The notes under the pieces: model-generated | What the model was told of the DNA's origin: nothing | The model's database searches: none | What the model saw: the letters and a program-made list of their open reading frames with translations, nothing else | Made by a program: the position numbers and the translations under genes | Part shown: piece after piece, positions 1 to 64,000 of the stretch | Position numbering within the stretch: position 1 is the stretch's first letter | How the letters are laid out: each line of letters begins with the position of its first letter | Source of the DNA: Halolamina rubra | GTDB lineage: Archaea; Halobacteriota; Halobacteria; Halobacteriales; Haloferacaceae | DNA length: 64,000 nucleotides | NCBI RefSeq assembly: GCF_000739555.1 | Contig: NZ_BBJN01000005.1 | Span: 1 to 64,000, forward strand | Direction: 5' to 3'

Positions 1-7
1 GCCGCCG

Positions 8-1783
8 TCAGTTCGGGAGGCGGTCGCGTGCCTGCCGGAGCTCGTGGACGGTCTCGTTCTGTGCTCGCTTCAGCTGGACCTGCAGGAACCGGGCGTCGTC
101 GCCGTCGAGGCGGGCGAAGTCGTGGGCCGGGTCGTACCGCGGAACGGGGTTCCGGCTCGTCGCGGGGTCCTGCTCGAACTGGCCGTCCTCTACGAGGTAG
201 AGCCGGGTCAGCGTGCGCGAGAGGTCGGTGATCGCACTGTTGGCGGTCTCGGCGTCGATCTCGCCGGCTTCCGCCCGCTCCCGGAACGCCTCGATCTCGT
301 CACGGAGCGCCCTGAGCTCCGCGAGCGTCGGCTCGAAGTCGAACTGGTCGCCCGCGGCGTCGTCGTACTCCTCGACGTGGTCGATCAGTCGCTCGGCGTA
401 GCGCGTGTGGTCGAACGGCAGCAGTTCCGCGTTCAGCACGCGCAGGATGCTGACCGCGTAGATGCGGATGTCCCGCAGGAGTTCGTCCTTCCCGGCCTTG
501 TCGAGCGTGTCCGTCGAGACGTGCCAGGCGTCGGAGTTGCCGCCGCAACCCCCGACCGGGTGGTAGCCGCGCTCGTCGCGGATCTCCTTCGGGATGTTCG
601 AGCCGAGCATGAAGAAGCCGGTCACGCCGATGTTGTCGAAGGAGTAGTCGCCAGCCCGCGGCGGGAACTGCTCCGCCGAGGGGATGCCGGCCACGTCGTC
701 GATGGCGTCGGTCACCAGCCCGTGGGCCTCGGGCGTCCAGCAGGACATGTCGGTGTACTCCGCGGAGTCCTTCGCGCCCGGGCTGTCCATGTTGACCTGG
801 GCGACGCAGTTCTCGGCGATCTCGAGGGCGTGCTCGTCGGTGTACCACGTCGAGCCGGCGTAGCGGCCGGTCGAGTGTGCGGGCCACCAGCAGATCCGGA
901 CGTCGCGCTGCAGGTCGTCGCTGTGGGCCTCGAGGACGCGGGCGAGCTCCAGCATCCCGGCGTCGCCGGTGGCGTTGTCGGTGATCCCCACGTACCAGGA
1001 GTCGTAGTGGCCGTGGAGCAGCAGGAAGTCGTCGGTGTCGGCGGCGCCGCCCTCGATCCGTGCCTCGACGATGGGGCACTCCATCCAGTCGGTCGTGAGG
1101 TCCGTCGAGAGCTCGAGTTCGAGCCCCTCCTCGCTCTCGGCCCAGTCGCGAAGGATCTCGCCGTCGTGTTTGGTGACGTTCGCGATCGGCACGTCCGGGA
1201 TGCGCTCCTTCTCGTCGTACGGCGGCGCGCCGCCCCAGACGGGCGTGGCGATGCCGTCGTGTGGCTCCCGGCGGTGTTCGTGGATCGCGATCACGCCGCC
1301 GGCACCCTTCTCCTCCAGCACGGTGGTGGCGCCGATGGAGAAGCTGCCGCCGTCGACCAACGCGATCCGGCCCTCGAGGTCGTCGAGTTCGGCGAACGGC
1401 TCGCGCGGGCCCGCCTCGCCGTCGTCGACGAGGTCGCTGCTCGCGGTGCCGACGTACTCGACCTCGCCCCGCACCGTCGTCGACGCCGAGAAGCCGACAG
1501 TTTTCACGATCCCCGGCTCGAACGTCTTGTTCAGTGTCCGGATCGTCGCGTCGTGTGGCTGGCTGATGTAGAGCTCCGGGTCGTAGCGGTTGTAGTCGAC
1601 GCCGTTGGCCGCGAGTCGGTCGGTCAGGTACGCGGCGGCGGCCCGTTCGTCCTCGGAGCCGGAGAGCCGGTTCAGCTCCGAGAACTCCTCTAAGAGGCTC
1701 CAGGGCTCCTCGATCGAGATCTCGTCGACGACCCGTTGCTCCACGTCGCTCAGCGCACTCCTGTCCGTGACTGTCTCACTCAT
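8..1783 (-). CDS. M28-like metallopeptidase with PA domain (paralog 1)
   Basis: A 591-residue protein without a signal peptide, so probably cytoplasmic. A PA-type insert spans about residues 100-235 and an M28 fold follows. The M28 landmarks are HYD at 259-261, DNATG from 269, NMDSPG with Asp333, and WHVSTDT with His421. The usual Glu-Glu pair (catalytic base plus zinc ligand) is replaced by His303-Ser304 in WWPAHSTGRYAGS. The family hydrolyses N-terminal residues of peptides; with the Glu pair absent, the chemistry here is uncertain. Four paralogs in this window share the change. The start is supported by a TATA-like box about 27 bases upstream, and the gene is divergent from the enolase-superfamily gene. 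Confidence 0.9.
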   Translation of the reverse strand: MSETVTDRSALSDVEQRVVDEISIEEPWSLLEEFSELNRLSGSEDERAAAAYLTDRLAANGVDYNRYDPELYISQPHDATIRTLNKTFEPGIVKTVGFSASTTVRGEVEYVGTASSDLVDDGEAGPREPFAELDDLEGRIALVDGGSFSIGATTVLEEKGAGGVIAIHEHRREPHDGIATPVWGGAPPYDEKERIPDVPIANVTKHDGEILRDWAESEEGLELELSTDLTTDWMECPIVEARIEGGAADTDDFLLLHGHYDSWYVGITDNATGDAGMLELARVLEAHSDDLQRDVRICWWPAHSTGRYAGSTWYTDEHALEIAENCVAQVNMDSPGAKDSAEYTDMSCWTPEAHGLVTDAIDDVAGIPSAEQFPPRAGDYSFDNIGVTGFFMLGSNIPKEIRDERGYHPVGGCGGNSDAWHVSTDTLDKAGKDELLRDIRIYAVSILRVLNAELLPFDHTRYAERLIDHVEEYDDAAGDQFDFEPTLAELRALRDEIEAFRERAEAGEIDAETANSAITDLSRTLTRLYLVEDGQFEQDPATSRNPVPRYDPAHDFARLDGDDARFLQVQLKRAQNETVHELRQARDRLPN

Positions 1784-1807
1784 ACGGAGTTGTGTTGCGA
1801 ACCGAAC

Positions 1808-1817
1808 TATTTGAATA
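1808..1817 (-). promoter_or_regulatory. TATA-like box for the 8-1783 peptidase
   Basis: On the minus strand the box reads TATTCAAATA. It lies 25-34 bases before the start at 1783, which predicts a leaderless or nearly leaderless transcript. Confidence 0.5.
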
Positions 1818-1857
1818 CTCGTATGGGGGTAACTGACACGGCCGGAGCGCCGGAACG

Positions 1858-1865
1858 CTTAATTG
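1858..1865 (+). promoter_or_regulatory. TATA-like box for the enolase-superfamily gene
   Basis: CTTAATTG lies about 23-30 bases before the ATG at 1888, the spacing expected for a leaderless archaeal transcript. Confidence 0.5.
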
Positions 1866-1887
1866 GGTCGTTCGCAGTGGTTGTGGC

Positions 1888-2985
1888 ATGATAACGAGTG
1901 TCGATGTCGTGAGTCGCGAGATCCCGTACGCCGACGCGTTCCCCACGTCGTACGACGACCAGAGCCCCACACAGCACGTGTTCGTGCGAGTACGGGCGGG
2001 CGAGGAGACCGGCTACGGCGAGGGGTCGGCGCTGAAGTGGTTCACCGGCGACACCGCCGCGACGATGGCGGCGATCGTCCGCTCGGAGTTCGTCCCGGCG
2101 ATCGAGGGCAAGCCCGTCGACGAGGCGCTGGGTGACTGCCGGGCGCTCGCGAACCGGCTCCCGGGCAACCCCGGCGCCAGTTCGGCCGTGGAGATGGCGC
2201 TGCTCGACCTCCGGGCGAAGCAGCTGGAGGTGCCCGTCCGGACGCTGCTCGGGCAGGCCCGCCGGGACTCGATCCCGCTGGCGTTCGCCTCGGGCGCGCT
2301 CCCACCGGAGACGGTGGCGTCGAACGCCGTCGACGCCTTCGACGCCGGGTTCCGGACGTTCAAAATCAAGGTGACGCCCGACCTCGAGACCTCGGTCGCG
2401 CGGATCAACGCGGTCACGCGGGTGTTGGCCGAGCGCGCCGACCCCAACGACGTGTTCGTCCGCGCCGACGCCAACACGGGCTGGGAGTCCTACGAGCGGG
2501 CCACGAGCGCGATCGACCGGATCGAGCGCCAGGCGTACGTGGAGTACTACGAACAGCCCGTCGCCGCCGACGCCATCGGCGACCTGCGCGCGCTGCGGAC
2601 CAACCGCGGGGTGCCGGTGTTCGCCGACGAGGCGGTCCACGGCGTCGACGAGGTGCGCGAACTCACCCGCGAGCCGGCGGCGGTGTCGGGAGTGTGTGCG
2701 AAGCTCGCGAAAGCGGGCTCGTTGCTCGAGATCGTCCGGATGGGCGAGCTCGCGGCCGACGCCGGGCTCCCGGTGACGCTGATCAGCGCGTTCGAGACAT
2801 CCCTCGGCGTCGCGGCGAACCTCCACGTCGCGTCGGTGCTGCCGTCGCTCTCCTCGGCGGCGGAGCTGGGCGCGAACCTGATCGCGGAGGACCCGGTGGA
2901 TCGCTCGATCGAGCGGGCGGCCGACACGCCGGTGCCGGAGGGGCCGGGGCTGGGCGTCGAACTCGACGACGCGCTGTTCGACTGA
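1888..2985 (+). CDS. Enolase-superfamily enzyme (muconate-lactonizing / dipeptide-epimerase type)
   Basis: A 365-residue cytoplasmic enzyme. The capping domain covers about residues 1-125 and the TIM barrel follows. Visible catalytic signatures are KIK (Lys159, Lys161), ADAN (Asp194), YYEQP (Glu222), ADE (Asp247-Glu248) and a KLAK segment (Lys272/275). These are the metal ligands and the paired lysines of the MLE subgroup, which includes o-succinylbenzoate synthase, N-acylamino-acid racemase and L-Ala-D/L-Glu epimerase. Sequence alone cannot separate these activities. The location among peptidases, peptide transporters and racemases favours a dipeptide epimerase or N-acylamino-acid racemase; this is inference from context. 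It ends 17 bases from the convergent peptidase gene. Confidence 0.85.
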   Translation: MITSVDVVSREIPYADAFPTSYDDQSPTQHVFVRVRAGEETGYGEGSALKWFTGDTAATMAAIVRSEFVPAIEGKPVDEALGDCRALANRLPGNPGASSAVEMALLDLRAKQLEVPVRTLLGQARRDSIPLAFASGALPPETVASNAVDAFDAGFRTFKIKVTPDLETSVARINAVTRVLAERADPNDVFVRADANTGWESYERATSAIDRIERQAYVEYYEQPVAADAIGDLRALRTNRGVPVFADEAVHGVDEVRELTREPAAVSGVCAKLAKAGSLLEIVRMGELAADAGLPVTLISAFETSLGVAANLHVASVLPSLSSAAELGANLIAEDPVDRSIERAADTPVPEGPGLGVELDDALFD

Positions 2986-3002
2986 AAACGAGTTCGGGAG
3001 CG

Positions 3003-4808
3003 TCAGTTCGGCAGTTCGTCCCGCAGCCGCCGTAGTTCGAACACCGCGTCGTTCTGTGCGCGCTGGAGCTCGACCTGGAGGAACCGGTACTCGTCGTCGC
3101 TCTCGTCGTACACGTCGAACAGCGACGTGTTCTCGAAGCGCGGGTACGGCGGCCGGTTGTAGGCGGGGTCCTGCTCGAACTGGCCGTCGCTGACGAAGTT
3201 GAGCCGCGTCAGCGTCCGCGAGAGCGTCTTGATCGTCTCGTTCGCGACCTCGTGATCGATCTCGCCGGCCTCGACGGCGTCGTAGAACGCGTCGACGGCG
3301 TCGGCGACCGAGTCGAGCGCCTCGAGCGTCGGGCCGAAGTCGAACGCCTCCCCCGCGAGGTCGTCGTAGTCGGCGACGATCGAGCGGTGGCGCTCGACGT
3401 TCCGGGCGTGGTCGTGGGGCAGCACGTCGGCACGGAGCAGGCGCGAGACCAGCACCGCGTACATCTGGATGTCCCTGATCAGTTCGGGCTTGCCGGCCTT
3501 GTCGATCGTGTCGGTGCTGAGGTGCCAGGCGTCGGCGTTGCCGCCGCAGCCGCCGACGGTGTGCCAGCGCATCGTCTCCCGCACGTCGGCAGGGATGTTC
3601 GAGGAGAGCGTGAACGCGCCCGAGAGCCCGAGGTTGTTGAACGAGTAGTCGCCGGCCCGCCGGGGCCGGTTCTCGCTGTAGGGCGCCCCCGTGGCGTCCT
3701 CGATCGCCCCGGCGACGACGCCGTGCATCTCCGGCATCCAGCAGGCCATGTCGACGTACTCGGTGGAGCCCTTCGCGCCCGGGCTGTCCATGTCGACGTG
3801 GGCGACGCAGTCCTCGACGAGATCCATCGCGAACTCGTCGGCGTACCAGGTCGAACCGGCGTAGCGACCCGTCGAGTGGCCGGGCCACCAGCACACGCGG
3901 AGATCGCGCTGGAGATCGTCGCTGTGTGCGTCGAACACGCGGGCGAGTTCCAGCAGGCCGGCGTCGCCCGTCGCGTTGTCGGCGATGCCGACCGCCCAGG
4001 AGTCGTAGTGGCCGTGGAGGAGGACGAAGTCGTCGTCGTCGGGGTCGGCGTCGCCGGCCTCGATCCGCGCCTCGACGATGGGGCAGGCCATCCAGTCGGT
4101 CGTCGTGTCCGTCTCCAGGGTGACTTCGTGGTACTCGTCCGCGTCGGCGTACGACCGCAGTTCGTCGCCGTCGGGCCGGGTGACGTTCGCGATCGGGAGG
4201 TCGGGGATCCGCTCCTTCTCGTCGTAGGGGGGCGCGCCACCCCAGACGGAGGTGGCGATCCCGTCGTGCGGTTCGCGCTCGTTCTCGTGGATCGCGATCA
4301 CGCCGGCGGCGCCTTTCTCCTCGAGCACCCGGGTCGCCCGGATCGAGAGGCTCCCGGCCGCGGTGAGCGCGATCTTCCCGGAGAGGTCGCCCACGTCGGC
4401 GTAGGGTCGCGTGACGTTCACCGCGTGGTATTGGCTCCCGTCGTCGGCGCCCACGTCGCTCTGCTCGGCCTCGCCGACGTAGACGAGCTCGCCGGTCACC
4501 GCCCGCGCCGCCGAGAACGCGACGGTTTTCACCGGCCCCGGCTCGAAGACGCCGTCGTCGACGGTGATCGACGCGCTGTGGGGCTGACTGATGTAGAGCT
4601 CCGGGTCGTAGCGCTCGTAGTCGACGCCGAATTCGTCGAGGCGGCCGGTGAGGTACTCGGCCGCGCGGCGCTCGTCTTCGGTGCCCGAGACGCGCTCGAG
4701 ATCGGCGAACTCCTCGAGGAGGGCCCAGGGTTCGTCGATCGACACCGCGTCGGTGAGCCGTGATTCGTACTGGTCCAGCGACTTCTCGCCGGTGCGCTGC
4801 TGAGACAT
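3003..4808 (-). CDS. M28-like metallopeptidase with PA domain (paralog 2)
   Basis: A 601-residue protein closely similar to the one at 8-1783 over its whole length. It has the same N-terminal helix region with SRLTDAVSIDEPW, a PA-like insert, LLHGHYDSW, DNATG, WWPGHSTGRYAGSTWY, DMDSPGAK and WHLSTDTIDKAG. The EE pair of canonical M28 enzymes is again HS. No signal peptide or membrane segment is visible, so a cytoplasmic role on imported peptides is likely. A TATA-like box lies about 26 bases upstream of the start. The gene is transcribed alone, convergent with the enolase-superfamily gene. Confidence 0.9.
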   Translation of the reverse strand: MSQQRTGEKSLDQYESRLTDAVSIDEPWALLEEFADLERVSGTEDERRAAEYLTGRLDEFGVDYERYDPELYISQPHSASITVDDGVFEPGPVKTVAFSAARAVTGELVYVGEAEQSDVGADDGSQYHAVNVTRPYADVGDLSGKIALTAAGSLSIRATRVLEEKGAAGVIAIHENEREPHDGIATSVWGGAPPYDEKERIPDLPIANVTRPDGDELRSYADADEYHEVTLETDTTTDWMACPIVEARIEAGDADPDDDDFVLLHGHYDSWAVGIADNATGDAGLLELARVFDAHSDDLQRDLRVCWWPGHSTGRYAGSTWYADEFAMDLVEDCVAHVDMDSPGAKGSTEYVDMACWMPEMHGVVAGAIEDATGAPYSENRPRRAGDYSFNNLGLSGAFTLSSNIPADVRETMRWHTVGGCGGNADAWHLSTDTIDKAGKPELIRDIQMYAVLVSRLLRADVLPHDHARNVERHRSIVADYDDLAGEAFDFGPTLEALDSVADAVDAFYDAVEAGEIDHEVANETIKTLSRTLTRLNFVSDGQFEQDPAYNRPPYPRFENTSLFDVYDESDDEYRFLQVELQRAQNDAVFELRRLRDELPN

Positions 4809-4833
4809 CGTGTTGGTAAGTCAAGTCACACCA

Positions 4834-4841
4834 CAAAAAGC
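4834..4841 (-). promoter_or_regulatory. TATA-like box for the 3003-4808 peptidase
   Basis: A T-rich box (GCTTTTTG on the minus strand) sits about 26-33 bases before the start at 4808. Confidence 0.4.
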
Positions 4842-4873
4842 TGTCGTGGGGCGCACTCCCCGCCGCGGCGGGG

Positions 4874-5908
4874 TCAGGCCCCGGGCGTCACGACGACCTT
4901 GCCGAACACCTCGCGGTTCTCGATCGCGCGGTGGCCCTCGGCGACACGGTCGAGCGGCAGCACGCGGTCGATCACCGGGGCCACCTCCCCGCGGGCGATC
5001 AGCCGGCCCGCGGCGCGGAAGTCCCGACGGTTCCCCATCGGCGTCCCGAGGATGCGCCGGTGGCGCTGGTACACCGAGCGGATGTCGATGTCCGGATCCG
5101 CGCCGGAGGTGGCGCCGCAGATCACCATGCGCCCGCCGGTCGCGAGGCTGTCGATGGACCGCTGCCACGTCTCCTGGCCAACGTGGTCGGCGACGAGGTC
5201 CACCCCGCGGCCGTCGGTGAGTTCGACCACGCGCTCGTCGAACGGTTCCTGGGTGTAGTCGATCACGTCCTCGGCCCACTCGGCCGCCTGCTCGGCTTTC
5301 CAGTCGGCCGAGGTCGTCGCGTACACCTCGGCGCCGATCCGGTCGGCCAGCTGGAGCGCGGCGTGGCCGACGCCGCCGCTGGCGCCGAGGATCAGCGCCG
5401 ACTCGCTCGGCTGCAGCCCCCCGCCGCTGACGAGCATCCGCCACGCCGTCGTGAACGAGGAGGGCCACGCGGCCGCCGTCTCCATGTCGACGCCCGCGGG
5501 CACGGCTTCGAGGTTGTCGGCGGGCACCGCGACGTACTCCGCCAGCCCGCCGGGGAAGTCGCTCCCGAACTTCCGGTCGTGGGGACACATGGTCTGCTCG
5601 CCGCGCTCGCAGAACTCACACTCCCCGCAGCTCACGTGGTGGTAGACGTTGACGCGGTCGCCCGGCGTCCAGTCGTCGACGCCGTCGCCGACCGCGTCGA
5701 CGACGCCCGCCATCTCCGTGCCCGGGCGTTTCGGGAACTCGTCCTCGATCTCGGGGTGACCCGTCCGGGCGAACACGTCCGCGTGCTGGAGCGCACACGC
5801 CTGGACCGCGAGCCTGACCTCCCCCGGCCCGGGCTCGGGCCGCGGTACGTCGCGGATCTCCAGTACGTCCTCCGGCGCACCACTGTCGACGATGTGGACT
5901 GCTCGCAT
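4874..5908 (-). CDS. Zinc-type alcohol dehydrogenase / quinone oxidoreductase (MDR family)
   Basis: A 344-residue medium-chain dehydrogenase, probably a cytosolic NAD(P)-dependent oxidoreductase. The structural-zinc cluster CGECEFCERGEQTMC is intact near residue 95 and the nucleotide-binding glycine motif GASGGVG is near residue 165. At the catalytic zinc site the usual GHE is GTE, so one ligand differs from classical alcohol dehydrogenases and the substrate is uncertain. I chose the ATG at 5908 (MRAVHIVDSG) rather than upstream codons because it begins the family's first strand and a TATA-like sequence lies about 30 bases ahead. It is divergent from the first peptide transporter operon. Confidence 0.85.
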   Translation of the reverse strand: MRAVHIVDSGAPEDVLEIRDVPRPEPGPGEVRLAVQACALQHADVFARTGHPEIEDEFPKRPGTEMAGVVDAVGDGVDDWTPGDRVNVYHHVSCGECEFCERGEQTMCPHDRKFGSDFPGGLAEYVAVPADNLEAVPAGVDMETAAAWPSSFTTAWRMLVSGGGLQPSESALILGASGGVGHAALQLADRIGAEVYATTSADWKAEQAAEWAEDVIDYTQEPFDERVVELTDGRGVDLVADHVGQETWQRSIDSLATGGRMVICGATSGADPDIDIRSVYQRHRRILGTPMGNRRDFRAAGRLIARGEVAPVIDRVLPLDRVAEGHRAIENREVFGKVVVTPGA

Positions 5909-6015
5909 ATCCCGTCCGTCGGCGCCCACCACCATATCTCTATGCGCCCCTCCGGGATTAGTTCGGCCGCGTTCGCGGCTGACTGTACTGTCCGGTATGT
6001 GACCACAACCCAAGG

Positions 6016-6024
6016 TACTATATA
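6016..6024 (+). promoter_or_regulatory. TATA box of the first peptide ABC transporter operon
   Basis: TACTATATA ends 30 bases before the ATG at 6054. This fixes that ATG, and not the in-frame ATG at 6027, as the likely start. Confidence 0.65.
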
Positions 6025-6053
6025 CCATGACATGTAGGTCCAAACGTCAGCCC

Positions 6054-7871
6054 ATGACCGACCAGCCACCCGACAACCCGTTACAGAGGCGCAACTTCCT
6101 GAAGAAGACCGGCGCGGTGGGCGCGACGGTGACGCTCGCATCGTTCGCCGGCTGTGCAGGCGACGGCGGCGGCGGCGGCGACGACACCGACACCGAGACC
6201 GTCGCGGGCGGCGGCGGCGACGACACCGTCCAGATGGAGGGGTTCCAGGTCCCCTCCGAGAACGTCGTCCCCCAGAGCGAACTGGACGAGGCGCAGGCGA
6301 TCCCGGAGCTCACCCTGATCGTCAACCCGCCGGACGCACAGCCCGACGACCACGAGACGTCGATGTTCGTCAGCGAGGAGATCGCCAAGCTCGGCCTCGA
6401 CACGACCGTCGAGACGATGACGTGGCCCTCCCAGTCCTCGACGGTCTGGGACGGCACCGACTGGGACATGACGTTCTGGCAGATGGTCGGACGGCCGTCC
6501 CGGCTCGACCCCGACGAGTTCTCGGTCCAGATGGGCCACTCGAGCTTCCAGCAGGGGTACAACTACTACTTCTGGGAGGACGAGGAGTACGACGAGAAGG
6601 TGATGGCCCAGCGCGAGGAGCTGGACCAGGCCGCCCGCGAGGAGCTGATCAAGGAGTGCCAGCAGATCTTCCACGACCGGGGGCCGAGCACGTTCCTCAT
6701 GTACCCGGACAAGACGATCCCGTGGAACAGCGAGCGCTGGGACGGCGTCGTCGAGCTCAACGGGATGGGCGCGGTGAACATGCTGACGTTCTCGAACATC
6801 GAGCCCACCGGCGACCGGACGGAGCTCAACATCGCCTACGATCAGGAGCTGCAGGCGCTCAACCCGTTCGACCAGTCCGGCGAGATCGACATGATCCAGC
6901 ACCGGATGATCTGGGACCGCCTCGCGTGGCCCAACGAGTCCGCGCTGCCCGAGCCCCGGCTGGCGGAGGAGTTCAACTGGAAGGACGACACGACGCTCGA
7001 AGTCCCGATCAAGGAAGGACACACGTTCCACGACGGCGAGCCCGTCACCGCCGAGGACGTGAAGTACAGCTACAACATCCACCGCGACTACTCGACGTAC
7101 TTCTCGGGGCCGGTCGAGCCGGTCAACGAGATCACGGTCGTCGACGACCACACCGTCGAGTTCAGCTTCGACTACCACTTCGCGCCGTTCCCGATGGCGG
7201 CGATGGGCCGCATCGCGATCATCCCCAAGCACAAGTGGACCGACATCATCGAGAACCGGATGGACGTCGAGAACCCGATGCTGTACCAGGAGGAGGAGCC
7301 GCTCGGCTCCGGGCCGATGGAGTTCGTCCACTGGCGCTCCTCGGAGGAGGTCCGCCTGGAGCGGTTCGACGACCACTTCGACCCGATCGCCTACGAGGCG
7401 CGCAACTCCCGGATCATCCCCAGCGTCCAGACGATGCTGACCCAGCTCGAGAACGGCACTCTGGACATGCTGGCGAACTACCGCGGCGACAAGGACGTGC
7501 TCCGCGACCGCGTCGACGCCAACGACAGCCTCTCGATGGCGGCGACGACGACGGTCGGGTTCAAGCAGATCTCCTACAACAACGACCGGCCACCGTTCCA
7601 CATCGACGGGTTCCGCCGCGCGATGAACCACCGGTTCGACAAGGAGACGATCGTCAACGACATCTACGGCGGCTGGGGGTCGATCGCCCCGAACACCCTG
7701 GTGTCCTCGGCGCTGGAGAGCTGGCACAACGACGAGCTCGAGCGCTACGAGTTCAGCCTGCAGGCCGCCGCCAACGAGCTCATCGAGGCCGGCTTCGTCT
7801 GGGACGAGAGCGACGGCATGCTGTACATGCCCGCCGACAACACCGAGATCGACGGGGACGACAAACCCTAG
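6054..7871 (+). CDS. Peptide/oligopeptide ABC transporter binding lipoprotein, apparently circularly permuted
   Basis: A 605-residue family-5 solute-binding protein. The twin arginines are at 12-13, followed by a hydrophobic stretch and a lipobox-like FAGC with Cys34, then a Gly/Asp tether; this suggests Tat export and lipid anchoring at the outer membrane face. Residues about 85-245 (LTLIVNPP..., WDMTFWQMV, NYYFWEDEEYDE, PSTFLMYPD) match the C-terminal third of normal family-5 proteins. Residues about 257-605 match the N-terminal two thirds (LNIAYDQELQALNPF, HDGEPVTAEDVKYSYN), and the chain ends at ELIEAGFVWDESDG, exactly where the C-terminal third would normally begin. The other binding protein at 18656-20326 has the normal order. 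It is the first gene of the operon with the permeases and ATPases downstream. Confidence 0.85.
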   Translation: MTDQPPDNPLQRRNFLKKTGAVGATVTLASFAGCAGDGGGGGDDTDTETVAGGGGDDTVQMEGFQVPSENVVPQSELDEAQAIPELTLIVNPPDAQPDDHETSMFVSEEIAKLGLDTTVETMTWPSQSSTVWDGTDWDMTFWQMVGRPSRLDPDEFSVQMGHSSFQQGYNYYFWEDEEYDEKVMAQREELDQAAREELIKECQQIFHDRGPSTFLMYPDKTIPWNSERWDGVVELNGMGAVNMLTFSNIEPTGDRTELNIAYDQELQALNPFDQSGEIDMIQHRMIWDRLAWPNESALPEPRLAEEFNWKDDTTLEVPIKEGHTFHDGEPVTAEDVKYSYNIHRDYSTYFSGPVEPVNEITVVDDHTVEFSFDYHFAPFPMAAMGRIAIIPKHKWTDIIENRMDVENPMLYQEEEPLGSGPMEFVHWRSSEEVRLERFDDHFDPIAYEARNSRIIPSVQTMLTQLENGTLDMLANYRGDKDVLRDRVDANDSLSMAATTTVGFKQISYNNDRPPFHIDGFRRAMNHRFDKETIVNDIYGGWGSIAPNTLVSSALESWHNDELERYEFSLQAAANELIEAGFVWDESDGMLYMPADNTEIDGDDKP

Positions 7872-7889
7872 TCCTCATTTCTTTAGATA

Positions 7890-8867
7890 ATGGGACTAAA
7901 AGAATTCGTCACGAGACGTATCATCCAGATCGTCGTGCTCTACTTCGCGATAGCGACGATGCTGTTTTTCCTGTTTCGGGCGGCGCCCGGCGATCCGCTC
8001 GCGGCGTACATCGGCACGGGGTTCACCCAGGAACAGGCGGCCCAGATACGGGCGACGTTCGGGCTCGACCAGCCGATCCACGTCCAGTACTGGAAGTACA
8101 TGACCAGCCTGGTGACGTTCAACTTCGGCCTCTCCTACATCACGGGCGACCCCGTCTGGGGGATCATCCAGGACCGGATCTGGAACACGCTCGTGCTGAT
8201 GGGCACCTCCGTCATCCTGGCGTACCTGATCGGCGTCCCCTTCGGCGCGTACCTCGCGTGGAACCGCGGGACGAAACGGGAGCGCTTCGGCGTCGTGTTC
8301 GCGCTGATCTCCCGCAGCGCGCCGGTGTTCTGGACCGGGCTGCTCGGCATCTGGATCTTCTCGTTCAAGCTCGGCTGGCTCCCGGCGGGGTCGATGTCCC
8401 AGCCCGGGGTGACCTACTCCAGCAAGCTGGCGCAGTTCACCAGCCCGAGCTTCCTCCGACACCTGATCCTGCCGGCGCTCGTCCAGGCCTTTTACTTCTA
8501 CAGCCTGCCCGCGCTGCTGATGCGCAACAGCATGCTCGAAGTGATGAACGAGGACTTCGTCGACTTCGCGGAGCTGAAGGGGATCAGCGACTTCTCGGTG
8601 ATGCTGAAACACGCCGCCCGGAACGCGCTGCTCCCGATCGTGACGGCGTTTGCCGTCGCCGCGGGGTTCGCGGTCGGCGGCAGCGTCGTCCTCGAAACCG
8701 TGTTCGCGTGGCCGGGGCTTGGTCGGGAGATGGTCCGGGCGGTGATCGCGAACGACTACCCGGTGGCACAGGCGACGTTCCTGATCCTCGCCGGGCTGGT
8801 ACTGGTAGCGAACTTCCTCGCGGACTTGGCGTACGGCTACCTCGATCCGCGGATCACCTACGACTGA
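7890..8867 (+). CDS. Peptide ABC transporter permease, DppB/OppB type
   Basis: A 325-residue inner-membrane permease with the normal length and layout of DppB. The first transmembrane helix is near the N-terminus (IIQIVVLYFAIATMLFFLF), a long external loop follows, then about five more helices. The cytoplasmic EAA-type loop that docks the ATPase is seen in FAELKGISDFSVMLKHAARNA. It starts 18 bases after the binding protein stop and ends 3 bases before the second permease, so it is cotranscribed. It should form a heterodimeric channel with the 8871-9806 product. Confidence 0.92.
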   Translation: MGLKEFVTRRIIQIVVLYFAIATMLFFLFRAAPGDPLAAYIGTGFTQEQAAQIRATFGLDQPIHVQYWKYMTSLVTFNFGLSYITGDPVWGIIQDRIWNTLVLMGTSVILAYLIGVPFGAYLAWNRGTKRERFGVVFALISRSAPVFWTGLLGIWIFSFKLGWLPAGSMSQPGVTYSSKLAQFTSPSFLRHLILPALVQAFYFYSLPALLMRNSMLEVMNEDFVDFAELKGISDFSVMLKHAARNALLPIVTAFAVAAGFAVGGSVVLETVFAWPGLGREMVRAVIANDYPVAQATFLILAGLVLVANFLADLAYGYLDPRITYD

Positions 8868-8870
8868 CAC

Positions 8871-9806
8871 ATGAGTGACCAGAACAAAACGGCCCTCGAC
8901 TCGGAGTCGAACGTCGACGCCCTCGACACGGAACTCTCGACGTGGCGCGAACGCCAGGCGGACGCGTGGCGTCGACGGCTCGCCTTCCTCAAGCGCGAAC
9001 CGATGGGGCTCGCGGGCATCCTCATCCTGCTCGCGATCGTCCTCGTCGCGATCTTCGCGCCGGTGATCGCGCCGTACGAGCCGACCGAGACGGACTACGG
9101 CAACTCGCTGGCCCCGCCCAGCGCCGAGCACCCGCTCGGCACCGACAGCGCGGGCCGGGACATCTTCAGTCAGCTCGTCTTCGGCGCCCGCCCGGCGCTG
9201 CAGATCGGCCTGCTCAGCGCGATCAGCGTCGCGTTCGTCGGCATGAACGTGGGGTTGGTCGCGGGCTACTACGGCGGCTACGTCGACGACGCGCTGATGC
9301 GGCTGGTGGACTTCGCGTACGGCATCCCGTTCACCCCGTTCATCATCGTGCTCGTGGCGCTGTGGGAGCCCTCGAAGTGGACGATCGTCGGCGCGATCGC
9401 GCTGCTGCTGTGGCGACAGACCGCCCGCGTCGTCCGCTCGCACGTGCTGAACCTCAAGGAGAAGCCGTTCGTCAAGAGCGCCCGAACCGTCGGCGCCAGC
9501 GACCGACGCATCATCTACAGACACATCGCGCCCAACGTCCTCCCGCTGGTGTTCCTCTACGGGAGCTTCGCGATCGCGTGGGCGATCCTCACCGAGGCGG
9601 CGATCAGCTACCTCGGGTTCGGCGATCCCACCGCGGTGACGTGGGGGCAGATGCTGCAGTCCGCCCAGCAGTCACAGGCGCTGGCTCGGGACGCCTGGTG
9701 GTGGTTCACGATGCCCGGCATCGCGATCATGCTGACGGTCATCTCGGCGTTCCTGATCGGCCGCGGCTACGAAGAGCAACTGAACCCGGAACTCCAAGAG
9801 CCATGA
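8871..9806 (+). CDS. Peptide ABC transporter permease, DppC/OppC type
   Basis: A 311-residue permease. A charged cytoplasmic N-terminus of about 45 residues precedes the first helix ([21 protein letters not shown]), typical of DppC. The sequence [16 protein letters not shown], characteristic of the family, follows. The EAA loop is [18 protein letters not shown]. About six membrane segments are visible. Its stop overlaps the ATG of the next gene in an ATGA arrangement, implying translational coupling with the ATPase. Confidence 0.92.
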
Positions 9807-10813
9807 CACTACTCGAAGTCAACGACTTGCACGTGACGTACGCGGGCGATCCGGCCGTCGAAGCCGTGCGTGGCGTCTCGTTCACCCTCGAGGAGGGCGA
9901 GACGCTGGGCATCGTGGGCGAGTCCGGCTGCGGGAAGACGACGCTCGCCCAGGCGGTCATGGGCGCGCTCCCGGACAACGGCGAGATCACCGGCGGCGAG
10001 ATCATCTTCGACGGGCAGGACATCACCCACCTCTCGAACCGCCAGCGCCGCGAGATCCGCTGGGAGCGGATGTCGATGATCAGCCAGAGCGCGATGAACA
10101 GTCTCGACCCAGTCTACCGGGTGAAAGACCAGATCCGGGAGGCGATCCAGGAGCACCGGGACGTCTCCGACGCGGAGGCGTACGAGCGCTCCCGGGAGCT
10201 GATGGAGCTGGTCGGGCTCGACCCCGACCGCGTCGAGGACTACCCCCACCAGCTCTCCGGCGGGATGCGCCAGCGCGTGATCATCGCCATGAGCCTCGCG
10301 CTCGACCCGGACCTGATCATCGCCGACGAGCCGACGACGGCGCTGGACGTGATCATCCAGGAGCAGATCCTCTACCGGATCAAGGAGCTCCAGCGCGAGC
10401 TCGGCAACTCGATGGTGATGGTCACCCACGACATCAGCGTCGTCGCCGAGACGTGTGACAGCATGGTGGTGATGTACGGCGGCGAGCTGATGGAGGCCGG
10501 CAACGTCGACGAGATCTTCAACAACGCCCACCACCCGTACACGCTCGGGCTCCAGAACGCGTTCCCGAGCGTCGAGGGCGAGAAGCGCGACCTCACCAGC
10601 ATCCCGGGGTCGCCGCCAGACCTCTCGGAGCCGCTCGAGGGCTGTCCGTTCGCGTCCCGGTGTCCGTTCGCGGCGCCGGAGTGCGAGGAGAAAGTGCCAG
10701 TACGGGAGCCGGTCGATGGCCACCGCGTCAGGTGCCACGAGCCGGTGCCGTTCGAACAGATTCGTGACCGATCCGGCGAGGACGAGACATGGCTATCACA
10801 GAACAAAGTCTGA
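9803..10813 (+). CDS. Peptide ABC transporter ATPase, DppD/OppD type
   Basis: A 336-residue cytoplasmic ATPase. Walker A is GESGCGKT (39-46), the Q-loop region is [10 protein letters not shown], the signature is LSGGMRQR and Walker B is [12 protein letters not shown]. The C-terminal oligopeptide-type extension with Cys pairs ([15 protein letters not shown]) is present; in this family it may carry a metal cluster. The ATG at 9803 overlaps the permease stop by four bases and begins the conserved LLEVNDLHV strand; longer upstream reading frame is discarded. The end overlaps the next ATPase gene by 25 bases. Confidence 0.92.
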
Positions 10814-11820
10814 ACTGGGACTACGACGGTCCCATCATGGAGGTAGCGGGCCTGGAGAAGCATTTCCCACAGAGCACCGGGATCGTCCACCAGCTGATCG
10901 GCGGCGACACCAAACACGTCAAAGCCGTCGACGGCGTCGACATGGCGATCGAGAGCGGCGAGACGATGGGGCTGGTCGGCGAGTCCGGCTGCGGGAAGTC
11001 GACGCTGGGCGAGGTGCTCATCGGGCTGCAGGAGCCCACCGGCGGCTCGATCAAGTTCCTCGGGACGGAGCTCTCCTCGATGTCCGACGCCCAGCACAAG
11101 GAGTTCCGGCGCAACGTCCAGATGATCTTCCAGGACCCCTACGAGTCGCTGAACCCGCGGTTCTCCGTCGAGCAGTGGATCCGCGAGCCGCTCGAGGTCC
11201 ACGACATCGACAACCAGGACGAGCGCATCTACGAGGCGCTCGAGCGGGCCGAGCTCACGCCGCCGGAGAACTACATCGGCGAGCACCCACACGAGCTCTC
11301 CGGCGGGGAACGCCAGCGCGTCTCCATCGCCCGCGCGCTCGTCCTCGAGCCGAAGTTCATCGTCGCCGACGAGCCGGTCTCGATGCTCGACGTGTCCGTG
11401 CGGGCGAGCATCCTCAACCTGCTCCGGAAACTCGTCGACGAGCTCGACATGGGCGCGCTGTACATCTCCCACGACCTCTCGCTGATCCGGCAGATGTGCG
11501 ACCGGACGAGCGTGATGTACCTCGGGAAGGTCGTCGAGCGGGGGCCGACGGAGCGGCTGATCAAGGGGCCGAAACACCCCTACGCCCGCGCCCTGCTCGA
11601 CGCCGTGCCGGTGCCGAACCCGGAGCACAACATCTCCGAACCGCAGCTGGAGGGGGAGCCGCCGGACCCCGTCGACCTGCCGGAGGGCTGTAACTTCCGG
11701 CCGCGCTGTCCGTTCGCGGCCGAGGAGTGTTTCGAGGAGCCGGGGCTCGACGCCTACGAGACGGCGGACGGCGAGCACGCGGCCGCGTGCTGGCGGGTAG
11801 AAACGGTCGACGAGATGTGA
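10789..11820 (+). CDS. Peptide ABC transporter ATPase, DppF/OppF type
   Basis: A 343-residue ATPase that pairs with the preceding one. Walker A is GESGCGKS (64-71), the signature is LSGGERQR and Walker B is FIVADEPVSMLD. The last is slightly unusual: DEPVSMLDVS replaces the common [11 protein letters not shown] DppF-type N-terminal insert precedes Walker A (HFPQSTGIVHQLIGG), and the C-terminal CPFAAEEC segment is present. It is the last gene of the five-gene operon, and a GC hairpin follows its stop at once. Confidence 0.92.
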   Translation: MAITEQSLNWDYDGPIMEVAGLEKHFPQSTGIVHQLIGGDTKHVKAVDGVDMAIESGETMGLVGESGCGKSTLGEVLIGLQEPTGGSIKFLGTELSSMSDAQHKEFRRNVQMIFQDPYESLNPRFSVEQWIREPLEVHDIDNQDERIYEALERAELTPPENYIGEHPHELSGGERQRVSIARALVLEPKFIVADEPVSMLDVSVRASILNLLRKLVDELDMGALYISHDLSLIRQMCDRTSVMYLGKVVERGPTERLIKGPKHPYARALLDAVPVPNPEHNISEPQLEGEPPDPVDLPEGCNFRPRCPFAAEECFEEPGLDAYETADGEHAAACWRVETVDEM

Positions 11821-11845
11821 CCCCGTCGGTGCGGCGCCGACGGGG
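11821..11845 (+). terminator. Hairpin after the first transporter operon
   Basis: Perfect 9-bp stem CCCCGTCGG / CCGACGGGG with a 7-base loop, directly after the DppF stop and between convergent genes. No T-run follows, so it may be a processing or stability element rather than a true terminator. Confidence 0.45.
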
Positions 11846-11898
11846 TCGTCGTGGTTGCGGCTTCCCGGGTCGGCGGCTACAGGGTCTCGCGTCGCGGG

Positions 11899-13410
11899 CT
11901 ACAGGTCGTAGATGTCGGCGTACTTCTCCGTGATGCGGTCGACGAAGTACTCCGTGGTGAGTCGCTCGCCCGTCGCGACCTCGGGCAGCACGTCGGTCTG
12001 GTAGCGCTTCCCGTGCTGGTGGACGTGCTCCTCCATCCACTCGCGGATCTCGTCGAAGCGCTGGGCACGAACGAGCTCCTCGAGCGATTCGCCGAAGTCC
12101 GCCTCGAGGTAGTGCTGGAGCTGGGCGGAGAACACCGTCCCGAGCGAGTAGCCCTGGAACGTGCCGATGCGGCCGATGCTCCAGTGGATGTCCTGCAGGC
12201 AGCCCTCGCTGTCGTTCTCGGGGCGGATACCGAGGTACTGCTCGTACTTGTCGTTCCAGACCTCGGGCACGTCCTCGACCTCGAGCTCGCCGTTGAGCAG
12301 CGCGCGCTCGATCTCGAAGCGGACGACGATGTGGAGGTGATAGGTGACCTCGTCGGCCTCGACGCGGGTGAGGTTGTCCTCGTACACCTGATTCGCGGCC
12401 TCGTACGCCTCCCGCGGCGTCACGTCCGAGAGCCGCGGGAAGTGCTTCTGGACGATCGGGAGGAACTGCTCCCAGAACGCCTCGGAACGGCCGACGTGGT
12501 TCTCCCAGAAGCGGCTCTGGGACTCGTGGATCGAGTGGCTCCGGGACTGACCCAGCGGGCCGGGGAACGCGTCCTCGTCGAGCCCCATCTCGTACGTCGC
12601 GTGCCCGTACTCGTGGAGCGAGCTGTCGAGGCCGTCGACGGGCGAGTGGTCGTGGAACCGCGTGGTGATGCGCATGTCGTACCGGTTGCCGTAGGAGAAC
12701 GGGTGCGGCGACGTGTCCAGCCGCGCGCGGTCCCAGTCACACTGGACGAACGAGAGCGCGTCCTCCGAGAGCGCCATCTGGGTGTCCTCGTCGTAGGGGC
12801 CGCGCTCGACGAAGGGTCCCGAGGGGTCGACGTCGCTCGCCCGGATCTCCTCGATGAGGGGGACGAGCGCGTCCTTCAGGTTGTCGAGCACGCGCTCGGC
12901 GGTGTCGACGCCGACGTACGGCTCGTACTCCTCGAGCATGACCGCGAAGGGCTCCTTGTCCGGGTTGATCTGGTTCGCCTGCTCGCGCTTGAGTTCCAGT
13001 AGCTCCTCGAGGTAGGGGGCGAACGTGTCGTAGTCGTCGTTCGCTTTCGCCGCCTCCCAGGCGTCGTTGGCCTCGGAGATGACCGAGTTGATCTCCTCGG
13101 TGAGCTCCTGGTCGACGGACGCCTTACGCTCGTGCTCGCGCCGGACCTCCCGGACGACGGCCTGCTGGTCGTCGTCGAGGTCGGCGCCGTCGACGGCGTC
13201 GAGCCACGCCTCCACGTCGTCGCCGGTGAGCGCCTCGTGCTGCAGCGAGGAGACGAGCCCGCGCTGGGTCGACCGTGCGGGCGTCCCGCCCGGGGGCATC
13301 ATCACCTGCTGGTCCCAGAACAGGAGGTTGTCCATCGTTTCGAGCGTCCCGACCCGCTCCGCGCGGTCGAGAAGCTGTTGGTACGCGTCCGCCGGGGAGT
13401 TGTCGGTCAT
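11899..13410 (-). CDS. M32 family metallocarboxypeptidase
   Basis: A 503-residue protein with the length and fold signature of thermostable carboxypeptidase Taq / M32. The zinc motif is HEYGH at 266-270 (in SLHEYGHATYEMG), with a downstream Glu-containing helix HESQSRFWENHVGRS supplying the third ligand. DTSPHPFS just ahead of it is also typical. It removes C-terminal residues from peptides in the cytoplasm. Situated between the two peptide transporters, it is a natural consumer of their substrates. A TATA-like box lies about 25-30 bases before the start at 13410. Confidence 0.93.
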   Translation of the reverse strand: MTDNSPADAYQQLLDRAERVGTLETMDNLLFWDQQVMMPPGGTPARSTQRGLVSSLQHEALTGDDVEAWLDAVDGADLDDDQQAVVREVRREHERKASVDQELTEEINSVISEANDAWEAAKANDDYDTFAPYLEELLELKREQANQINPDKEPFAVMLEEYEPYVGVDTAERVLDNLKDALVPLIEEIRASDVDPSGPFVERGPYDEDTQMALSEDALSFVQCDWDRARLDTSPHPFSYGNRYDMRITTRFHDHSPVDGLDSSLHEYGHATYEMGLDEDAFPGPLGQSRSHSIHESQSRFWENHVGRSEAFWEQFLPIVQKHFPRLSDVTPREAYEAANQVYEDNLTRVEADEVTYHLHIVVRFEIERALLNGELEVEDVPEVWNDKYEQYLGIRPENDSEGCLQDIHWSIGRIGTFQGYSLGTVFSAQLQHYLEADFGESLEELVRAQRFDEIREWMEEHVHQHGKRYQTDVLPEVATGERLTTEYFVDRITEKYADIYDL

Positions 13411-13536
13411 AGAGATACGTTACCGTACAACGACGAAAAGCTACCCATACCCGTCACGCTGGCCGGTACCTCCACGTCGGCGCCGCGCTCCGGGACCGGA
13501 GGTAGCTTTATCGCGGTACAGCCGTCAGATCCATCC

Positions 13537-14256
13537 GTGACAGAGATTGTCTACCTCGTCCCGGGGCGGGGACTGGACGACGCGGAGCTCGATCGCCGCG
13601 AGGCGATCGCCAACGAACTGACCGACGCCAGCGTCACCGTCGTCGACGCCGACGACGGCCCGCTCTCGATCGAGAGCGAGGTCGAACACGAGTGGTGCGT
13701 GCGGAGCCTGCTCGGCCTGCTCAGGGAGCACGAGGCCGACTACGACGGGTTCGTCATCGGCTGCTTCGGCGACCCCGGGCTCGCGGCGGCCCGGGAGTTC
13801 GTCGACAAGCCCGTCGTCGGCCCCGCGTCGTCGACGTTCCACACCGCGGCCCAGCTCTCCGACCGGTTCTCCTGTCTCACGATCCGGTCGACGCCGGCGT
13901 CGAAGCGCCGGCAGATCCTCGCCGACGGGCTCGGCGAACACCTGGCGAGCGTTCGCGTCGTCGAGCAGGGCGTGCTCGACGTGGATCACGAGTCCGAGGA
14001 GATCGTCCAGAAGATGGTACGGGCGGCCGAGGCGGCGGTCGCGGAGGACGGCGCCGAGTCGGTCGTGCCGGGCTGCATGAGCCTCGCGTTCATGCAGGTC
14101 CACGACCGCGTCGCCGACGACCTCGGCGTGCCGTTCCTCGACCCCGTCCGGATCAGCCTCGGGACGGCGGCGATGTGGGCCGAGCAAGGGCTGACCCCGA
14201 GTCGGGTCACCTACCCGGCGTTCTCGGACGAACGGGAGGCGAGCCTGTTCGAGTGA
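13537..14256 (+). CDS. Asp/Glu/hydantoin racemase-family protein (1)
   Basis: A 239-residue cytoplasmic enzyme of the cofactor-independent two-cysteine racemase superfamily. The paired catalytic cysteines are visible: Cys76 in IGCFGDPG and Cys180 in PGCMSL. I chose the GTG at 13537 because it begins the first conserved strand (TEIVYLVPG) and a TTTAT box lies about 28 bases upstream. The best match in layout is hydantoin/Asp-Glu racemase; the substrate is unknown. It is clearly paralogous to the gene at 26816-27574, and both sit in the same peptide-use island. Confidence 0.85.
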
Positions 14257-14286
14257 GGTCGGGAGAACGGTCGGCCCGCGAGGGAG

Positions 14287-15548
14287 TTACTCGCGGTGGA
14301 GGTGGCAGGCGGCGAAGCGGCTCTCCGCCCGACTGGACGGGAGTTCGTACGCCGGCTGCTCCTGTGCGCAGATGCTCTGCTCGGCGAAGGAGTCGGTGAG
14401 TAGGTCCGTCGCTTCCTCCCACTCCGTCGCGGCGACGTGGTCGAGCGCGTCGTCGACGACGCGCCCGCCTCGCCGCCGAGGCTGACGCCGTCGAAGAACT
14501 CGGCCTCGACGGCCGCGCGGCTCTCGGGGTCGAACGCGCGGCGCCTGACCGCGCGCATGAACTCCCGAACCGCCGCCCACTCGTCGTCGCCCAGGTCGTA
14601 GGCGTCGGGCGGGATGAGCTCCGGACAGCGCGTCCGGAAGCGACAGCCCGAGGGCGGGTCGACGGGGTCCGGCACGTCGCCCTGCAGGATCGTCCGCGAG
14701 CCGGCCTGGGACGGGTCCGGCACCGGGATCGCCGACAGCAGCGACCGCGTGTAGGGGTGTTTCGGGTCCTCGAACAGCTCCTCCTTCTCGGCCAGTTCGA
14801 CGATCTGGCCGAGGTACATCACCGCGACGCGGTCGGAGATGTGGCGGATCACCGAGAGGTCGTGGCTGATGAACAGGTAGGTGAGGTTGAACTCCTCCTG
14901 GAGCTCCCGCATCGTGTTGAGCACCTGTGCCTGGATCGAGGCGTCGAGCGCGCTCGTCGGCTCGTCACAGACGATGAAGTCCGGATCGACCGAGAGCGCC
15001 CGCGCGAGGTTGATGCGCTGGCGCTGCCCGCCGGAGAACTGGTGGGGGTAGCGGTTGTAGTGCTGCGGGTCGAGGCCGACGGCCTCCAGCAGCTCCCGCG
15101 CCCGCTCCTCCCGGCCGTCGTCGTCGTAGAGGTCGTGGGCCTTCATCGGCTCCTCGACGATCGGGCCGACCTTCATCCGCGGGTTGAGCGAGGACTGCGG
15201 GTCCTGGAAGATCATCTGCTGGTCCTTCCGGGTGCGGCGGAGTTCGCCCTTGTCGAGGTCGGCGATGTTCCGACCCTTGAAGTAGATATCCCCGTCGGTC
15301 GGCTGGAGCAGGCGGAGGATCGTCCGCCCGAGCGTCGACTTCCCGCAGCCGGACTCGCCGACCAGCCCGAGCGTCTCGCCGCGCTCGATCTCGAAGGAGA
15401 CGTCGTCGACGGCCCGGACGTGCTCGACGGTGCGCTTCAGCGGGAACCCGCCGCTCAGGTCGAGTTCCACGGTGTCGAACACGCCGCTGCCCGTCGAGAA
15501 GTGTTTCGTGAGGTTCTCGACGCGGAGGATCGACTCCGCCCCGCTCAT
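14287..15548 (-). CDS. Peptide ABC transporter ATPase, DppF/OppF type (frameshifted near its 3' end)
   Basis: The ATPase core is complete: Walker A GESGCGKS (64-71), signature FSGGQRQR, Walker [13 protein letters not shown]. At about 14464 the frame is lost by one base. Upstream the protein reads to SLGGEAG; in the next frame the expected tail continues as [18 protein letters not shown]... to CHLHRE and a TAA at 14287. Restoring one base gives a protein of about 420 residues of normal type. Without it, translation runs on in a low-complexity frame to 14211. The lesion lies in a GC-rich run and may be a sequencing error. The ATG at 15548 overlaps the stop of the upstream ATPase (ATGA). Confidence 0.8.
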
Positions 15549-16663
15549 CGGCTCCCCTCCGTCACCTGCAGGTCCTCGCCGAACTCGTCGTCCTCGGACT
15601 TGATCGGCGCGCTGTGCTCGTAATCCACGTCGAACGCGTCGTGTTTCACACACGCCGCGTTGTGGGGTCTGCCGGTGTCGCTCACGTTCCGGGCGTCCGG
15701 GTTGATCTCCCGGCAGACCTCGCGGGCGTCCGGACAACGCGGGTGGAACCGACAGCCTGCGGGCGGGTCGATCGCCTCGGGCATCACCCCCTCGATCGGC
15801 GTGAGCGACTCGACGGTCTTGTCGGGGCGCGGCACGGAGTTCAGCAGCGCCTCCGTGTACGGGTGTTTGGTGTCGTCGAACAGGTCGTGGACGTTCGCCT
15901 GTTCGGCCATCTGCCCGAGGTACATCACGTTGACGCGGTCGCAGATGTCGGCGACGACGGCGAGGTCGTGGGTCACCCAGACGAAGCTGGTGCCGTACTC
16001 GTCCTGGAGGTTGGAGACCATGTTCAGGATCTGCCCCTCGACGGTGACGTCCAGCGCCGTCGTCGGCTCGTCGGCCAGGATCAGCGACGGCTGGCAGGCG
16101 ATCGCCATCGCGATGAGGACGCGCTGGCGCATCCCGCCGGAGAACTCGTGGGGGTAGTCGTCGAACCGGTCTTCGGGCTTGGGGATGTCGACCTCCCGGA
16201 GCGTCTCGATCGCCACGTCCCGGGCGTCCTTCGGCGGGAGCTCCCGGTTGATCTCGATGAACTCCTGGAGCTGGCTGCCGACGGTGAACACGGGGTTGAG
16301 GCTCTCCATCGGGTCCTGGAAGATCGTCGCGATCTCGCGGCCCCGGATGCGGCGGCGGAACTCCTCGTTCGAGAGCGTCTCCGGGCTGCGGCGGCGCTCG
16401 CCGTCGGGGCCCTCCTCGAAGCTGAGCAGCGTCTCCCCCTGGAAGCGAATCTCGCCGCCGACGATCTCGCCGGGCGACTCGACCAGCCGGAGGATACTGG
16501 AGATGGCGACGGACTTCCCGGCGCCGGACTCGCCGACGAGGCCGACGGTCTCCCCCTCGTGCACGTCGAAGGAGATGCCGTCGACCGCGCGGACGGTGCC
16601 TTCGGCGGTTTCGAACTGTGTCTGGAGGTTGTCGACGCTGAGTAGTGGCGTGGATGCAGTCAT
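15545..16663 (-). CDS. Peptide ABC transporter ATPase, DppD/OppD type
   Basis: A 372-residue ATPase of the second transporter. Walker A is GESGAGKS (44-51), the signature FSGGMRQR and Walker [13 protein letters not shown]. An insert between Walker A and the Q-loop ([21 protein letters not shown]) makes it longer than its counterpart in the first operon. The C-terminal Cys-containing segment is [14 protein letters not shown]. The start at 16663 ([14 protein letters not shown]) lies 2 bases after the permease stop; the long open frame upstream of it is an overlap with the permease gene. Confidence 0.92.
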
Positions 16664-16665
16664 TG

Positions 16666-17616
16666 TCAGTTTTCGAGGCGCGGGTCCAGCGTGTCGCGGA
16701 GCCCGTCGCCGAGGATGTTGAACGCCATCACGGTCACGAGGATGGCCAGCCCCGGCCAGACCGAGAACCACGGCGCCGGGAGCATGTAGTTGCGCGCGAT
16801 CGAGAGCATCTGGCCCCACGACGGCGTCGGGGGCTGGGCGCCGAAGCCGAGGAACGACAGCCCGGCCACGATGAGGATGTTCGTCCCCATCTGGAGCGTC
16901 GTCTGGACGACGACCGGCGCGAAGCTGTTCGGGATGACGTGCCGGAGCAGGATGTTCCGGTCCTTCACGCCGGCGGCCTGGGCGGCCTCGACGTACGTCT
17001 CCTCGCGGATGCTCAGCACCTCCGAGCGGATCAGCCGGGCGAAGATCGGGATCGATATGATGCTCACCCCGATCATCGCGTAGATGAGCTCCCGGCCGAA
17101 CGCCGCCATGAACGCGATGACGAGCACCAGGAACGGGATGGAGTAGAGGATCTCGACGAACCGCATCAGCACGTCGTCGACCCAGCCGCCGTAGTAGCCG
17201 GAGACGGCGCCGACGGTGGTGCCGACGACGACGCCGATCGTCGTCGACACCAGCGCAATCTGGATGGCGATCCGGGAGCCGTACAGCAGCCGGACCGCGA
17301 TGTCCCGGCCACGGGTGTCGGTGCCCAGCGGGTGGGCCATGACGCCCTCGCCGAACTGGTTGCTCAGCCCGACCGGCGGCAGCAGCGGCCGCGCGCCGAC
17401 GTTGTTCCGCAGCGGGTGGTAGAGGTACGTCTCCGCCAGCCGGTAGTCGAGGAACTCCGCGTCGACGAACGCGAACAGCGCGCCCGCGGAGATGATCGCG
17501 ATCAGGAAGAGGCTGATCCGGGCGCTCGTGTCCTGGAGCAGCCGCGAGAGGGTGTAGGAGGCGCCGACGCGGGACTCGTACTCCTCGCCGTCGGCCGCCT
17601 CGGTTTCGGCCGCCAT
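16666..17616 (-). CDS. Peptide ABC transporter permease, DppC/OppC type
   Basis: A 316-residue permease with an N-terminal cytoplasmic tail, a first membrane helix ([18 protein letters not shown]), [16 protein letters not shown], and an EAA loop [18 protein letters not shown]. Membrane topology is as in DppC. Its start overlaps the stop of the DppB-like gene by one base (TGATG), so the two are translationally coupled. Confidence 0.92.
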
Positions 17617-18614
17617 CAGTCCTCACCCTCGTAGGTGACGCGCGGGTCGAGGTACGCGTACGTCAGGTCGGTCACCAGCGTGCCGATCACGAACATGACG
17701 CCGAAGAACAGCGTCGTCCCCATGATGAGCGCGTAGTCCTGCGTCCGGACCGCCTGGATGATCAGCCGACCCATCCCGTTGATGTTGAACACGGTCTCGG
17801 TCAGCACCGCGCCGCCCAGCGCGGACGTGAGCTGGAGCCCGATGATGGTCACCACCGGCAGCTGCGCGTTGCGGAACGCGTGTTTCCGGGTGATGACGGA
17901 CTCCTTCACGCCGAACGCCCGGGCGAGTTTGATGTAGTCCCGGCCCAGGACCTCGAGCATCGACGACCGCTCGATGCGGGAGACCGCCGCCATCTGGAGC
18001 GTCCCCAGCGCGATGGTGGGCATGATGAGGCTCTTGGCGGTCTGGACCAACACGTCGAGCCGTGAGGTGGCCCCCTCCACCTCCGAGATCGGTGTTAATG
18101 GCATCACTAACCCGTTCGAGGGTAGCACCTGGAGGTGGTAGCCGAACACGATGATCAGCAGCAGCCCGATCCAGAAGTTGGGGGTGCTGACGCCGATCAG
18201 CGAGACGACGCGGGAGCCGTGGTCGACCGGCTGGTTCCGGCGGCGGGCGGAGACGATCCCCAGCGGGATCGCGACGCTGATGGCGAAGGCGAAACTCGAC
18301 GCCAGCAGCAGGAGCGTCACCGGCAGGCGCTCCATGATCTTCGTCGTGACCGGGACGCCGTAGTGGATGCTGCGCCCCAGATCGCCGCCCATTGCCGCGA
18401 GAATGTACTTGACGTACCGTACGTGGATCGGTTGGTCGAACCCGTAGCGCTCCTCGGCGGCGGCGATGAGCTCCTCGCTCGCGGTCGGCCCGAGCATCAC
18501 CTCAACCGGCGAGCCCGGCATCGCGTTGATCAGGAAGAACGTGATCGACGAGATGCCGATGAGCACCGGGATCGCCTGGAGCAGCCGTTTGATAGTGTAT
18601 CGTAAGTGTGACAT
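17616..18614 (-). CDS. Peptide ABC transporter permease, DppB/OppB type
   Basis: A 332-residue permease. The first helix follows a short basic N-terminus (LLQAIPVLIGISSITFFLI), then the DppB-type PGSPVEVMLGP and the external loop with FDQPIHVRYVKYI. The EAA-type loop is ARAFGVKESVITRKHAFRNA. It is the second gene of the minus-strand operon, 41 bases after the binding protein gene. Confidence 0.92.
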   Translation of the reverse strand: MSHLRYTIKRLLQAIPVLIGISSITFFLINAMPGSPVEVMLGPTASEELIAAAEERYGFDQPIHVRYVKYILAAMGGDLGRSIHYGVPVTTKIMERLPVTLLLLASSFAFAISVAIPLGIVSARRRNQPVDHGSRVVSLIGVSTPNFWIGLLLIIVFGYHLQVLPSNGLVMPLTPISEVEGATSRLDVLVQTAKSLIMPTIALGTLQMAAVSRIERSSMLEVLGRDYIKLARAFGVKESVITRKHAFRNAQLPVVTIIGLQLTSALGGAVLTETVFNINGMGRLIIQAVRTQDYALIMGTTLFFGVMFVIGTLVTDLTYAYLDPRVTYEGED

Positions 18615-18655
18615 CTATGTCGTCGTGAGTGCGAAAACGGTCGAGGGGGGAGGGG

Positions 18656-20326
18656 TTACTGATCCATCCAGACGTTCGAGCCTTCGGTGTCGGCGTTGGT
18701 GTTGTTCCGGTCGCCGTAGAGGTAGGGGTTGTACGTCGAGACGGGGTGGGTTTTCAGCCCCTGGACGTAGTTCTTCACGCCCATCGAGACGGAGGTGTAG
18801 TACAGCGGGAGGTGGACCCGGTCCTCGACGAACAGGTTGATCGCCTCGATGTACATCTCGCGGCGCTGCTCGCGCTCGGGGGTGACCCGGGCCTCGGCCA
18901 GCAGCTCGTTGAACCGGTCGTTGTCGTAGTACTGCCCCTGGAACGCGCCGTCGATGTGGAGCAGTTCGTAGAGGAAGCGGTCGGGCTCGGGGGCGCGCGT
19001 CCAGCCGAGCAGGTAGATGTTCACCTGGCTGGCGTCGCCGGAGTCGAACCGGTCGAGCATCGTCGCGAAGTCGAGGTACTGCACCTGCGCGTCGTAGCCC
19101 GCCTCCTGGATCCCGTTCGCGATGGAGACGGCGACCTGTCGGCGCTTCTCCGTGGAGGAGACGATGATGTTGCACGTCCAGTCGTCGGGCACGCCGGCGC
19201 TCTCGAACAGCTCCTTGGCGCGGTCGATGTCCTTGTCGGCCCAGCTGTTCTCCCACTCGTCGAGCGGCATGTCCCACGCCTCGGCGACGGAGGCGGGGAC
19301 CGGGCTGTAGATCCGGCCGCCGCCGGGCTTGATGTACTGATCGATGGCCTGGTCGAGGTCGACACAGTGGTCGATCGCCAGTCGCACGTCGCGCTTGGCA
19401 CACTCGCCCTCCTTCTGGTTGAACGCGGCGAACTGGTAGCTCAGCGAGGGCCCCTCGATCACGTCGGCGTCCGACATGTTCTGGACGGTGCTCCAGAACT
19501 GCGGCGGGATGCGGTTGATCACGTCCTGCTCGCCGGTCTGGAGCTGGGTCACGCGGTTGGTCGGCTCGTTGATCGGCGTGAACGTCACCTCGTCGAGGTG
19601 GGGGCTGCCGCTGCCCCAGTAGTCGTCCCAGCCGGCCATCGTGACGTGGTCGTTCTCCTCGAACTCCGTCACCTCGAACGGGCCGGAGCCGACGAACGTG
19701 TCGATCCCGAACCCTTCGGGATCCTCCTCGCGGACGCTCTTCGGCGCCACCGGGTGCGCGATCGCGTGGAGGATCGGCACGTACGGTTCGGTCAGCGTGA
19801 AGTGGGCGGTCTGGTCGTCCTCGACTTCGATGCTCTCGACGATGCTGAAGTTGGAGGCGTAGCTGGTCTGCTCCTCGACGGTCGCCTCGAACGTGTACTT
19901 CACGTCCTCCGCGGTGACGGGGTCGCCGTTGTGGAACGTCGCGTCGGCGTCGAGGTTGAGCGTGAACTCGTTCCCCTCGAGGGTGGGGATCTCCTCGGCC
20001 AGGATCGGCACGAGGTTGGTGTTCCGGTCGTAGCCGAGCACCGGGGAGTACACCAGGTTCTTCAGCATGATGGAGTAGTTCCCGCCGTTGTTGTTGACGG
20101 GGTCGAGCTCCACCGGCGAGGAGGTCTGTGCGAAGTTCAGCGAGCCGCCCCGGGTGGGCGTCGACGTCTCGCCGTCGGTGTCGTCGTCCCCGGACGAGCC
20201 GGAGTCCGTGTCGGTCGGGGTCGCCGTGCCGTCGCCGCCGGTACAGCCGGCAAGTCCGATCAGGCCCGCGGACGCGGCGGCCTGGAGGAACTTCCGGCGG
20301 TTGTCTTGCCAATCATTCTCAGGCAT
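18656..20326 (-). CDS. Peptide/oligopeptide ABC transporter binding lipoprotein (normal domain order)
   Basis: A 556-residue family-5 solute-binding protein. NRRKFLQ near residue 10 is a twin-arginine motif, LAGC supplies a lipobox-like Cys, and a Thr/Asp/Gly tether follows. The N-lobe (ELDPVNNNGG, LNLDADATFHNGDPVTAEDVKYTF) comes first and the C-lobe (YDAQVQYLDFATMLDRF, YYDNDRFNELLAEA, VHLPLYY) last, the usual order. I take the ATG at 20326 because a TATA box lies about 25-31 bases upstream and the TTG at 20338 adds only four residues. It defines the substrate of the second transporter; the substrate is unknown beyond peptide or related. Confidence 0.9.
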   Translation of the reverse strand: MPENDWQDNRRKFLQAAASAGLIGLAGCTGGDGTATPTDTDSGSSGDDDTDGETSTPTRGGSLNFAQTSSPVELDPVNNNGGNYSIMLKNLVYSPVLGYDRNTNLVPILAEEIPTLEGNEFTLNLDADATFHNGDPVTAEDVKYTFEATVEEQTSYASNFSIVESIEVEDDQTAHFTLTEPYVPILHAIAHPVAPKSVREEDPEGFGIDTFVGSGPFEVTEFEENDHVTMAGWDDYWGSGSPHLDEVTFTPINEPTNRVTQLQTGEQDVINRIPPQFWSTVQNMSDADVIEGPSLSYQFAAFNQKEGECAKRDVRLAIDHCVDLDQAIDQYIKPGGGRIYSPVPASVAEAWDMPLDEWENSWADKDIDRAKELFESAGVPDDWTCNIIVSSTEKRRQVAVSIANGIQEAGYDAQVQYLDFATMLDRFDSGDASQVNIYLLGWTRAPEPDRFLYELLHIDGAFQGQYYDNDRFNELLAEARVTPEREQRREMYIEAINLFVEDRVHLPLYYTSVSMGVKNYVQGLKTHPVSTYNPYLYGDRNNTNADTEGSNVWMDQ

Positions 20327-20349
20327 AGATGTACCCAACCCCCAATCTC

Positions 20350-20357
20350 TTATAAAT
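20350..20357 (-). promoter_or_regulatory. TATA box of the second peptide ABC transporter operon
   Basis: The minus strand reads ATTTATAAG here, 24-31 bases before the ATG at 20326, in a locally AT-rich 80-base stretch. Confidence 0.65.
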
Positions 20358-20609
20358 GTTTGTCATGCGGCGGCCACTCCTCGAAATATACTTTGTGTCG
20401 GGTGGAATACAACTTAAACCGTACGGCGTCGAATATACAGCCCCCACTCGGAAGGTAGGTGGTTGCTACGGTGACCAGGTCCCGGTAGTCGGCGCCGAGA
20501 GCCACGTCGACGCCCGCTCGACCGCCGCCGTCGCCGGTCTCGCCGCCAGTTCCTCCAGCGCCCTGTCAGGTACGGGAAGCTATTACGGAGGGGGTACCGA
20601 AGGGGCAGT

Positions 20610-22340
20610 ATGAGTCAGCGACTCTACGCGGACGGGAAGCCATCGCTGTCGGGCGTCGACGCCGCCATCGTCGACGCCGTCGGCGCCGACGAGCCCTGGC
20701 GGCTCGTCGAACGGTTCGCCGAGCTCGAGCGCGTCTCGGGCACCGACGACGAGCGCGCGGCGGCCGAGTACCTCACGGAGCGCCTCGATGGGTTCGGCGT
20801 CGACCACGAGCTGTTCGAGCCGGAACTGTTCCTGAGCACGCCCCACGGCGGGAGCGTCGAGGCTGGGGACGGCTGGGGGGCAGCGTCGGCGAAGACCGTC
20901 TCGTTCTCCGCCGACGGCACCGCCGAGGGCGAGCTCGTCTACGTGGAGAACGACGACGAGATGGAGTCGATCGAGGCGATGCTCTCGGTCTCGCTCGCCG
21001 GTCTCCCGGAGGACCTCTCGGGGAAAGTGGTGATGAGCGAGTCGATCATCCCGATCAGCGCGATCGAGGAGCTCGCCGACCGGGGCGCCGAGGCGTTCGT
21101 CGGCATCCACCCCCACGAGCGCGAGCCCCACGAGGGGATCGTCACGCCCGTCTGGGGCGGCGCGCCCCCGTACGACGAGCGGGACCGCATCCCGGAGCTG
21201 CTCGTCGCGAACGTCTCCGCGAGCGACGGCCGCGAACTCCGGGAGCGGGCCGCCGCGGGCGCCGAGGTCACCGTTTCGGCGGAGACGACGACCGAGTGGC
21301 AGACGGCGCCGCTGGTGCTGGCGCGGATCGAGGGGGAGGCCGCCCCCGAGACCGACGAGTTCGTGCTGGCTCACGGCCACCTCGACTCCTGGCACGTCGG
21401 CGTCACCGACAACGCGACCGGCGACGCCGCGCTGCTGGAACTGGCCCGCGTGCTGGACGAGCACAGCGACGAGCTCCGGCGGGACGTGTGGGTCGCCTGG
21501 TGGCCGGGGCACTCGACGGGGCGCTACGCCGGCTCGACGTGGTTCACCGACGAGTTCGCGACCGAACTCGCCGAGCGCTGCGTGGCGCACGTGAACGTCG
21601 ACTCGCCGGGCGTCGCCGACGCGACGGCGTACGACGAGCGCGTGAAGTGGATGGCCGCGGTCGAGGGCGTCGCCGCCGGCACCATCGCGGACGTGACCGG
21701 CAAGGAGACCGAAACGTTCCGGCCGGCGCGTGCGGGCGACTACTCCTTCAACAACCTCGGGATCCCGGGGATGTCGCTGCAGTCGAGCATCCCCGCGTCC
21801 GTCCGCGAGGAGCGCGGCTACCACCCCGTCGGCGGCTCCGGCGGCCACGCCGACGCGTGGCACCTCACGACCGACACGATCGAGAAGGCCGATCCCGACG
21901 TGCTGGAACGCGACACCGAGGTGTACACGCTCGCGACGGCCCGGCTGAGTCGGGCCGACCGCCCGGCCGACCCGGTTCGGGCGATCGACCGGCTCGCGTC
22001 GGCGGCCGCCGAGTACGACGAAGCTAGCGCGTTCGACCTCGGGCCGGTGCGCGACGAGCTCGACGCGCTGCGGGAGGCGACGACGGCGTTGCTCGACGAC
22101 GCCGACGGCTACCCCGCGGCGGCCGACAGGCTCGTCAAGGCGCTCACGCGGCTGCAGTTCGTCACCGAGGGGCAGTTCGAGCAGGACCCCGCCGAGAGCC
22201 GGGCGCCGTTCCCGCGGCTCGCCCCCGTCGAGCGACTCCCCGACCTGGACGGCGACGACGCGCGCTTCCTCGAACTCCAACTGCAGCGTGAACGCAACGG
22301 TGTCGTGGCGGAACTCCGAGAACTCCGCCGGTCGCTCTAG
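20610..22340 (+). CDS. M28-like metallopeptidase with PA domain (paralog 3)
   Basis: A 576-residue relative of the genes at 8, 3003 and 27574. It keeps LAHGHLDSWHVG, DNATGDAALLELARVL, WWPGHSTGRYAGSTWF, VNVDSPG, RAGDYSFNNLG and WHLTTDTIEKA. The Glu-Glu pair is absent, as in the others. The insert with DDEMESIEAMLSVSLAGLPEDL differs from paralogs 1 and 2, so it is not a recent copy. An AGCTATTAC box lies about 25-30 bases before the ATG. It is divergent from the second transporter operon and may share regulation with it. Confidence 0.9.
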   Translation: MSQRLYADGKPSLSGVDAAIVDAVGADEPWRLVERFAELERVSGTDDERAAAEYLTERLDGFGVDHELFEPELFLSTPHGGSVEAGDGWGAASAKTVSFSADGTAEGELVYVENDDEMESIEAMLSVSLAGLPEDLSGKVVMSESIIPISAIEELADRGAEAFVGIHPHEREPHEGIVTPVWGGAPPYDERDRIPELLVANVSASDGRELRERAAAGAEVTVSAETTTEWQTAPLVLARIEGEAAPETDEFVLAHGHLDSWHVGVTDNATGDAALLELARVLDEHSDELRRDVWVAWWPGHSTGRYAGSTWFTDEFATELAERCVAHVNVDSPGVADATAYDERVKWMAAVEGVAAGTIADVTGKETETFRPARAGDYSFNNLGIPGMSLQSSIPASVREERGYHPVGGSGGHADAWHLTTDTIEKADPDVLERDTEVYTLATARLSRADRPADPVRAIDRLASAAAEYDEASAFDLGPVRDELDALREATTALLDDADGYPAAADRLVKALTRLQFVTEGQFEQDPAESRAPFPRLAPVERLPDLDGDDARFLELQLQRERNGVVAELRELRRSL

Positions 22341-22397
22341 GACTGCGCACTCGCTGCGGGGATAGCTCTTTACCCGTGGTCGAGGATGATTGAGGTG

Positions 22398-23357
22398 ATG
22401 CGGTTCGCAGCCAACATCCCGACTGCCGCCGGCGCCTCGGAGTACTCCACGCTGGCGTTCTGTGACTCGATCTCCTGGGAGAAACAGCGCGCCTACGCCG
22501 AAACCGTCGAAGCCGCGGGGTTCGACGGGCTCGGCGTCCCCGACCACCTGCTCGCGGGCGACGACGCGACCACGGAGTGTTTCACGACGCTGACCGGGCT
22601 CGCTGTCGCGACCGACGAGGTGACGCTGTTCCCCAAAACCGTCAACAACGAGCTCCGCCACGGCCCCCTGCTGGCGAAGATGGCCGCCGACCTCGACAAC
22701 GTCAGCGACGGCCGGCTGAAGCTCGGGATGGGCGCGGGCTGGAAGGCCGACGAGGCGCTCGCGTACGGCTACGACTGGCCGGACGCGCCCGAGCGACTGC
22801 GCGCGATGGAGGAGACGATCGAGCTCACGAAGCGCCTCTGGACCGAGGACGACGTCGACTACGACGGCGACTACTACCAGCTCGACGGTGCGACCTGCCG
22901 CCCGCGACCGCGGCAGGACCCGCGGCCGCCGATCATGGTCGGCGGGGGCGGCGAGGAGTTCACGCTCCGCATCGCCGCCAAGCACGCCGACGAGTGGAAC
23001 TACTGGGGGCCGACCGAGGTGATGGAGCACAAGCTCGACGTGCTGCGATCCCACTGCGAGACGTACGACACCGCGTTCGACGAGATCGACGTGTCGTGGT
23101 TCGCGCGGTGTATCGTCCGGGAGACCGAGGCCGAAGTCGAGGCGATCCTCGACGAGGTGCCGCGCTTCCGCGATCCGGACCCCGACGACCCGATGGCGTC
23201 GTACAACAACCTGATCGGCACGCCCGACCAGCTGATCGCCGAGCTCGAGCCCTACGCCGACCTCGGCGTCGACGAGGTCGTGCTGGAGTTCGTCGACTTC
23301 CCCGAGGCGACCGGTGTGGAGCTGTTCGCCGAGGAGGTCGTCCCGGCGTTCCGCTGA
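22398..23357 (+). CDS. LLM-class flavin / F420-dependent oxidoreductase
   Basis: A 319-residue TIM-barrel protein of the luciferase-like monooxygenase class. Recognisable features are FDGLGVPDHLL near the N-terminus, LGMGAGWKADEALAYGYDWPDAPERLRAMEE in the middle, and PPIMVGGGGEEF. Haloarchaea commonly use coenzyme F420 with such enzymes, but FMN is also possible. The ATG at 22398 fits a CTCTTTA box 24-31 bases upstream; an in-frame ATG at 22386 would add four residues. It follows the peptidase by 57 bases and may have its own promoter. Substrate unknown. Confidence 0.85.
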   Translation: MRFAANIPTAAGASEYSTLAFCDSISWEKQRAYAETVEAAGFDGLGVPDHLLAGDDATTECFTTLTGLAVATDEVTLFPKTVNNELRHGPLLAKMAADLDNVSDGRLKLGMGAGWKADEALAYGYDWPDAPERLRAMEETIELTKRLWTEDDVDYDGDYYQLDGATCRPRPRQDPRPPIMVGGGGEEFTLRIAAKHADEWNYWGPTEVMEHKLDVLRSHCETYDTAFDEIDVSWFARCIVRETEAEVEAILDEVPRFRDPDPDDPMASYNNLIGTPDQLIAELEPYADLGVDEVVLEFVDFPEATGVELFAEEVVPAFR

Positions 23358-23381
23358 GCACCCCGATCGACGGCCTGCGGT

Positions 23382-25121
23382 TCAGGCCCGCCGGTCGAGG
23401 AACGCCTCGACGGTATCGGCCGCCTCCTCGACGTTGTGCGCGAGCTTCGAGACGCCGCGGACGGCTTTCGTCCGGGCGAAGCCGGCTCGGGGGCCAGTTT
23501 TGTCCGGGAGCGTCTCGGCGACCCGGAGGTACGGGAGCAGTTCGTGGGGCAGCGCCGGGTCGTGCTCGTGCGCCGGCGACTCCATGTACAGCGCCGGGAT
23601 GAGCAGGTTGCCGAGCCGGACCTGTACGTCCTCGACGCCCGTCGCGACGCCGTCGTCGTCGACGCCCTCGGCCACTGCGGCGAACGAGTCCAGCGCGGCG
23701 TCGAGGCGGTCGAGCCGGTCGTACACCGGCGAGAAGTCGACCTCGCCCGCGGCCGCGTCGTCGATCTGCTCGACGAGCGCGCGGATCTCCGCGGCCGTCT
23801 CCCGGTAGTCGTGGGGGAGCACCGGCGAGTTCGAGAGCCGCGAGACGATGGCCGTGTACAGCCGGGCCTCCTCGGCCATCAGGTCGAAGTCGATCTTGTC
23901 CCGGGTGTCCTCGGGGGTGTGCCACCACCAGCCGCCGCCGACGGGGCCGGCGTCCTCGTGGTCGGCGCTGAACCGCGCGCCCGAGAGCAGCGAGGAGAGC
24001 CCGGCACCCCAGAACGACTGGTCGGAGTTCCGGCCCGGCCGGCTGCCGCCGCCGAGCAGGCCGCCCTCGTCCCGCGCCGTCTCCATCGGGAGCGGGCCGT
24101 CCGCGAGCACGTCGAGATGTTCGTCGCCGACCTCGGCCATGTGCTGGGCCCAGAGGTGGTCGGCGCCGTCGAGGCCGTTCAGGTCGATGTGGATGTAGGC
24201 GACGCCGTTCTCGCGGAGGTCGAGCCAGTTCCGGTCGGCGTAGCGCGCGCTCCCGGCGTAGCGACCCATCGAGTGGCCGGGCCAGAACCCGACGACGATC
24301 CCGCGTTTCGGCGGGTGCTCGGCGAACACGCGGGCCAGCTCCATCGACGTGGCGACGGCCGAGGCGTTGTCGGTGACGCCCTCGTGCCAGGAGTCGATGT
24401 GGTTGCCGACGACGGTGTAGCGGTCGCTCTCGGTGCCCTCGATCCGCGCGACGGGACACGGCAGTTCCCGCTGCTCGGTCCGGGCCTGCGTCTCGACGGT
24501 CACCGCCACGTCGTCGCCCGCGAGTCGCTCCGCCAGCCACGCGCCGTCGCGCTGGTGGATCTCCGCGACTGGGAGGTCCGGGAGCTCGTCCACGTCGTCC
24601 ACCGACGGCGAGCCCCAGATGGGGGAGGCGATCATCTCGTGCAGTTGGCCCTCGGTCGGCGACTGGAACACCGCGGCCTGCGCGCCGGCCTCGTCGATGG
24701 CCCGCACGGCGCCGGGGGTCGGGAGCCCCTCCGTGAACACGATCTTCCCGGAGAGGTCGGGCAGGTCGGTCGCGCTGTGCCCGACCGCGTCGACGGCGAC
24801 GAGCTCGCCGCTGACGCCGCCGGGGGGCGTGCTCGCGCTGAACGCGGTGGTGATCGCGTCCTCGAACACCTCCCGGACAGGGCTCGTGACCGTCACCGTC
24901 GCGGACACCGGGACGCTCGTGTACGCCTCGACCGTCTGTAGTTCTACGTCGACGCCGTCGGCGCCGAGTTCGTCGACGATGTACTCCGCCGCCTCCCACT
25001 GGTCGTCCGTCCCGGGATACCGCCGCAGGTCGGCCAGCGCGTCGATGTGGGCCTCCAGCGCGCTCCGGTCGATCTCGCCGACGAGTCCGTCTTCCGTCGT
25101 TCTGTCGACTGTGTCAATCAC
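23382..25121 (-). CDS. M28-like metallopeptidase with PA domain (divergent paralog 4)
   Basis: About 579 residues. It is the most divergent of the five paralogs, but keeps the order: PA-like region, NHIDSWHEGVTDNAS, FWPGHSMGRYAGSARY, IHIDLNGLDG and a terminal WWWHTPEDTRDK. The metal-binding His/Asp positions are retained, and Glu-Glu is again replaced by His-Ser. The GTG at 25121 is preferred over the GTG at 25127 because the TATA-like TTATTG on the minus strand is then about 25 bases away. Its C-terminal half differs from the others (about 130 residues with GVEDVQVRLGNLL), which may mean a different substrate. Confidence 0.87.
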   Translation of the reverse strand: MIDTVDRTTEDGLVGEIDRSALEAHIDALADLRRYPGTDDQWEAAEYIVDELGADGVDVELQTVEAYTSVPVSATVTVTSPVREVFEDAITTAFSASTPPGGVSGELVAVDAVGHSATDLPDLSGKIVFTEGLPTPGAVRAIDEAGAQAAVFQSPTEGQLHEMIASPIWGSPSVDDVDELPDLPVAEIHQRDGAWLAERLAGDDVAVTVETQARTEQRELPCPVARIEGTESDRYTVVGNHIDSWHEGVTDNASAVATSMELARVFAEHPPKRGIVVGFWPGHSMGRYAGSARYADRNWLDLRENGVAYIHIDLNGLDGADHLWAQHMAEVGDEHLDVLADGPLPMETARDEGGLLGGGSRPGRNSDQSFWGAGLSSLLSGARFSADHEDAGPVGGGWWWHTPEDTRDKIDFDLMAEEARLYTAIVSRLSNSPVLPHDYRETAAEIRALVEQIDDAAAGEVDFSPVYDRLDRLDAALDSFAAVAEGVDDDGVATGVEDVQVRLGNLLIPALYMESPAHEHDPALPHELLPYLRVAETLPDKTGPRAGFARTKAVRGVSKLAHNVEEAADTVEAFLDRRA

Positions 25122-25211
25122 ACCCACAACGAGGGAACTATCGCAATAAGCGTGACGGGGGTGGCGGTCGTGAACCGGGAGAAAACGCGCCGTGAACGTC
25201 GATCGCGCCGC

Positions 25212-26699
25212 CTACCGATCGACCGCCTCCCAGATCGCCGCCGCCCGGAGCGCGGTCGCGTCGGCGCCACGCGGCGCGACGAACTGGAGGCCGACCGGCA
25301 GGCCGTCGTTCGTTCCACAGGGCACCGAGACGGCGGGGTTGCCGGTGAGGTTGAACGGGCCCGTCGTCCGGACCGCCTCGTCGAGCGTGCTGTCCTCGAG
25401 GTAGCTCTCGCCCTCCCAGGTGGGCGCGACCATCGGCGTCGTCGGCCCGGCGAGCACGTCGACGCCGTCGAGCGCCTCGGCGACGCCGGCGGTTACCAGC
25501 TCCCGGGCGCGCTGGGCTCTCGCGTAGTACTCGGGGCCGTCGCCCGCGAGCAGGTGCTGGCCGTAGAGGAACGCGTCCGCGGGGTAGTCGCCGAGCTCGT
25601 CGGACCGCTCCGCGAGCGCCTCGTCGACCGCCGCCGCGAACGCCGGGTCGGTGACCGAGCGCTGCCAGAAGTTGGTCCCGTTCCGCTCGACGTAGGCGGC
25701 GACCTCCGTCATCGCGATCGCCCACCACGCCGGGATGGCGTACTCGAAGTTGGGGATCGACAGCTCGCGCACGGTCGCGCCGGCGGCCGCGAGGTCGTCG
25801 ACGGCCGCCCGAACCGTCTCGTCGACGGCGGTGTCACCGCCGAACAGCTCCTCGGCCACGCCGACAGTGAGCGTCTCGGCCGCGTCGGCGTCGACGCCCG
25901 CGACCGCGTCGGTGTAGCGCTCCGGGCTCGCCCCCGCGGTGGCGGCGTCCCGTGGGTCCGGCCCGGCGATCGCCTCGAGCGTCCGGGCGGCCTCCCCGAC
26001 CGTACCCGCGAGCACGCCGATCTCGTCGTTGAGCTTCGAGAACTGGACGAACCCCGTCAGCGGGACGAGCCCCCGGCTGGGTTTCAGGCCGACGACGCCG
26101 CAGAACGAGGCGGGGAACCGGACGGAGCCGCCGGTGTCGCTCCCCAGCGCCACGTCCGCGAGCCCGTCCGCGACGGCGACGCCGCTGCCGGCGGAGGAGC
26201 CGCCGGGCTGGTGGTCGGCGTCGTGGGGGTTGCGCGCCAGCCGGAACCGCATCGTCGCGGCGTCGCCGCCGAGCGCGAACTCGTCCATGTTCGCCTTGCC
26301 GACGATCCGCCCGCCGGCGTCGAGGATCCGGTCGACGACCGTCGCGTCCTCGGCAGGCACGTGCGCCTCGAACAGCGGCGACCCGCAGGTCATCGGCAGC
26401 CCCGCGACCGCGATGTTGTCCTTGACGGCGACGGTCAGCCCCGCCAGCGGGCCGTCGTCGGTTCGCTGCAGGTCACACCGGGCGAGAAACGCCGCGTTCG
26501 GGTCGTCGCCCTCCTCCGGCTCCCAGTGCTCCCGGTCGGGCGCCGTCGGCGCCTCGAGGTCGTCGAGCTCGGCGATCAGGTCGTCCTGTGCCGCCATCGC
26601 GGCCGCCTGTTCCGCCGGGTCGAACCGGTCCGGATCGAGCCGTGCTCGTCGGGCGTAGTCGCCGATCTCGTCGGCCGTCACGCTCGGGTCGTCGTCCAT
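25212..26699 (-). CDS. Amidase-signature family hydrolase
   Basis: A 495-residue cytoplasmic amidase. The Ser-cisSer-Lys triad is visible: Lys93 in VAVKDNIAV, Ser168 in GGSSAGSG and nucleophile Ser192 in GSDTGGSVRFPAS. The start at 26699 (MDDDPSVTADEI) is preferred over 26726 because a TATTTG box lies about 25-30 bases upstream of it. Members hydrolyse amides, including peptide amides and carbamoyl compounds. GatA is an unlikely identity because no gatB or gatC lies nearby. Its place in the cluster suggests use of amide-bonded nitrogen compounds. Confidence 0.9.
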   Translation of the reverse strand: MDDDPSVTADEIGDYARRARLDPDRFDPAEQAAAMAAQDDLIAELDDLEAPTAPDREHWEPEEGDDPNAAFLARCDLQRTDDGPLAGLTVAVKDNIAVAGLPMTCGSPLFEAHVPAEDATVVDRILDAGGRIVGKANMDEFALGGDAATMRFRLARNPHDADHQPGGSSAGSGVAVADGLADVALGSDTGGSVRFPASFCGVVGLKPSRGLVPLTGFVQFSKLNDEIGVLAGTVGEAARTLEAIAGPDPRDAATAGASPERYTDAVAGVDADAAETLTVGVAEELFGGDTAVDETVRAAVDDLAAAGATVRELSIPNFEYAIPAWWAIAMTEVAAYVERNGTNFWQRSVTDPAFAAAVDEALAERSDELGDYPADAFLYGQHLLAGDGPEYYARAQRARELVTAGVAEALDGVDVLAGPTTPMVAPTWEGESYLEDSTLDEAVRTTGPFNLTGNPAVSVPCGTNDGLPVGLQFVAPRGADATALRAAAIWEAVDR

Positions 26700-26815
26700 G
26701 CGGGAACCACGCGACCGACCCGACAAATAGCTTCGCCGGGGGTGGCGGCGATGGTGCGGGACCGTGGCAGCCGCGAGTCAGTTCTCAGAGCGGCACGGCT
26801 GACCGTCGCCGTGCC

Positions 26816-27574
26816 TCAGTCGTCGTCGCTCGCGGCGACGCCCTCCCCCAACAGGTCGCCGAGCTTCTCGAACTTCGGCTCGGGGTACGTTTCGGGGCTC
26901 TGGGCGACGCCGTGGCGGGCCCAGGTAGCCGCCGTCTCCAGCGCGAGGCTCGCCGGGTCGAGGAACGGCACGCCGACGCGCTCCTCGATCTCGTCGTGGC
27001 GCTGGGCGAAGGAGAGGCTCATACAGCCCGGGAACAGCGCCTCGGCGCCGTCCTCCTCGACCGCGGCTTTCCCCTCCCGGACCATGCGCTCGACGAGGTC
27101 GTCGTCGCCGTGGTCGATCGACTCGACGGGGGCGTCGACGGACCGGACGCTCACGCAGCGCTCCGAGAGGTGGTGCTCGTGGGCCTGCTCGTGGCTCATC
27201 GGGATCGTCTCGTCGAGGATGGTGAGCCAGGTGAACCGGTCGGCGACCATCGCGGCCGTGTGGATCGTCGTCTCCGCGGGGCCGACGACGGGGATGTCGA
27301 GCAGTTCACGCAGCCCCCGGATCCCGGGGTCGCCGAAGCAGCCGATGACGAGCGCGTCGTACTCCGACTGGATCCGGTGGGCGGTCTTCATCGAGCCGAC
27401 GGTGCACCAGAGCTCCTCGACGGCGCTCTCGATGCTCGTGGGGCCCGGGCCCTCGGCCTCGACGACAGTCACCTCGACGTGGTCGGGCGTGAGCTCGTTC
27501 GCCACGCGCTCGCGGCGCTCCTTCTCGTCGCTCGGGAGGCCGACGCCGGGGACGAGGTAGCAGACGGCGACCAT
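26816..27574 (-). CDS. Asp/Glu/hydantoin racemase-family protein (2)
   Basis: A 252-residue paralog of the gene at 13537-14256. The paired cysteines are Cys79 in IGCFGDPG and Cys184 in PGCMSLSF, so both acid-base residues of the superfamily are kept. Its start overlaps the stop of the M28-like gene upstream by one base (TGATG), a strong sign that racemase and peptidase are made together. A shared substrate route, peptide hydrolysis followed by racemisation of the freed residue, is inference. Confidence 0.87.
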   Translation of the reverse strand: MVAVCYLVPGVGLPSDEKERRERVANELTPDHVEVTVVEAEGPGPTSIESAVEELWCTVGSMKTAHRIQSEYDALVIGCFGDPGIRGLRELLDIPVVGPAETTIHTAAMVADRFTWLTILDETIPMSHEQAHEHHLSERCVSVRSVDAPVESIDHGDDDLVERMVREGKAAVEEDGAEALFPGCMSLSFAQRHDEIEERVGVPFLDPASLALETAATWARHGVAQSPETYPEPKFEKLGDLLGEGVAASDDD

Positions 27575-29367
27575 CAGGCACCACCCCCCGTGGCGTCCGC
27601 GACGATGGAACGCGCCCGCTTCAGTTCGCCGACGACCGTGTTCTGCTCACGTTTGAGCTGGGTCTCGACGAACTTCGCCTCGTCGCCGTCGACGATTTCG
27701 AACTTCCGGGCGACCGAGAAGCGCGGGAACGGCTCCCGGCTCGTCGCGGGGTCCTGCTCGAACTGGCCGCGCTCGACCAGGTAGAGCCGGGTGAGCACGC
27801 GCGAGAGCGATGTGATCGCGTCGTTCGCGGTCGCGGCGTCGATCTCGCCGTCCCGCGCGGCCCGCTGGAACGACGCGATCTCGTCCTCGAGCGTGTCGAG
27901 GCGGTCCAGCGTCGGCGAGAAGTCGAAGCGATCGCCCGCGGCGTCGTCGTAGCGCTCGACCGCCTCACGGAGCTTCGCGGAGTTGCGGGCGTGGTCGAAC
28001 GGCAGCACGTCCGCGTTCAGCACGCGGGCGACCGAGACGACGTACAGCCGGATGTCCCGCAGGAGCTCGTCCTTCCCGGCCTTGTCGAGCGTGTCGGTCG
28101 AGACGTGCCAGGCGTCGGAGTTGCCGCCGCAGCCGCCGACGCCGTGGTAGCCGCGCTCCTCGCGGATCTCCGCGGGGATGTTCGAGGAGAGCATGAAGAA
28201 CCCGGTGATGCCGAGGTTGTCGAAGGAGTAGTCGCCCGCGCGGAACGGGAAGTGCTCCTCGTACGGCGCGCCGGTCACGTCGTCGATGGCGTCGCCGACG
28301 AGTTCGTGGGCCTCCGGGGTCCAGCAGGTCATGTCCGTGTACTCGGTCGCGTCCTTCGCACCGGGGCTGTCCATGTTCACCTGCGCGACGCAGTGCTCGG
28401 CCAGCTCCCCCGCGAACTGATCGGCGTACCACGTCGACCCGGCGTAGCGCCCCGTCGAGTGCCCCGGCCACCAGGCGACCCGGAGGTTGCGCTGCAGGTC
28501 CTCGCTGTGCTGGTCGAACACCCGAGCGGCCTCCAACAGACCGGCGTCGCCGGTGGCGTTGTCGGTGATCCCGACGTACCAGGAGTCGTAGTGACCGTGC
28601 AGCAGGAGGAAGTCGTCGTTCTGGGGGTCGGCCTCGCCCTCGATCTCGGCGACGACGACGGGGCACTCCATCCAGTCGGTCGTGAGGTCGGTCGAGAGCT
28701 CGAGCTCCAGTCCCTCGTCGCTCTCGGCCCACTCCATCAGCGTCTCGCCGTCGGGCTCGTTGACGTTCGCGATCGGCACGTCCGGGATCTTCTCGCGTTC
28801 GTCGTACCGGGGCGCGCCGCCCCAGATCGGGGTCGCGATCCCGTTGTGGGGCTCGCGGTCGTGTTTGTGGATCGCGATGACGCCGATGGCGCCCTTCTCC
28901 GAGAGCTTGCTCACCGCGCGGATCGAGAGGCTGCCGGCTTTCGTGAGTGCGATCTTCCCGGAGAGATCGCCCACGTCGTGGTACGGCTCCCGCGGGTCGT
29001 CGTCGTCGGCGAGCAGGTCGCCGCCGGCGCTGCCGACGTACTCGACGGGGCCGGAGACCGTCGTCGACGCCGAGAACGAGACGGTCTTGACGGGGCCGGG
29101 CTCGAACTCCTTGGTGAGCGTCTCGATCGTCGCGCCGTGTGGTTGGCTGATGTACAGTTCGGGCTCGTGGCGCTCGTAGGCGACGCCGTTGGCGTCGAGG
29201 CGGTCGCTGACGTAGTCCGCGGCCGCGGCCTCGTCGGCGCTGCCGGAGACGCGGTTCAGTTCGGCGAACTCCTCCAACAGCTCCCACGGCTCGTCGAGCG
29301 ATACTTCGTCGTGCAGGCGCCGCTCGAGACCGTCGAGGGCGTCCCTGTCGGTTGTCGGCTGGCTCAT
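27574..29367 (-). CDS. M28-like metallopeptidase with PA domain (paralog 5)
   Basis: A 597-residue protein, the closest relative of the gene at 8-1783. Landmarks are LLHGHYDSWYVGITDNATGDAG, WWPGHSTGRYAGSTWYAD, VNMDSPGAKD, FRAGDYSFDNLG and WHVSTDTLDKAG. I chose the ATG at 29367 (MSQPTTDRD), matching the N-termini of the paralogs; the in-frame ATG at 29409 lies in the promoter. A TATA box lies 34-40 bases upstream, implying a leader of about ten bases. It forms a two-gene operon with the racemase at 26816. Confidence 0.9.
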   Translation of the reverse strand: MSQPTTDRDALDGLERRLHDEVSLDEPWELLEEFAELNRVSGSADEAAAADYVSDRLDANGVAYERHEPELYISQPHGATIETLTKEFEPGPVKTVSFSASTTVSGPVEYVGSAGGDLLADDDDPREPYHDVGDLSGKIALTKAGSLSIRAVSKLSEKGAIGVIAIHKHDREPHNGIATPIWGGAPRYDEREKIPDVPIANVNEPDGETLMEWAESDEGLELELSTDLTTDWMECPVVVAEIEGEADPQNDDFLLLHGHYDSWYVGITDNATGDAGLLEAARVFDQHSEDLQRNLRVAWWPGHSTGRYAGSTWYADQFAGELAEHCVAQVNMDSPGAKDATEYTDMTCWTPEAHELVGDAIDDVTGAPYEEHFPFRAGDYSFDNLGITGFFMLSSNIPAEIREERGYHGVGGCGGNSDAWHVSTDTLDKAGKDELLRDIRLYVVSVARVLNADVLPFDHARNSAKLREAVERYDDAAGDRFDFSPTLDRLDTLEDEIASFQRAARDGEIDAATANDAITSLSRVLTRLYLVERGQFEQDPATSREPFPRFSVARKFEIVDGDEAKFVETQLKREQNTVVGELKRARSIVADATGGGA

Positions 29368-29400
29368 GTGGCTCGCGTTCGCGGGAACGGACGGAGCCAG

Positions 29401-29407
29401 TATAAAC
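29401..29407 (-). promoter_or_regulatory. TATA box of the peptidase-racemase operon
   Basis: TTTATA on the minus strand, 34-40 bases before the ATG at 29367. Confidence 0.55.
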
Positions 29408-29493
29408 ATTGGTAACCGTCAACACGGAGGGAGGCGGCCGAGACTCTCGACGCCAGAGCGCGGCGAAACGGGGGATGGGTTAACGGCGCCGCT

Positions 29494-29880
29494 ACCCCGG
29501 CAGCTACCGTACCTGTGGTAGCTGTGGCAGCTACGGTAACTGAAGTAGCTAAGGTAGCTGAGGTAGCTGAGGTAGTTGCGGTAGTTACGGTACCTACGGG
29601 AGGCGATCCTCGTCCCCCGGCAGCTACCGCACCTGTGGTAGCTGTAGTAGCTACTGCACCCAAGCTAGCTGAGGCAGCTAAGGTAGCTGAGGTAGGTAGG
29701 GCATCTACCGTAGGTAGGTTACGTGCGGTAGTTGGAGCAGGTGGAGCAGTTGCGGTACTGCCCGCACCCGCGGTACCTACGGTAGTTGGAGCAGGTAAGG
29801 TAGCTAAGGTGGCTAAGGTAGCTAAGGCAGCCGAGGCAACGAAGTTGACGAAGGTAGATGAGGCAACTCGATCACCGTAG
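29494..29880. repeat. Degenerate 9-bp tandem repeat array (GTAGCTNAG family)
   Basis: The stretch is built from GGTAGCTNN units at a 9-base period, for example AAGGTAGCTGAGGTAGCTG, and is most regular at 29545-29580 and 29800-29835. There is a longer level of repetition: the block CCCCGGCAGCTACCG...CCTGTGGTAGCTGT occurs at 29496 and again at 29616, exactly 120 bases apart. Read on + the period gives Val-Ala-Lys/Glu triplets, but composition and position argue against a real protein. The array separates the peptidase operon from the tyrosine recombinase. A related short array in the other orientation is at 42608-42660. Confidence 0.85.
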
Positions 29881-29914
29881 CCGGCGATCCCGGGATCACC
29901 GAGTACTCGCGTGA

Positions 29915-31234
29915 TCAGGCGCGGTCGGCGTTCGAGGACTCCCGAACGCGGCCGTCCGTGTTCGAGAGCGCTTCCGTCGCCATGTCCGCGCGTTCGGCGG
30001 CCTCGATGTGCTGGTACGCCTGTCGGACCTGCTCCTCGCTGTTGTCGAGATACCGCGCGGCGGCGGCGTAGCCGAACTCCCGGACCATCACCTCGCCCAT
30101 CCCGCGGCGGCCGCCGTGGGGGGCGAGGTAGTCGTGGCGGTCGTCGTCGACGGCGATCTCGGCGTCCGCACACAGTCGCTGCAGCACCCGGCGCGCGCCG
30201 TTCGGTTTCAGCGCCGGCGGGGCGTCGAGGTCGAACTCGGCGGCGACGAGGAGATCCGGCTTCGCGTCGCGCTGTCTGTCGATCTCCGCGTCCGAGAGCC
30301 CCCGTTCCCGGAGCCCGGCACGCACGTGGCGAGCCAGCGTCGGGCGGTGGAGCGTCGTGAACACCGGCCACTCCGCGGGCGCGTCGAGCAGCTGGCGGTA
30401 TCGCCGCAGCGGTCCCAGCACGGGATCCGGGAGGGAGGCCTCGTCCCACTGCTGTTTCTTCCGGTAGACGGTGACGTTGTTGTCCGCGAAGGAGACGTCC
30501 GCCCAGCGGACACCGTTCCGTCCCGGCCGGTCGTCGTCGGCCGCGTTGAGGAACTCGGCGGCCCGGAGCCCCGTGTAGCAGAGCACGTACGCGAGCGCCC
30601 GCTCGCGGCAGCGCTTGTACGCGCGGAACCGCGCGGCGGCCTTCTCCCGGACGGCGTCGCTCTCGAGGTCGCCGCGTTCCTCGGCCGGCACCTCGACGGC
30701 ACCGAGATCGTCGATGGCCGTCGACGCCCGCTCGTCGACGAACCGGGTGAGCTGGTCGCGCTGCTCCGGCGACCACGCCTGCTGGTCGCCGGGGCGTCGC
30801 CCGGTTCCCTCCGGCAGCGGGTCCTCGGCGTCGGACTCCCGGGCGTAGTGGCGCGGCACGTACCCCTGGGCGTCGGCCCAGCCACACCAGGAGGCGACGT
30901 AGGCGTAGTAGGTGAGGACGGTGCTGTTGGAGAACCCCGAGACGACGAGGTAGCGTGCGTAGTCGCCGAACACCGTCGAGTCGAGGTCGGAGAACCGCAC
31001 GTCTCGGGCCTCACTCCCGGGGTTCGCGTCCCGAACGATCCCCTCCCACGCGTCGGCGGGCGACGCGTTCGCCGGGTCGGGCGTGTTCCCGCGACACCAG
31101 CGCAGGAACCGGTTCAGCTCCCGCTCGGCGTCGCGGCGGTAGGCGCCGTCGCTGCCGCCCTCACCCTTCCCCTTGTCGGTGAGGAACGTCGGGAACGTGC
31201 TGGCGATCGGCGTCGACGCGTCGCGGGCGCTCAT
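29915..31234 (-). CDS. Tyrosine recombinase / integrase (Xer-like)
   Basis: A 439-residue protein. The N-terminal SAM-like DNA-binding domain covers about residues 25-130 (AYRRDAERELNRFLRW). The catalytic domain has Arg224 in CYTGLRAAEF, Lys259/260, His373-Arg376/377 in APHGGRRG, and the nucleophile Tyr407 in QAYQHIE. The usual second His is Tyr389 (EFGYAAAARYL). I prefer the ATG at 31234 because residues upstream of it overlap the inverted repeat at 31353-31384 and look unstructured. No tRNA or matching element boundary is visible, so it may be a chromosomal recombinase rather than part of an intact provirus. Confidence 0.85.
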   Translation of the reverse strand: MSARDASTPIASTFPTFLTDKGKGEGGSDGAYRRDAERELNRFLRWCRGNTPDPANASPADAWEGIVRDANPGSEARDVRFSDLDSTVFGDYARYLVVSGFSNSTVLTYYAYVASWCGWADAQGYVPRHYARESDAEDPLPEGTGRRPGDQQAWSPEQRDQLTRFVDERASTAIDDLGAVEVPAEERGDLESDAVREKAAARFRAYKRCRERALAYVLCYTGLRAAEFLNAADDDRPGRNGVRWADVSFADNNVTVYRKKQQWDEASLPDPVLGPLRRYRQLLDAPAEWPVFTTLHRPTLARHVRAGLRERGLSDAEIDRQRDAKPDLLVAAEFDLDAPPALKPNGARRVLQRLCADAEIAVDDDRHDYLAPHGGRRGMGEVMVREFGYAAAARYLDNSEEQVRQAYQHIEAAERADMATEALSNTDGRVRESSNADRA

Positions 31235-31352
31235 CGTTCCCTCGAAAGCGACTGTATCGCCGGGTTCGCGGGCTGTCGAGGGGTGGAAGAGGGGTTGCGC
31301 ATCGTTTGGTGCTGGGGGTTGTTCGGGGGGACGGGGGCACTCACCAAAGAAC

Positions 31353-31384
31353 TTACGCACGCTTAGTGAGTTAAGCGTGCGTAA
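31353..31384. repeat. Perfect 13-bp inverted repeat with 6-bp spacer, candidate recombinase site
   Basis: TTACGCACGCTTA (31353-31365), spacer GTGAGT, TAAGCGTGCGTAA (31372-31384). Both arms match perfectly. The 6-base centre is the spacing used by Xer/dif and many other tyrosine-recombinase sites. It lies about 120 bases upstream of the recombinase start. It could instead be an operator for that gene. Confidence 0.7.
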
Positions 31385-31958
31385 CGGTTCGCAGGCGATT
31401 TGTCCCGTCAGTCACAGCCTACCCGGCGATATTCACACTACTGGGGCCTCTAGGTCACGATTTCCGAATCGGGACATGTCTATAAAGCCTATTGCGCGAT
31501 ATCTTCTGCACTGGTGGAAGGTGAGCGATTCCTTCGGATAGAGAGTGTCCCCTTCCGTTTACCGGGGCTCCTCGCGTACCCGTTGAGAGCTCGAAACTGA
31601 CGCCGAGAAACGCGGTCCGAAACTGATCGTATCGCCGCTAACTGGCCGGGCAACTCGACGGCGACGGCCGTTTGAGGCTCGAGCTCGGAAGGAGCCGGGT
31701 TAAGTTAGACCCGGGTGACGTTCAAGCTGGAAGGCGAGTCGGGCTGAGTCCTGCTGAATACAGGACGCGAATGCAGCAGGAAAAGGGAATACCCTAATCG
31801 AACCCCATGGTTCCCGAGGCCGATTTTTGCCGGTAAGGGTATACGAGGTGATTTGACGAAGTCTCCGCTTCTAAGGACGCTATCTGAAAATAAATACGGC
31901 TCTTTCACCCGCGGGAAACGTAGAAGAATGAGAGAGGTCTTGGAGACTGACCTGCTAA
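31385..31958. other. Non-coding stretch with hairpins, no supported gene
   Basis: About 570 bases of lower GC content. It contains a TATA-like TCTATAAAG near 31480. Around 31695-31765 it has clustered short inverted repeats, including CCGGGT/ACCCGG, GTCCTG/CAGGAC and CCTGCTG/CAGCAGG, which could fold as an RNA. I find no open reading frame with recognisable content and no tRNA. Confidence 0.4.
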
Positions 31959-33208
31959 TTACGGGGTGAACCAGTCGTCATAGGTGGAATCCAGTGAGAG
32001 CGTATCTTCGGTGCTGTCACTCCCGTAATAGTTGTTGAAGTCCGGGTACGGTCCAGTGATCGTCTCTTGCTCATCCGGGGGATTGAACTCGGTATCGGGG
32101 ACGACAATGATATTCGGTACGTCGCTCTCGTTCCACGTTCCTTCAACAGTACCACCACCGATCTCACTTTGAACAACGTCATCCTGGATCGTGCCCAGGT
32201 CGATCGTTGTCCCTTGACTCTTGTTCTGCATGTAGGGGTCGTAGACCTCGAAGAGCGCGTTATCCGCTGCCACGTCTGGGCGTGGCGAGGTCGTGGGTGG
32301 ACTGACCGATCCCGAGGTGATCTCCACACTCAGCGTGGCGGTGTTACCCTGGGTGAAATTGTCGGTGTCGAAGAGCACAACGTCAAGGGTCCCCGAACCG
32401 ACTTCGTCGGTCACCTCGACCTTTTCATTTCCGCCTGCCGTGTGGTTGCGGGTGAGTGTGAGTTCCCACTCGACGGCGTTGTCCAACATTCGCTCGATGT
32501 GAATGTCGTGACTGTCGCCGGCCCTGTGGACCCGAGACGTGAACTCCATGTCGATGGTCTGGAGTTCGTCGTCGAGGTAGGTCTCAGAAATGGTGGCACG
32601 CATTCCGAAGTCGTTGTAGTCGAAGTCACCTATTCTGTCCCTGTCCTCGTAACCGATGTACGAATCCGCGGGCAATTCCACCTCCTCCAGTTCCTCCACG
32701 CAGAACTGAAGGTTGCTGATGGCGGCTGTCTGGCCGCTGGGACCCACCAACCCGGGCTCAACGATTGACTGGGATCCGGATCGGTCGCGGTGACACAGTC
32801 TTTGCCGCCATAGGCCATGACTTTGAGCGCGCCGTAGCCAGCGGCGACGCTCCACTCCACCTCAATCGGCTCACAGCGCTCTCCATCTTTCGACGTGAAG
32901 CTATCGATTGTGATGAGATCAGTATCTGTCTCCTCCTCGAAGTAACAGTCGTCGTTCCCGTCAGAGTCCGTCTCGATAACGAAATTGAACTTGACGTAGG
33001 TGCTGCCCTCCGGACACTCGAAGTCCTTGAAACAGGGGGGGCCGCCAGCCGTGGCCAGTCCTGACATCCCCGCAATGCCAGCTCCTACAGCCGCACCTTT
33101 GAGTACTGTTCGTCGATCTATATCCAGTCCGCTATTCTGTTCTTTTTCGTTCGACATAGTTGTCGTGGTTGGCGCGATCGAGGACTGCTCATTCGCCTCC
33201 TCCATCAA
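31959..33208 (-). CDS. Tat-exported protein with a DFDYND motif (frameshifted)
   Basis: Read through one frameshift, this is a secreted protein of about 416 residues. DRRTVLKGAAVGAGIAGMSG is a twin-arginine signal. The first part up to GGKDCVTATDPD is in one frame; from SQSIVEPGLVGPSGQ onward the next frame continues with clear coding character. The break is near 32775, at GGATCC. GYEDRDRIGDFDYNDFGM resembles the Asp-rich motif of LruC/DUF4842-type surface proteins, a tentative link. The C-terminal half is acidic and Thr-rich and ends at WFTP. The start is either 33208 or 33157; the former fits the TATA box. Codon use is less GC rich than in neighbours, suggesting transfer. Confidence 0.65.
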
Positions 33209-33245
33209 CCAACTACGAGGGGCACAAGCACGCCGTGTTGATTTT

Positions 33246-33253
33246 GTTATAAC
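33246..33253 (-). promoter_or_regulatory. TATA box for the Tat-exported protein
   Basis: GTTATAAC on the minus strand, about 38-45 bases before the start at 33208. Confidence 0.45.
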
Positions 33254-33424
33254 GTGTCTGAGATATCCAAACTGGCTGTAATCTTGTCTTACCTACCAGT
33301 CTGTCATCCTACAGTCGTCGATAACCACGAAATTGGAATAAAACCGGTAGCTAATCATGTTGTATGTGCTGTATTCTCCGTCTGTATTCAACAGCCCTTC
33401 CTCTCGGCAACACGGACAGTCGCA

Positions 33425-33722
33425 CTCCTCGTGTGAAATAGCGAGGCGTCGATCCAAATTGTGAACGATGCACTTGAAAACGAGTTCGCGGAACTGCTTC
33501 CATCAGAGACTTGATCGGACAAATGCACCGAATTTCTGTTTGATCGCCGGGTTGACTGTCTCGTTCGTGCTCCGCTGTGGTAGAGATCGCTGTCCAACCG
33601 AGCATTCCACGCCTTGTGGAGGGGTGTGAACTCACGGTGCTCGATGAGTGGCCGAATATCGTGGGCACGGGCGAGCAAACCGTTCAACAAATCGAAGAAG
33701 CCGTGACTTCGGGGGAGCATCC
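33425..33722 (-). pseudogene. Remnant of a DDE transposase (C-terminal end, IS4/IS5-like)
   Basis: The minus strand reads SHGFFDLLNGLLARAHDIR and EFTPLHKAWNARLDSDLYH. After a frameshift near 33570 it continues as NETVNPAIKQKFGAFVRSSL, an in-frame stop, then WKQFRELVFKCIVHNLDRRL. This is the conserved tail of haloarchaeal DDE transposases, known here from family resemblance. The N-terminal catalytic part and the terminal inverted repeats are missing. With a frameshift, a stop and a truncation it is dead. It marks an old insertion next to the recombinase region. Confidence 0.75.
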
Positions 33723-33836
33723 ATCTCCCCTCCAGCTACTCACCTAATGTGTTTGTCAGTAAGGGTTTCAAGAAGGTCAATATTTCTGTCCGTGTTGGCC
33801 GAAGACCGGGGGTGTAGAGGGCCGAACCGTAGTATT

Positions 33837-35849
33837 ATGTCGCCCTCACGGGAAGTTACGTACCGTCGATTCGTGACGACCGTACCCGACGAACCAGTCC
33901 TGGCACCGCTTGCACTCCTCCAGCAGTTTCCCGTGCAACTGCCGGTCTCCGTCGACGTACTCGTGGTTCTTGCGGTCGTCTGCGTCGCGCTCACCCTGTT
34001 CATCTTCCAGCCGGTTTCGATCGACACCACCGCGATAGCCCTGATGGTCGTGTTGATTCTGCTCGGTCCGTGGACGGGTGTCACCCCCGAGGAAGGCGTC
34101 TCGGGCTTCTCGAACCCTGCGACCATCACCGTGCTGGCGATGTTCATCCTCAGCGAGGGGGTGCGACAGACCGGCGTCATCCAGATACTCACACTGAAAA
34201 TAGAGTCGTTCGCGGGCGACAGCGAGTTCCGCCAACTCCTCGCGACGGTCGGGCTAGCGGGCCCGTCGGCGGGTTTCGTCAACAACACACCCATCGTCGC
34301 AGTACTCATCCCCGCCGTCACGAGCCTCGCCCGAAAGACCGGGACCTCGCCGTCGAAGCTGCTGATCCCCCTCTCCTTCGCCGCGATGCTGGGCGGGATG
34401 CTCACCGTGATCGGCACGTCGACGAACCTGCTCGCGAGCCAGATCTGGGCGCAGGTCGGTGGCCCGACCGCAGAACCGTTCTCGCTGTTCGAGTTCACGC
34501 AGCTCGGCGCCGTCGTGCTCGCTGTCGGCACACTGTACCTCCTGACGGTCGGTCGGTATCTCACGCCGGCCCGAATCGCGGCCGAGGGGACTCCCACGGA
34601 CCAGTTCGGCATGGCCGACTACTTGACCGACGTCGTCGTCCACGAGAACTCCGACCTCGTCGGGTCGCAGGTGCGAGAGGTGCGACGCGGCGATCTCGAT
34701 CTGGACGTGTTCCAGATCATGCGCAACGGCCGCAGCATCGTTCGCGGTCTTTCCAGCGAGCGGATCCGCGCCGGCGACGTCCTCTCGGTCAGAGCGAGCC
34801 AGGAGACGCTCGAACAGGTCATCGGGGACGAACACCTCGATTTCCTGCCGGAACTCCTCGACGCCGCAGCGGACGGGGACGAACTGCTCCCCGAAGGGTT
34901 CGTGGCCGAAGACCACGCGTGGAACCGGCCGCCGTCCACACCCAACTCGGCCACGAACGACGCCGAGGGGCCGGAAACGGCGGCGGAGTCCAAGGACGAG
35001 GTTTCGCTCACGGAGATCGTGTTGCTCCCCGGAACGTGGTTGAACAGACGAAACGGGGTCGCGGGATTCGAGCGAAACTACGACGCGACCGTGCTTGCCG
35101 TCCGCCGGGGGAACGAGGTGATTCGTCAGCGCCTCCGGGACGTGCGCCTACAGGGCGGTGACGTGTTACTTGTCCAGACGAGCGACGACGTCCTCGACCG
35201 ACTCCGGGACGACAGCAATATCGTCGTCTCCAGTGACAGACGCTGGGAGGATTTCGACCGGACACGGATTCCGATCGCACTGGGCATCGTCGCCGGCGTC
35301 GTGGGACTGGCCGCGCTCGAGTACCTCCCGATCATGGTCAGCGCGCTCGCCGGCGTCGTCGCGATGCTCTTTTCGGGTATCCTCCGCCCCGCGGATGCCT
35401 ACGAGGCCGTCGATTGGGACGTCATTTTCCTGCTCGCTGGCGTCATTCCCCTGGGGATCGCGTTCGAGGCCTCCGGGACGGCGGATCTGATCGCGTCGGG
35501 CATCGCCGCCGAGGGCACCGTGCTGCCGCCGCTCGCGATGCTCGCTGCGTTCTACCTGGGGACCGCGATCATCACGGAGATGATGAGCAACAACGCCAGT
35601 ATCGTCCTGATGCTCCCCATCGCCGTGGAGGTCGCTGGTCAACTCGGTGTCAACGCCTTCGCGTTCGCCCTCGCGGTGACGTTCGCCGCCAGCACGCCCC
35701 TGCTCAGTCCCGTCGGCTACCAGACGAACCTCATGGTCTACGGGCCCGGTGGGTACAAGTTCACCGACTTCGCGCGCGTCGGAGCGCCGCTCCAGCTCGT
35801 CCTGACCGTCGTCACGACGGCTGGCATCGCGTTCTTCTGGGGGCTGTGA
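33837..35849 (+). CDS. SLC13/DASS-type anion transporter with two TrkA-C-like domains
   Basis: About 670 residues. The N-terminal membrane half has the repeat motif VNNTPIVAVLIPAV and GTSTNLLASQ. A cytoplasmic insert follows with two RCK-C/TrkA-C-like segments (about residues 255-345 and 390-460; SQVREVRRGDLDLDVFQIMRNGR and YDATVLAVRRGNEVIR). The second membrane half has SNNASIVLMLPIAV and TPLLSPVGYQTNLMVYGPGGY. The family moves sulfate, dicarboxylates or phosphate with Na+ or H+. The start is uncertain: ATG 33837 or GTG 33873; a GTATTAT sequence at 33832 would suit the latter. Upstream open frame overlaps the transposase remnant and is not used. Confidence 0.87.
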   Translation: MSPSREVTYRRFVTTVPDEPVLAPLALLQQFPVQLPVSVDVLVVLAVVCVALTLFIFQPVSIDTTAIALMVVLILLGPWTGVTPEEGVSGFSNPATITVLAMFILSEGVRQTGVIQILTLKIESFAGDSEFRQLLATVGLAGPSAGFVNNTPIVAVLIPAVTSLARKTGTSPSKLLIPLSFAAMLGGMLTVIGTSTNLLASQIWAQVGGPTAEPFSLFEFTQLGAVVLAVGTLYLLTVGRYLTPARIAAEGTPTDQFGMADYLTDVVVHENSDLVGSQVREVRRGDLDLDVFQIMRNGRSIVRGLSSERIRAGDVLSVRASQETLEQVIGDEHLDFLPELLDAAADGDELLPEGFVAEDHAWNRPPSTPNSATNDAEGPETAAESKDEVSLTEIVLLPGTWLNRRNGVAGFERNYDATVLAVRRGNEVIRQRLRDVRLQGGDVLLVQTSDDVLDRLRDDSNIVVSSDRRWEDFDRTRIPIALGIVAGVVGLAALEYLPIMVSALAGVVAMLFSGILRPADAYEAVDWDVIFLLAGVIPLGIAFEASGTADLIASGIAAEGTVLPPLAMLAAFYLGTAIITEMMSNNASIVLMLPIAVEVAGQLGVNAFAFALAVTFAASTPLLSPVGYQTNLMVYGPGGYKFTDFARVGAPLQLVLTVVTTAGIAFFWGL

Positions 35850-36001
35850 CGACACCGGGATTCACGACCTACTGCGCTGATAGGCGTATGAGCGTCCTAC
35901 TGGCCAGGTATCACCACCACCGACAGCCACAGCGACGACCGTCTCCGCCCAGTCGAGAGCTGGTAACAAGGTTCACAGTTGCTGGCGCCGTCACGCCGCG
36001 T

Positions 36002-36643
36002 ATGGCCGACCCCGCACGCGAAGCCGTCACCATCCCGGTCGACGGCGTGGAACTGGAGGGCGATCTCGCCGTCCCGGAGGGAGCGAACGGCCTAGTCGCC
36101 TTCGCACACGGCAGCGGCAGCAGCCGGAAGAGCCCGCGCAACACGTTCGTCGCCGACGTGCTCGGCGAGCACGGCCTGGGGACGCTCCTGTTCGACCTGC
36201 TCACGGAGGCCGAGGACCGCGAGTACGAGACCCGCTTCGACGTCGACCTCCTCACGGAGCGACTGCTCGCGGCGACTGACTGGCTCCGCGAGGACGAGCG
36301 AACCCGGGATCTGACTCTCGGCTACTTCGGCTCCAGCACCGGCGCGGCGGCCGCGCTCCGCGCCGCCGCGGATCGCGGCGACGGCGTCGGCGCCGTCGTC
36401 TCCCGCGGCGGGCGGGTCGATCTCGCGGCCGACCGGTTGGCCGACGTGACCGCACCCACGCTGTTCCTCGTCGGCGGCGCCGATACGCAGGTTCTCGAAC
36501 TCAACCGGGACGCCCTCGAGCAGCTCTCGTGCACGAAGGAGCTGACCGTGATCGAGGGCGCCGGCCACCTGTTCGAGGGCGAGGGCGAACTCGAAGCGGT
36601 CGCCGAGCACGCCGCCGAGTGGTTCGAGACGTATCTGTCCTGA
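36002..36643 (+). CDS. Alpha/beta hydrolase (dienelactone hydrolase-like)
   Basis: A 213-residue cytoplasmic hydrolase. It has AHGSGSSRKSPRN, a GSSTG nucleophile elbow (GYFGSSTGAAAAL), an acid in LVGGADTQVLELN, and GAGHLFEGEGEL with the catalytic His. These small hydrolases act on esters or lactones; the substrate is unknown. Start at the ATG 36002 (MADPAREAVTIPVDG). It is a single gene 152 bases after the transporter. Confidence 0.87.
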   Translation: MADPAREAVTIPVDGVELEGDLAVPEGANGLVAFAHGSGSSRKSPRNTFVADVLGEHGLGTLLFDLLTEAEDREYETRFDVDLLTERLLAATDWLREDERTRDLTLGYFGSSTGAAAALRAAADRGDGVGAVVSRGGRVDLAADRLADVTAPTLFLVGGADTQVLELNRDALEQLSCTKELTVIEGAGHLFEGEGELEAVAEHAAEWFETYLS

Positions 36644-36683
36644 AGACACGAGCCAGAGATACGGATTATTCCGTCCGGACAAG

Positions 36684-36690
36684 ATTTATT
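36684..36690 (+). promoter_or_regulatory. TATA box for the wHTH-TumE-like pair
   Basis: ATTTATT lies 25-31 bases before the ATG at 36715, in keeping with a leaderless message. Confidence 0.6.
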
Positions 36691-36714
36691 TCGTTCAGCC
36701 TCGAAACCCGGTGC

Positions 36715-37290
36715 ATGGAGGAACCACGCCCGGACCGCCGCGCCGACACCGAGGAGCGCGACGTGCCGCCAGCGTTCGACGCCCTCACCGACCCGTCGGA
36801 GCTCGTCCGCGGAGATCGAACCCGGGACGACTTCCTCGACGCTGTCCTCGGGCTCACGGAGCCGGCGACGGTGAGCGAGGTCGCCGACTTGGCCGGCCAC
36901 GGTGTCGACGCCGCCCGGGAGTACTTGGCGTGGTTCGAACGGATGGGGATCGTCACGCGGGTCACGGAGTCGCCGACGACGTACCGGCGGAACCAGTCCT
37001 ACCTGAACTGGCGGCGCGTCCAGCGACTCCGAGACGAGTACACGCCCGAGGAGCTGATCGAGTTCATCGATCGGGAGACCGACCGTATCGACGCGTACGT
37101 CGAGGGGTACGACGCCGACTCGCCCGACGAGGTCTCCCCGTCGACGGCGGCCAGCGGCGCCGACCGAACCGTCGAGTCGGTCTGGTCGGACCTCTCCGAG
37201 TGGCGCACCGCTCGGCGAAACGTGCGGTTGCTCGAACGGGCACTCGCTTCCGAGGAGAGCGGGGCGGCTGACAGAGAAGCTGCCGTATGA
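36715..37290 (+). CDS. Winged-helix DNA-binding protein, possible antitoxin/regulator
   Basis: A 191-residue acidic protein with a winged-helix region at about residues 45-105 (TVSEVADLAGHGVDAAREYLAWFERMGIV, then TTYRRNQSYLNWRRVQRL). A helical segment EELIEFIDRETDRIDAY and a C-terminal helix follow. Its stop overlaps the ATG of the next gene by four bases (ATGA). Such overlap with a TumE-like protein suggests a two-gene toxin-antitoxin-like unit in which this is the DNA-binding partner; this is inference. Confidence 0.8.
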   Translation: MEEPRPDRRADTEERDVPPAFDALTDPSELVRGDRTRDDFLDAVLGLTEPATVSEVADLAGHGVDAAREYLAWFERMGIVTRVTESPTTYRRNQSYLNWRRVQRLRDEYTPEELIEFIDRETDRIDAYVEGYDADSPDEVSPSTAASGADRTVESVWSDLSEWRTARRNVRLLERALASEESGAADREAAV

Positions 37291-37730
37291 CTGCCGGTGG
37301 CGATGGCCCGGATCCGTCGTCGGGCGCGCCGCTCGACGCCGATCGGCTCGGCGTGATCTACGACCGACTCAGTACCGACGAACGGTTCGCCGCGGTCGAG
37401 GAGCAGCCGGCGTACGCGCCGGAGCGTCTGGTCTGCCGCTACAGTTCCCGGTTCTACCCTGAGTCGGTTCGGGAGGCTCGCTTGGAGATCGTCTGGTACG
37501 ACAACGGGGACTTCACGCTTCACTACCACGAGGAGCACGAGGACGGCACGTTCGACCATCGGTGGGACAGACACCCGTCCGACCACAACGAACGCGATCA
37601 CGTTCATCCCGGACCGGACGCACCGACTCCGGCGGAGGACACGTCCCATCCAGCTGACTGGCGGGACGCCCTCGCCGACGTGCTCGCCGAGATCGAGGAC
37701 CGACAGCGGTCGTTCTGGGAACAGAAGTAG
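37287..37730 (+). CDS. TumE-like (DUF6516-type) small protein, possible toxin
   Basis: A 147-residue protein. The central part ARLEIVWYDNG, FTLHYHEEHEDG, RWDRHPSDHNERDHVHPG resembles the RWD..PHH....HHHH pattern of TumE/DUF6516 proteins, which are toxin-like partners of small HTH proteins. The His/Asp-rich cluster could be a nuclease or metal site. The match is by eye, so the assignment is tentative. It is translationally coupled to the winged-helix gene and convergent with yjbQ. Confidence 0.65.
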   Translation: MTAGGDGPDPSSGAPLDADRLGVIYDRLSTDERFAAVEEQPAYAPERLVCRYSSRFYPESVREARLEIVWYDNGDFTLHYHEEHEDGTFDHRWDRHPSDHNERDHVHPGPDAPTPAEDTSHPADWRDALADVLAEIEDRQRSFWEQK

Positions 37731-37757
37731 AGCCCGTACTCCGGTTCGAGCACGTCG

Positions 37758-38150
37758 CTACCTCGACGCCACCGCCACGTCCAGCGACCGCGTCCGCGGG
37801 CCGTCGCACTCGACGAACAGGATCGACTGCCACGTCCCGAGGTCGAGCGAGCCGTCGACGACCGGGACCGAGACGCTCTCGCCGAGGAGCATCGCCCGCA
37901 GGTGGGCGGCGGCGTTGTCGTCGAGCTCGTCGTGGGCGTACCCCTCGCCGCGCGGGGCGAGCGCGTCGAGCCAGCCGTCGAGATCCGACAGCAGCCGCGA
38001 TTCGTTCTCGTTGACGACGACGCCCGCCGTGGTGTGCGGCACGAACACGGTACAGACGCCGCGATCGACTCCGTCGGGGATCGCCGCCGCCACCTCTCCG
38101 GTCACGTCGACGACGTCGGTGCGCTCGGTCGTCTCGACCTGCAGGGACAT
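37758..38150 (-). CDS. YjbQ / UPF0047 family protein
   Basis: A 130-residue protein matching the whole family: CTVFVPHTTAGVVVNENE, HDELDDNAAAHLRAMLLGES, VPVVDGSLDLGTWQSILFVECDGPRTR. Family members show weak thiamine-phosphate synthase activity and bind a metal through the conserved His/Asp residues, but the true role is unclear. Length is normal. Cytoplasmic. Confidence 0.92.
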   Translation of the reverse strand: MSLQVETTERTDVVDVTGEVAAAIPDGVDRGVCTVFVPHTTAGVVVNENESRLLSDLDGWLDALAPRGEGYAHDELDDNAAAHLRAMLLGESVSVPVVDGSLDLGTWQSILFVECDGPRTRSLDVAVASR

Positions 38151-38196
38151 ACGGGTTAGTACGGCCGCCGTGGGGAAAGAGCCTGCTGCGGTCCAA

Positions 38197-38658
38197 TCAC
38201 GCGGACGACGTGGATCGACCCGTCATCGTCTCGATCTCGAGCTCGAAGATCGTGATATCGATCTCCTCGATCGACTCGTCGAACACGCGGATCGGGGTGA
38301 ACTCGTGGTTGATCGTCGCCGTATCGAACCGGTCGCGCTCCGCCTCGGGAACCTCGCTGAGCTGGCCGGTGACGACGACGCTCCAGGAGTCGAGCTCCCG
38401 CGGGTCGTCGGTCGCCTCGGCGCCGTAGAGCACGTAACAGGCCGTCCCGGTCGCCTCCAGGAACTCCCGTTTCTTGCTGCCCGCCGTCGTTCCGAGACGG
38501 AAGTAGAGCCGCCCGTCGTCGTAGAGATGCGCCAGCGGGATCGCGTACGCGTCGTTCTGGTTCGCGAGGGAGAGCACGCCGGACTCGGCCGTCCGCAGCC
38601 GTTTCTCGACGTCGGCGTCGGCCATCCCCTGCGTGTACGCGTACTCGACGTGTTCCAT
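38197..38658 (-). CDS. Pyridoxamine 5'-phosphate oxidase-like flavin-binding protein
   Basis: A 153-residue split-barrel protein. AESGVLSLANQNDAYAIPLAHLYDDGRLYFRLG and KKREFLEATGTACYVLYG follow the flavin/F420-binding PNPOx-like fold. Haloarchaeal members are annotated as nitroimidazole-resistance or general stress proteins, but the function is unproven. A CTTATC box lies about 28-36 bases upstream of the start. Single gene. Confidence 0.85.
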   Translation of the reverse strand: MEHVEYAYTQGMADADVEKRLRTAESGVLSLANQNDAYAIPLAHLYDDGRLYFRLGTTAGSKKREFLEATGTACYVLYGAEATDDPRELDSWSVVVTGQLSEVPEAERDRFDTATINHEFTPIRVFDESIEEIDITIFELEIETMTGRSTSSA

Positions 38659-38793
38659 ACTGTTCCTACGCCAACACGAGGGATAAGCGTATCCCGGCTC
38701 GGGGGCTGGCCCGCCACTGCTGGGAGCGAACTGCGAGGACGGGCCGCCGTGGCAGCGGGAAAGCTATTGGCCCGGGGGCGCTCACGGACGGTA

Positions 38794-39585
38794 ATGGACG
38801 TTCGCGTTCGCGGAACCGCGCAGGACGGCGGGGTGCCGCATCTCGGCTGCGGCTGCTCGCGCTGCGCTCGGGCCCGCGAGGACCCGACGGCCGTGCGCTA
38901 TCCGGCGGCGCTGCGCGTCGACGCCGGCGAGTCGCTGCTGGTCGACGCGTCGATGGACATCCGCCACCAGATCGTCGGCGGTGTCGACGGCGTCGTCCTC
39001 ACGCACGCCCATCTCGGCCACCTGCCCGGGCTGTTGCAGTTCGGCCGGGAGGTTCTCGACGCCGACCGGCTCCCCGTCTACTGCACGCCCGAACTCGCCG
39101 AGTTCGTCCGGACGAACCAGCCGTTCGCGGCGCTGGTGGCCGACGAGAACGTCTCGCTCCGGCCCGTGGACGCCGACGCGTCGATCGAGCTCCCCGAGGG
39201 CGAGATCCGCCCGTTCCGGGTCACCCACCGCGACGAGTTCGGTACCGGGACGCTCGGGCTCGAACTCCGCGGGCGACGGACGCTGGTGTACGTCCCCGAC
39301 ATCGACGCGTGGGACGACCGAACGGTCGCGCGGATCGACGCCGCCGACGTGGCCGTCCTCGACGGCACGTTCTGGGCGACCGACGAGATCCCCCGCCAAG
39401 CCGACGTGCCCCACCCGCCGGTTCGGGCGGCGCTGGATCGGCTCCCCCTCGCCGGGACGGACGTGTACTTCACCCACCTCAACCACACGAACCCATTACT
39501 CGACGACGGGTCGGCCGCGTACGCGACCCTGGCCGACGCCGGTGCGGGCGTCGTCGACCCCGGGCAGCGGTTCGACCTCGGGTAG
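38794..39585 (+). CDS. MBL-fold metallo-hydrolase (PqqB-like)
   Basis: A 263-residue metallo-beta-lactamase-fold protein. The N-terminus has GTAQDGGVPHLGCGCSRCARAR, as in PqqB-like proteins. The metal motif is THAHLGHLPGL, with Gly where most family members have Asp (HxHxDH), followed by VTHRDEF, VPDIDAW and FTHLNHTNP. ATG 38794 is chosen because it begins the first strand and a GCTATTGG box lies about 25-30 bases upstream. No other PQQ genes are present, so a PQQ role is not implied. Confidence 0.85.
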   Translation: MDVRVRGTAQDGGVPHLGCGCSRCARAREDPTAVRYPAALRVDAGESLLVDASMDIRHQIVGGVDGVVLTHAHLGHLPGLLQFGREVLDADRLPVYCTPELAEFVRTNQPFAALVADENVSLRPVDADASIELPEGEIRPFRVTHRDEFGTGTLGLELRGRRTLVYVPDIDAWDDRTVARIDAADVAVLDGTFWATDEIPRQADVPHPPVRAALDRLPLAGTDVYFTHLNHTNPLLDDGSAAYATLADAGAGVVDPGQRFDLG

Positions 39586-39697
39586 TTCGGGGACTCGGTC
39601 GCTGGGGCCGGCGATAGGTGGCGTCGTCGACGTTCGAACGGCAGGTTCGCCGGAGTACGCTCCGACTACCAATCTCCGCGGAGCCCCATCCACCACC

Positions 39698-40911
39698 ATG
39701 GACATCGCATCGATCGTCACCGAGGACTACGTCTCCTTCTCGCCGGACACCACCGTCTCGAAGCTCGTCGGCGCCTTCGACGACCCGTCGGTGAAGGGCG
39801 TCGTCGTCGACGGCGACGAGTTCGAGGGCGTCGTCACCCGGAAACAGCTCGCAACCTCCCACCACCCGCCCGACGAGAAGATCGGGTCGCTGGTCTGGCA
39901 CGTCCCGCGGCTCGCGCCCGACGAGGACGTGCGGAAGGTGGCCCAGCTGATGATCGACAGCGACGCGCCGCTCCTCCCGGTGTTCCGGGGGAGCGACCTG
40001 GCCGGCGTCGTCACGGTCGACGGCCTGCTCGAGGCGGTCCAGCCGTACCTCGACGCCGCGACCGTCGCCGAGGCCCACACCAGCGATCTCGTCACGCTCG
40101 ACCCGGAATCGACGTTCGGCGAGGCGCTGCACGTCCTGCGGGAGCACCGCATCAGCCACCTCCCGGTCGTCGAGGACGGGTCAGCGGTCGCATCCTCAGC
40201 CTCCACGACGTGATCGACGTGACGGTCCGCCCGGAGCGCGGGAGCCAGGGCGGCCACCCGAGCGGCACCGACGCCTTCGGCGGCGACATGTCCGCCGGGA
40301 GCGGGCGGTCCCACGGCGGTTTCGGCGCCCGCGAGGGTGAACTGGCCCGGATGCTCGACCTGCCGGTCCGGGACGTGATGACCTCGCCGGTGCGGACGAT
40401 CGAGCCCGACGAGACGCTCGAGACGGCGGTCTCGGAGATGTTCGAGGTCGGCGCCTCCTCGCTCGTCGTCACCGAGGACGGCGACCCGTTCGGGATCGTC
40501 ACCAAGACCGACGTGCTCGACTCGCTCACCTGGGAGGCCGGCGGGAGCCGGTCCGTCCAGTTGTACGGCGCCGACCTGATCGACGACGTCCAGTACGACG
40601 ACATCGTCGCCATGGTCGACCGGTTCGACGACCGCGACGGCGGGATGCGGGTGCTCGACGCCCGGATCCACTTCCACAAACACGACGAGAAGTTCCGCGG
40701 GACGCCGCTGCTGCTGGCTCGGGTCCGCCTGCACACCGACCGCGGGCTGTACATCGCCTCCGGCGAGGGGTACGGCGCGAGACACGCGCTCAACGAGGCC
40801 CGGGACGTGCTCGAACGCCGGATCCGCGACCGGAAGACGTACGGCCGGAGCAAGAAACACCCGGACGAGGAGTACTGGGAGAAACGCTTCGGCTCGCTGC
40901 TCGAGGAGTGA
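39698..40911 (+). CDS. CBS-domain protein fused to a ribosome-hibernation (S30AE/HPF-like) domain, frameshifted
   Basis: Four CBS motifs precede a C-terminal domain of about 110 residues (VARIHFHKHDEKFRGTPLLL-type strand, LHTDRGLYIASGEGYGARHALNEARDVLERRI) that resembles the S30AE/HPF fold. At 40190 one base is missing: HLPVVEDGSAV runs into a false stop at 40213, while the next frame continues as ILSLHDVIDVTVRPERG. Restoring the base gives about 404 residues. CBS domains bind adenine nucleotides, so the joined protein could link energy state to ribosome dormancy; this is inference. ATG 39698 follows CACCACC. Confidence 0.8.
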
Positions 40912-40953
40912 TCGGCCGCTCCGCGCGACCCGCGGTAGCCGTTCGTGAGCCGG

Positions 40954-41223
40954 CTACTCGTTCAGTTTCTCGACGATCCGCTTCGCCGCCGACCGGGCGT
41001 CGGACTTCCCGACGGACTCGGGGATCAGCACCGACTGGACGTCCCAGTCGTGGCTCCCCTTCCGGTGACCCGTCCGGACTTTGCTCCCCGTCTCGATCTC
41101 CTCGGCGACCTCGGCCGCCCAGTCTGGGGTGCGGATCTCGCTGAACTCGTCCGGGTCGCGGAACCGGACGTGGTAGTACTCGTCCTCCAGTTCGACCGTC
41201 TTCGGCTCCGGGATCTGCGCCAT
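40954..41223 (-). CDS. Small acidic protein of unknown function
   Basis: An 89-residue soluble protein. It contains VELEDEYYHVRFRDPDEFSEIRTPDW and a basic stretch KVRTGHRKGSHDWDVQSVLIP, then a C-terminal helix. The balance of strands and helix and the good haloarchaeal codon use support a real gene. I do not recognise a family. It is convergent with the CBS protein gene, 42 bases apart. Confidence 0.75.
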   Translation of the reverse strand: MAQIPEPKTVELEDEYYHVRFRDPDEFSEIRTPDWAAEVAEEIETGSKVRTGHRKGSHDWDVQSVLIPESVGKSDARSAAKRIVEKLNE

Positions 41224-41385
41224 ACCGGTGCTTGCCCCTCGAGCGACATTGTTACCCGGCGGCCGTTGGCTCCAGATCGCCGGTCACTAGGGGGCGAACC
41301 GTCGGTCGCCGATCGGCGGGATGTTCGGGAGAGGTGCCGACGAGCGCGACCCGACGCCCGGTCGATTCCCGCCGGCCAGCCCTGG

Positions 41386-42015
41386 CTATCCGCTCGCCTT
41401 GATGCCGACGAACGATCCGTCGCCGTACCCCGACTCGATCGGTTCGGGATCGTCGGTCTCCCCCGGCCAGTCGTAGATCGTCTGGACGAACTCGAACTCG
41501 GTGAACCCCGCCGCCTCGAGCGCGTCGACGAGCTCCTCGGTCGAGACGAACGTCGCGTCCCGGTAGAACGGGCTCTCGTCCTGATGCTCCTGATACAGCT
41601 CCCCGACCGGGCTCTCCTTGTCGATGTAGCCGATCACGAGGCTCCCGTCGGGGCGGAGCACCCGGCGCGCCTCGGCGAGCGTCCGCGGGATGTCGTCGAC
41701 GAAGCAGATCGTCGTCACGAGCAGCGCCGTGTCGAACGCGCCGTCCCGGAACGGGAGCGACTCGGCGACGCCCCGCACGGCGTCGACGCCGCGCTCGCGG
41801 GCCCGATCGAGCATCCGGCGCGAGGGGTCGACGCCGACGCCGATCCCGAGCGGCGCCGCGAACCGCCCGCTCCCGACGCCGATCTCCACCCCGTCGCCCG
41901 CCGACGGCACGAGGCGGCGGAGCGCCGCCAGTTCCGCGTCGTACGCCGCCTCGTTCTCCTCGAACCACGCCTCGTACTCGGCGGTGTGTGCCTCGAACGG
42001 CGCTGTGTTGGGCAT
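41386..42015 (-). CDS. Class I SAM-dependent methyltransferase
   Basis: A 209-residue methyltransferase. Motif I is VEIGVGSGRFA, motif II GVDPSRRML, then GVAESLPFRDGAFDTALLVTTICFVDD and VLRPDGSLVIGYID. This is the UbiE/Methyltransf_11 layout. The target is unknown. The ATG at 42015 (MPNTAPFEAH) is preferred over 42078 because upstream residues lack family similarity. Confidence 0.87.
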   Translation of the reverse strand: MPNTAPFEAHTAEYEAWFEENEAAYDAELAALRRLVPSAGDGVEIGVGSGRFAAPLGIGVGVDPSRRMLDRARERGVDAVRGVAESLPFRDGAFDTALLVTTICFVDDIPRTLAEARRVLRPDGSLVIGYIDKESPVGELYQEHQDESPFYRDATFVSTEELVDALEAAGFTEFEFVQTIYDWPGETDDPEPIESGYGDGSFVGIKASG

Positions 42016-42163
42016 AGCCGGATCTACGATCCCCAGCGACACGAACCTTCGGTCGGCGTCGCCGTCGACGCCGCGCAACGGGCGAGTAGGACGGGCTTAC
42101 CCCCACGCGAGGCCGTGAATCGTGTCCATACTCTTCCGGGCGCCGACCGAACGGGGAAGCGCT

Positions 42164-42586
42164 ATGCCTGTCGCAGATATCGCACGCACGGACGTGATGA
42201 CCGCGAGCCGCGACCAGTCGGCCGGGAACCTCGCGACGGTGATGAAGACGGAGAACGTGGGGAGCGTGATCATCGAGACCGACGACGAGCCGGTCGGGAT
42301 CGTCACCGACCGCGACCTCGTGCTCGAGGTGCTCGAGCCCCGTGCGGACCCCACGACCATGACCGCCGAGGAGATCATGACCGAGACGCCGGTGACGGTC
42401 GACGGCGATCGGGGCGTGTTCGACGCGATCCGCACGCTCCACGAGAGCTCGGTGCGACGGCTGCCGGTCGTCGACGACGACGGAGCAGTCGCGGGGATCG
42501 TCACGCTCGACGACCTCGTGGTGATGCTCTCGGACGAACTCGACAGCCTGGGCGACATCATCGAGGCCGAGTCGCCGCCGTACTGA
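42164..42586 (+). CDS. Two-CBS-domain protein
   Basis: A 140-residue protein consisting of one Bateman pair: ARTDVMTASRDQSAGNLATVMKTENVGSVII...GIVTDRDLV and ETPVTVDGDRGVFDAIRTLHESSVRRLPVV...GIVTLDDLV. Such proteins sense adenine nucleotides or other ligands. ATG 42164 starts the first CBS strand; an upstream GTG at 42122 is possible but less likely. A short GTAGCT-type repeat follows the gene. Confidence 0.9.
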   Translation: MPVADIARTDVMTASRDQSAGNLATVMKTENVGSVIIETDDEPVGIVTDRDLVLEVLEPRADPTTMTAEEIMTETPVTVDGDRGVFDAIRTLHESSVRRLPVVDDDGAVAGIVTLDDLVVMLSDELDSLGDIIEAESPPY

Positions 42587-42607
42587 GGCCGCCGAGGGTC
42601 AGCCAGC

Positions 42608-42660
42608 CCAGCTACCACATCTACCTCAGTTGCCTTAGCTACCTTAGCTGAGGTAGCTTG
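42608..42660. repeat. Short GTAGCT-type repeat array, second locus
   Basis: On the minus strand it reads CAAGCTACCTCAGCTAAGG and TAGCTAAGGCAACTGAGG in succession, the same 9-base period and wording as the array at 29494-29880 but in opposite orientation, 12.8 kb away. It includes the inverted repeat AGCTACCT/AGGTAGCT. Confidence 0.75.
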
Positions 42661-42799
42661 CACAGCCGGGAACCGTTCAGAGCGAGTGAGTCCCAGCGAC
42701 GGAGCAACCGAGGCGACGTGTTGGGCTGATAACCACCTGCGGTCATCAAGCCCACCGGCTATCCCGCTCGTCGTCGTCAAACTTCCCGGAGGCCGACGA

Positions 42800-43246
42800 A
42801 TGAGCACACGTAGCAACCCCTTCGAGGAGGTCGAACAGTTCTTCGAGCGCATGGCCCGGCAGTTCGACGAGTCGTCGCGAACGTGGGCGGCCGACGGCCC
42901 GTTCGGCCGCTTCGGCGGCGAGTTCACGGAGATGGCCACGGACGTGGTCGAACACGACGACGAGTTCGTCGTGAGCGTCGACCTGCCGGGGTACGAGAAG
43001 CGCGACGTCGACGTGCGGGTCGCCGACCACACGCTCCACGTCGAGGCCGAGCACGAGGAGTCCACCGAGTCTGAGGACGGGGAGTACCTGCGCCAGGAAC
43101 GACGGCACGAGTCGCTCCGGCGGTCGATCCGCCTCCCGGAGGAGGTGGAGAAGGAGGGCGTGAACGCACGGATGACCAACGGCGTCCTGACGATCACGAT
43201 CCCGAAAGCGGAGGTGCGGGAGGCGCGGACGATCGAGGTCCAGTGA
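42800..43246 (+). CDS. hsp20: Hsp20 / small heat-shock protein
   Basis: A 148-residue chaperone with the alpha-crystallin domain at about residues 45-145: EHDDEFVVSVDLPGYEKRDVDVRVADHTLHVEAEHEES, RSIRLPEEVEKEGVNARMTNGVLTITIPK. A short N-terminal arm (FEEVEQFFERMARQFD) precedes it. The family holds unfolding proteins in oligomers. ATG 42800 (MSTRSNPFEE) is the standard start; upstream frame is not conserved. A phosphoribosyltransferase follows. Confidence 0.93.
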   Translation: MSTRSNPFEEVEQFFERMARQFDESSRTWAADGPFGRFGGEFTEMATDVVEHDDEFVVSVDLPGYEKRDVDVRVADHTLHVEAEHEESTESEDGEYLRQERRHESLRRSIRLPEEVEKEGVNARMTNGVLTITIPKAEVREARTIEVQ

Positions 43247-43287
43247 GTCGGCGACCAGGGTCGAGCCCGCTGCGAGCTGGTTGTGCC

Positions 43288-43923
43288 ATGTTCCGCGACA
43301 GAACCGACGCCGGCCGGCAGTTGGCCGCCCGCCTCCGGGAGCACGACGTGGCGGCGGACGTCGTGCTCGCGATCCCCCGCGGCGGGCTCCCGGTCGGCCG
43401 CGCGGTCGCCGACAGCCTCGGCGTGCCACTGGACGTGGTCGCCGCGCGAAAGCTCGGCGCGCCGGGCAACCCGGAGCTGGCGATCGGCGCGGTCGCAAGC
43501 GACGGGACGGTGTGGCTGAACGAGTCGCTGATCGACGACCTCGGCGTCGGCGAGGCGTACGTCGACGAGCAGGTCGAGCGCGAACGCGCCGCCGCGGCGG
43601 CGAAAGTCGAACGCTACCGCGGCGAGCGGCCGGCGCTCGATCTGACGGGGAAACGCGTGGTCGTCGTCGACGACGGCGTCGCCACGGGGGCGACGACGAC
43701 CGCCTGTCTGCGGCAGGTCCGGAACGCCGGCGCCGAGTCCGTGGTGCTCGCCGTCCCGGTCGCCCCGCCGGATACGGTCGAGCGACTCCGGGGCGAGGCC
43801 GACGCGGTGATCGCCGTCGAGGTCCCCTCACGGTTCTACGCGGTCGGCCAGTTCTACGACTCCTTCGAGCAGGTCGCTGACGAACGAGCGATGACGTATC
43901 TCGCCGGTGATCGCGAGGAGTGA
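43288..43923 (+). CDS. Phosphoribosyltransferase-family protein
   Basis: A 211-residue type I phosphoribosyltransferase-like protein. The PRPP loop is VVVVDDGVATGATTTA, and AIPRGGLPVG and ARKLGAPGNPELAIGAV are typical of the stand-alone family often found near stress genes. ATG 43288 (MFRDRTDAGRQ) begins the conserved N-terminus; a GTG at 43243 overlapping the Hsp20 stop is an alternative. The substrate is unknown. Confidence 0.9.
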   Translation: MFRDRTDAGRQLAARLREHDVAADVVLAIPRGGLPVGRAVADSLGVPLDVVAARKLGAPGNPELAIGAVASDGTVWLNESLIDDLGVGEAYVDEQVERERAAAAAKVERYRGERPALDLTGKRVVVVDDGVATGATTTACLRQVRNAGAESVVLAVPVAPPDTVERLRGEADAVIAVEVPSRFYAVGQFYDSFEQVADERAMTYLAGDREE

Positions 43924-44030
43924 CCCCGCGAGTGTTTGCTAATTATGTCTCTGTCAGTTATTAAGAAACCGCAACTCACCCCCGTCCTTTAGCAGCGGGG
44001 TTATTAACTGCGGGCCGACTACCGCCGGGT

Positions 44031-46619
44031 ATGAGCGGCCCGAACGATTCGGAGCGGGAGGAGGGGGCGGACGGGGCGCCGCCACCGTCGGCGAGCGACC
44101 CGGTCGATTCCGACACATCGGGAGCAGGGGACGATGCTGAGTCCGACGAGTCGGAATCAGTCGAGCTGCAGGTCCCCGGGATGGACTGTCCGACCTGCGC
44201 CGGCAAGGTCGAGAGCAGCGTCGGCGAGCTCGACGGCGTCGAAGCCGTCGATCCGCAGGTGACGACGGGGAGGGTGACCGTCGACTACGACCCCGACGGC
44301 GCGGGGCCCGACGAGGTCGTCGACGCCGTCGAGCGGGCGGGGTACGCGGTCGAGAACGGCGCCGGCGAGGCGACAGAGACGTTCACCGCCCCCGAGATGG
44401 ACTGCCCGTCCTGTGCCGGCACCGTCGAGAACGCGATTACGGCCGTCGACGGCGTCACGGGCTACCGGACCGAGCCGACGACCGGGAAGGTCGTCGTCAC
44501 GTTCGACGAGTCACGCACGTCCGCCGCGGCCGTCCGCGAGGCGATCGAGGGCGCGGGCTACGAGGTCGTCGACTCCTCGGTCGACGGCGACGGCGGCGTC
44601 GCCGAGACGGACAGCGTCTGGCGCAGCCGCCGGGCGATCAAGACGTGGATCAGTGGCGTGTTCACGGCGCTGGGGCTGCTGTTCGAGTTCGTCCTCGTCG
44701 GGGCGGACGCCGAACTGCTCACTGCGGGTGGGGTCACCTTCGGGCTCGCGGACGTGCTGTTCCTCGCGGCCGTCGTCGCCGGAGGGCAGGAGATCGTCCG
44801 CGGCGGCTACTACTCGCTGCGGAACCGGAACCTCGACATCGACCTGCTGATGAGCATCGCGATCCTCGGCGCCCTCGCCGTCAGCGTCGGGTTCGGCGAG
44901 TCGCTGTACATGGAGGCCGCGACGCTGGCGTTCCTGTTCAGCGTCGCTGAACTGCTGGAGCGGTACTCGATGGACAAGGCGCGGAACTCCCTCCAGGAGC
45001 TCATCGACCTCTCGCCGGACGAGGCGACCGTCAAGCGCGACGGCGAGACGGTGACGGTTCCCGTCGACGACGTGGCCGTCGGCGACGTGGTCGTCGTCAA
45101 GCCCGGCGAGAAGATCCCCCTCGACGGCGAGGTGCTGGACGGCGAGAGCGCCGTCAACCAGGCGCCGATCACCGGCGAGAGCGTTCCGGTCGACAAGACG
45201 CCCGGGGACGAGGTGTACGCCGGCACGATCAACGAGCAGGGGTACCTCGAACTGCAGGTGACCTCCGCGGCCGGCGAGAACACGCTCTCCCGGATCATCG
45301 AGATGGTCGAGGACGCCCAGTCGAACAAGACCGAGCGCGAGCAGTTCGTCGACCGGTTCGCGGGCTACTACACCCCCGTGGTGGTCGCCTTCGCCGTGCT
45401 GGTGACGCTCGCGACGCCGACCGTTCTCGGCGCGACCCAGACCGAGGCGATCGTCTACGGGCTGACGCTGCTCGTGCTCGCCTGTCCGTGTGCGTTCGTC
45501 ATCTCGACGCCGGTGTCGGTCGTCTCGGGGATCACCAGCGGCGCGAAAAACGGCGTGCTGATCAAGGGCGGCAACCACCTCGAGGCGATGGGCGAGGTCG
45601 ACGCCGTCGCGCTGGACAAGACGGGGACGCTCACCACGGGCGAACTCAGCGTCACCGACGTGGTGCCGCTGGGCGATCGCACCGAGGCGGACGTGCTCCG
45701 CTGTGCCCACGGGCTCGAACGCCGGTCGGAGCACCCGATCGGCGAGGCCATCGTCGACCGCGCGGAGGACCAGGGCGTCGACCGGCGGGGCGTCGACGGG
45801 TTCGAGAGCATCACCGGGAAGGGCGTCCGGGCGGAGCTCGACGGGCGGACTCACTACGCCGGCAAGCCCGGGCTGTTCGAGGAGCTCGGCTTCGACCTCA
45901 ACCACGTCCACGCCGCGACCGACGGCGGGCTGGTGACGGCGAAGAGCCAGCAGCTGTGTGAGCGAAACGACTGCGTCGACCTGCTCGAGACGGTCGTCCC
46001 CGAACTCCAGGCGGAGGGGAAGACGGTGGTCCTCGTCGGTACAGACGAGGAGATCGAGGGCGTGATCGCCGTCGCCGACGAAGTGCGGCCGGGCGCGGCG
46101 GCGGCGATCTCGCGGCTGCACGACCTCGGCGTCGAGCAGGTGGTGATGCTCACCGGCGACAACGAGCGCACGGCGCGGGCGATCGCCGAGCGCGTCGGGG
46201 TCGACGAGTACCGCGCGGAACTGCTCCCGGAGGACAAAGTCGACGCGGTGCGGGAGCTCGACGCGGCCGGCGACGGCGTCGCGATGGTCGGCGACGGGAT
46301 CAACGACGCCCCCGCGCTCGCGACGGCGACCGTCGGCGTCGCGATGGGGGCGGCGGGGACCGACACCGCCCTCGAGACGGCCGACATCGCGCTGATGGGC
46401 GACGACCTCTCGCGGCTGCCGTACCTCTACGAGCTCTCGGGCGACGCCAACCGCGTCATCCGGCAGAACATCTGGGTGAGCCTCGGCGCGAAGGCGGCGC
46501 TCGCGCTGGCGGTGCCGTTCGGGCTCGTCCCCATCTGGGCGGCCGTGCTGGTCGGCGACGCCGGGATGACCCTCGGCGTCACCGGGAACGCGATGCGGCT
46601 CTCCCGGATCGAGCCCTAG
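44031..46619 (+). CDS. P1B-type heavy-metal ATPase (ZntA-like, Zn/Cd/Pb export)
   Basis: An 862-residue membrane pump. An acidic tail of about 45 residues precedes two HMA domains with Cys53/Cys56 (MDCPTC) and Cys125/Cys128 (MDCPSC). The membrane CPC is at 485-487 in CPCAFVISTPVSVVSG, the phosphorylated Asp529 is in DKTGTLT, HP is in RRSEHPIGEA, and the hinge is GDGINDAPAL. The conserved Lys in SLGAKAAL and Asp in LVGDAGMTL near the C-terminus match the P1B-2 (Zn/Cd/Pb) type rather than Cu pumps. A TTATTAA box lies 24-30 bases before the ATG. Confidence 0.92.
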   Translation: MSGPNDSEREEGADGAPPPSASDPVDSDTSGAGDDAESDESESVELQVPGMDCPTCAGKVESSVGELDGVEAVDPQVTTGRVTVDYDPDGAGPDEVVDAVERAGYAVENGAGEATETFTAPEMDCPSCAGTVENAITAVDGVTGYRTEPTTGKVVVTFDESRTSAAAVREAIEGAGYEVVDSSVDGDGGVAETDSVWRSRRAIKTWISGVFTALGLLFEFVLVGADAELLTAGGVTFGLADVLFLAAVVAGGQEIVRGGYYSLRNRNLDIDLLMSIAILGALAVSVGFGESLYMEAATLAFLFSVAELLERYSMDKARNSLQELIDLSPDEATVKRDGETVTVPVDDVAVGDVVVVKPGEKIPLDGEVLDGESAVNQAPITGESVPVDKTPGDEVYAGTINEQGYLELQVTSAAGENTLSRIIEMVEDAQSNKTEREQFVDRFAGYYTPVVVAFAVLVTLATPTVLGATQTEAIVYGLTLLVLACPCAFVISTPVSVVSGITSGAKNGVLIKGGNHLEAMGEVDAVALDKTGTLTTGELSVTDVVPLGDRTEADVLRCAHGLERRSEHPIGEAIVDRAEDQGVDRRGVDGFESITGKGVRAELDGRTHYAGKPGLFEELGFDLNHVHAATDGGLVTAKSQQLCERNDCVDLLETVVPELQAEGKTVVLVGTDEEIEGVIAVADEVRPGAAAAISRLHDLGVEQVVMLTGDNERTARAIAERVGVDEYRAELLPEDKVDAVRELDAAGDGVAMVGDGINDAPALATATVGVAMGAAGTDTALETADIALMGDDLSRLPYLYELSGDANRVIRQNIWVSLGAKAALALAVPFGLVPIWAAVLVGDAGMTLGVTGNAMRLSRIEP

Positions 46620-46629
46620 TTCCAGCCGT

Positions 46630-47478
46630 TCAGCGCGTCCGTGACGGCGGGACGAGCAGCACGTTCGACCGCGCCTTCGCGGTCACCGACTCAGAGGTGC
46701 TGCCCAGCAGCAGGCGGCGGATCCGCCCCTGCCCCCGCGAGCCGACGAGGACCGTCGTGGGGTCGAACTCCGCCTCGGCGGCCAGGATCTCGTCGGCGGC
46801 TTCGCCCTCCCGGACGACGGTTCGCGTCTCGATGCCCATCGACTCGAGTCGCTCGGCCAGTTCGGCCAACTGTGCCTCGGCGTCGGTGTCCCCCTCGCCG
46901 CCGGCCCGACGCTCCGGCGGCGCCACGTGGAGCAACGTGGCCTCCTTCGTCGCCGACTGGAGGCGCTCGAACTGGTCGAACGCCCGCTCGGCGTTCTCGG
47001 AGAAGTCCGTCGCGTAGAGCACCCGCTGGAACAGGTGTTCGTTCGCGACTTCGGGCTCGTCCTCGCCTTCGACGATCCGCTGGACCAGCAACGGCCGAAC
47101 CGCGGTCCGGGCCACGTTGCGGGCCGTGTCGCCGATGAACCGCTGCTCGAGCGGGCTCTGCCCGCGCGACCCGACGATGACGAGGTCGGCGTTCACGCGG
47201 TCGGCGAGCCCGTTGATACGTCGGTGCGGCGTGCCGCGGAGGACGTGCGTCTCGACGGTGAACCCCTCCTCTTCGAGCAGTCGGCGCTGCCGAGCGAGCG
47301 CCTGCTTCGTTCGTCCACCGATGTCGCTCCCGGGCATGCCGGTCGTGACGTTGGGGCTCGTGACGGTGACGAGGTCGATCGTGTCGATCCCGTAGCGCTG
47401 GAGACACTCCAGACACGTCTGGGAACCGATGGCGGTCTCGATCGCAGCGGACAGGTCTGTCGCATACACAGCGCGCAT
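46630..47478 (-). CDS. Tandem universal stress protein (UspA, two domains)
   Basis: A 282-residue protein with two Usp domains. The first ends in VIVGSRGQSPLEQRFIGDTARNVARTAVRPLLV and the second in VLVGSRGQGRIRRLLLGSTSESVTAKARSNVLLV. The G-x2-G-x9-G(S/T) nucleotide-binding pattern is recognisable in both. These respond to stress by unknown routes. It is convergent with the metal ATPase, 10 bases apart. Confidence 0.9.
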   Translation of the reverse strand: MRAVYATDLSAAIETAIGSQTCLECLQRYGIDTIDLVTVTSPNVTTGMPGSDIGGRTKQALARQRRLLEEEGFTVETHVLRGTPHRRINGLADRVNADLVIVGSRGQSPLEQRFIGDTARNVARTAVRPLLVQRIVEGEDEPEVANEHLFQRVLYATDFSENAERAFDQFERLQSATKEATLLHVAPPERRAGGEGDTDAEAQLAELAERLESMGIETRTVVREGEAADEILAAEAEFDPTTVLVGSRGQGRIRRLLLGSTSESVTAKARSNVLLVPPSRTR

Positions 47479-47500
47479 ACCTCACCTACGTTGCCTGTCG

Positions 47501-47509
47501 TATTAATAT
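47501..47509 (-). promoter_or_regulatory. TATA box for the tandem Usp gene
   Basis: ATATTAATA on the minus strand, 23-31 bases before the start at 47478. Confidence 0.6.
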
Positions 47510-47608
47510 TGTGCATACCGTACAATTCTGTGGTAGCATCCCGCAGTCCGACGACTAACGGGCCTTCTTTCGCAGATCAGTACTGGCGCGTCGCCGGCGG
47601 CGATCCGG

Positions 47609-48028
47609 CTACCGGACGACGGTGACGGGGACGGGGGAGTGTCGGACCACCTTCTGGGCGACGTTGCCGACGAACAGACGGTCGGCGAGCGAGCCGCTGT
47701 GGCTGCCGACGACTACCGCGTCGAACCCCTCGGCACGGTCGACGATCGCCTTCGCCGGACTCCCCCAGGAGACGTCCGTCTCCAGGTCGACGCCGTGGGG
47801 TTCGGCGATCTCGCGGGCGCGGTCGAATATCTCGGCCGCGCGCTCCTCGGCGGCGCCCTCGATGTCGATCTCCAGCGCCAGCCCCGTGCTGTCCCCCATC
47901 ATCGGCGACGGCACGCCGGCGATGTGCAGCACCGTGATCTCCGCCTCGGGGTGCGTCTCGAGGGCGTACTCCAGCGCGCGCTCGGCCATCTCCGACCCGT
48001 CGATCGGCACCAGAACCCGTTTGCTCAT
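47609..48028 (-). CDS. Universal stress protein (single UspA domain)
   Basis: A 139-residue Usp protein: RVLVPIDGSEMAERALEYAL at the start and VVVGSHSGSLADRLFVGNVAQKVVRHSPVPVTVVR at the end, with the ATP-type glycine motif. Normal length. Cytoplasmic; role in stress tolerance inferred from the family. Divergent from the third Usp gene. Confidence 0.9.
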   Translation of the reverse strand: MSKRVLVPIDGSEMAERALEYALETHPEAEITVLHIAGVPSPMMGDSTGLALEIDIEGAAEERAAEIFDRAREIAEPHGVDLETDVSWGSPAKAIVDRAEGFDAVVVGSHSGSLADRLFVGNVAQKVVRHSPVPVTVVR

Positions 48029-48190
48029 AGGTGACGTACGGCGGGTGAAACGATAAAGGCAAGCCCCGACCCGGGTGATCGCTCGCCGCTACACGCTCTC
48101 CGATCGCGCGTAGATGGCGCGGCATCGGCGCTGCACCGCCGGCGAACGTCGATCGGCGCGACTTCTCGACGGGGCGGAACCGGGACGCGG

Positions 48191-48196
48191 TATTTT
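48191..48196 (+). promoter_or_regulatory. TATA box for the 48222 Usp gene
   Basis: TATTTT lies 26-31 bases before the ATG at 48222 and favours that start over an in-frame codon at 48201. Confidence 0.6.
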
Positions 48197-48221
48197 GTAG
48201 TTGTATCACCAACGGAACAGT

Positions 48222-49100
48222 ATGTACGACCAGTTCCTCTTCCCCACAGACGGCAGCGAGGGCGCGTCGACCGCGTTCGAGCACGTGCTCGACCTCGCAG
48301 CCGCGCACGACGCGACGGTCCACATCCTCGCCGTCGTCGACACCGGCGGTGACGGCCTCCGCAGGGTCGGCGAGGACGCCGTCGACGACCTCGAACGCCA
48401 GAGTGAATCGCTCGTGAGCGAGACGGCGGCGACCGCCGACGAGCGCGGCGTCGACACCGTGACCGCCGTCGAGCGTGGCTACCCGTACCGGGAGATCGTC
48501 CACTACGCGAACGCCCAGGCGGTCGACCTGATCGCGATGCCGACCCACGGGCGCCGCGGGATCGAACGGTTCATCCTCGGGAGCACCACCGAACGCGTCG
48601 TCAGGCGCGCCGACGTGCCGGTTCTCACGATCCACCCCGACGAGGACGCCCGGATCCACCACCCCTACCGCGACGTGCTGGTGCCGACCGACGGCAGCGA
48701 CTGCTCGGCGGCGGCCGTCACGGCCGGGACCGAGGCGGCGATCGCCGCCGACGCGGAGCTCCACCTGCTGTCGGTGATCGACACGATGGCACTCGGCGCC
48801 GACGTGCGGACGGAGATGCAGATGGAGAGCCTCGAGCAGTCCGCGGAGTCGATCCTCGACGAGGCCGTCGAACTCGCGGCCGACGCCGGCGTCGACGACC
48901 CCATTAGGACGGTCGAGTACGGCTCGTCGATCCCGAACACGATCCGCAGCTACGTCGACGACAACGACGTCGACCTCCTCGTCCTCGGCACGCACGGCCG
49001 GACCGGGTTCGACCGCTACCTGCTCGGCAGCGTCGCGGAGAAGCTGATCCGGATCTCGCCGGTGCCGGTCCTGACGGTTCGAGCGCCGCCGGAGGCGTGA
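48222..49100 (+). CDS. Tandem universal stress protein (UspA, two domains)
   Basis: A 292-residue protein with two complete Usp domains: FLFPTDGSEGASTAFEHV...MPTHGRRGIERFILGSTTERVVRRADVPVLTI and VLVPTDGSDCSAAAVTA...LGTHGRTGFDRYLLGSVAEKLIRISPVPVLTV. Both keep the ATP-binding glycines. It is the third Usp gene within 2.5 kb. A T-run lies 29 bases after the stop. Confidence 0.92.
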   Translation: MYDQFLFPTDGSEGASTAFEHVLDLAAAHDATVHILAVVDTGGDGLRRVGEDAVDDLERQSESLVSETAATADERGVDTVTAVERGYPYREIVHYANAQAVDLIAMPTHGRRGIERFILGSTTERVVRRADVPVLTIHPDEDARIHHPYRDVLVPTDGSDCSAAAVTAGTEAAIAADAELHLLSVIDTMALGADVRTEMQMESLEQSAESILDEAVELAADAGVDDPIRTVEYGSSIPNTIRSYVDDNDVDLLVLGTHGRTGFDRYLLGSVAEKLIRISPVPVLTVRAPPEA

Positions 49101-49129
49101 GGCGGCGGCAGCCACAACCTGGCCCCGTT

Positions 49130-49136
49130 TTTGACC
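49130..49136 (+). terminator. T-run terminator after the Usp gene
   Basis: GTTTTTG shortly after the stop at 49100; oligo-T runs end transcription in archaea. No stem is needed or seen. Confidence 0.35.
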
Positions 49137-49146
49137 GCGAGTCGAG

Positions 49147-49317
49147 CTACTCCTCCTCGGCGATCTGGACGGCTCCCCACGAGGACTCGCCGAAGAACGT
49201 CCGGAGGGCGCCGAGGACTCCGAGGAACGTTCCGAAGACGACGATCACGAGCAGGATAACGAGTGCCAGCACGAGCCCAGCGAGTGAGCCCATCCCGAGC
49301 ATCTGGAGGAGAGGCAT
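49147..49317 (-). CDS. Small membrane protein
   Basis: A 56-residue protein with one long hydrophobic stretch (SLAGLVLALVILLVIVVFGTFLGVLGAL), then FFGESSWGAVQIAEEE. The ATG at 49317 is preferred because an AATAATT box lies about 27-35 bases upstream; an in-frame codon at 49365 would overlap that box. Family unknown. It is probably a single-span or hairpin membrane protein. Confidence 0.65.
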   Translation of the reverse strand: MPLLQMLGMGSLAGLVLALVILLVIVVFGTFLGVLGALRTFFGESSWGAVQIAEEE

Positions 49318-49408
49318 ACCCTGCGCTAACGGGGAGTCTTGCAAATTATTGTCGAAAGCAACCACCGCTACCGGTTCGCCGTGAGTTCCGGCCGACTGGC
49401 GACCGCTC

Positions 49409-50959
49409 TCAGCCGAGCACCACCGGCCAGAGCGTCCGGATCAGGAGGTACGCGACGCCGGTGGTCAGCAGGATCACGACCGCGTCGAGCAGCACGCCGG
49501 CCCGGAGCATGTGCTCGCGTTCGACGTAGCCGGCGCCGAAGACGATCGCGTTCGGCGGCGTCGCCACCGGGAGCGCGAACCCGTAGCTGGCGGCGATAGC
49601 GCCGGTCACCGCCAGGAGCACGCCCGCCAGCTCCCCCGTCGTACCGAGCGCGGCGGCGTAGGCCGGCCCGACGTTGATCAGGATCGGGGCGAGGATGGCG
49701 GCCATCGCCGTGTTCGAGGCGAGCTCGCCGACGGTGACGATCAACGTGACGACCACCAGAAGGACCAGCAGGATCGACGCACCGCCGAGAGGTCCGAGCG
49801 TCAGTTCGGCCAGCCACACCGTCGCGTCCGTGTCCGCCAGCGCGTTCGCCAGCGAGATCCCGCCGCCGAGCAGGAGCAGCGTCCCCCAGTCGACGTCGAG
49901 TAGCTCCTCCCACGGCGCCGCGCCACTGACGACCAGAGCCGGGATCGCCGCCAGCCCGACGAGCACGTAGAACAGCAGCCCCTCGTGGCCCGCGGTGACG
50001 AACACGGAGGCTCCGTCGCCGCCGAACAGCGTGACGTACCACGCCCGCGGGAGCAGCCCCTCGAACAGGAAGCCGAGCCCGCCGAGCAGCCAGAGGGCGG
50101 CGGTGGCCGCGAAGATGACGACGGTCCGCCGCGCCGGCGTCGACAGCGCGCCGAGCGAGCGTCGCCCCTCTCGGGCGCGCTCCCGGGCTCGCGCCACGTC
50201 GTACTGCCGCGGCGGGTAGACGACGTACGTGAGCAGCAGCCAGGCGACGGGGAGGGTGACGATCACCAGCGGGAGCCCGATCGCGAGCCACTCGACGAAC
50301 GTGATCTCGACGCCGAGCAGCTCGTCGAGCTGGCCGACGACGATCGCGTTCGGCGGCGTCCCGATCAGCGTGCCGACGCCGCCGAGGCTCGCCGCGTACG
50401 CGACGCCGAGCAGCATCGAGATCTGGAAGTTCGACGCCGGCGCTGAGTTCGCGGGGGTGTCCTCCCCGGCTTTCGTCAGGTCGGTCACGCTGTCGACGAT
50501 CCCGAGCACGATGGGCACCATCATCGCGACCGTCGCGGTGTTGGAGACGACCATCGAGAGCAGCGCGGTCGCGATCATGACGCCGAGAACGAGCCCCCTC
50601 GCGGAGCTACCGAAGCGGACGAGGATCGCCAGCGCGATCCGGCGGTCGATCCCGTGGAACTGGAGCGCCTCGGCGAACATGAACCCCGCGAGCAGCAGGA
50701 AAATCACCGGGTCGGCGAACCCGAGGACGGCAGTCTCGAACTCGGCGTAGACGCCGAACCCCGTCAGCAGGATCGGGATCGTCAGCGCCGTGAGCGCGAG
50801 CGGGAGCGCGCCCGTGATCCAGAGGATCGCCGCGAACGCCATCGTCGCCACCGCGTACTGTCCGGCGGTCGTCAGCGACCCGCCGATCGGCGCGGCCGCG
50901 ACCGCGGCGGTGGCGAGCACTGCGGCGGCGATCGTCGCGAGTCGGGTGGAGTCGTTCAC
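49409..50959 (-). CDS. SLC13/DASS-type anion transporter
   Basis: A 516-residue membrane protein without RCK inserts, about 11-12 membrane segments. The paired motifs are VVSNTATVAMMVPIVLG with GTPPNAIVVGQL in the first half and ELASNTAMAAILAPILI with ATPPNAIVFGAGY in the second. Both match the SNT and TPPNAI signatures of Na+-coupled dicarboxylate or sulfate carriers. The substrate is not readable from the sequence. Confidence 0.92.
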   Translation of the reverse strand: MNDSTRLATIAAAVLATAAVAAAPIGGSLTTAGQYAVATMAFAAILWITGALPLALTALTIPILLTGFGVYAEFETAVLGFADPVIFLLLAGFMFAEALQFHGIDRRIALAILVRFGSSARGLVLGVMIATALLSMVVSNTATVAMMVPIVLGIVDSVTDLTKAGEDTPANSAPASNFQISMLLGVAYAASLGGVGTLIGTPPNAIVVGQLDELLGVEITFVEWLAIGLPLVIVTLPVAWLLLTYVVYPPRQYDVARARERAREGRRSLGALSTPARRTVVIFAATAALWLLGGLGFLFEGLLPRAWYVTLFGGDGASVFVTAGHEGLLFYVLVGLAAIPALVVSGAAPWEELLDVDWGTLLLLGGGISLANALADTDATVWLAELTLGPLGGASILLVLLVVVTLIVTVGELASNTAMAAILAPILINVGPAYAAALGTTGELAGVLLAVTGAIAASYGFALPVATPPNAIVFGAGYVEREHMLRAGVLLDAVVILLTTGVAYLLIRTLWPVVLG

Positions 50960-51178
50960 GGACGGTCGTGGTTCCCGACACTCGCGGAACGGGTGTTAAT
51001 ACTGCCCCCGTCTCCTGGGCACGCTCCCGCGTCGTCGGTTCCTCCCTCCTGCCGCCTCGCTCCCACTCTCCTCGGTCCCCCCTCTCGCCCGCCGTTCACG
51101 CCTCCTCGCTTTCCCTCACTTCGTCTCACCGACAGCGTGGAACGGTCGAACGGGCGGTTCAGACGGGCGAGGGGAGGG

Positions 51179-51760
51179 TCACCCGGGGAGGAGCAGGTTC
51201 AACACCGCGACAAGGAGGCCCGCCAGCCCCATGCGGGCGCCGGCGACGAACCACCGCTGCTCGGAGATCGTGGCGAGGTACACGCCGAAGACGAAGAGGA
51301 TGGCGACGGCGACGCCGACGGAGAGCATGGTCGCCGCCCGCATGCTCAGCAGCGACCCCTCGGCGAGAAACGGGATCATCGGTAGGATCACGCCGATGAT
51401 CGGGCCGATCCCGCTCATCAGCGCGTTCACCTGCCGGGCGCCCGTCTGCTGTCGCTGGATCCGCGTACCGTCGAGGTCGGTCAGCATCGCGTCCTCGACG
51501 CGGGCGAGTTCGGCCCGCTTCTCCGCGCGCTCGATCTCCCAGACGCTCCAGACCCCGGAGGTGCCGAGCCCGATCGCGGCGCCGATGCCGATGCTGAACA
51601 CCGTCAGCCCGTCGGCGATGCCGGTGAGGTACGCGCCGACGGTGACGCCGACGCTCGTGAGCGCGCCGTCGAACCCGTTGGAGATGAAGTAGCGCCGGGA
51701 GATCGACTGCACGTCCTCGTGCTCCAGGGCTCGAAGGAGCCGCCGCAGGTGGGAACGCAT
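51179..51760 (-). CDS. VIT1/CCC1-family transporter
   Basis: A 193-residue membrane protein: RRYFISNGFDGALTSVGVTVGAYLTG, then IGIGAAIGLGTSGVWSVWEIERAEKRAEL, a cytoplasmic metal-binding-like helix, and three further hydrophobic segments. The relatives carry Fe2+ or Mn2+ out of the cytosol. The ATG at 51760 lies 2 bases after the DUF211 gene stop, so they form an operon. Confidence 0.85.
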   Translation of the reverse strand: MRSHLRRLLRALEHEDVQSISRRYFISNGFDGALTSVGVTVGAYLTGIADGLTVFSIGIGAAIGLGTSGVWSVWEIERAEKRAELARVEDAMLTDLDGTRIQRQQTGARQVNALMSGIGPIIGVILPMIPFLAEGSLLSMRAATMLSVGVAVAILFVFGVYLATISEQRWFVAGARMGLAGLLVAVLNLLLPG

Positions 51761-51762
51761 GC

Positions 51763-52050
51763 TCAGTCCTGCGGGGTGTCGCTCTGTTCGACGACGCGCT
51801 CGCCACAGACGGCCTCGTCGATCGAGTGCACCGCGGCGCCGAGATCCTCGAGCGTCTCGTACACCGTGTCGACCCGAATCGGGTCGCCCTCGACGGTCAT
51901 CTTCACCGTCTGGACCTCCTTGTCGGTCTCGACCAGCACGACGTTGACGCCGTCGACGCCGTCGAGACCGGCGACCGCGTCGGCGAACGTGACGACGTCG
52001 GGCTCGTGTGGCTTCAACAGGTCGAGGACGAGTCGTCGGGCAGTGACCAT
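51763..52050 (-). CDS. DUF211 protein
   Basis: A 95-residue ferredoxin-like-fold protein: RRLVLDLLKPHEPDVVTFADAVAGLDGVDGVNVVLVETDKEVQTVKMTVEGD, and a final helix to IDEAVCGERVV. The DUF211 family is archaeal and its function is unknown. It precedes the VIT-type gene with a 12-base start-to-stop junction; a metal-related role is suggested by that neighbour only. Confidence 0.9.
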   Translation of the reverse strand: MVTARRLVLDLLKPHEPDVVTFADAVAGLDGVDGVNVVLVETDKEVQTVKMTVEGDPIRVDTVYETLEDLGAAVHSIDEAVCGERVVEQSDTPQD

Positions 52051-52072
52051 ACCGCGTGTTCGTCGCCCCCTC

Positions 52073-52079
52073 GCTTAAT
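52073..52079 (-). promoter_or_regulatory. TATA-like box of the DUF211-VIT operon
   Basis: ATTAAG on the minus strand, 24-29 bases before the start at 52050. Confidence 0.5.
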
Positions 52080-52271
52080 GTCGGGGGACGGTCGGGACCT
52101 CGCGTGGCGAGGGAGGTAGAGCGGTCGACGGAAGAAGTCGAGCGGGTCGACGGAGGAGAGTCCGTGGACGGTCGGTGGTACGAGCGGTGGGACAAGCGGC
52201 GAATCGAGACGGGAACGAACGGCGAACCGAGGCAAGAACGATCGGGAGATCGACGCCAGGGGTGGCGGATA

Positions 52272-52286
52272 CCCCACTGTGTCCGC
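52272..52286 (-). repeat. Origin box 1
   Basis: GCGGACACAGTGGGG on the minus strand. Confidence 0.65.
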
Positions 52287-52315
52287 TGTTCTGCTGACAC
52301 GTTCGGCGGAGAACG

Positions 52316-52333
52316 GCGGACATGGTGGTGTGG
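52316..52333 (+). repeat. Origin box 2
   Basis: GCGGACATGGTGGTGTGG, identical over 18 bases to box 7 at 54191. Confidence 0.7.
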
Positions 52334-52438
52334 CGGCGTGAGTGTCAGGCGTCGATGGCGGCTGAACGGTGGTCTCGGCGATCGTACGACTGAGCCTGGG
52401 CGGTTCCGAGGATTGACCGTTCGTCGGCGACACCCTCC

Positions 52439-52455
52439 CCCCACTCTGTCCGCCG
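52439..52455 (-). repeat. Origin box 3
   Basis: CGGCGGACAGAGTGGGG on the minus strand. Confidence 0.65.
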
Positions 52456-52654
52456 TTCCACGGAGAGAGTGGGACGGGGATCGAGATCGCGGGTAGGGAG
52501 CTCGTAAACAGTGGTTGTTTTCACGGACGTACCGTCCGTTCAAACGTGTTTGTCGAGGCTACGGACCACATATTTCCCCTACCGTATATAGGTTGCTGTT
52601 TATAGTAAACGTCGGTGTTGCTGTCACCCCCTCCCCCTCTCTTCTCCGAGAACT

Positions 52655-52671
52655 GCGGACAAAGTGGGGTG
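52655..52671 (+). repeat. Origin box 4
   Basis: GCGGACAAAGTGGGGTG, on the far side of the AT-rich segment from boxes 1-3. Confidence 0.65.
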
Positions 52672-52724
52672 GGTGTGTTCGTCGTTTCTTTAAGTATCTC
52701 GAGAACGGCGGAAACTGCGGACGC

Positions 52725-52742
52725 TCCGGACGCGGTGGTTTT
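52725..52742 (+). repeat. Origin box 5 (weaker)
   Basis: TCCGGACGCGGTGGTTTT; it overlaps the TATA-like TTTTATG ahead of orc1/cdc6, so initiator binding could also regulate the gene. Confidence 0.5.
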
Positions 52743-52774
52743 ATGTGGCATGCCACGCGTCTCTCTACAACGCG

Positions 52775-54043
52775 ATGGGCATGTTCGAGCGGGATACAGA
52801 TATCTACCGTGACCGCGACGCGCTCCGGGAGGACTACCAGCCCGAGGAGCTCGTCGGTCGGGACGAGGAGCTCGACACGTACCGGGCCGCGCTCCAGCCG
52901 GTGATCAACGGCGAACAGCCCAACAACGTGTTCCTCTACGGCAAGACCGGCGTCGGGAAGACCGCCGCCACCCGCTACCTGCTCGAACACCTGAAGGAGG
53001 ACACCGCCCAGTACGACGACATCGAACTCACGCTCGTCTCGCTCAACTGCGACGGGCTGACCAGCAGCTACCAGGTCGCGACGCGGCTGGTGAACCAGTT
53101 CCGCAGCGACACCGACCAGATATCGACGACGGGCTACCCGCGGGCGAGCGTGTACGAGATGCTCTGGGACGAACTCGACGCCTGTGGCGGCACCGTCATC
53201 GTCGTCCTGGACGAGGTCGACCACGTCGAGGACGACTCCATCCTCTACCAGCTCCCGCGTGCCCGGGCGAACGGCAACCTGACCGAGGCGAAGATCGGGA
53301 TCATCGGCATCTCCAACGACTTCTCGTTCCGCGAGGAGCTGTCGCCGAAAGTGCGGTCGTCGCTGTGTGAACAGGAGATCCACTTCCCGGCGTACGACGC
53401 CGAGGACCTCCAGAAGATTCTGCAGCAGCGCGTCGACATCGCGTTCCACGACGGCGTCCTGAACCCCGGCGTCATCCCGCTCTGTGCGGCCTACGGCGCC
53501 AAGGACGCCGGCGACGCCCGCCAGTCGATCGACCTGCTGATGAAGGCCGGCGACCTCGCTCGCGACGACGACACCGAGCACGTGACCGAGGAGCACGTCG
53601 ACCGCGGCCGTCGCGCGCTCGAACGCGGCCGGATCAAGGAGGGGATCACCGGGCTCACCCAGCACGGCCACCTCGTGCTGTACGCGCTGCTGACGCTCGA
53701 CCTCGAGGGTGAAGTCCCCGTCCGCTCGCGGGACATCCGCCCGCGGTACACGCGCTTCACGGAGATGGCGGGTCGGGACCCGCTGGTCCCCCGACGGATG
53801 CGGGACCACCTCTCCGAGCTCGCGATGCTCGGGATCATCTCCGTCACCGAGCGCAACGAGGGGCGCCGCGGCGGCACCTACCGCGAGTACGCGATCGACA
53901 TGGACCTCCACCTGCTGCTCGAGGCGATGGCCGACACCGTCGACGACGTGGGCGTCCACAAGTCCGTCCAGGAGTTCCTCGACGAGGACGTGGAGGAACC
54001 CGTCGTCGACACGAGCCTCGCGGAGTTCGCGACTGAGGACTGA
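52775..54043 (+). CDS. cdc6: Orc1/Cdc6 replication initiator
   Basis: A 422-residue AAA+ initiator. Walker A is GKTGVGKT (56-63), Walker B VIVVLDEVDH (about 141-150), and the sensor region is IGIIGISND. A C-terminal winged helix covers about residues 300-400 (LEGEVPVRSRDIRPRYTRFTEM, RMRDHLSELAMLGII), which binds origin boxes. I prefer the ATG at 52775, with a TTTTATG box 30-37 bases upstream, over a GTG at 52745. The surrounding GCGGACA boxes are its likely targets. Confidence 0.93.
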   Translation: MGMFERDTDIYRDRDALREDYQPEELVGRDEELDTYRAALQPVINGEQPNNVFLYGKTGVGKTAATRYLLEHLKEDTAQYDDIELTLVSLNCDGLTSSYQVATRLVNQFRSDTDQISTTGYPRASVYEMLWDELDACGGTVIVVLDEVDHVEDDSILYQLPRARANGNLTEAKIGIIGISNDFSFREELSPKVRSSLCEQEIHFPAYDAEDLQKILQQRVDIAFHDGVLNPGVIPLCAAYGAKDAGDARQSIDLLMKAGDLARDDDTEHVTEEHVDRGRRALERGRIKEGITGLTQHGHLVLYALLTLDLEGEVPVRSRDIRPRYTRFTEMAGRDPLVPRRMRDHLSELAMLGIISVTERNEGRRGGTYREYAIDMDLHLLLEAMADTVDDVGVHKSVQEFLDEDVEEPVVDTSLAEFATED

Positions 54044-54087
54044 CGGACGATTTCGACCGGTAGGTCCGTCTTAACCGGACAATAACT

Positions 54088-54102
54088 CCGGACACGGTGG
54101 GG
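54088..54102 (+). repeat. Origin box 6
   Basis: CCGGACACGGTGGGG, 45 bases after the orc1/cdc6 stop. Confidence 0.6.
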
Positions 54103-54190
54103 CTCGCGCGCCGATCTCCCGTTGCTCCCGGTTCCTGTCCCTCTGACGGCGAATTTACCCATTTTCACGCGGGTTACGACGCGCTTAACA

Positions 54191-54208
54191 GCGGACATGG
54201 TGGTGTGG
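54191..54208 (+). repeat. Origin box 7
   Basis: GCGGACATGGTGGTGTGG, same as box 2. Confidence 0.7.
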
Positions 54209-54239
54209 CCGGCGGGCCAACGGAGCGGCGACCGGAACG

Positions 54240-54256
54240 GCGGACGAGGTGGTGTT
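54240..54256 (+). repeat. Origin box 8
   Basis: GCGGACGAGGTGGTGTT. Together with boxes 6 and 7 it accounts for most of what I see in the otherwise gene-free 54044-54419 gap. Confidence 0.6.
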
Positions 54257-54419
54257 CCGTGCGGGGAGGAGTGGGGGAGCGATCGCACGGGGCGAACGGG
54301 TTTAACCAACACAGCGACCCGTCAACCGGTGGCTTGTTGGTTAAGACTGCAGCGACGACGCCGCTGTTGCCGCTCCTCGGTCGGTCCCCGGGGTCGAGCC
54401 GCGAACCTGCACCGACCGG

Positions 54420-54632
54420 TCAGGATCCTGGAAGTGGCAGGTGGTCCCACTCCCACGCCCAGCAGTAGAGGAAGGAGAGCGCCGCGAGCGTGCCGCTGCC
54501 GACGACGACGTACCAGCCCCACGGGACGACGTTCCAGACCAGCAGCATCGGGAGCCCGACGAGGAGCCCGATCGCGCCGAGTATCACGCCGGCGACGCCG
54601 ATGCACTCGAAGGGGCTGGGGATCTCCACCAT
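54420..54632 (-). CDS. Small two-helix membrane protein
   Basis: A 70-residue protein with two hydrophobic helices (IGVAGVILGAIGLLVGLPMLLVWNVV and WGWYVVVGSGTLAALSFLYCWA) and an aromatic end WEWDHLPLPGS. No family is recognised. A TACTTTT box lies about 28-35 bases before the start. Confidence 0.7.
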   Translation of the reverse strand: MVEIPSPFECIGVAGVILGAIGLLVGLPMLLVWNVVPWGWYVVVGSGTLAALSFLYCWAWEWDHLPLPGS

Positions 54633-54794
54633 GGTTTCGTGAACCTGACGGGTGGCCCGGTGAAAAGTATGAGTCGGCTACGCGACCGTTCACGCGGCGC
54701 CGATCCGAAAGCACCGTCCTACTCCATCGAGGCCCGCCGACCAGTCGTGTCAGGGAGTGAATAACGAAACCGTTGACGCGTACCCGGACAGTTG

Positions 54795-54962
54795 ATGCCC
54801 CAGTGCCGAAACTGCGACGCCCACGTGACGGCCAGGTTCGCCCGCGTGTTCGGCGACAACGGCGATCAGGTGCACCGGTGCCCCGACTGTGCGGCCAACC
54901 CGGATCGCTACGACGGCGGGGGAGACGTCGACCGTAGCGCGATCGCGTCGGGGTGGCGATGA
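54795..54962 (+). CDS. Small zinc-finger protein (DUF7563-like)
   Basis: A 55-residue protein: MPQCRNCDAHVTARFARVFG, then DNGDQVHRCPDCAANPDRYDGG. The two CxxC pairs form one zinc ribbon. This is a common haloarchaeal micro-protein family. It ends by overlapping the next ATG by four bases (ATGA). Confidence 0.8.
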   Translation: MPQCRNCDAHVTARFARVFGDNGDQVHRCPDCAANPDRYDGGGDVDRSAIASGWR

Positions 54963-55375
54963 GGACCGACGGCCACGCACAGTTCGCTCCACTCGACGCG
55001 GCGGCGTTCACGCGACTGGTGGCACGGACCTGGCGGTCGTACGGCTGGGAGGTCGTCGAGGCGACTCCCGCCGAGTGTCCGGACGGGATCGGGGACGTGA
55101 CGGCGCCGATCGACGGCGGCGCCACGCTCCTCGTTCGGTCCACCGAGCCGCGGGTCCTGCTCACGGTGCCGGGGGAGCGCCGGCTCTCGGCGGCGACGCT
55201 CGTCGAGATACTCGGTGAGGTGGAGACGCCGTCGAGACTGCTGGTCGCCGCCGCGGCGGGGTACGAGACCGGCGCGTTACACGTCGCTGAAACCTACGGC
55301 GTCGAACTCGTCGAACCAGCGGCGCTGGCCCGCCTCAACGAGCCCGCGGTGGAGGGCGACCGCCCCGAAGCCTGA
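54959..55375 (+). CDS. Mrr-like / restriction-endonuclease-fold protein, probably degenerate
   Basis: A 138-residue protein: FTRLVARTWRSYGWEVVEATPAECPDGIGDVTAPIDGG, then LLVRSTEP, then LLVAAAAGYETGALHVAETYGVELVEPAALARL. The pattern follows the Mrr-type PD-(D/E)xK fold (a Gly-Asp-Val strand, then a later helix-strand tail), but the usual QxK after the strand is not seen, so nuclease activity is doubtful. It is translationally coupled to the zinc-finger protein. Confidence 0.7.
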   Translation: MRTDGHAQFAPLDAAAFTRLVARTWRSYGWEVVEATPAECPDGIGDVTAPIDGGATLLVRSTEPRVLLTVPGERRLSAATLVEILGEVETPSRLLVAAAAGYETGALHVAETYGVELVEPAALARLNEPAVEGDRPEA

Positions 55376-55433
55376 GCATCGACGGTCCGAGTCGCGCTGA
55401 CCGATCGGCCCTCCGTCCGATTTTTCGTCGCGA

Positions 55434-55457
55434 TCGAACGCTGTTTCGAGCGTTCGA
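55434..55457. terminator. Hairpin between convergent genes
   Basis: Perfect 9-bp stem TCGAACGCT / AGCGTTCGA with loop GTTTCG, preceded by a T5 run at about 55421. It can serve both directions. Confidence 0.5.
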
Positions 55458-56459
55458 CTACGAGCGCAGCGTCCCGTACAGCTTCGACAGCGCGGTCATC
55501 GTCAGGTTCCCGTTCTCGAGCGCGTAGTACGGCACCAGCTCCGGGGCGAACTTCGCTTTGAACTCAGCGATGCGCTGGTTGTTCGCGCCCGCGAGATCGT
55601 ACGTTCTCACCCCTCGCTCCATCGCGTCGGTGACGTACGCCCAGTCGAGCAGGTCGTTGACCGGGAGATCGACCGACGGTTTCGCGGCTCCGAGCCAGCG
55701 GATCGACCGGTCGTCGAACTCGACGGTGACGAACCCGCCGGCGTAGTCGCCCTCGACGCGGCAGACGTACGGGCGGATCACGCCCGCGGGGAGCGCCTCG
55801 TAGAGGTCGCGGACGATCGCGCTGTCGACGCCGAACGACTCATCCTGCTCGGCGTGGCGCTCCCGGGCTTGCTCGACGATCCGGTCGATCGCCTCGGCGC
55901 CGCCCTCGGCGATCTCGTAGGACACCTCGTACTCGCTGGTGACGTTGCGCCGCGCGTCGCTGCTAAACGCCGACAGCAGCTCGTCCGGCGAGCGGTCGAT
56001 GTCGACGATGTACGTGTACCGCACGCTGGCGTCGTACTCCTGCCAGAGGAACGGCCGCACGTCGTCGTACCCCGGCGCCGTCCGGACGGAGGTGTACCCC
56101 GGGCAGCGTTCGTCGTCGAGCCAGTCCTGACACGCCTCGACGAACCGGCGGTTGCGCTCGTCGTACCGCCGGCGCTTCAGCGGCTGCCGATCGAGCAGCA
56201 GCGGGCCCATGTACGGCAGCTTCAGGTTCGGCGGCGGCGAGAACGCGCCGGTCGCGGGCCCCTTCCGGATCGTGAACACGGGGAACAGCCCCACCGGCTC
56301 CTCGCCTTTGAACCCGACGAGCCGGTGGCAGTCGCCGCCGGTGTGGCGCTCGAGCACGTCGAGCGCGGCCGCGTGGTGGAACCCAGTCGGGTGGTCGGTG
56401 TCTGTCAGCAGCTCGTTCCAGCGCGCCGCGTCGTCGACGGTGCGGAGCTCAATACTCAT
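55458..56459 (-). CDS. FemAB/GNAT-like acyltransferase
   Basis: A 333-residue protein resembling FemAB or BioF2-like double-GNAT proteins: WNELLTDTDHPTGFHHAAALDVLERHTGG at the start, GLFPVFTIRKGPATGAFSPPPNLKLPYMGPLL in the middle, and RTYDLAGANNQRIAEFKAKFAPELVPYYAL at the end. The family transfers amino-acyl or acyl groups to amines. Its start overlaps the phosphodiesterase gene by 11 bases, so the pair is cotranscribed. The acceptor is unknown. Confidence 0.8.
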   Translation of the reverse strand: MSIELRTVDDAARWNELLTDTDHPTGFHHAAALDVLERHTGGDCHRLVGFKGEEPVGLFPVFTIRKGPATGAFSPPPNLKLPYMGPLLLDRQPLKRRRYDERNRRFVEACQDWLDDERCPGYTSVRTAPGYDDVRPFLWQEYDASVRYTYIVDIDRSPDELLSAFSSDARRNVTSEYEVSYEIAEGGAEAIDRIVEQARERHAEQDESFGVDSAIVRDLYEALPAGVIRPYVCRVEGDYAGGFVTVEFDDRSIRWLGAAKPSVDLPVNDLLDWAYVTDAMERGVRTYDLAGANNQRIAEFKAKFAPELVPYYALENGNLTMTALSKLYGTLRS

Positions 56460-58035
56460 TGTCGTCGATGTACCCCAGTCGGGAGAGCCGGCGGGTGACG
56501 TCCGCGTCGGTGGATCGGTCGATTCGCGCCTCGAACGGCGGGTACGACTCGGGGGCGACCGGCGTAACCGGCGGGAGCGGTTCGCCGTCCATCCGGGTCG
56601 AGGGGGCGACCCCGAGCGAGGCGAGCACCGTCGGCGCCACGTCGAACAGGTGGGCGTCGCTCAGCCCGGCGGCCGCGTCGACGCCGTCGCCGGCCGCGGC
56701 GACGATCCCGGCCGGCTTGTGGTTCCACTCGTCGGCGGCCGCGAACGCCTCGCCGCGCAGCGACGCCGAGAGCATGTGGTCGAACCCGGCCGGCACCGTG
56801 AGGAGGTCGACCGCCTCGTCGACGTACGGGCCCGAGAAGTACTCCTCCGCGGGCGCGACCTCGGCGAACACCGGGTCGCCGTCGGGGGTTCGTGCAGCCT
56901 CGAGCGTCGCGATCAGGTCGCTCCGGACAGAGGGGTACTCCGCGGGGGCGACGACGCCGTCCGGGTCCCGGCCCGCCTTGTTGAGCCGGACGCCCAGCTC
57001 CGTCCGCGAGCGCATGTACGCCGCCGACTCGGGGAAGTCGACGCGCTCGGTCCCGGCCCGGACCGTCCCCCGCGAGACGTGGTCGAGCACGAACTCCTTC
57101 AACCCGAGCGCCTCGAGCGCCGCCCCGATTCGCTGGCTGCTGAGCCCGACCGCGGAGGCCAGCCCGACCGCGCGTTCGGCCAGCGAGGGCGTCGACGACT
57201 CCTCGTCGCGCACGATGGCGCTCCAGGAGGGCATCCCGCCCTCGCCGCTAGTCGTCCGGAGGTACCCCTGCTCGGCGAGATACTCGTTGACCCGGAACTC
57301 CGCCCCCTCGTAGGGGCCGATCCCGTGGTCGCTCGCGACGATCACGCGGTCGGGGTCACACGCGTCGAGCGTCCGTTCGAGCTGCTCGTCGACGGCCTCG
57401 AACACCGTTCGGACCGCCTCGTCGTCCTCCGGACGCTCGTGGAACACCGTGTCCGTCTGCTGGAACTGGAGGAAGCCGAACTCGGGGTCGAACTCGTCGG
57501 CGAGCAGCCGGAACGCCTCGCCGCGCATCTCGACCAGTCGCCGGTACCACGCGACCTGCTCGTCGCCGTCGACGCCTTCAGGCGCGTACACGCGATACTC
57601 CCCGAGCTCGTCCTCGATGCGGTCGAGTAGCCCCTCGGGGTGGCAGGTCGGCCGTTCCGGGCTGACGTAGCCGGGGACGAGCGCGCCGTCGAACTGGCGG
57701 GGCGGGCCGGTGACGGGAACGTTCACGACGACGCTCGACAGCCCGTGGTGGTCGAGCAGCTCCCAGAGCGCGTGGGCCCGGACGTGGGTGCGGTTGACCA
57801 GGTCCCAGTCGTAGCCGTCGAACGCGAGGAAGTCGAACGCGCCGTGTTTCCCGGGGTTGACGCCGGTGTACAGCGACGGCCACGCGCTCGGGGTCCACGG
57901 CGGGATCTGCGACTCCAGGGGGCCGACGACGCCGCGCTCGAACAGCCCGGAGAGCGTCGGCAGCCGATCCGCGTCGAGAAGCGGATCGAGCACGTCCCGA
58001 CAGGCCCCGTCGAGCCCGATCAGCAGCGTCCCCAT
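56449..58035 (-). CDS. Alkaline-phosphatase-superfamily phosphodiesterase
   Basis: A 528-residue type I phosphodiesterase / nucleotide pyrophosphatase-like protein. LLIGLDGACRDVLDPLL supplies the first metal Asp, PPWTPSAWPSLYTGVNPGKHG the nucleophile Thr, and VIVASDHGIGPYEG the second metal site. No signal peptide is visible, so it is cytoplasmic. ATG 58035 (MGTLLIGLDGA) is chosen since the upstream residues are not conserved. Such proteins with a partner transferase are frequent in surface polysaccharide or nucleotide clusters, but no such genes follow here. Confidence 0.87.
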   Translation of the reverse strand: MGTLLIGLDGACRDVLDPLLDADRLPTLSGLFERGVVGPLESQIPPWTPSAWPSLYTGVNPGKHGAFDFLAFDGYDWDLVNRTHVRAHALWELLDHHGLSSVVVNVPVTGPPRQFDGALVPGYVSPERPTCHPEGLLDRIEDELGEYRVYAPEGVDGDEQVAWYRRLVEMRGEAFRLLADEFDPEFGFLQFQQTDTVFHERPEDDEAVRTVFEAVDEQLERTLDACDPDRVIVASDHGIGPYEGAEFRVNEYLAEQGYLRTTSGEGGMPSWSAIVRDEESSTPSLAERAVGLASAVGLSSQRIGAALEALGLKEFVLDHVSRGTVRAGTERVDFPESAAYMRSRTELGVRLNKAGRDPDGVVAPAEYPSVRSDLIATLEAARTPDGDPVFAEVAPAEEYFSGPYVDEAVDLLTVPAGFDHMLSASLRGEAFAAADEWNHKPAGIVAAAGDGVDAAAGLSDAHLFDVAPTVLASLGVAPSTRMDGEPLPPVTPVAPESYPPFEARIDRSTDADVTRRLSRLGYIDDNEY

Positions 58036-58432
58036 CCCACTCGGTTGTCGGTCTCTCACGGCCGTCAGTACCGATGGCCCGGAAATTGTTATGGAGGGAG
58101 TGACCGGCCGTTGCCGCGTCGACATCCCGGTATGGACTGATTACTGCGCTGGAACCGCCCTCGCCGCGTTCTCGGCGGAGCCTACCGAGGTATGCCACGT
58201 GGTAACAACGAACCTACCGATAGTACGGAACTCCCTACCGAAATATCGACGATCCTACTACTTCCCGGCGCGCGCTGGTCGATCTGTAAGCTGTGCTTAC
58301 TGCTTCGGTCCGGGATCGGTCGGTATCGTGTCGTTACTTGACTTACAAACGTCCGCAAGTAAGGGAGTTCTACCGTCGACTGGCCCCCACCCCGTCAGAA
58401 TCTACTTTCAGGTAATCCCTCTCTACCCATCC
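58036..58432. other. Intergenic region with inverted repeat
   Basis: Divergent promoter region with no supported gene. It contains TTACTTG (58334-58340) and its complement CAAGTAA (58356-58362), and a CTACTTTC box about 27 bases before the ATG at 58433. Confidence 0.4.
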
Positions 58433-60544
58433 ATGGCAGAACGCCATGGCGAGGACGAGGCGGCACAGGACGAGCCTACTACCGACGCGGACGGCCAGCT
58501 CGGCCGACGGTCGATTATGAAGGCCCTCGGCGCGACGGCGGCCCTGACCGGGCTGGGCGCGCTGTCGGGCAACGCGGCGGCGGCCGACGTCGGCCTGTCG
58601 GGCGGCGGCACGTCGATCCCCGCCGGGGAGTACTCGTGGGACGGCTCCGGGCTCTCGGTGGACAGCGGCAACGCGATCGTCGGCGAGGGAAGCGCCGGCG
58701 ACGTGGTGCTGAACCTCGAGTCCGGCACGATGGACGGCAACATCGAGGGGCGACTCGAGAACGTCGTGGTTCGCGGCTCCAACCACGATGCGAAGGCAGG
58801 GATTAACGTCTCCCCGGGGGCGACGATCGACGGGTTCGTCTGGCCCGAGGGCGGCCAGCGCGACGAGGACCGCGCGATGTACACGCCCGACGGGGGGAAC
58901 GACCGGCTCACCGTCCGGAACTCCGCGTGGGGGTGGATGGTGAACAACGGCGCCTACCTCGACAAGCCGCCGGTGACGATGGAGAACTGCGCGGCCGTGA
59001 ACAACAACATCGCGAACGTCCGGGTCGGCCACCGCGACGGCACCGACGAGGACGAGCGGACGGTGATCCGGAACAGCCTGATCGCGGTCACCCAGCCCGT
59101 CGAGAACGACGACACCAACATCCCCCACTCCCGCGGGATCCGCCTGCGTCACCCCGCGGACCTGCTGATCGAGAACTGCTGGTTCATCTACCTCGACGTC
59201 GACGGCACCGCCGACCTGATCGAGCTCCACGACGGCGCCGCGGGCTCCACGGTGGAGATCCGTGACTGCGCGTTCTACAACGACTCCGACGGCGACCTCG
59301 TGCGCGACAAGTCCAACGGCGAGATGGACGTGACCATCGAGAACTGTACGGTCGCCGGCTCGGGCAGCCGGAACGTCGAGCCCGACTTCGACGGCTCGGG
59401 CATCACCGAAGATGACAGCGTCAGCTTCCCGTACCCGTCGGCGATCACCGGCTACGCCGCCGCCGACGAGATCGAGGGCGTCGGCGACGGGATCGGCCCG
59501 TGGGACGGCGACGCCGGCTCGACGGTTCAGGAGCAGGACTCGATGGCTCACACGCTCGTCCTCCACGCCGACCCGGAGAACGACGGGACGATCGAGCCGA
59601 CGTTCACCGTCGACGGCCCCGTCGAGTTCGCCGGCGACGCCGAGTCCGACGAGGACACGATCACGGAGAACGGCGACGGCACCTACACGGTGACGAGCGT
59701 GCTCGCGCCGGACGAGCTCGACTCGTTCCGCTTCGACGACAGCGTCGTCGACTACAGCCTCCCCGCCGACGCGAGCGTGGACGTGTCCCTGGACGGGACG
59801 ACGACGACGTTCGCGTACCTCGTCGGCGCGGAGAGCACCGCCGACACCGAGGACGTGGTCGAAGTGATCGCCCGCCAGTCCGGCGAACTGGACTACGAGT
59901 TCGTCGTCGACGGCACGGCCGAACTCCACTCGACCTCCGGCCAGGTCACCGCCGGCCACGGCGACGAGATCACGGACAACGGCGACGGCACCGTCACCGT
60001 CTCCGGGTTCACCGGCAACGACGGCTACGGCGACGCGTACATCGTCGACGGGAGCGTCCAGTCGTTCTCGTGGACTCCCGAGGAGTACGCGTTCGACGTG
60101 CTGGTCAACGGCAACGTCGTCGACCCGCTCTCGTTCGACGCCGACGACTCGACGACCGACACGTCGACCGACGACACCACGACTGACGACACGACGACCG
60201 ACACGTCGACCGACGACAGTACGTCGACGGACAGCACGACGGACGACACCACGACCGACAGCACGGACGGGTCGACCGACCGCCCGCACCTGCTGACGAT
60301 CGACGGGACGCCGGACGACGTGACGACGTACACGTTCACGGTGTCCGGGTCGGTCGCCCGCGACGAGGAGAACAGCGAGGTCACCGACGACGGCACCAGC
60401 TGGGACCAGATCGAGGACATCGCGTCCGACGGGAAGGTCGTCGGGCTGGTCGGCAGCGGCGTCGACGCCTACCGGTTCGGCGGCAGCGTGACCGAGATCA
60501 CCGTCGACGGGGACGCGAGCGTCTCCATCCAGCGTGACGTGTGA
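58433..60544 (+). CDS. Tat-exported right-handed beta-helix protein with repeated C-terminal domains
   Basis: A 703-residue secreted protein. GRRSIMKALGATAALTGLGALSG is a twin-arginine signal. Residues about 45-340 show beta-helix strands (GNIEGRLENVVVRGSNH, DRLTVRNSAWGWMVNNG, IENCWFIYLD). Two beta-sandwich-like repeats follow (LVLHADPENDGTIEPTFTVDG... and VVEVIARQSGELDYEFVVDG...), then a Thr/Asp linker of about 45 residues, then a third copy (LLTIDGTPDDVTTYTFTVSG...). The fold is common in polysaccharide-active or surface proteins; the substrate is not known. The stop overlaps the next ATG. Confidence 0.87.
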   Translation: MAERHGEDEAAQDEPTTDADGQLGRRSIMKALGATAALTGLGALSGNAAAADVGLSGGGTSIPAGEYSWDGSGLSVDSGNAIVGEGSAGDVVLNLESGTMDGNIEGRLENVVVRGSNHDAKAGINVSPGATIDGFVWPEGGQRDEDRAMYTPDGGNDRLTVRNSAWGWMVNNGAYLDKPPVTMENCAAVNNNIANVRVGHRDGTDEDERTVIRNSLIAVTQPVENDDTNIPHSRGIRLRHPADLLIENCWFIYLDVDGTADLIELHDGAAGSTVEIRDCAFYNDSDGDLVRDKSNGEMDVTIENCTVAGSGSRNVEPDFDGSGITEDDSVSFPYPSAITGYAAADEIEGVGDGIGPWDGDAGSTVQEQDSMAHTLVLHADPENDGTIEPTFTVDGPVEFAGDAESDEDTITENGDGTYTVTSVLAPDELDSFRFDDSVVDYSLPADASVDVSLDGTTTTFAYLVGAESTADTEDVVEVIARQSGELDYEFVVDGTAELHSTSGQVTAGHGDEITDNGDGTVTVSGFTGNDGYGDAYIVDGSVQSFSWTPEEYAFDVLVNGNVVDPLSFDADDSTTDTSTDDTTTDDTTTDTSTDDSTSTDSTTDDTTTDSTDGSTDRPHLLTIDGTPDDVTTYTFTVSGSVARDEENSEVTDDGTSWDQIEDIASDGKVVGLVGSGVDAYRFGGSVTEITVDGDASVSIQRDV

Positions 60545-60762
60545 TGACGGGTGACCAACGCGGCGACTGGCGACACGCGCCCGAGGACCCGGACCCGGCC
60601 GAGGACCTCGGCTACGAGGCAGTCGAACTGGACATGATCGGCACCGACGCCGACGGCGAGAACCGCGTGCTGGTGCTGCCGACCGACGAGGAGATGCTCG
60701 CCGACGACGCGTTCGTGATCGTCGACGAGGCCTCCGTCGAGGAGCTCTCCGCGAAGCGCTGA
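60544..60762 (+). CDS. Small acidic protein (haloarchaeal, unknown function)
   Basis: A 72-residue soluble, very acidic protein: DLGYEAVELDMIGTDADGENRVLVLPTDEEMLADDAFVIVDEASVEELSAKR. Its ATG overlaps the stop of the secreted protein by one base (TGATG), so the two are made together. Family not recognised. Confidence 0.75.
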   Translation: MTGDQRGDWRHAPEDPDPAEDLGYEAVELDMIGTDADGENRVLVLPTDEEMLADDAFVIVDEASVEELSAKR

Positions 60763-60768
60763 GACGGG

Positions 60769-61599
60769 CTACCCCCCGTCTGCGACGGGGTCGTCCGTCG
60801 ACAGCAGGCCGGTCGCCATCAGGCGGCGGACGATGGTGACCAGCCCGTTGTCGAACCCGCGGCCGAACACCGCCTGCTCGTGTTCGGGTCCCCGTTCACT
60901 CCCCGCGGTGAAGGAGCTCACGAGGATCGCCTGCCGGTCGACCAGCAGGAGTCGGCTGATCTCGGTGTGGTCCCCCGTCGTCGAGGACTGCTTCAGCCAC
61001 TCCAGCCCGGAGACGAACACCTCCACGCCCGGGAGCTGATCCCTGATCGTCGACTGCAGCGGTTCGGAGACCGTCCCGACGATGACGCTCACCCCCCGTT
61101 CCTGTGCGGTCTGTAGCGTCTCGGCGAGTTCGGGGGTGAACACGCGATCGTGACCGACCACGAGCACGACCTCCTCGTTCGCGCCCTGGATCAGCTGGTG
61201 GGATCGGCTCGCGATCCCCTGCTCGCCGGTCATCGCCCACACCTCGTGGGTGACCTCCTCGGTCGACTCGTCCTCGGGGGGTTCGAGCGCGCCGAGCGTC
61301 GCCCGGAGCGACTCGGTGCGATCGACGTACTCGGCCCGGAGCGTGTCGACGGCCTCGTCGATGCCGACCGCGCGGAACACCTGCGGTTTCGCGTGCTGGG
61401 TCTCGACGAGCCCCTTCGACTCGAGCACCCTGATCGCGTCGTACACCCGCGTGCGCGGCACCTCCGAGATCTCGCTGATCTCCTTGGCCGTGGCGCGGCC
61501 GATTCGCGCGAGCGCGACGAACGATCTCGCCTCGTACTCCTTGAGCCCGAGCTGTTGGAGCAGCTCGACCGCCTGCTGCCGGTCTGATTGGTTCTCCAT
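60769..61599 (-). CDS. TrmB-family transcription regulator
   Basis: A 276-residue regulator. The N-terminal winged helix is LLQQLGLKEYEARSFVALARIGRATAKEISEISEVPRTRVYDAIRVLESKGLVE. The C-terminal part (EEVVLVVGHDRVFTPELAETLQTAQERGVSVIVGTV) is a PLD-like TrmB middle domain. The ATG 61599 (MENQSDRQQ) is used; the upstream in-frame codon adds an unsupported tail. It faces a paralog across a 269-base gap. Confidence 0.87.
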   Translation of the reverse strand: MENQSDRQQAVELLQQLGLKEYEARSFVALARIGRATAKEISEISEVPRTRVYDAIRVLESKGLVETQHAKPQVFRAVGIDEAVDTLRAEYVDRTESLRATLGALEPPEDESTEEVTHEVWAMTGEQGIASRSHQLIQGANEEVVLVVGHDRVFTPELAETLQTAQERGVSVIVGTVSEPLQSTIRDQLPGVEVFVSGLEWLKQSSTTGDHTEISRLLLVDRQAILVSSFTAGSERGPEHEQAVFGRGFDNGLVTIVRRLMATGLLSTDDPVADGG

Positions 61600-61868
61600 T
61601 AGGTTACTCTCGCGGCGTCGGCGCCCGCCCGCACCCGGGAAACTGCCAGCAGAGCCGTTCACTTAGATAGTGACAGGGAGATGCATAACAGTAGGGGTTC
61701 ACACGACAAGAAAACGGGGAGAAAATTCGTTCACTCACTTAATCACAGTACACCTATACGTCCGCCTCCGTAAGGGGCTGGCATCGAGTGGCCGCGCTCA
61801 CTGTCGTCGAGTCTGCCGGCCACGATGCGACTGACGGATCGGTTCGACGGACGGAGGAACGTGACCTG

Positions 61869-62678
61869 ATGGCCAATAACCACCCCGATTCGGCGTGGAC
61901 GACCGCGACCGAGCAGCTGCAGGCGCTCGGGCTGAGCGCCTACGCCGCGCGGACGTTCGTCGCCCTGGTCAGGCTGGGTGACGGCTCCGCGAAGGAGGTC
62001 AGCGAGAACGCCGACGTGCCCCGAACGCGGGTGTACGACGCCGTCGAGGAGCTGGCAGACCTCGGCCTCGTCGACGTCCAGCACTCCTCGCCCAAACGGT
62101 TCTGGGCGGTGTCCACCGAGACCACCGGTCAGCACTTCGACCGCGAGTACAGCCACCGCGTGAACACGCTGACGGACGCGCTCGACCAGCTCTCGACCGG
62201 GACACGGTCGACCGAACAGCGCGGCGTCTGGACGGTCACGGGTCGGGAAACCGTCACCGAACGGATCGACGAGTTCGTCTCGAGCGCCGAGGAGGAGGTC
62301 GTGTACATGACCGTCGACGACCTGCTCACGGAGCGGCTCACCGATAGCCTCGCCGACGCCGCCGACCGCGGCGTCTCGATCCAGCTCGCGGGGATGGCCG
62401 ACGGCACCGAGGGCCACTTCGACGACGCGCTCCCGGAGGCGACGTACTTCGAGTCGATCTGGGACTGGGCGGACACGCCAGCCGGGCGCCTCCTGATGGT
62501 CGACCGCGAGAAGACGCTGGTGAGCGTCCTCGTCGACGACGGCGACGCCCCCTCGCGTGCGGAGACCGCCATCTGGGGCTCCGGGAGCGCCAACGGGCTC
62601 GTCGTGGTCCTCAAGGCGATGTTCGCCTGGCAGCTCGACAGAGACCACGACGATGGGGCGGCCGACAATCGGCGATAG
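61869..62678 (+). CDS. TrmB-family transcription regulator
   Basis: A 269-residue paralog of the previous gene: LQALGLSAYAARTFVALVRLGDGSAKEVSENADVPRTRVYDAVEELADLGLVDV, then EEVVYMTVDDLLTERLTDSLADAADRGVSIQLAG. The sugar-binding C-terminal extension of longer TrmB proteins is absent, so the ligand is unclear. Start at 61869 (MANNHPDSAWTT). The 61600-61868 gap is AT-rich and holds two CGTTCACT copies near 61657 and 61733 that could be operators. Confidence 0.87.
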   Translation: MANNHPDSAWTTATEQLQALGLSAYAARTFVALVRLGDGSAKEVSENADVPRTRVYDAVEELADLGLVDVQHSSPKRFWAVSTETTGQHFDREYSHRVNTLTDALDQLSTGTRSTEQRGVWTVTGRETVTERIDEFVSSAEEEVVYMTVDDLLTERLTDSLADAADRGVSIQLAGMADGTEGHFDDALPEATYFESIWDWADTPAGRLLMVDREKTLVSVLVDDGDAPSRAETAIWGSGSANGLVVVLKAMFAWQLDRDHDDGAADNRR

Positions 62679-62766
62679 AACTTTACTTCCATGAAACGTA
62701 TCTACGAATCAAGCCGGAAAACCGGGCGCCTGGGCCAGCCCTCCGTATGCAGGTGGTGATCGACCG

Positions 62767-63063
62767 ATGAGTGAGGAAAACGAGGACACTCCAACGGCTC
62801 CCGCGCGGGCGGGACGCGACGAGAACACCGTCCAGTACCAGTGGGACGGCGACGCCACGCCGAGCACCGCCGTCGTCGAGGCGGTCGCCGCCACGACGGG
62901 CCGCGAGCCGGAGGCACTCCCGCCGCTGTACGAGTCTGTCGACGCCGAGGCGATCGACGACCTGTTCTCGGACCCCGACGGGACGGTCCGGCTCTCGTTC
63001 GAGTACGCCGGCGTGACGGTGACGCTCCACGCGGACGGCGTCATCAAAGTCTCGCCGCCGTAG
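62767..63063 (+). CDS. HalOD1-type output domain protein
   Basis: A 98-residue protein: VQYQWDGDATPSTAVVEAVAATTGREPEALPPLYESVDAEAIDDLF, then VRLSFEYAGVTVTLHADGVIKV. This is the HalOD1 domain, found alone or at the end of haloarchaeal signalling proteins, role unproven. It lies 89 bases after the TrmB gene. Confidence 0.88.
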   Translation: MSEENEDTPTAPARAGRDENTVQYQWDGDATPSTAVVEAVAATTGREPEALPPLYESVDAEAIDDLFSDPDGTVRLSFEYAGVTVTLHADGVIKVSPP

Positions 63064-63084
63064 CGGCGACGACGGCCGGCCAGC

Positions 63085-63426
63085 TCAACACCCGCAGACG
63101 GAGACGTCCTCCCGCTCCGCCGCGATCCGACAGAGGAGCGACGTGGCCTCGTCGAAGTTCGCCCCCGGACCGACGAGATCCCGACGGGAGTCGAGTTCGA
63201 CGACGTTCACGGCCTCGAGCCGCGGCAGGTGGTTGTGGTGGGCTGCGGTCGCCCACTCCGCGTGGGCCGTGTTCGCGCCGTCGACGCGGAAACACGCCTC
63301 GACGAGCGCCTCGACGGACGTTCGGCCCTCGCTCGTGAGCAGCTGGCCGAGGATCCGTCGTCGCTGACTGTCGGCGAGTAAGGTGAGCAACGTGTCGGTT
63401 GATATCGTCGGTGGTGATAGTGCCAT
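63085..63426 (-). CDS. Small winged-helix regulator (ArsR-like, DUF7344-type)
   Basis: A 113-residue protein: LLTLLADSQRRRILGQLLTSEGRTSVEALVEACF, then AHHNHLPRLEAVNVVELDSRRDLV. This is a short haloarchaeal wHTH protein; it ends in VSVCGC, where the Cys pair might bind metal. A CATAAG box on the minus strand at about 63452 is 26-31 bases before the ATG at 63426 and supports this start over longer frames. Confidence 0.82.
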   Translation of the reverse strand: MALSPPTISTDTLLTLLADSQRRRILGQLLTSEGRTSVEALVEACFRVDGANTAHAEWATAAHHNHLPRLEAVNVVELDSRRDLVGPGANFDEATSLLCRIAAEREDVSVCGC

Positions 63427-63427
63427 T

Positions 63428-63774
63428 CGGGGAGTAACCTGCCGAGGCACACTTATGTGCCTGCTGACAGTTACGGGTTCGCGGGCACCGTGGATACGTC
63501 TGGTGTTCACTCGAATAATCACGCTCCTCGTCGCGACGCCGAGTGGGAGACCCGCCGCGGCCGAGGGGGGCCTGGGCTCGGGGCCTCGACCGCGGCGGGT
63601 CCGCTCGATCCGGAATGCAGGTGGGGCGAGGGGGCGGCGAGGGGGAAGCGCCGCCCCGCTCGTCTGGGTCGGGATCGGGGGCGGAATCGAACCGAGACCG
63701 AACCCGGTCCGGTCGATTCCAGTTCTCCCTTGTGGTGGAACCACTATTGTAAGGGAGTCATTTCGGGGGGTGGA
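63428..63774. other. GC-rich gap, no supported gene
   Basis: Contains only the promoter of the wHTH gene and a GC-rich, G-tract-rich stretch. I see no convincing coding pattern, and a tRNA T-loop-like GGTTCGATT near 63690 has no matching stem. Confidence 0.4.
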
Positions 63775-63927
63775 TCAGTAGTAGTACACCCCGACCTCGT
63801 TCTCGCAGTCCTCACACTGGTGCTCGCCGCCCTGGAGCCGCTGGGTCGTCCCCAGCACGTTCTGGATGTCGTGGGCCGACAGCGGGAGGGCCAGCCGGGA
63901 ACCACAGTGGGGGCATTCGATCTGCAT
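63775..63927 (-). CDS. Small zinc-ribbon protein
   Basis: A 50-residue protein: MQIECPHCGSRLALPLSAHD, then LQGGEHQCEDCENEVGVYYY. Two CxxC pairs (CPHC and CEDC) make one zinc ribbon. Codon pattern and ends are convincing. Function unknown; such micro-proteins are common in haloarchaea. Confidence 0.8.
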   Translation of the reverse strand: MQIECPHCGSRLALPLSAHDIQNVLGTTQRLQGGEHQCEDCENEVGVYYY

Positions 63928-64000
63928 ACCGACGAGAAACGGCGCAGATCCAGTTAGTAAGTCACCCCCTCAACGGTGCTCAGAGCACGATCGAGACCAG

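Follow-up and report, generated by a model that had tools for sequence, protein, structure and literature searches.

The window, that is, the whole stretch of 64,000 nucleotides analysed here, exhibits an ORF (6054-7871, forward strand) encoding a 605-aa protein, P0001, which we interpret as a natural circular permutant of the OppA/DppA family that goes back to one ancestral event. We put the probability of this reading at about 95%. The order of the segments, the homology of both modules, their conservation, the grouping of the permuted proteins in one clade and the gene context are direct observations; a single two-lobed fold, docking and ligand binding are only predicted. From its N-terminus, P0001 runs through a Tat signal with lipobox and a linker into the segment that is canonically the C-terminal third of these proteins (C-module), continues with the canonical N-terminal two thirds (N-module), and stops after a tail of 15 residues (Table 1).

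P0001 scores 170.7 bits against the family profile PF00496, far above the gathering score of 32.4. In a six-frame search the profile falls into two pieces in swapped order, nucleotides 6948-7823 matching profile positions 2-287 and nucleotides 6309-6545 matching positions 288-364, so that the pieces abut at profile position 287/288 without a gap. The same arrangement is obtained with Bacillus subtilis AppA (1xoc) in a phmmer search of PDB sequences (whole-sequence E-value = 4.5e-31), where residues 285-590 of P0001 correspond to AppA chain positions 51-353 and residues 101-222 to positions 375-493. HMMs trained on normal-order haloarchaeal proteins only place the C-module on the N-terminal side (E-value = 2e-21) and the N-module behind it (E-value = 4e-52), and with the same HMMs both modules are likewise swapped in the homologs aligned with P0001, each being present in a single copy. 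P0001 is thus homologous to SBP_bac_5 proteins but does not follow their canonical N-to-C segment order, and most of what the Pfam and NCBIfam models cover in it is the N-module. The tail beyond the N-module measures 12-44 residues in 143 ORFs of the P0001 order, versus 157-253 residues in 41 normal-order ORFs. Nine bacterial proteins, one of them E. coli DppA, come out in normal order under the same HMM procedure.

A circular permutation of this ORF had been proposed in a first-pass annotation, whose start, stop and quoted motifs match the sequence, and the swapped Pfam and AppA pieces, the module HMMs and the homologs all bear the proposal out. Its placement of the C-terminal third at residues of about 85-245 was correct as to identity, but the limits are better set at about 83-252. 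It was also right about the swapped order in ending the N-module at ELIEAGFVWDESDG, but about 17 more residues of the chain follow this motif, forming one strand of the cut hairpin. The normal-order homolog that it had put forward as an internal control, in the same window, is indeed colinear with the profile (Table 1).

Table 1. Features of P0001 and of its surroundings in the window.
Feature	Position	Strand	Evidence
Tat signal and lipobox (R12 R13 ... A32 G33 C34)	6054..6155	+	26-homolog alignment; Pfam TAT_signal
Low-complexity linker (residues 35-54) and short ordered extension (residues 55-82, predicted strands)	6156..6299	+	AlphaFold pLDDT
C-module, residues 83-252, canonical C-terminal third	6300..6809	+	PF00496 288-364; AppA 375-493; HMM; fragment fold
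Fusion joint of the old C- and N-termini, about residues 248-258	6795..6827	+	Alignment columns short across homologs
N-module, residues 257-590, canonical N-terminal two thirds	6822..7823	+	PF00496 2-287; AppA 51-353; HMM E-value 4e-52
New C-terminus: 15 residues and stop after the N-module	7824..7871	+	Tail-length comparison
Permease, DppB-like	7890..8867	+	ORF
Permease, DppC-like	8871..9806	+	ORF
ABC ATPase, DppD-like	9803..10813	+	Walker A and signature motifs
ABC ATPase, DppF-like	10789..11820	+	Walker A and signature motifs
Divergent zinc-type ADH/quinone reductase	4874..6043	-	PF00107, PF08240
M28 peptidase, divergent side	3003..4808	-	PF04389
Asp/Glu/hydantoin racemase	13537..14256	+	PF01177, E-value 2e-32
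Normal-order family-5 binding protein, internal control	18656..20338	-	PF00496 2-363 colinear; order N-Ca-Cb

The features expected of an exported and anchored protein are present, the Tat motif and the lipobox being invariant among the haloarchaeal homologs: residues R12, R13, G33 and C34 are identical in all 26 aligned sequences, and Pfam TAT_signal matches P0001 with an E-value of 0.0012, slightly under the cut-off.

The cut point can be read from a comparison of near relatives. In the normal-order Meiothermus protein (L201) the hinge into domain III reads '..KVLDSLGYRAGAGGVRVGKDGKRLEFTLLVQSNNPLR', whereas the ANGP1 protein of P0001 order (L142) has the C-terminal end '..ALAKAGYEWDADGRLLYPKGKVETLVGK' and, after the signal, the start '..RRVRELILLTRPQAVDP'. 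These ends and starts locate the cut at the turn of the hairpin at the domain III hinge, and about 10 residues join the old termini. The structure prediction that the first-pass annotation had suggested as a check, run from the 26-row alignment, yields one AlphaFold model (pLDDT 85.4, pTM 0.82) that is confident over both modules, with pLDDT below 50 for residues 1-54 and above 80 from residue 61 on. In a Foldseek search against the PDB, the top matches of this model are only family-5 proteins. Among the matches listed, alignments span at most about 400 columns with TMq of at most 0.45, and none covers the full length. Such short alignments are expected of a permutant, because Foldseek aligns sequentially and a permuted match cannot be scored. 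The lack of a full-length match suggests that solved structures do not yet include a permuted family-5 protein.

The P0001 order is widespread. Three further genomes of the genus carry orthologs with 91-96% identity in which the order is unchanged. Of 292 haloarchaeal genomes sampled, 123 exhibit a match at an E-value of 1e-24 or lower; nearly all the haloarchaeal matches listed are colinear across both modules, and the order is secure in about 100 of the 292 genomes, counted among these matches. A GTDB scan with one genome per species, queried with a closer seven-row alignment, detects 191 proteins related to the alphaproteobacterial form. The 80 of these that were examined, which include many Alphaproteobacteria, Trueperaceae, Armatimonadetes, ANGP1, a Bacillota MAG and a Thermomicrobiales MAG, all match the permuted query over almost its entire length. 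Sorted by module order, 191 distinct family-5 proteins comprise 137 with the P0001 order (hereafter T1), 34 with the normal order, 17 with a second permuted order (T2) and 3 unassigned; this set was collected using permuted queries, and the proportions are not natural frequencies. T1 is found in haloarchaea, Alphaproteobacteria and MAGs from several other bacterial phyla. A search for the same order in other haloarchaea, recommended by the first-pass annotation, was thus rewarded there and in dozens of bacterial genomes as well. Two further T1 genes lie in the source genome itself (G000:C32:6669-8489, reverse strand; G000:C37:4284-5894, forward strand). In total 4 of its 12 family-5 loci are circularly permuted, three T1 and one T2. 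At G000:C37:65008-66098 (reverse strand) a normal-order family-5 gene (L009) is split into two overlapping frames, one with the N-part and one with the rest, and is apparently a frameshifted copy or a sequencing error.

A phylogenetic analysis of the N-module, which is free of order information, unites the 50 T1 proteins sampled as a single clade (98/86), recovered in 98% of bootstraps; in a quick N-module tree, their sisters are the normal-order proteins of Cytobacillus (L198) and Meiothermus (L201), at 98 by SH-aLRT. The C-module tree also has T1 as one clade in 90% of bootstraps, at 93/28 (SH-aLRT 28, moderate) and with many long branches, and gives the same sisters (83/87). These two proteins are the nearest unpermuted relatives of T1 in both trees and differ from it in retaining the canonical order, with the C-terminal third still behind the N-module. 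The congruence of the sisters makes one old permutation of one gene the best reading. As far as sequence trees can tell, the expectation that both T1 modules derive from one ancestral gene is met, with moderate support on the C-module side. No intermediate (tandem fusion or C-N-C arrangement) was found among the classified ORFs.

T2 is independent of T1 and cut elsewhere. It is represented in the source genome at C58:56531-58177 (L168:1447-3147, forward strand) and by 17 other sampled proteins (including L169-L183 and L208). In these, the last 55-60 residues (like 'REQLLQEANQLAHDEAPWIFLNRQYSVYG...') are found on the N-terminal side, and the chain ends after the preceding helix. When an HMM is built from the C-terminal ends of normal-order orthologs, it matches the T2 N-termini with E-values of 4e-18 to 1e-30, and the best normal-order orthologs (L184-L197) exhibit 56-66% identity over the shared part. 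The proteins of permuted order do not form a single clade in the subfamily tree: well supported branches force at least two changes of order, and the bootstraps call for three to five. Such polyphyly involves repeated gain, reversal or recombination. The pairing of the permuted L208 (G130) with the normal-order L222 (G089), at 100/99 support, suggests that T2 arose more than once, or reversed. It is conceivable, although we would not wager on it, that family-5 proteins were permuted repeatedly: an early event would have given rise to a cross-domain clade, and haloarchaeal proteins would have been permuted anew at a second site, either at least twice or with reversals, chain order being nearly freely interchangeable wherever paralogs are numerous and the signal-linker region recombines easily. 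The first-pass annotation underestimated the extent of the phenomenon: the family is old and spans both domains, and a second type of permutation is present in the same genome.

Other origins of the P0001 order can be envisaged. The C-module of a different family-5 gene may have been fused in front of an N-module, leaving a chimera in permuted order. With 12 family-5 loci in the genome such genes are many, recombination between paralogs would yield the same order, and the support for the C-module clade is moderate. Against this, L198 and L201 come out as sisters in both module trees, and in T2 the unpermuted orthologs matched by the displaced end are also those matched by the body; we regard such shuffling as unlikely. 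As the source genome is a draft of 71 contigs, an assembly artefact or a broken gene might also be suspected. This is already refuted, and retains next to no credibility, by a 95% identical ortholog of the same order in G004, a single 2.84-Mb contig, by a 91% identical one in G001, and by the 137 distinct archaeal and bacterial proteins with this order.

The N-terminal module could also be an extra partial copy or an unrelated accessory domain, P0001 working as a truncated, two-thirds binding protein. In favour of this, residues 83-252 folded alone give only a low-confidence model (pLDDT 71), too weak for superposition and used for family identity only. This explanation is nevertheless very improbable, since each module occurs only once in the aligned permuted proteins, the full-length model is confident over both modules, and the C-module sequence is conserved among homologs. 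A domain unrelated to the family is ruled out by the HMMs and by the fragment fold search, in which all 50 of the PDB matches listed are family-5 proteins. The first-pass annotation had named two outcomes that would overturn it, an unrelated fold at residues 85-245 and homologs with a C-terminal third after residue 605. Neither is realized, the first on the evidence of the C-module HMM and, through a weak model, of the fragment fold, the second in view of the swapped order in the homologs.

Under the preferred reading, circular permutation of one gene, P0001 would be a lipid-anchored extracellular solute-binding protein of SBP_bac_5 (cluster C). The old C-terminus, where the chain has completed its return into lobe I, would be tied to the old N-terminus by about 10 residues, and the new termini would have been opened in the beta-hairpin leading from lobe I into domain III. 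The strand 'DGxLxYP' would then be C-terminal, and the strand 'ELTLIV' would lie near the start, behind the anchor. The chain is predicted, and no more than predicted, to fold to one two-lobed protein able to close around its ligand and to dock on a DppBC-type permease of its own; the membrane anchor would have moved to the hinge side of domain III instead of lobe I. We infer a single permutation in the ancestor of the clade now present in haloarchaea and several bacterial phyla, the step at the DNA level being, most simply, duplication or fusion followed by truncation of one gene, with the signal and the low-complexity linker presumably supplying the new start.

P0001 heads a transporter operon, as had been annotated: two permease and two ATPase genes of a DppBCDF-type transporter adjoin it at 7890-11820. 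In 60 bacterial T1 loci with at least 13 kb of sequence, a DppB-like gene is directly downstream in 56 and a DppC-like gene is found in 59. An M28 peptidase gene lies divergently upstream in 46 of these loci; an ADH/quinone reductase (34/60), a racemase (22/60), an IclR regulator (42/60) and a hydantoinase/oxoprolinase B (41/60) also recur. The neighbourhood common to bacteria and archaea supports a functional module moved between domains. The set of transporter, peptidase, racemase and quinone reductase genes was probably exchanged in this way, the direction of the transfer being inferred. Further along the window are an M32 carboxypeptidase and additional M28 peptidases, and creatininase and M20 genes are present at the locus of a haloarchaeal relative. 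Five M28-type genes lie within 30 kb (8-1783, 3003-4808, 23382-25127 and 27574-29409 on the reverse strand, 20610-22340 on the forward strand), four of them confirmed by Pfam and the fifth recognized by resemblance, and surround two Dpp-type transporters. The same region contains racemase, enolase-superfamily, M32, amidase and luciferase-like genes. From its gene content, we read it as a region dedicated to the catabolism of peptides or amides.

Residues D436 and R383 of DppA (precursor numbering), known as contacts of its ligand, lack conserved counterparts in the P0001 group, where GRPxRxDPD is found instead. The bacterial T1 operons (L056-L059, L088-L167) are, as a rule, linked with genes for hydantoinase/oxoprolinase and for an IclR regulator, and these neighbours point to a cargo of cyclic amides or blocked amino acids. 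For P0001 the likely cargo is a short peptide, possibly N-terminally blocked, or an amino-acid amide, a guess from the neighbours and from the lost DppA-type ligand residues, without a binding assay. The lost residues and the gene context together hint, weakly, at a ligand without a free alpha-amino group, for example a pyroglutamyl or carbamoyl compound.

Few uptake receptors are commoner than the family-5 binding proteins. Domain libraries represent only a single segment order, so that permuted members look truncated, with an unassigned N-terminal third, and are easily mislabelled as partial or misassembled. The cross-domain T1 clade and the younger T2, with unpermuted orthologs 56-66% identical, offer a direct test of how natural permutation arises. 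They also allow a study of its effects on anchoring, hinge motion and permease docking, and of its persistence.

We found no description of permuted OppA/DppA-type (family-5) or of haloarchaeal permuted binding proteins in the open-access literature. Permuted binding proteins are known in other clusters; new are the family-5 case, its extension across domains and the second example in the same genome. Glycine-betaine and molybdate-binding proteins are related by circular permutation, but as remote structures with less than 24% identity and outside family 5 (PMC2395249). Closer in kind is Tp0684 (TpMglB-2) of Treponema pallidum, a natural circularly permuted binding protein with a crystal structure, designated "Type Ic / Cluster Bc" (PMC4990184). 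Like P0001 it is membrane-tethered, permuted and conserved in a subclade; unlike P0001 it has a cluster B glucose-binding fold and a different lobe is rearranged (PMC4990184). P0001 does not exhibit such a cluster B sugar-binding fold, the fold matches listed being family-5 (cluster C). With the cluster C proteins OppA, DppA, AppA and NikA it shares homology over its entire length, secretion and anchoring, and the operon plan of two permeases and two ATPases; it differs from them in that its C-terminal third precedes the N-terminal two thirds.

Follow-up and report, generated by a model that had tools for sequence, protein, structure and literature searches.

An inverted repeat with a hypervariable centre ahead of a pR1SE1-type tyrosine recombinase as a probable crossover site of haloarchaeal plasmids

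Within the 64,000-nt stretch of Halolamina rubra DNA analyzed here (the window), a gene on the minus strand (29915-31234) encodes a 439-aa protein that the initial annotation had called a tyrosine recombinase. This call proved correct, as relatives of the protein match integrase models and the catalytic residues are conserved. R224, K259, H373, R376 and Y407 are kept across an alignment of 149 relatives, and the position usually held by H/W is occupied by a conserved N398. The window recombinase alone scores below the Pfam cut-offs; among 15 family members, 13 match Phage_int_SAM_5 (best 2e-9), 8 match Phage_integrase (1.2e-5) and all 15 match the phrog_1 integrase (9e-21). On sequence grounds, catalytic residues and domain models together point to membership in the tyrosine recombinase superfamily. 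A structure prediction from five sequences reached a mean pLDDT of only 52, too low for use. The recombinase of pR1SE2 is 64.4% identical over 98% of the window protein, which places the latter in the pR1SE1 group as delimited in PMC8371274 (at least 25% identity over 60% of the length), with the pR1SE2 recombinase taken as representative of that group.

Upstream of the recombinase lies a leader mini-ORF of 23 codons (31231-31302, minus strand) whose TGA overlaps the recombinase ATG (ATGA), an arrangement shared by the subclade's Halolamina and Halorubrum loci, where the mini-ORF has 15-31 codons and starts 49-50 nt past the inverted repeat described below. Between this mini-ORF and the repeat, a gene-proximal flank (31303-31352, minus strand) is kept within subfamilies and possibly serves as a promoter and/or an accessory binding region. 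Directly 3' of the recombinase and before an M28 peptidase gene, we also observed an array of ~9-nt repeats of the GGTAGCTNA type (29499-29840, no strand assigned), iteron- or centromere-like in look; in Halolamina plasmid pCBA1230-01 (L042), the corresponding gap contains about ten copies of the same word. The remainder of this side of the window (8-29409) holds five M28 peptidase-like genes (Pfam scans covered three of the five) in the neighbourhood of genes of the peptide ABC transporter, amidase and racemase types, which suggests a region devoted to the use of peptides or amides.

The inverted repeat itself (31353-31384) reads TTACGCACGCTTA-GTGAGT-TAAGCGTGCGTAA, confirming the perfect 13-6-13 design noticed from the sequence at the outset. 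It comprises a gene-proximal arm (31353-31365), which is the better conserved arm in the recombinase family, a 6-nt centre (31366-31371; GTGAGT on the plus strand, ACTCAC in gene orientation), which is hypervariable across the family and is the predicted overlap between cleavage points, and a gene-distal arm (31372-31384) that forms the outer edge of the conserved module; neither the arms nor the repeat as a whole were assigned a strand. The repeat does lie ahead of the gene, at a measured 118 nt from the start codon (31234) and not the 120 bases first given. It is the sole perfect inverted repeat in the window with arms of at least 13 nt and a spacer of 0-30 nt, so the remark that no other repeat was this long holds for perfect repeats, while imperfect but longer ones are present (e.g., 63549-63601 at 94%). 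In 60 dinucleotide shuffles, perfect repeats of this arm length arose at a mean of 0.27 per shuffled window, and none had a 6-nt spacer. This chance level is by itself modest, and the significance of the site therefore comes from its conservation beside homologues. A genome search for the arms, as the initial annotation had proposed, found the 32-mer once in the 2.96-Mb assembly (up to 3 mismatches allowed) and an identical copy in Halolamina relatives.

To ask how the repeat fares beside homologous recombinases, we assembled 166 loci with 141 distinct upstream regions. A strong repeat with a 6-nt spacer lies within 300 nt of the gene in 73 of the 141 regions, compared with 1.4 in shuffles. 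Beyond Halolamina, whose loci carry the window's exact 32-mer, remoter homologues have a different repeat of like design, with inner TTA-N6-TAA and arms mostly of 12 to 16 nt, usually 79-159 nt upstream of the recombinase start and sometimes kilobases off. Several of the remaining homologues have their site 0.5-1.8 kb upstream with small genes between (pNRC100 at -1.8 kb) or farther, as in G287 at ~9 kb; about a dozen have none within a flank of roughly 1.5 kb, and for some of these it lies farther upstream (e.g., G092 and G362). The arms track the recombinase subfamily: TTACGCACGCTTA accompanies enzymes 87-100% identical to the window recombinase, TTACTTTGTCTTA those at 62-64%, GTGGTCNTGATTA those at about 50%, and further arm types those at 42-44%. 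Across 391 genomes of the order, the GATTA-type site occurs in 121 of the 150 genomes that carry the gene vs. 12 of 241 without it (p about 1e-57), and a reversed control pattern gives 0 matches in the same 391 genomes, compared with 133 genomes for the GATTA-type site. Among the genomes that have the gene and lack the GATTA-type site are that of the window and those of Halorubrum type, in which the arms are of another sequence. The arms are thus conserved beside homologues in the sense that sites with exactly 6-nt centres accompany the family, with arm sequences varying by subfamily, where absence of such conservation had been named as grounds for dismissing the site.

We also considered the end of Halolamina homology, which falls within 13 nt of the gene-distal arm, at the outer edge of the site, as a recombination boundary. 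Since the Halolamina loci all share one centre, this end could by itself mark either such a boundary or the limit of a functional unit, and we set it aside. Two further observations concern sites away from any family recombinase. Haloarcula-like loci (L225, L226, L229, L234, L237 and L238) carry a second class of site with a perfect TAATCACGACCA arm, a weaker second arm and a centre ending in GA, with no family recombinase nearby; three of these have orc1/cdc6-like genes in their vicinity, and on two contigs such sites are spaced 39-40 kb apart. An IMG/VR contig that has a haloviral appearance and a terminase-like ORF (L224, around 3388-3411) carries GTGGTCGTGATTATTCAGATAATCAGCACCAC with no family recombinase on its 5.5-kb piece, possibly a virus using a plasmid site.

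Conservation within the site is markedly uneven. In two subfamilies, the gene-proximal arm carries 1.75 and 1.95 bits per position vs. 1.56 and 1.75 for the distal arm, and in the GATTA type the centre retains 0.73 bits per position vs. 1.6 for the gene-proximal flank and 1.56 and 1.75 for the arms. Among locus pairs differing by less than 3% over 126 flank and arm positions (mean 1.8%), a set of pairs that are not mutually independent, the centre differs by 29.5%, diverging about 17-fold faster than the flanks on either side. One pair is identical at 126 of 126 flank and arm positions and has the centres TGCCAA and TGCCCG. Neither an operator nor a hairpin requires such a hypervariable centre, while the overlap of a crossover site is free to change provided that partners match or mismatch is tolerated. 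We also looked for avoidance of identical centres within one genome; co-resident sites shared a centre in 1 of 63 pairs vs. 3.3 expected, a difference in the right direction that is not significant (p = 0.14).

A natural recombination footprint was found in one genome, G420, whose contig C4 (558,567 nt) carries three direct sites: TTGATTATGATTA-CTCTGA-TAATCACGACCAA, GTGGTCATGATTA-CCTGAA-TAATCACGACCAA and GTGGTCATGATTA-CCTGAA-TAATCACGACCAC. These delimit a 113,253/113,254-nt unit present in two tandem copies of 99.99% identity. The unit holds parA, two orc1/cdc6 genes and one recombinase, and so has the appearance of an entire plasmid. Beyond the third site, the right flank belongs to a different recombinase module, and both unit junctions fall inside a 13-nt window running from the last centre base to arm position 12. 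For this single assembly, the most straightforward interpretation is that recombination at the site joined a plasmid to a resident replicon, where two copies of it now stand in a row. The two copies may be a genuine tandem dimer, or the assembly may have combined integrated and circular forms; in either case the joint is at the site. The parental centres differ at 4 of 6 positions. Classical Xer/Cre-type exchange would disfavour such unlike centres, and the recombinase may accordingly tolerate heterology, or the centre may have changed later.

Other duplicated sites were not counted as footprints. In G408:C6 (23679-54843; L204, L219 and L220), a 15.58-kb tandem duplication (99.99%) contains two intact direct sites and recombinases, and we rejected it as evidence of recombination at the site because its junction lies away from it; that G408 keeps two direct sites 15.6 kb apart implies that resolution is not always efficient or that the assembly is wrong. 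Same-contig duplicates in G119, G180, G287, G288 and G422 most likely reflect, judging from site spacing relative to contig size, the terminal redundancy that circular contigs show.

The family is predominantly plasmid-borne. It appears in 264 plasmid records, and only 4 of 100 genome regions fetched with the recombinase come from contigs of more than 1 Mb, the bulk being plasmid-sized. In six of the seven plasmids read, parA lies ~0.7-9 kb from the recombinase; none is annotated near the gene in the stretch of pR1SE2 read. Chromosomal copies (e.g., G018:C1 and G173:C1) have one site and no flanking pair. We rejected a virus origin of the family, as it has no phage record and no relatives in IMG/VR. 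The enzyme and its site form a self-contained module that, in the family, resides chiefly on haloarchaeal megaplasmids and in most cases close to parA. The window contig (C67, 88 kb) may be plasmid or chromosomal: its near-identity to pCBA1230-01 is limited to the recombinase, M28 peptidase and racemase genes, and parA of the window genome, if any, is on another contig. PADLOC returned no defence-system match, and PLSDB held no second pR1SE record with an altered flank.

Collectively, the conservation of the site, the co-variation of arms and enzyme, the hypervariable centre and the G420 footprint argue that the repeat at 31353-31384 is the crossover core of the adjacent tyrosine recombinase, to which we assign a probability of about 0.82 from comparative sequence evidence. 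The initial annotation had left the choice between a crossover site and an autoregulatory operator open, and both the hypervariable centre and the 113-kb unit bounded by sites favor the former. As an operator, the repeat would be bound by a dimer of the recombinase or of another regulator that represses its own operon, with no recombination there. Its fairly fixed distance upstream of the gene or operon, the gene-proximal flank conserved in subfamilies and the mini-ORF starting ~50 nt away in the window's subclade mean that the site could overlap a promoter, and that autoregulation through the same site is possible. We nevertheless regard a purely regulatory role as improbable, as sites also lie 0.9-1.8 kb and once (G287) ~9 kb upstream of the gene, an operator has no need of a centre diverging ~17-fold faster than its flanks, and the junctions of the 113-kb unit fall inside the site. 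Operator and crossover roles can coexist at one site. Slightly less probable still is that the repeat is the attP of an element that normally integrates into and excises from the host chromosome. In its favor, integration into replicons has been reported for pR1SE (PMC10818511), whose recombinase is 64% identical, and the G420 unit sits integrated at a site of this kind; yet the window assembly and its close relatives have one site per genome, the chromosomal copies show no attL/attR pair, the genes sit predominantly on plasmid-sized contigs, and the partner in G420 is another module of the recombinase family and not a chromosomal attB.

Two simpler accounts of the palindrome fare worse. A consensus scan flags the site as terminator-like on the minus strand, with a T-rich stretch after it, but the site precedes the gene, and an RNA hairpin is largely refuted by the lack of a pairing constraint: arm position 7 pairs in only 18 of 62 GATTA-type sites with its gene-proximal base nearly fixed, and few double changes restore pairing, so that arm sequence and not pairing is conserved. 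We accordingly consider an RNA element very unlikely. A chance palindrome, for which the ~0.27 perfect repeats of such arm length expected per 64 kb with free spacer might speak, is refuted by the identical 32-mer in Halolamina relatives and by family-wide conservation with zero control matches in 391 genomes, leaving it a negligible probability.

If the repeat is a crossover core, each 13-nt arm would be bound by one recombinase subunit, and two sites would pair and exchange strands where each arm meets the 6-nt centre. With two sites in direct repeat, recombination by the module would resolve dimers and cointegrates of plasmids; with sites on separate replicons, it would fuse these. We infer the binding, the cleavage positions and the main role, for which resolution of dimers and cointegrates appears the likeliest candidate, somewhat better than even given a crossover site. 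Replicon integration or fusion as the role is a distinctly weaker prospect on the same premise, and may be an additional function or even the chief one.

The site is best understood as acting in the manner of dif or lox on megaplasmids, although membership tests show that it belongs to neither XerA/dif nor Cre/lox. As in XerA/dif of Pyrococcus abyssi (Cortez et al. 2010, PMC2958812), inverted arms flank a 6-nt centre in a single-copy site served by a tyrosine recombinase without a known partner. Among solved structures, the family profile also matches XerA best (E 0.0038), but the window protein scores 11.9 bits vs. an XerA equivalog cut-off of 220, family arms measure 12-16 nt (13 in the window) vs. 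11 nt in dif, and family sites sit mostly on plasmid-sized replicons near the gene, unlike the single chromosomal terminus site. The earlier description as dif-like thus holds for geometry and mode of action and fails for membership. Cre/loxP of phage-plasmid P1, in which dimer resolution aids maintenance, offers a second parallel: a plasmid-encoded recombinase adjoins a site with two 13-nt arms, although the loxP spacer is 8 nt and that of the window site 6 nt. No Cre chain appeared in phmmer or profile searches of the PDB (E up to 1).

The closest relatives of the window recombinase lie in the pR1SE1 integrase group, whose pR1SE2 member is 64% identical and which is confined to haloarchaea and found on plasmids (PMC8371274; pR1SE, PMC10818511). 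The available text of PMC8371274 describes the group as unconnected to other integrase families, and neither that text nor the open-licence literature yielded a crossover site or mechanism for it. The pdif sites of Acinetobacter plasmids, acted on by XerC/XerD (pXerC/D), are likewise plasmid-borne, have variable 6-nt centres and mediate plasmid fusion and resolution, with one fusion inferred between unlike centres (PMC9947245). Unlike the family described here, they are served by the host XerC/XerD, a different enzyme, and occur as several sites per plasmid. Tn916-type integrases, found on conjugative transposons, exchange strands between heterologous 6-nt coupling sequences. Exchange between different 6-nt overlaps would give both centre swapping and the junction pattern of G420; Tn916-type elements are conjugative transposons and not plasmid maintenance modules.

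Bacterial dif, cer and loxP keep replicons monomeric and resolve cointegrates, and a parallel for large enterobacterial replicons has been described (PMC11724359). Large secondary replicons are numerous in haloarchaea, and little is known of how they are kept as monomers, become fused or come apart. A defined pair of enzyme and site, recognizable in hundreds of plasmids, provides a testable candidate for the machinery involved and gives a site to a large group of recombinases that had been described as standing apart from other families. Such pairs could also supply orthogonal recombination sites for high-salt organisms. More speculatively, and with rather low confidence, the 6-nt centre might act as a fast-changing tag of replicon identity, with the recombinase tolerating unlike centres, such that fusion and resolution swap centres and shuffle the backbone beside the modules. 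If this were true, a centre-swapping recombinase module would drive the formation of megaplasmids and secondary chromosomes in haloarchaea.
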